A stretch of DNA of 13,548 bases from Planctomycetota bacterium (lineage in GTDB: Bacteria; Planctomycetota; UBA1135): positions 1 to 13,548 of the forward strand of contig JAQWRF010000083.1 of assembly GCA_029243845.1 (NCBI GenBank), written 5' to 3'. Position 1 is the first letter of the stretch, and each line of letters starts with the position of its first letter. Shown in pieces: positions 1-13,548 of the stretch. The notes under the pieces were generated by a model. The model saw only the letters and a list, made by a program, of their open reading frames with translations. It was not told where the DNA came from and searched no databases. A program made the translations under genes and the position numbers.

Positions 1-197
1 ACATCTTCAGCCCAAGAGTCTTGCTGGCCATTCCAGAACTCTGAGTAAACTTGCGAAATCTCATTGGCCTGCAAGGGCTCAATTTGTTGGCGCGCAGTCG
101 TCCATTGGCGCCATGAAAGCATGGCCGTGCCAAGTACGAGAATCACCGCCCATAGGGCAGTTTTCTTCAGTAAGCTGTCGGTGTTGAGTAATTTCAT
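1..197 (-). CDS. Membrane-anchored hypothetical protein, N-terminus only
   Basis: An open frame begins with ATG at 197 and runs without a stop to the window edge, giving 65 residues. It starts MKLLNTDSLLKKTAL and has two lysines just before a hydrophobic stretch (about residues 13-27, ALWAVILVLGTAML), followed by a polar, glutamine-rich segment. This is the pattern of a single N-terminal signal anchor with the rest of the protein outside the inner membrane. The gene lies 55 bp after the nitroreductase stop, on the same strand, so it is probably the last visible gene of that operon. No Shine-Dalgarno sequence is visible. The bases just before the ATG form one arm of an inverted repeat. I do not recognise the family, and the function is unknown. 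Confidence 0.7.
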   Translation of the reverse strand, partial: MKLLNTDSLLKKTALWAVILVLGTAMLSWRQWTTARQQIEPLQANEISQVYSEFWNGQQDSWAED

Positions 198-248
198 CGC
201 TGAGTAGCTATATATCGGCCATTTCCGGCCTTTAGCTTTAACTCAGCG
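198..248 (-). repeat. Nested inverted repeat abutting a start codon
   Basis: Three nested complementary pairs lie in the gap between the nitroreductase stop and the downstream ATG. The outer pair is CGCTGAG (198-204) with CTCAGCG (242-248). The middle pair is AGCTA (206-210) with TAGCT (233-237). The inner pair is GGCC (217-220) with GGCC (227-230). In the minus-strand transcript the outer 3' arm ends directly against the ATG at 197, where a ribosome-binding site would normally lie. There is no T-tract, so an intrinsic terminator is unlikely. A translation-controlling or processing hairpin is inferred only. Confidence 0.5.
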
Positions 249-252
249 GTGA

Positions 253-888
253 TTATTTATCGTCAATTTCTCCGCATAAACCCTTTTTACCAAAGGAGTT
301 ATGTGAGACAAGCTCTTCGAAGTCAAAAAGTCCCATTCGAGCTTGAGCGGCTTTCACTCCTCTACCCACGGTAATCATCATTAAGGGTGGGCAATCTTCT
401 GGCAAGCCAACAATTTCGGCGACCTTAGCCGCGTCGTAGCCAATCATCGGGCAACTATCGAGCCCCATATCTTTGGCTATCAGCATAATATTTTGCGCTA
501 GCAACCCAATGGAACGCACTGCCTCGTCACGCTGCAGCTGCTCATTCCCGTCGTACAGTCCATTCACAAAGCCTGCAAACATCTCTTGGACCTTTTCAGG
601 AGCTTTCCGCGTAAAGCGCGCCACCTTTTTATAGCCTGTAATACTGCCGCCCAATATCAAAGTCACCGAACAATCTTTGACCTGCGCTTGATGCCATGAC
701 GCCTCACACAAGGCATCTTGCTGTGCCTGATCATCAACAGCAACCACATGCCAGTTTTGCATATTAAAAGAAGATGGCGCCAAAAAAGCGTGCCCCAATA
801 GGTGGCGTAATTCATCTTCAGTAAGGCGATGTTCGGCGTCAAAGTGTTTGACCGAACGACGCTGGCGGATAGCATCTATTAATTCCAT
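253..888 (-). CDS. Nitroreductase family FMN-dependent oxidoreductase
   Basis: This 211-residue protein has the length and motifs of a small nitroreductase-fold flavoprotein. Such enzymes are usually cytoplasmic homodimers that bind FMN and use NAD(P)H to reduce nitro compounds, quinones or enones. Visible motifs are the N-terminal phosphate-binding RRSVKHFD (10-17), APSSFNMQNW (37-46), the helix QNIMLIAKDMGLDSCPMIG (132-150), where FMN and the partner subunit meet, and the terminal strand ITVGRG (172-177). The ATG at 888 shares its A with the TAA of the upstream gene (TAATG), and no good Shine-Dalgarno is visible, so translation is probably coupled. The family call is strong. The physiological substrate cannot be read from sequence. 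Confidence 0.93.
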   Translation of the reverse strand: MELIDAIRQRRSVKHFDAEHRLTEDELRHLLGHAFLAPSSFNMQNWHVVAVDDQAQQDALCEASWHQAQVKDCSVTLILGGSITGYKKVARFTRKAPEKVQEMFAGFVNGLYDGNEQLQRDEAVRSIGLLAQNIMLIAKDMGLDSCPMIGYDAAKVAEIVGLPEDCPPLMMITVGRGVKAAQARMGLFDFEELVSHNSFGKKGLCGEIDDK

Positions 889-1916
889 TAATCTAATTTT
901 AACAACTTGCCTTCAACAAAAGACGACCAGCCTTTAACAATAGTATGACCCTTAAAACCAATAGGCCCAGCATGCCACGTAACCCCATCGAGTGACCAAT
1001 CACAACCGTCGGGGCCAACAGCAAGCCAAGCGTCATATTCACTAAGCCAATCGACAGCCGAGCGATACCCGCTAGGCATAACAGTGGACGCCGTCCATGT
1101 CAGACCACCGTTATCGGTGAAGGCCGCAACTTGCTCATTTATTTCCGGATGCTCATAATCACCACCAACAATCACGCCGTGTAGTTCATTTTTGAATGCC
1201 ATTGAAAAAACTCCGCTACCGTCACTACCGCTAATAAACGGGATGTCAACAGCCATCCAATGATCACCGCCATCAACTGAACGCCAAACTTGTGATTCGG
1301 CGCCTCCAGTGGCTATTAACGCGGTGTTCTGAGATATTAGTGCTAAGCTTGTGCCTGATGCCGCAAAACAATATTGACGGTCTCCTACAACTGGAGGACT
1401 CATTGCATCTCGGTAAGACGCGCCGCCATCGACTGTAATCATTACGGTCAACTTACCGTCAATGGGGTCACCAACTAACATACCGTGATTAGAATGGTTC
1501 CAGAAAGCAATGCCGTCCCAAAATCCTTGATCTTGGTCATTGACGAATGCTGGGCCAAGCAAGGTTTTCGTACCGAGTAATTCTATGCGACTAACCGTCG
1601 ACGCCCTACCCGGGCCAGCCGACATCACTACGATGGTTCCATCATTTAATATTTCAACATCGCGATAGTCTAGAGCCGACTCAATCTCCAGCGATGTCAA
1701 AGACTGCAGAGGGTCGCCATCTGACCATGCGACATATCCTCCAGTCCCAGAAACGGCGAGCATATCGCCCTTCACGGCTAAACCGCGCTGAGAGCCATCG
1801 TCCACATCTAGCTCATATACAACAAAGTCCGCGCCCGCCAGTGAAACCGGCGGAGACGGACTACATGCCATAAGGCACAGTGTTGCGAATAAAACCTTAC
1901 TCGTCGTTGCCGCCAA
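888..1916 (-). CDS. Ycf48-like (BNR/Asp-box) beta-propeller lipoprotein
   Basis: A 342-residue predicted outer-membrane or periplasmic lipoprotein. The N-terminus has a lysine at 7, a hydrophobic stretch and a lipobox LMAC with the acylated cysteine at 18. Asp-box-like repeats are visible at about 161-168 (TVDGGASY), 213-220 (SVDGGDHW), 267-274 (TDNGGLTW) and 308-314 (SLDGVTW). The landmarks GDPIDGK (149-155), GGDY (251-254) and GYRSAV (283-288) are typical of bacterial relatives of the photosystem assembly factor Ycf48, often labelled 'oxidoreductase' or 'sialidase-like'. Their role outside phototrophs is unknown. No sialidase catalytic set is evident. The best start is TTG at 1916, inside the upstream histone gene (20-bp overlap), because the next ATG (codon 16) would remove the signal peptide. 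No clear Shine-Dalgarno precedes it, so translational coupling is likely. Confidence 0.85.
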   Translation of the reverse strand: MAATTSKVLFATLCLMACSPSPPVSLAGADFVVYELDVDDGSQRGLAVKGDMLAVSGTGGYVAWSDGDPLQSLTSLEIESALDYRDVEILNDGTIVVMSAGPGRASTVSRIELLGTKTLLGPAFVNDQDQGFWDGIAFWNHSNHGMLVGDPIDGKLTVMITVDGGASYRDAMSPPVVGDRQYCFAASGTSLALISQNTALIATGGAESQVWRSVDGGDHWMAVDIPFISGSDGSGVFSMAFKNELHGVIVGGDYEHPEINEQVAAFTDNGGLTWTASTVMPSGYRSAVDWLSEYDAWLAVGPDGCDWSLDGVTWHAGPIGFKGHTIVKGWSSFVEGKLLKLD

Positions 1917-2097
1917 AATCGCGGTCCATGACTGTTTTACGCTTACTTGCTGCAGCGTTATCCATAGCTTGATCGCACATTTGAGCGATTAGGCCAGAAA
2001 GATGACCTGCCACAGAACCTGAAGTGGACATGCCTGATTTGGCTTTGATGTACTTCTTAATTTTTGATTGGACAACTAATACTTCTTGATCTGACAT
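1897..2097 (-). CDS. Bacterial histone-fold protein (single domain)
   Basis: A 66-residue protein that reads as one histone fold. It has a short helix 1 (about 6-20, LVVQSKIKKYIKAKS), a loop (GMSTSG, 22-27), a long helix 2 (about 28-51), the loop-2 motif RKTV (53-56) and a short helix 3 ending in DRDF (58-61). R53 and D60 sit at the spacing of the Arg-Asp clamp that closes loop 2 in archaeal and eukaryotic histones. There are no long charged tails. The ATG at 2097 has a strong AGGAG seven bases upstream. The gene leads an operon with the Ycf48-like lipoprotein. Histone-fold proteins occur in scattered bacteria, for example Bdellovibrio, where one binds DNA as a dimer. A nucleoid or DNA-bending role is inferred here. 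A dimerising regulator of its own operon is an alternative. Confidence 0.8.
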   Translation of the reverse strand: MSDQEVLVVQSKIKKYIKAKSGMSTSGSVAGHLSGLIAQMCDQAMDNAAASKRKTVMDRDFGGNDE

Positions 2098-2106
2098 TTT
2101 TAATCT
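2098..2106 (-). promoter_or_regulatory. Strong ribosome-binding site of the histone gene
   Basis: In the minus-strand transcript AGGAG lies seven bases before the ATG at 2097. It is one of only two clear Shine-Dalgarno sequences in the window, the other being that of the FAD subunit. It suggests efficient translation, as expected for an abundant chromatin protein. Confidence 0.7.
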
Positions 2107-2176
2107 CCTGTTTTAGGGGGGCTAAATGAGGGCGCTCGCCGCCTGACGTCGAAATGACGACCTGCTGAGCGTTAGC

Positions 2177-2185
2177 AATATAGCA
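2177..2185 (-). promoter_or_regulatory. Candidate extended -10 promoter for the histone operon
   Basis: On the minus strand TGC directly precedes TATATT, a TGn-TATAAT-like extended -10 with one mismatch in the hexamer. It would start transcription near 2170 and leave a leader of about 73 nt that contains a short imperfect hairpin (CGCTC 2133-2137 with GAGCG 2167-2171; CGTC 2147-2150 with GACG 2156-2159). I see no convincing -35 at normal spacing, which extended -10 promoters can tolerate. Confidence 0.4.
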
Positions 2186-2237
2186 AGTGGAGGGCTGTTT
2201 TGCCGTCCAAATTTGCTTTTTTTAAGGGTAATTTGGC

Positions 2238-2243
2238 TACAAT
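2238..2243 (+). promoter_or_regulatory. Candidate -10 box of the molybdenum hydroxylase operon
   Basis: TACAAT matches TATAAT at five of six positions. The nearest -35-like hexamer, TTGCTT at 2213-2218, is 19 bp upstream, slightly long. The start point would fall near 2250, only about two bases before the likely ATG at 2252, so the mRNA would be nearly leaderless. This agrees with the absence of a clear Shine-Dalgarno there. Confidence 0.35.
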
Positions 2244-2251
2244 ATGGACAA

Positions 2252-2749
2252 ATGCGGGTATTTCACCTCAAAATCAACGGCGATACAGTCGATGTCGCCG
2301 CTCCAGAGCACTACACTTTGCTCGAAATCTTGCGCTATGAACTTGGTTTGACAGGCTCTAAGCAGGGTTGCGACAAGGGTGATTGCGGTTCGTGCACTGT
2401 TCAAGTCGATGGTGTGCCCATGCTGTCCTGTCTCGTACTGCCTTCTACTGTTGAGAGTAAAGCCATTACGACTATCGAAGGTTTAGCGGTTCAGCATCGT
2501 TCAGACGGCGGAGAAGGCGCCTCGCTATTGCAAAATGCTTTTGACGCGGCTGGTGCTTTGCAGTGTGGTTTTTGCCAACCTGGCATGATTATGTCTGCAC
2601 AGGCATTGCTCGAAAGCAACGCCACCCCAAATCGCGACGACATCAAGCAGGCCCTAGCCGGCAACTTGTGCCGCTGCACTGGCTACACCCAGATTTACAC
2701 TGCCGTCGAATCGGCCGCAAAAGACGGGGGCGAAAATGGCTGCTCGTGA
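2252..2749 (+). CDS. Molybdenum hydroxylase small subunit, 2x[2Fe-2S] (HcrC-like)
   Basis: A 165-residue iron-sulfur subunit that passes electrons between the FAD subunit and the molybdenum cofactor of the large subunit. It has the usual two halves. The N-terminal plant-ferredoxin-like domain has cysteines at 40, 45, 48 and 60 (GCDKGDCGSC). The C-terminal four-helix domain has cysteines at 105, 108, 140 and 142 (QCGFCQPGMIM and GNLCRCTGY). All eight ligands are present. I prefer ATG 2252 because the domain begins at once (MRVFHLKING) and the length matches the family. An in-frame TTG at 2213 would add 13 residues that look unrelated to the family. The next gene starts inside its last 14 bp. 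The small-large-medium order is the one I recall for 4-hydroxybenzoyl-CoA reductase (hcrCAB). The subunit alone does not define the substrate. Confidence 0.93.
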   Translation: MRVFHLKINGDTVDVAAPEHYTLLEILRYELGLTGSKQGCDKGDCGSCTVQVDGVPMLSCLVLPSTVESKAITTIEGLAVQHRSDGGEGASLLQNAFDAAGALQCGFCQPGMIMSAQALLESNATPNRDDIKQALAGNLCRCTGYTQIYTAVESAAKDGGENGCS

Positions 2750-5075
2750 TAAACACGGCCCTGACGCTCCTTGGGGAGACGGCTTTAAGGTTATTGGCAA
2801 GCCCAACCGCAAAGTTGATGCCCTAGCCAAAGCGACCGGCGAGGCTATCTACACAGACGACATCAGCCTGCCAAACATGCTGCACTCAAAGACGCTGCGC
2901 AGCCCGCATGCACATGCGAAAATTTTGTCGATTGATACCTCAAAGGCTGAAGCGCTTGAAGGCGTGTACGCTGTTTTAGTCGGTAGCGAATTACCAATTA
3001 AGTACGGAGTCATCCCATGGACACCAGATGAAAATGTATTGGCGACGGACAAAGTGCGTTTTATTGGCGACGAAGTGGCAGCAGTAGCAGCGATCGATGA
3101 AGACACCGCGATTGAGGCCTGCGAGTTAATCGAGGTCGAATACGAACTGCTCGAAACCATCGTCACTGCCGAGCAAGCATTGGTGACCCCCGAGCCACCG
3201 ATTCACGATGATCGCAAAAAGCGTAACAACATTTCTAAGCACGTCGAACTCGAGTTTGGCGACGTCGATGCGCAAGTGGACGACGCCGATTTAGTCGTTG
3301 AAAACGATTACTACTTCCATAGTACTACCCACACTGCCATCGAGCCGCACTGTGCGGTCGCGACTTTCGGTAACGACGGACGCTTAACGCTGTGGTCGTC
3401 CACTCAAATCACGCATTACGTTCATCGTGCTTTATCACGAGTCCTTGAAATGGACCCCGCTAAGATTCGTGTGATTCAGCCAAACGTCGGCGGCGGGTTT
3501 GGCGGCAAGAGCGATCCATTCGCCCTCGAATTCATCACCGCGATGCTATCCAAGAAATCGGGTCGCCCAGTGAAAATGTTATGGACGCGTGAAGAAGTAT
3601 TCTACGCACATCGCGGACGTCACTCTATGCAAATGCATTACCGCACCACTGCCAAATCTGATGGCACGATTACCAGTGTTGATGCCAAGTTGTTGATTGA
3701 CGGTGGCGCTTACTCCAGTTTCGGCTTGGTGACCACCTATTACAGTGGTCAACTGTTAACCGGACCTTACGCTTTCCCTAATTATCGTTTTGACTCAACC
3801 CGAGTGTTCACCAACCGCCCGCCATGTGGCCCAAAGCGTGGGCACGGTTCAGTGCAGCCACGCTTTGCTTTTGAAGTGCAACTAGACGAAGTTGCAACCA
3901 AACTTGATATTGACCCAATCGAAATTAGGCGAAAAAACTTTTTAGGCGAAAACACAACCACAATTAATGGGCAGCGCATTACTTCAAACGGTTTTCTTGA
4001 ATGTTTAGATGCTGTAGAAGAAGCTAGTGATTGGAAGAGCAAGCACAGGAAAATGAGATATGGCACTGGCATTGGCGTCGCTGGCTCCATGTATATCTCT
4101 GGCACTAACTATCCTGTTTACCCCAACAAGATGCCGCAAGCTGGTGTGCAACTAAAGGTTGATCGCAGTGGCTTAGTAACTGTGTTCACCGGTGGTAACG
4201 ACATCGGCCAAGGGTCAAACTCAATGGTGGCTTATTGCGTGGCAGAAGAAATGGGCATTAACCCCGATTCGATAAAAGTTGTCGCCGCCGACACCGATTT
4301 GTGTCCTGTTGATTTGGGCGCTTATTCCTCACGGGTAACCTTTATGGTTGGCAACGCTGCCATCGATGCCGCACGCAAAATGCGCAACAAGATAGTCGAA
4401 GCCGTTGCCGAACATTGGAAGGTAGAAAAAGAATCCGTGCGCATTATTGATGGCACGGTTTATAACCTTGACAACGACGAAGAAACTTTAAGCCAGCGCG
4501 AAGCCTTCCATGTCACCGAAGAAAAATTCGATACCTTGGGCTCAACGGGCTCATACAACACCCCAACTTTGGGCGGCGATTACCGCGGCGGAACGATCGG
4601 TTCGTCGCCCGCGTATTCGTTTACTAGCCACGTTGCCGAAGTTGACATCGACACCGAAACAGGAGAAATAGAAGTCAAAAAAATATGGGTGGCTCACGAT
4701 TGCGGACGCGCTCTTAACCCTATATTGGTCAAAGGTCAAATCGAAGGTTCCACCTACATGGGTGCTGCCGAAGTGTCTTTAGAAAATTACGAAATGAATC
4801 GTTTCTCACTGCATGCTGGCCCATCGCTACTTGATTACCGCATACCGACGACACTCGATACCGCAGAGATCGAGGCATTGATTGTCGAAAGCATTGACCC
4901 CGAAGGACCATATGGCGCCAAAGAAGCAGGCGAAGGTCCGCTGCACTCTGCTATTCCGGCCGTGGCAAATGCTATCTATGATGCTGTCGGTATTCGTTTA
5001 CGCGAATTGCCGTTTACCCCGGCTAAAGTCTTGGCCGCTCTTAAAGAGAAAGATGAGGTGACCGCTGATGCTTAG
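2736..5075 (+). CDS. Molybdenum hydroxylase large subunit, 4-hydroxybenzoyl-CoA reductase alpha-like
   Basis: A 779-residue catalytic subunit of the xanthine oxidase family, binding molybdopterin cytosine dinucleotide in the cytoplasm. Its length is close to HcrA (about 770). The N-terminal a/b-hammerhead domain carries KVDALAKATGEAIYTDDI (26-43). Cofactor motifs are GGGFGGK (252-258), NRPPCGPKRGHG (360-371), GGNDIGQGSNS (486-496) and GAKEAGEGP (727-735), where E733 sits at the place of the family's active-site glutamate. The AYRCSFR copper loop of CO dehydrogenase is absent. ATG 2736 overlaps the small-subunit gene by 14 bp and follows a G-rich stretch (2726-2730). The gene overlaps the FAD subunit by 8 bp. 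The HcrA assignment rests mainly on the partner subunit. The real substrate may be another aromatic acyl-CoA or a heterocycle. No XdhC-type cofactor-insertion factor is in the window. Confidence 0.88.
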   Translation: MAARDKHGPDAPWGDGFKVIGKPNRKVDALAKATGEAIYTDDISLPNMLHSKTLRSPHAHAKILSIDTSKAEALEGVYAVLVGSELPIKYGVIPWTPDENVLATDKVRFIGDEVAAVAAIDEDTAIEACELIEVEYELLETIVTAEQALVTPEPPIHDDRKKRNNISKHVELEFGDVDAQVDDADLVVENDYYFHSTTHTAIEPHCAVATFGNDGRLTLWSSTQITHYVHRALSRVLEMDPAKIRVIQPNVGGGFGGKSDPFALEFITAMLSKKSGRPVKMLWTREEVFYAHRGRHSMQMHYRTTAKSDGTITSVDAKLLIDGGAYSSFGLVTTYYSGQLLTGPYAFPNYRFDSTRVFTNRPPCGPKRGHGSVQPRFAFEVQLDEVATKLDIDPIEIRRKNFLGENTTTINGQRITSNGFLECLDAVEEASDWKSKHRKMRYGTGIGVAGSMYISGTNYPVYPNKMPQAGVQLKVDRSGLVTVFTGGNDIGQGSNSMVAYCVAEEMGINPDSIKVVAADTDLCPVDLGAYSSRVTFMVGNAAIDAARKMRNKIVEAVAEHWKVEKESVRIIDGTVYNLDNDEETLSQREAFHVTEEKFDTLGSTGSYNTPTLGGDYRGGTIGSSPAYSFTSHVAEVDIDTETGEIEVKKIWVAHDCGRALNPILVKGQIEGSTYMGAAEVSLENYEMNRFSLHAGPSLLDYRIPTTLDTAEIEALIVESIDPEGPYGAKEAGEGPLHSAIPAVANAIYDAVGIRLRELPFTPAKVLAALKEKDEVTADA
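5055..5061 (+). promoter_or_regulatory. Ribosome-binding site deciding the FAD-subunit start
   Basis: GAGGTGA lies inside the end of the large-subunit gene, six bases before ATG 5068. Its match to the anti-Shine-Dalgarno favours 5068 over the in-frame ATG at 5077. Confidence 0.7.
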
Positions 5076-6057
5076 AATGCCTAAATTCAAGGTTCTGAAT
5101 CCGGCTACTGTTGCCGAAGCTGTGGATGCTATCCAGCAAGTCGAAGGCTCCCGTTTTATTGCTGGAGGGACCGATATCAATCCCAATCTAAAGCACCGTT
5201 TGCTCGAGCCCGAATGTTTGGTCGCGCTTAATGGTGTCGAAGAAATTTTCGGTATTAGTCAGACGGAGTTCGGTTTGCGTATCGGAGCAATGGAATCACT
5301 GACCAATGTTGAAACCAACACATTGATTCAGCAACTAGCCCCCGGCCTAGCGTCGGCATCGCGACAGGTTAGTGGCCCGCAGTTACGTAACATGGGCACG
5401 ATTGGCGGCAACGTCATGCTTGACACACGTTGTAAGTGGTACAACCAGACTTACTTCTGGCGCAAGTCACTTGGGTTTTGCTTAAAGAAAGATGGCGATG
5501 TTTGCCACGTGATAAAAGGTGGCTCTAAATGTGTGGCCGCTGCGTCAAACGATACTGCGGCTGCGCTTTCAACTCTGCAGGCCGAATTAGAATTTGCTAA
5601 TGCACAGGGAAGCACACGCATTGCGATTGATAAACTTTGGCAAGCAGACGGCATCTGGAATAAAAAAGTCGGGCCGCATGATTTGTTAGTGGCTATTCAT
5701 TTACCCGCTGCGCTGCTGAACCAAAAAGGTAGTTACAAAAAACTACGCGATCGCAACTCTATTGACTTCCCATTACTCGGAATTGCGGCGCGGCTCAAGA
5801 TAAGCGATAACATCGTTGATGATTGCGCTTTATGTGTGGTGGCATTGCAAGCGCGCCCTTGGCCCCTTGACAAAGCGAGCGCTCTTTTGATTGGCACTAC
5901 CGTTGGCAGCGACGCGTTCAACGAGGCTCTAAAGGCGTGTTGCGCAATAGCGGCGAAACAATGTCGACCAATGCCTAACATTCCTGGTGATCATGCATAC
6001 CGCCATGCAATGGTCCCCGTCTTTATTCGCCGCGCAATTTTGTCATGTTTAGATTAA
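5068..6057 (+). CDS. Molybdenum hydroxylase FAD subunit with [4Fe-4S] insertion (HcrB-like)
   Basis: A 329-residue FAD-binding subunit of the CO dehydrogenase/xanthine dehydrogenase medium-chain family. FAD motifs are AGGTDINP (32-39) and GTIGGNVMLDTR (110-121). Directly after comes an insertion with cysteines at 122, 138, 146 and 155. From memory these are the same positions as the [4Fe-4S] ligands of the Thauera beta subunit, and this cluster is the hallmark of 4-hydroxybenzoyl-CoA reductase. The surrounding YNQTYFWRKSLGFCLKKDGD is also HcrB-like. In that enzyme the extra cluster lets electrons run from ferredoxin toward the molybdenum site for reductive dehydroxylation. ATG 5068 is supported by GAGGTGA at 5055-5061, six bases upstream. 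It overlaps the large-subunit stop. ATG 5077 is a weaker alternative. Its last 13 bp overlap the lipoprotein gene. Confidence 0.9.
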   Translation: MLRMPKFKVLNPATVAEAVDAIQQVEGSRFIAGGTDINPNLKHRLLEPECLVALNGVEEIFGISQTEFGLRIGAMESLTNVETNTLIQQLAPGLASASRQVSGPQLRNMGTIGGNVMLDTRCKWYNQTYFWRKSLGFCLKKDGDVCHVIKGGSKCVAAASNDTAAALSTLQAELEFANAQGSTRIAIDKLWQADGIWNKKVGPHDLLVAIHLPAALLNQKGSYKKLRDRNSIDFPLLGIAARLKISDNIVDDCALCVVALQARPWPLDKASALLIGTTVGSDAFNEALKACCAIAAKQCRPMPNIPGDHAYRHAMVPVFIRRAILSCLD

Positions 6058-7214
6058 GTATCACTTTTCTTTTGCTATGCTCGGCTATTTCGTGCAGTAA
6101 GTCTACTCAACAAGCCTCGGCACCACTTGCTGAATTCACAGTAGAGCTTAATCGCAAGAACTTTAAGGAGTGGTTTGCTCAATGCTACCCATCGCATGAC
6201 GAATTGAAATGGAGATTACTCGGGTGGGAACAGCACACTGCGCCCGGATTTAGGCTTGCTAAGGCTAGTCGTAAACCTTTAATGTTATGGCTTGAGGATG
6301 GCCACCCATTGGGAGGCACCTCTGACCATGGCCGCGAACTCCGCGACACTTTTGGCGACTTAGATTTGGTACCGGTCCTCGGCAAGTATGTGATTGCAGC
6401 AGATGATTTCAACCGCGCGCCTAAAATTATCGATTCGGCCCAGGGAGAGCTCATTGTATTCACTCCAGGCGGGAAAATAATCGGGCGCACCTCTGCGACT
6501 GATGTACCGGCGGTCGTTGAATTTTTAACGACCGGCCTAGACAGCTTCGCAAGTATGAGCGCAGAAGAGTCGGGCGCAACAATTAGCGAAGATTTGTTGA
6601 GCGGCGCCTTCCGCACTGAAGATGACTTCCCTGACGAAGGCTTGTCTTTAGAAGTTTTTACCCGTGCGGTGAATTCACTTGATATAAACACCATCAAGCG
6701 CAACCCCTGGAATAAGGATTACATTTGGTTTAATAGCGACGAAATAAAGCGCTTCGTTAAGCCAATAAAGATTAGTAGTAAAAAGAGTTTAGCCACTGAC
6801 TTGCTTGGCAGGATAATCGATCACGGCCTACTGCCTCCCTACGTTGGCGCACCGAGTTCATGGGACCATGAAAACACTCTTGAATCAGAATTGATCTTTT
6901 CGTGTAACTCAATCATTAAAAGTCGTTCTACCTATTTGATTAGCGGCTCGGCGCATTACGAACAAGATGGCAAAGTGCTGAATGTGCAAATGCGGGGCAC
7001 TGCCATGTATGACGATTCACGAGATCAATTTGGGCTACTTGAAATAATCGCGCTTGCCGAATATGTTGATGGCAACAATGCCCCACAATTATTCACGACC
7101 GCATTACGCAAAGTAACTTCGATAGATGGTTGGCACCGCGTGCCACCTAAAGCATTGTCTGATTACGCTGATGCTTATTACTCTGTAAGCGGCTCGGGCA
7201 ATCCGAACAAGTAG
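6045..7214 (+). CDS. Secreted lipoprotein with thioredoxin-like region, no CxxC
   Basis: A 389-residue exported protein. Residues 1-17 form a signal peptide (MFRLSITFLLLCSAISC) with a usable but imperfect lipobox AISC, so C17 may be lipid-anchored. Residues about 55-165 look like a thioredoxin fold: a helix with APGFRLAKASRKP, a strand LMLWLEDGHP (79-88), and later strands around LIVFTPGGKIIG (136-147). At the place of the redox motif there is LGGTSDHG (89-96), without cysteine, so thiol chemistry is unlikely. The C-terminal half (about 195-389) is unrecognised. The ATG at 6045 overlaps the FAD-subunit gene by 13 bp with no visible Shine-Dalgarno, so it is translationally tied to the cytoplasmic molybdenum enzyme. 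Its stop lies 37 bp inside the end of the opposing GGDEF-EAL gene. The function is unknown. An accessory or sensing role for the operon is inferred from linkage only. Confidence 0.75.
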   Translation: MFRLSITFLLLCSAISCSKSTQQASAPLAEFTVELNRKNFKEWFAQCYPSHDELKWRLLGWEQHTAPGFRLAKASRKPLMLWLEDGHPLGGTSDHGRELRDTFGDLDLVPVLGKYVIAADDFNRAPKIIDSAQGELIVFTPGGKIIGRTSATDVPAVVEFLTTGLDSFASMSAEESGATISEDLLSGAFRTEDDFPDEGLSLEVFTRAVNSLDINTIKRNPWNKDYIWFNSDEIKRFVKPIKISSKKSLATDLLGRIIDHGLLPPYVGAPSSWDHENTLESELIFSCNSIIKSRSTYLISGSAHYEQDGKVLNVQMRGTAMYDDSRDQFGLLEIIALAEYVDGNNAPQLFTTALRKVTSIDGWHRVPPKALSDYADAYYSVSGSGNPNK

Positions 7215-9085
7215 CCCTGCGCGTAGTCGACTCCGAGCTCTTGCAAGACTTCAAAGTCTTCCTCTTCCTCGACACCCTCGGCGACAATGGTTGCATTCCA
7301 TGGAGCGACCATCTGCATCAGATTAAAGAGCATGGTGCGCTGTTCTTGACGCTGTGATATTTTCGAGACAAGGGCGCGGTCGATTTTTACAACTTCGGGG
7401 CGCACCAACAATATCGTCTCCAGGCTAGAGAAGCCGTTGCCGACGTCATCTAAAGCAATTTTGAGGCCTGCCGCGCGAAGTTTTTGTAGCATCTCTGCAA
7501 AGAGTTGTGGCTTTTGCACGAGCTCTTTTTCGCTTAGCTCTAAGCAGACGTTCGACAAGCGCTCTCCCTGTGGCAGCATACGCAGAATTTCTTCGGCCAT
7601 ATGGTATTCAAGAGAGGACGGCAAAATATTGAGATGGCAAGCTTGACCCGGGCGCAGAGTTCGAGTCGCCCGCGTACATGCCTTAAAGGCATTCATATCC
7701 ACTAAATTTACGATGCCCACGTCTTTGGCGAATTGCAGAAAATCTTCCGGGCTGTGCAGCCCTGGGCAACTGCTTCGCGTAAGCAATTCGTAGCCCGCTA
7801 CGCTGCGATTTTTCACATCAATGATGGGCTGGCGCAATGCGAAGAATGAACTTGGTTCACGTAACAACTTAACCATCTCTTCAGCATTCAGGCGTTGATC
7901 ACTAACGGCAGTGAATAAATTATCTTCGTGGATAATACGGCCTTTACCCAGCCGCTTAGCCGCGTGCAAAGCGCGCTCGGTACGCTCAATGAAATCAGCA
8001 ACGGCCTCGTCTTCTTTGTTAGCGCTAACCAGCCCCAGACTTAAGCCGATGCGAATGTGTGGGAAACGCTCAGCGACTACTGCAGTCGACAACCCGTTAA
8101 ATAATTTCTCGGCAACCAGCGTCGCTGCGGCTCGATCAGTGTCTGGCAGTAATACCATAAACTCATCGCCACCTAAACGCGCAACATGGTCGGTAGAGCG
8201 GACGGCACTTTCAATCATGGACGAAACGTTGCGCAACACTTCGTCACCGGTACTATGACCGTAAACGTCGTTAATGCGCTTGAAATCATCGAGGTCAATA
8301 AACAGTGCCTGTATATCGGTTTTATTTACTCTGCGGCGCTCTACTTCTTGCTCTATCGAGCGACGTAAGCCTCGGCGGTTTAGAACTCCGGTAAGAGGGT
8401 CGAGCCGACTCAGGCCTTCGAGTTGAGTTCTAAGGCGAACCGTATCTGTTGCATCGCGGCATACTCCGACAATACGGCTTGGCGATCCAGAGGAGTCATG
8501 CGCCACTTCAGCCTGCATATTAAGGTGCTGGAATTCTCCATTGGATAACATGACTCGATACTCAATGTCTACTGGTGTATCGCTCATTACCAGCTGCGAA
8601 GTCGCGTCTACAATCTTCGCCACATCTTCGGGATGCACTCGCTCAAGCATGTCATCACGACTCTTTATCTCGGCAGTGCTTCCGGCACTGTGCATGTCTT
8701 GAAAGGATGCGTCACCATAAAACTCTTCGCCATTGATGTCCCAACTCCAGCTACCCAGTTTAGAAAATGATTTGAATAACGAATGACTGTCGAAGGAAGT
8801 CGCCTTGCTACCATCCCTTTTATCAGACAAAAGGCGATGTGAAAACCCTGCCAAGGTGGTACTCAAAAATGTTTGCACAGCGAGGCGCATCTTTTCAGGC
8901 AGGGGGTTGCCGTGTTCTGCGCGCAATTCTTTGATAACCTCCGTCTGAACATCTTGAATTCTATCCGGAGACCAACCGTCATCAGCAAGTTGTACGCCAA
9001 ACGAGACACCATCAACATCACGCTCACCAACTGCGGCGGCGCGCATTTGGCTCGTAAAATCGAAAGATGTTAGTGAGGTACTCAT
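7178..9085 (-). CDS. PAS-GGDEF-EAL c-di-GMP synthase/phosphodiesterase
   Basis: A soluble protein of 635 residues (638 if GTG 9094 is used; numbering here follows the longer form). Residues 1-105 are unrecognised. A PAS domain spans about 113-220 (LGSWSWDING, then HPEDV, then VGVCRDATD). A GGDEF domain spans about 230-390 with intact GGDEF (308-312) and an RxxD inhibitory site (R299, D302) five residues upstream. An EAL domain spans about 415-635. Its signature reads ELL (436-438), but metal and catalytic positions are kept: E436, N489, E519, D549 and D550, K570, E606 and Q626. Both synthesis and hydrolysis of c-di-GMP are plausible, with PAS sensing an unknown cue. No membrane segment is seen. 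ATG 9085 is preferred because GGGGTG lies a few bases upstream. It follows the hydrolase gene by 34 bp on the same strand. Confidence 0.93.
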   Translation of the reverse strand: MSTSLTSFDFTSQMRAAAVGERDVDGVSFGVQLADDGWSPDRIQDVQTEVIKELRAEHGNPLPEKMRLAVQTFLSTTLAGFSHRLLSDKRDGSKATSFDSHSLFKSFSKLGSWSWDINGEEFYGDASFQDMHSAGSTAEIKSRDDMLERVHPEDVAKIVDATSQLVMSDTPVDIEYRVMLSNGEFQHLNMQAEVAHDSSGSPSRIVGVCRDATDTVRLRTQLEGLSRLDPLTGVLNRRGLRRSIEQEVERRRVNKTDIQALFIDLDDFKRINDVYGHSTGDEVLRNVSSMIESAVRSTDHVARLGGDEFMVLLPDTDRAAATLVAEKLFNGLSTAVVAERFPHIRIGLSLGLVSANKEDEAVADFIERTERALHAAKRLGKGRIIHEDNLFTAVSDQRLNAEEMVKLLREPSSFFALRQPIIDVKNRSVAGYELLTRSSCPGLHSPEDFLQFAKDVGIVNLVDMNAFKACTRATRTLRPGQACHLNILPSSLEYHMAEEILRMLPQGERLSNVCLELSEKELVQKPQLFAEMLQKLRAAGLKIALDDVGNGFSSLETILLVRPEVVKIDRALVSKISQRQEQRTMLFNLMQMVAPWNATIVAEGVEEEEDFEVLQELGVDYAQGYLFGLPEPLTE

Positions 9086-9119
9086 TAAAGGCACCCCATT
9101 ATCGGCTAATTGCGCCTAT

Positions 9120-10154
9120 TTATTGAGTATTTTGCGCTTTTTCAAAGCGAAAAGCGCAATATTCAATCACCCTATTTTCGGCCCACCAACGGTCAGCATC
9201 GGCCCAGGTCAAGCTATTAGCAGCCTGTGCTCCAAAAAAACCACAATGTCCGCCGTGTTTAGACAACAATAGTCGCAGATTGGGATTGTTCTCAACAGCC
9301 TCGCGTGTTGGCTCGCAATAAGGTACTAGCGGGTCGTCTTCGGAGTGAATAATCAGCGTCGGTATTTCTATTTTAGGAATAACATGCAAGGCCGAAGCGC
9401 GGTCGTAATAGTCACTCGCGCTATCAAAGCCGAATGATGGCGCTGTCCATTGCTTATCAAAGGAATAAAAATCTTCGTAGCCGTAGCCAGCGTCTTGCGG
9501 ATACAACTCTGGGTATTCGGCGGCTTTGTTTTTCATCGACTTAGCGAAACCAAGTAAAAACTTTTTCATGTACATGCGATTCATGAAACCCTTATGCATA
9601 GTGCGCGAAGTGCTCACTAAATTAAACGGCGTCGATACGCAAACCATTGCTTTTAAGTTGGGCGGCAACTGCTTGCCCCACTTGGCAACCGTGTGCGTGA
9701 TAATAGAACCGCCAAGTGAATACCCTGCCAATGCAATTGGAGCCAGCGGAAATTCTTTAGCAATATAATCGAATGTTGCTTCGACGTCATCAGTCAGCGC
9801 CGCGTGATACAAAGTGGGTGTGCGTTTTTCACTGCCTCCACAATTTCTAATGTTGATGCGTATTACGCTCCAGCCTTGCAAAAAAGCTTTTTGTGCAACG
9901 CCTAGCATATAAGGCGATTGCGATGAGCCTGACAAACCATGCACCATCACCAATACTGGCTTTACACGATCTGGCTGCACATTAAGCTCTAATAAAATAG
10001 AAGTCTGGCTATCAACAGCGAGCCACTTCTTTTCGGAGATGCTGTCGAACGGTCCGGAGGGGCGCGGCAACATCGACCCAGCTATCGTCATCGCGTGCTG
10101 ATCACGCAATAATGGATGCGGAAAGAAAGCGGGAAAGCGGGGTTTTTCTAGCAT
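9120..10154 (-). CDS. YheT/ABHD-type alpha/beta hydrolase
   Basis: A 344-residue alpha/beta-hydrolase of the YheT (COG0429) family, slightly longer than usual at the C-terminus. Diagnostic blocks are VMVHGLSGSSQSPY (69-82, oxyanion region), RINIRNCGGSEKRTPTLYHA (99-118, typical of YheT) and the nucleophile elbow GYSLGG with S146. The acid lies in SEDDP (D273 or D274) and the histidine in GGHCGFF (H303). The triad is therefore complete. Members are esterases or lipases acting on short or medium acyl esters or lipids, but no physiological substrate is settled. The ATG at 10154 follows the fadE TAA with no gap (TAAATG), so the two are surely co-transcribed. This fits release of fatty acids for FadE. 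No signal peptide is evident. Confidence 0.92.
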   Translation of the reverse strand: MLEKPRFPAFFPHPLLRDQHAMTIAGSMLPRPSGPFDSISEKKWLAVDSQTSILLELNVQPDRVKPVLVMVHGLSGSSQSPYMLGVAQKAFLQGWSVIRINIRNCGGSEKRTPTLYHAALTDDVEATFDYIAKEFPLAPIALAGYSLGGSIITHTVAKWGKQLPPNLKAMVCVSTPFNLVSTSRTMHKGFMNRMYMKKFLLGFAKSMKNKAAEYPELYPQDAGYGYEDFYSFDKQWTAPSFGFDSASDYYDRASALHVIPKIEIPTLIIHSEDDPLVPYCEPTREAVENNPNLRLLLSKHGGHCGFFGAQAANSLTWADADRWWAENRVIEYCAFRFEKAQNTQ

Positions 10155-12584
10155 TTACCAACCGCCATCAAGGGCCGTTGCCAGGTATTCGGATTCAGAA
10201 AACGAATCTACAGTAATCGCATCGGTGCGCAGTTCTTCTGCTCGCGTAACGATTGCGACATCATTTTCGTTAATGATACCTTTTTCTAATGCTTCATCAA
10301 GCAAAGATATTGGAGCGCGGCGCGGCAACTCACCTTTGCGAATGGCATCTTTAATGCGGGCGGCAACTTTGTCAGCTGCTAACGATGCCCGATATGCCGT
10401 TTCTAATTTTGCGAAGGCATCCTTTTCATTGGTCGGCATGTAAATACCCTCGGTCAAGCGATCGCGCTGGTTGCCTTGCTGTTGCAAGATGCGCGCAACG
10501 CGCTGAGTCATTTTATCGCTTGGTCCTTTACTTAATCCATTAATGCGCGCGAAGAAACCTATAGGCCCGCGAAGGAAGGCGCCTACTATCGGCATGTCAA
10601 AGTTTGCGTATAAACCATCAAAGGCCTTTTGGATGTTGTGCAAGGTGTTCTCCATCGACCAACGATAAAGCGCGTAATCTTCTTTGCTACGTCCTTCGGC
10701 CTCGAAGCGACGTAGCAAAGCACTGGCAATGTACATCCCCGAGAAGGCGTCGCTGAAGCGACCGGTTAGCATCTCTTTGCGCTTGAGGTCGCCACCATAT
10801 GAGATCATCGCCACATCAGCCAAAATGGCAAAGCGTGATGATGCCCAGGATAGTCTTTGGTAATCGCGACGTAGCCGACCTTCGGATGGCACTGAAGCTG
10901 CGTAACCACGAGTTAAGTTCATCACCAACGAACGGCTCAGATTGGTGACGATGTGCCTAATATGGCCAAAGAATGCAAAGTCAAAGTGTTTGACGTCACC
11001 ATTTTCTAACGCTGTGATCTCATTCTCGGCAAATGGGTGACAGCGAATGGCACCTTGACCAAAGACCATCAAGGTGCGGGTTAAGATGTTTGCTCCTTCA
11101 ACTGTAATGGAGATGGGTGCCGCAAAATAAGCATGGGCAAGTAAGTTACGCGGTCCGCGTGAGATGCCAGCGCCACCACAAATATCCATAGCGTCATTGA
11201 TGACATCGCGCATAATCTCAGTGAAATTGTATTTCGCGATTGCAGATGCCACTGCAGGCTTTGCACCACCGTCTAGACCGCCACAAGTAAAGCGACGGGT
11301 GGCTTCGAGGGTGTATGCCGCTCCACCGATACGTGCCATTGGCTCTTCGATACCTTCGAACTTACCGATAGACATGCCAAATTGTTTACGCACCATTGAG
11401 TAAGCCCCAACAACTCGTGCCGCCATTTGTGTTCCAGCTGTGGCCGAAGACGGCAACATAATGCCGCGTCCTGCAGCTAGCTGTTCCATAAGCATGCGCC
11501 AGCCTTGGCCGACTCGGTCTGGTCCACCGACTAAAATATCGATACCTACTATCACATTATCGCCTTCAAATGGGCAATTAAAGAAGGGCACGTTTAATGG
11601 ATCGTGTTGACGCCCGGTCGTAATGCCTGGTGTCTCGGCTGGAATCAAACCACAGCAGATACCAAGCTCGGTGCCGCGCTGTAATAGATTTTCTGGGTCG
11701 AACAACTTAAAGGCAAGTCCTATCAATGTCGCACGTGACGCCAAAGTGATATAACGTTTTTCCCAGTCAAGACGAATTTTTAATACTCCGTTTTCGTCTT
11801 TGAATACTTCACCGCGCGCGCGGATGCTTCCGGCATCAGAGCCCGCATGGGGCTCCGTTAACGCAAAGCATGGTATTTCTTTACCAGCCGCCAAGCGTGG
11901 CAGTAATTTTTCCTTTTGCTCTGGGGTGCCATAGTGCATCAACAATTCTGCTGGGCCTAGAGAGTTTGGCAGCATTGCAGTAATACCAAGTGGGATACTG
12001 CGTGAACTTAACTTTTTAATGACTGCCGATATTGCTGTCGCTGAGAATTCTAAGCCACCATATTCTTTAGAAATAATCATGCCGAAGAAACCTTCGTTTC
12101 GCAAATAAGACCATACTTCCGGGGGCAAATCACGCTTTTGGTAAACCAGCCAGTCATCGGTCATCGCACAGACTTCCTCTGCAGGACCTTCCAAGAAGGA
12201 TATTTCATTATCCGTCAATTCAGGGTATTTCTCTTGTTCAATCAGGCGCTTGAAGTCTGGGTTGCCAGAAAACAATTCTCCTTCGTACCACACCGTGCCG
12301 GCGTCGAGAGCTTCGCGTTCTGTTTTGGAGATAACCGGCAGCAGTCCCATTGCTTTTATCATTTTCATTAGCGGCGCAGTGACTATGCGTTGACGTAACG
12401 CGGGCACCAAGAAAACTAAAGCCGGAACCCCCAGTACAATGCAGAACCAAGTTGGCGCACCCACGTATGCGAGAGCAAGTGCCGTCCAAATAATCCAGTA
12501 AGGGAATTGGGCTGAAAAAAATCCGAGGACAATTAGCCCATCGATGTAAAGGCCTATCGCGGTGATGCAAAGAATGATACTCAT
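10155..12584 (-). CDS. fadE: Acyl-CoA dehydrogenase FadE
   Basis: An 809-residue protein, close to E. coli FadE (814). FadE catalyses the first beta-oxidation step, FAD-dependent 2,3-dehydrogenation of acyl-CoA, at the inner membrane. The N-terminus (to about residue 65) holds two or three hydrophobic segments. The acyl-CoA dehydrogenase core follows, with CFALTEPHAGSDAGS (239-253), RKQFG (399-403), CGGAGISRGPRNLLAHAYF (469-487) and EGANILTR (496-503). The C-terminal part matches the extra domain typical of FadE. ATG 12584 overlaps the TetR TGA in the classic ATGA arrangement. An in-frame TTG at 12623 would add 13 residues of no family likeness and was not used. Expression is probably controlled by the TetR protein encoded just upstream. 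Chain-length preference cannot be read from the sequence. Confidence 0.95.
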   Translation of the reverse strand: MSIILCITAIGLYIDGLIVLGFFSAQFPYWIIWTALALAYVGAPTWFCIVLGVPALVFLVPALRQRIVTAPLMKMIKAMGLLPVISKTEREALDAGTVWYEGELFSGNPDFKRLIEQEKYPELTDNEISFLEGPAEEVCAMTDDWLVYQKRDLPPEVWSYLRNEGFFGMIISKEYGGLEFSATAISAVIKKLSSRSIPLGITAMLPNSLGPAELLMHYGTPEQKEKLLPRLAAGKEIPCFALTEPHAGSDAGSIRARGEVFKDENGVLKIRLDWEKRYITLASRATLIGLAFKLFDPENLLQRGTELGICCGLIPAETPGITTGRQHDPLNVPFFNCPFEGDNVIVGIDILVGGPDRVGQGWRMLMEQLAAGRGIMLPSSATAGTQMAARVVGAYSMVRKQFGMSIGKFEGIEEPMARIGGAAYTLEATRRFTCGGLDGGAKPAVASAIAKYNFTEIMRDVINDAMDICGGAGISRGPRNLLAHAYFAAPISITVEGANILTRTLMVFGQGAIRCHPFAENEITALENGDVKHFDFAFFGHIRHIVTNLSRSLVMNLTRGYAASVPSEGRLRRDYQRLSWASSRFAILADVAMISYGGDLKRKEMLTGRFSDAFSGMYIASALLRRFEAEGRSKEDYALYRWSMENTLHNIQKAFDGLYANFDMPIVGAFLRGPIGFFARINGLSKGPSDKMTQRVARILQQQGNQRDRLTEGIYMPTNEKDAFAKLETAYRASLAADKVAARIKDAIRKGELPRRAPISLLDEALEKGIINENDVAIVTRAEELRTDAITVDSFSESEYLATALDGGW

Positions 12585-13177
12585 GATGATTGTTGAATGG
12601 GATTGAGCATTGACATGGCGCAATCAACTGTACGCGTTACAAAAACATCTCTCGAGATGCGTGTATCAATGCGTTGTGCCAGGTATAGAGAAGTGGCTCC
12701 GTGTAATAACGACCACACCATGGTGGCGTCTACTAAGGGATCGAGTAGTGGTTGTTGTTCGCCGCGAGCCTTGTGCAACACGTCGGCAAATTGCTGTAAA
12801 TTGCGTCGCGCACGACGGTATTTCTCAGCTGGGAATGGAGCCATTTCGTCAGTCGGCAGCTGAAACATGATGACGTAATATTCAGGATTAGTGAATCCGT
12901 ATTCTAGAAATGAGCTGCACATTAATTTAAATTGCGCAGCAGAATCGGACTCAGACGCCAAGCATTCCTCTATTTTTTGGTGCAAACTGTCCATTCCTTC
13001 TTCGATTAGCGCGTGAATTAAGGCGTCTTTGTTCTCGAAGTAAAGATAGATGGCGGTTGGTGTGCAGCCTACCAAATTGGCTACTTTCCGCATAGATACA
13101 TGGCTGTAGCCATTTTCCACCAGCAAATGCCTAGTTTGCTCGAGGATTTGTTCGCGGAGATTATTGTATTTTGCCAC
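12581..13177 (-). CDS. TetR-family repressor of the fadE operon
   Basis: A 198-residue TetR-type regulator. The N-terminal helix-turn-helix runs over about residues 8-53 (LREQILEQTRHLLVENG, then VSMRKVANLVGCTPTAIYLYFENKDAL), with the canonical YLYFENK end of the recognition helix. The C-terminal ligand and dimer domain (about 60-190) is variable. An acyl-CoA or fatty acid ligand is inferred from context. The start is GTG at 13177. No Shine-Dalgarno is visible and upstream in-frame sequence offers nothing better. The gene overlaps fadE by 4 bp and diverges from a thiolase. Two palindromes in the 48-bp gap are the obvious operators and would allow autoregulation. The role resembles PsrA or FadR-like control, but the operator differs from the PsrA GAAAC-N4-GTTTC type I recall. 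Confidence 0.93.
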   Translation of the reverse strand: MAKYNNLREQILEQTRHLLVENGYSHVSMRKVANLVGCTPTAIYLYFENKDALIHALIEEGMDSLHQKIEECLASESDSAAQFKLMCSSFLEYGFTNPEYYVIMFQLPTDEMAPFPAEKYRRARRNLQQFADVLHKARGEQQPLLDPLVDATMVWSLLHGATSLYLAQRIDTRISRDVFVTRTVDCAMSMLNPIQQSS

Positions 13178-13184
13178 AGGTTTT

Positions 13185-13214
13185 AGTTTACAGTGTAAAG
13201 TTTACGGTGTAAAG
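13185..13214. promoter_or_regulatory. Two tandem palindromic operators between tetR and thiolase
   Basis: TTTACAGTGTAAA (13187-13199) is a perfect palindrome around a central G. TTTACGGTGTAAA (13201-13213) keeps the TTTAC/GTAAA arms. Together they form two 14-bp direct repeats (13185-13198 and 13199-13212) differing at one base, followed by AG. The overlap GTAAAGTTTAC (13195-13205) is palindromic too, so half-sites alternate regularly. Position and symmetry fit binding of two TetR dimers, controlling both directions at once. Confidence 0.75.
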
Positions 13215-13220
13215 TATAAA
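13213..13220. promoter_or_regulatory. Overlapping divergent -10 candidates
   Basis: On the plus strand TATAAA (13215-13220) ends five bases before the thiolase ATG and would start transcription at or next to that ATG, giving a leaderless message. On the minus strand TATACT (13218-13213) would start tetR near 13206 with a TTGTGA-like -35 at 13243-13238, spaced 19 bp. Neither has a consensus -35, and both are tentative. Confidence 0.35.
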
Positions 13221-13225
13221 AACGC

Positions 13226-13548
13226 ATGACTTCTTACTCACAACTTGATGGCGGGCCGAAATTGGTCCTCGCGGCGGGTATTCGTACTCCGATGGCCAAG
13301 GCGGGTGGCGCTTTCGCTAAAGAAAACGTAGCGCACCTTGCGGCAATTACCACTCGCGAGCTACTGGCACAGACTGGACTGCCTCCTGAAACTATTAACG
13401 AAGTAATCACTGGCTGTGTTGGCCAGCCCTTTGATCAAGCAAATGTTTCGCGGGTCATTGCCCTGCGCTCCGGCATCCCGCAAGAAGTGCCAGCACGAAC
13501 GGTAGCGCGTAATTGCGCGAGTGGCATGGAGGCCGTCACCACCGCGGC
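13226..13548 (+). CDS. Thiolase (acetyl-CoA acyltransferase), N-terminus only
   Basis: The first 107 codons of a thiolase, cut by the window edge. The start is MTSYSQLDGGPKLVLAAGIR, then the family block RTPMAKAGGAF (20-30), CVGQPFDQANVSR (69-81), and NCASGMEAV (98-106) with the acyl-accepting cysteine C99. The thiolase would cleave 3-ketoacyl-CoA to acetyl-CoA, the last beta-oxidation step, or run as a biosynthetic acetyl-CoA acetyltransferase. A FadI-like role is plausible. Divergence from tetR-fadE with shared operators suggests common control. ATG 13226 has no Shine-Dalgarno. The next in-frame ATG (13289) would delete conserved sequence. An in-frame TTG at 13259 is possible but less likely. 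Degradative and biosynthetic types cannot be told apart from this portion. Confidence 0.9.
   Translation, partial: MTSYSQLDGGPKLVLAAGIRTPMAKAGGAFAKENVAHLAAITTRELLAQTGLPPETINEVITGCVGQPFDQANVSRVIALRSGIPQEVPARTVARNCASGMEAVTTA

Follow-up and report, generated by a model that had tools for sequence, protein, structure and literature searches.

We file the 66-residue product of an ORF at positions 1897..2097 on the minus strand of the window (the whole stretch of 13,548 nt analysed here) as an alpha3 histone of the bacterial dimer class, which is already known and to which HBb (Bd0055) of Bdellovibrio bacteriovorus also belongs. Very probably, the protein is a handshake homodimer that binds DNA irrespective of its sequence and bends it, acting as a nucleoid-associated protein beside HU. 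The ORF, which the preliminary description of this DNA had placed at these positions, starts with ATG and lies 7 nt downstream of a putative ribosome-binding site, AGGAG (2105..2109, minus strand), read from the sequence and also present in the histone copy from G017, a genome of the same genus. Comparison of both copies yielded dN 0.089 and dS 0.89 (NG86, 61 codons), and by this measure the gene is under purifying selection. Because of these values, and because 63 of 64 candidates retrieved from the protein database were homologous at E ≤ 0.001, the ORF is, as judged from the sequences, a real gene and not a chance ORF. The named sequences among these 63 homologs carry titles of Planctomycetota, Myxococcota or Chlamydiae.

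A phmmer search of the PDB, followed down to E 10, matched five different sequences. Two from HBb (8cmp, 8fvx) came first (E 6e-10, residues 5–61), followed by HLp from Leptospira (9qt0, E 3e-6); the archaeal histone HTkC (9f2c) appeared at E 0.85, and the last match was an unrelated fimbrial fusion (E 7.5). An AlphaFold2 model of a single chain (mean pLDDT 85.7) predicts a histone fold with helices at residues 3–21, 29–50 and 58–61 and with the sequence RKTV at residues 53–56, in agreement with the helix-loop-long helix-RKTV-short helix architecture proposed previously, and Foldseek comparisons with this model returned HBb at the top. The histone identity given in the preliminary description was thus borne out by the sequence match, the predicted model and the mapping of residues described below.

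Sequence variation among the homologs was examined in an alignment of 63 rows, comprising the window protein and 62 of the 63 homologs (P0055, with a long tail, was left out). Residues S11, K12, K14, M23, A48 and the complete motif RKTVMDRD (R53 to D60) were invariant, in a set whose members were selected for similarity to the window protein, which favours invariance. The invariant positions include R53 and D60, found where the preliminary description had placed the Arg-Asp clamp. In turn, K18 occurs in 62 rows and S26 in 58, position 24 is S in 46 rows and N in 17, and position 10 is variable. A cysteine in alpha2, C41, is present in 59 of the 63 rows and is also aligned in HBb. The DNA contacts of HBb named as important in PMC11317129 (N22, R57, S9, T53, T8, S24, K10, K12, K52, and K16) correspond, through an ungapped alignment with 8fvx and a shift of two, to S24, R59, S11, T55, Q10, S26, K12, K14, K54, and K18 of the window protein, respectively; eight of the ten are identical, the exceptions being T8 (Q10) and N22 (S24). 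The positions corresponding to the dimer interface of HBb are hydrophobic in the window protein.

The bacterial dimer class was defined by sequence clustering (CLANS) in the published classification of prokaryotic histones, with members from Bdellovibrionota, Elusimicrobiota, Spirochaetota, Planctomycetota, Myxococcota_A, and Chlamydiota. The window protein shares with this class the similarity to HBb, here from a pairwise comparison (phmmer) rather than from CLANS, as well as, in the predicted model, a shortened alpha2 and an alpha3 of 3–4 residues (helices 29–50 and 58–61). It also contains the RKT...D motif, whose R, K, T and last D occur in all 63 rows, although four residues separate the T from the clamp D both here and in HBb (RKTVMARD), while the published motif is printed with three (RKTxxxD). 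The alpha1 lysines numbered 11, 13, and 17 in the classification are, by our own mapping, K12, K14, and K18.

A competing assignment is to the face-to-face (FtF) histones, which like HLp would form tetramers and wrap DNA; HLp was indeed the next match after HBb, and the fold of its monomer is similar to that of our model. However, HBb outscores HLp in both the sequence and the fold comparisons, and the published classification describes bacterial dimers as devoid of the FtF residues R48 and N52; these are replaced by N47 and S51 in the window protein, according to a hand mapping through HLp, by which an R occurs at column 47 in 6 of the 63 rows and an N at column 51 in none. We therefore class the protein as a bacterial dimer, and we consider an FtF histone very unlikely. 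That the protein belongs to a different family of small helical proteins and merely resembles histones would be suggested by the Pfam model GHMP_kinases_N (E 0.015), which ranked slightly ahead of the Pfam histone model CBFD_NFYB_HMF (E 0.055), both below the cut-off, as was the archaeal histone model of NCBIfam (E 0.094). Nevertheless, the match to solved histones across 57 residues, the fold comparison and the invariant RKTVMDRD motif make this extremely improbable. A ZZ histone, with a ZZ zinc-finger domain at its N-terminus, was also rejected, since Pfam yielded no hit to ZZ at E values of up to 1 and the histone fold fills the 66 residues.

By analogy with HBb, two chains of the bacterial dimer histone would associate in a handshake homodimer, which would contact DNA of any sequence with residues of the L1-L2 loops (S24, S26, K54, T55, and R59) and with others at the beginning of alpha1 (S11, K12, K14, and K18). 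The bound dimer would then bend DNA, as deduced from HBb, and the histone would be one nucleoid-associated protein alongside HU, a role that we again extrapolate from HBb. Genes of the HU/IHF family (PF00216) are present in all 26 genomes from the family of the window's host, with two copies in the host genome itself; in a control, the PF00216 search matched 9 of 14 named genomes.

The window corresponds to contig C215 from a MAG (genome G000, 391 contigs totalling 1.80 Mb, 84.8% complete), whose host the preliminary description had taken to be among the Gammaproteobacteria. This host did not hold: 12 of 18 loci fetched from the family were assigned to named records by exact 200-base matches, including the same-genus G017, and the titles given by the submitters were Planctomycetota in all 12; the host itself thus appears to be a planctomycete. 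Since this phylum was already reported to contain bacterial dimer histones, the presence of one here is to be expected, and correcting the host removes the surprise. Positions 1–3076 of the window gave a single match, with 80% identity, to the 8.1 kb contig G017:C70, with nearly equal GC contents (0.493 and 0.494, respectively); because of this alignment, the region belongs to the lineage, and we rejected a mis-binned contig for positions 1–3076, which is all that G017:C70 can cover.

The histone occurs in 19 of the 26 genomes of the family. The histone profile, at 1e-4, identified 25 genomes among the 154 in the order, comprising those 19 and 6 of the 128 genomes outside the family, three of them weakly (E above 1e-5); in a sample of the phylum, 134 of 392 genomes match, with the dimer and FtF classes pooled. 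Genome G016, from the same genus, had neither a histone nor a lipoprotein match, although it is about 84% complete and these absences are therefore no evidence of loss. Among 80 loci kept from 286, four (L105, L109, L114, and L115) are from MAGs titled as Gammaproteobacteria or as families belonging to them; the fold would therefore not be unprecedented in this class. Additionally, a record titled Euryarchaeota (L052) contains a histone of the bacterial dimer type 61% identical to that from the window, possibly on a mis-binned contig.

A tree of 87 histones (62 columns), in which 33 of 84 inner branches were left open, placed the window protein in a set of eight rows (95/91), together with the homolog from G003 and six rows titled Planctomycetota. 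Other histones of the family were found elsewhere, for example those from G009 and G010 beside a row titled Gemmatimonadota and that from G012 near gammaproteobacterial rows. The bacterial-dimer-like histones from L109, L114, and L115 (titled Chromatiaceae, Gammaproteobacteria, and Thiotrichaceae, respectively) formed one set with support 100/100. Since the histones of the family are scattered and Planctomycetota needs 10 changes on the tree, 2 of them forced, the topology may be compatible with horizontal transfer or with its absence.

The ORF that follows the histone gene on the same strand (888..1916) encodes a candidate lipoprotein, which may be a beta-propeller containing BNR-like repeats. 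If its start codon is the TTG at 1916, as we assume, both ORFs overlap by 20 nt at the 3′ end of the histone gene, which agrees with the overlap described previously. An exported beta-propeller, also proposed then, is plausible but weak as a reading of the sequence: a lipobox-type signal peptide can be recognized by eye and there are matches to the Pfam models Sortilin-Vps10 and BNR below the cut-off, while the PDB search retrieved nothing convincing (best E 0.064, a designed protein). The lipoprotein ORF is in turn overlapped by 1 nt by a gene for a nitroreductase-family protein (253..888, minus strand; PF00881, E 7e-29), and the contig end cuts a further gene on the same strand, of which the 5′ part remains (3..197; cluster c3). 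The same-genus homolog of this last gene (L020:2890-5427) is a hybrid histidine kinase with HisKA, HATPase_c, and Response_reg domains.

On its other side, the histone gene is separated from a divergent gene for a 2Fe-2S subunit by positions 2098..2251, if that gene starts at the ATG at 2252; from this layout, the segment is the probable promoter region for both genes. A consensus scan of 2098..2251 did not identify any promoter-like match on the histone strand, and from positions 100 to 2400 it found 3 promoter-like and 2 terminator-like sites, versus means of 2.7 and 2.1 in shuffled sequences. The divergent gene is part of a three-subunit (2Fe-2S, molybdopterin, FAD) molybdenum hydroxylase, similar to xanthine dehydrogenase or CO dehydrogenase (2213–6057, plus strand), and homologs of its first two genes are likewise divergent from the histone gene in G017. 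In some relatives (L022:5614-6653, L027:8566-9630), the region upstream of the histone gene encodes an ECF-like factor of the sigma-70 type, whose gene is followed by a small one, as well as a DUF3179 protein split between two ORFs. Further along the window, the minus strand from 7178 to 13177 encodes a long protein of the GGDEF-EAL type; two further products, assigned solely by inspection of the ORFs, are a FadE-like acyl-CoA dehydrogenase and a TetR-like regulator.

Homologs of the lipoprotein were found in 20 of the 26 family genomes, and among the 19 genomes with a histone there are 10 (5 of 12 histone-bearing genera) where this gene comes immediately after that of the histone and in the same orientation: G000, G017, G003, G004, G005, G006, G007, G015, G019, and G018, the latter weakly and at a contig end. 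The fetched downstream region contains a nitroreductase homolog in nine of these ten genomes, including the window, sometimes preceded by inserted genes such as those for an MFS transporter or an epimerase-like protein. Regarding the other nine genomes, the lipoprotein gene is on another contig in seven, in G025 it shares a contig with the histone gene at a distance of about 106 kb, and no homolog was found in G014. We observed an overlap of the two ORFs solely in the window and in G017; it was not seen in the loci, other than that of G003 (which has N bases), where both genes were called or matched. The preliminary description of a histone gene heading a lipoprotein-nitroreductase operon therefore stands for the layout in the window and G017, whereas elsewhere the genes are adjacent with no overlap seen (eight genomes) or apart. 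Conservation of the flanking genes was found in part of the family, but among 68 named loci not tied to it there were no lipoprotein or nitroreductase homologs at E 1e-4, several of the flanks being short. A general histone-propeller operon was consequently discarded, and a literature search (with PMC11390915 among its results) returned nothing on this gene pair.

Folding of the stretches after the histone gene from six genomes revealed strong, terminator-like hairpins immediately 3′ of the gene in G005 and G006, from a sister genus (L021:7038-7098 and L025:8256-8319; z −5.4 and −6.0, respectively), with none of 200 shuffles as good. Neither the window (G000, z 0.11) nor G017 (z −0.25) showed a strong hairpin there; values were −1.23 for G004 and −2.22 for G019 (3 of 200 shuffles as good), and a similar inverted repeat was seen in G003, by eye only. 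In G005 and G006, the lipoprotein ORF in its longest called form starts inside the hairpin or just ahead of it, and we take the true starts to be later ATGs, nearer the signal peptide. The simplest reading of these sequences is that the histone gene from G005 and G006 would for the most part be transcribed on its own, and that the genus of the window lacks the hairpin in the spacer. There, the lipoprotein and nitroreductase genes are probably carried on the histone transcript without their products acting in the same process.

The frequent adjacency to the lipoprotein gene, together with the overlap in two species, could instead reflect a histone fold that has taken on the local regulation of the lipoprotein-nitroreductase-sensor kinase cluster, in a TAF-like or operon-specific manner and with the overlap serving for stoichiometric control. 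We consider this unlikely, as both genes are apart in nearly half of the histone-bearing genomes of the family (9/19), strong hairpins come after the histone gene in G005 and G006, the pair was not seen in the named loci not tied to the family, and most of the contacts of HBb with the DNA backbone are retained. The presence of the lipoprotein gene next to that of the histone seems to reflect the local arrangement of genes rather than a common function. Even less likely is that the dimer is co-expressed, in step, with the lipoprotein, the nitroreductase, and the sensor kinase, tying nucleoid compaction to a response to envelope or redox stress. The preferred reading, a bacterial dimer histone acting on the nucleoid beside HU, adds one more clear member to a sparsely studied group, and the pattern in this family, with histones in part of the genomes and HU/IHF proteins in all of them, could help to choose a group in which to study how histones and HU share a chromosome.

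Histone folds were reported in 1.86% of 18,343 bacterial genomes, versus 92.8% for HU, in PMC10627809, and the class is for this reason rare but known. Its closest characterized relative is HBb (8cmp, 8fvx, 9ezz, 9f0e), which shares with the window protein the length, the helix pattern, the hydrophobic interface positions, and the residues of the RD clamp, R51-D58 in HBb (PMC11317129). The two proteins differ in the phylum of the host and at D49 of HBb, a residue that provides the clamp with an additional salt bridge and is replaced by S51 in the window protein. HLp from Leptospira perolatii (9qt0), tetrameric according to PMC12701072, has the same fold with a truncated alpha3, the clamp residues, and the SK motif opening alpha1, although it is less similar than HBb and the window protein lacks equivalents of its FtF residues. 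HMfB and other nucleosomal archaeal histones also share the histone fold, the RKT loop, and the clamp with the window protein, but alpha2 and alpha3 are longer in HMfB, and identity to HMfB in the structural alignment is only 20%.
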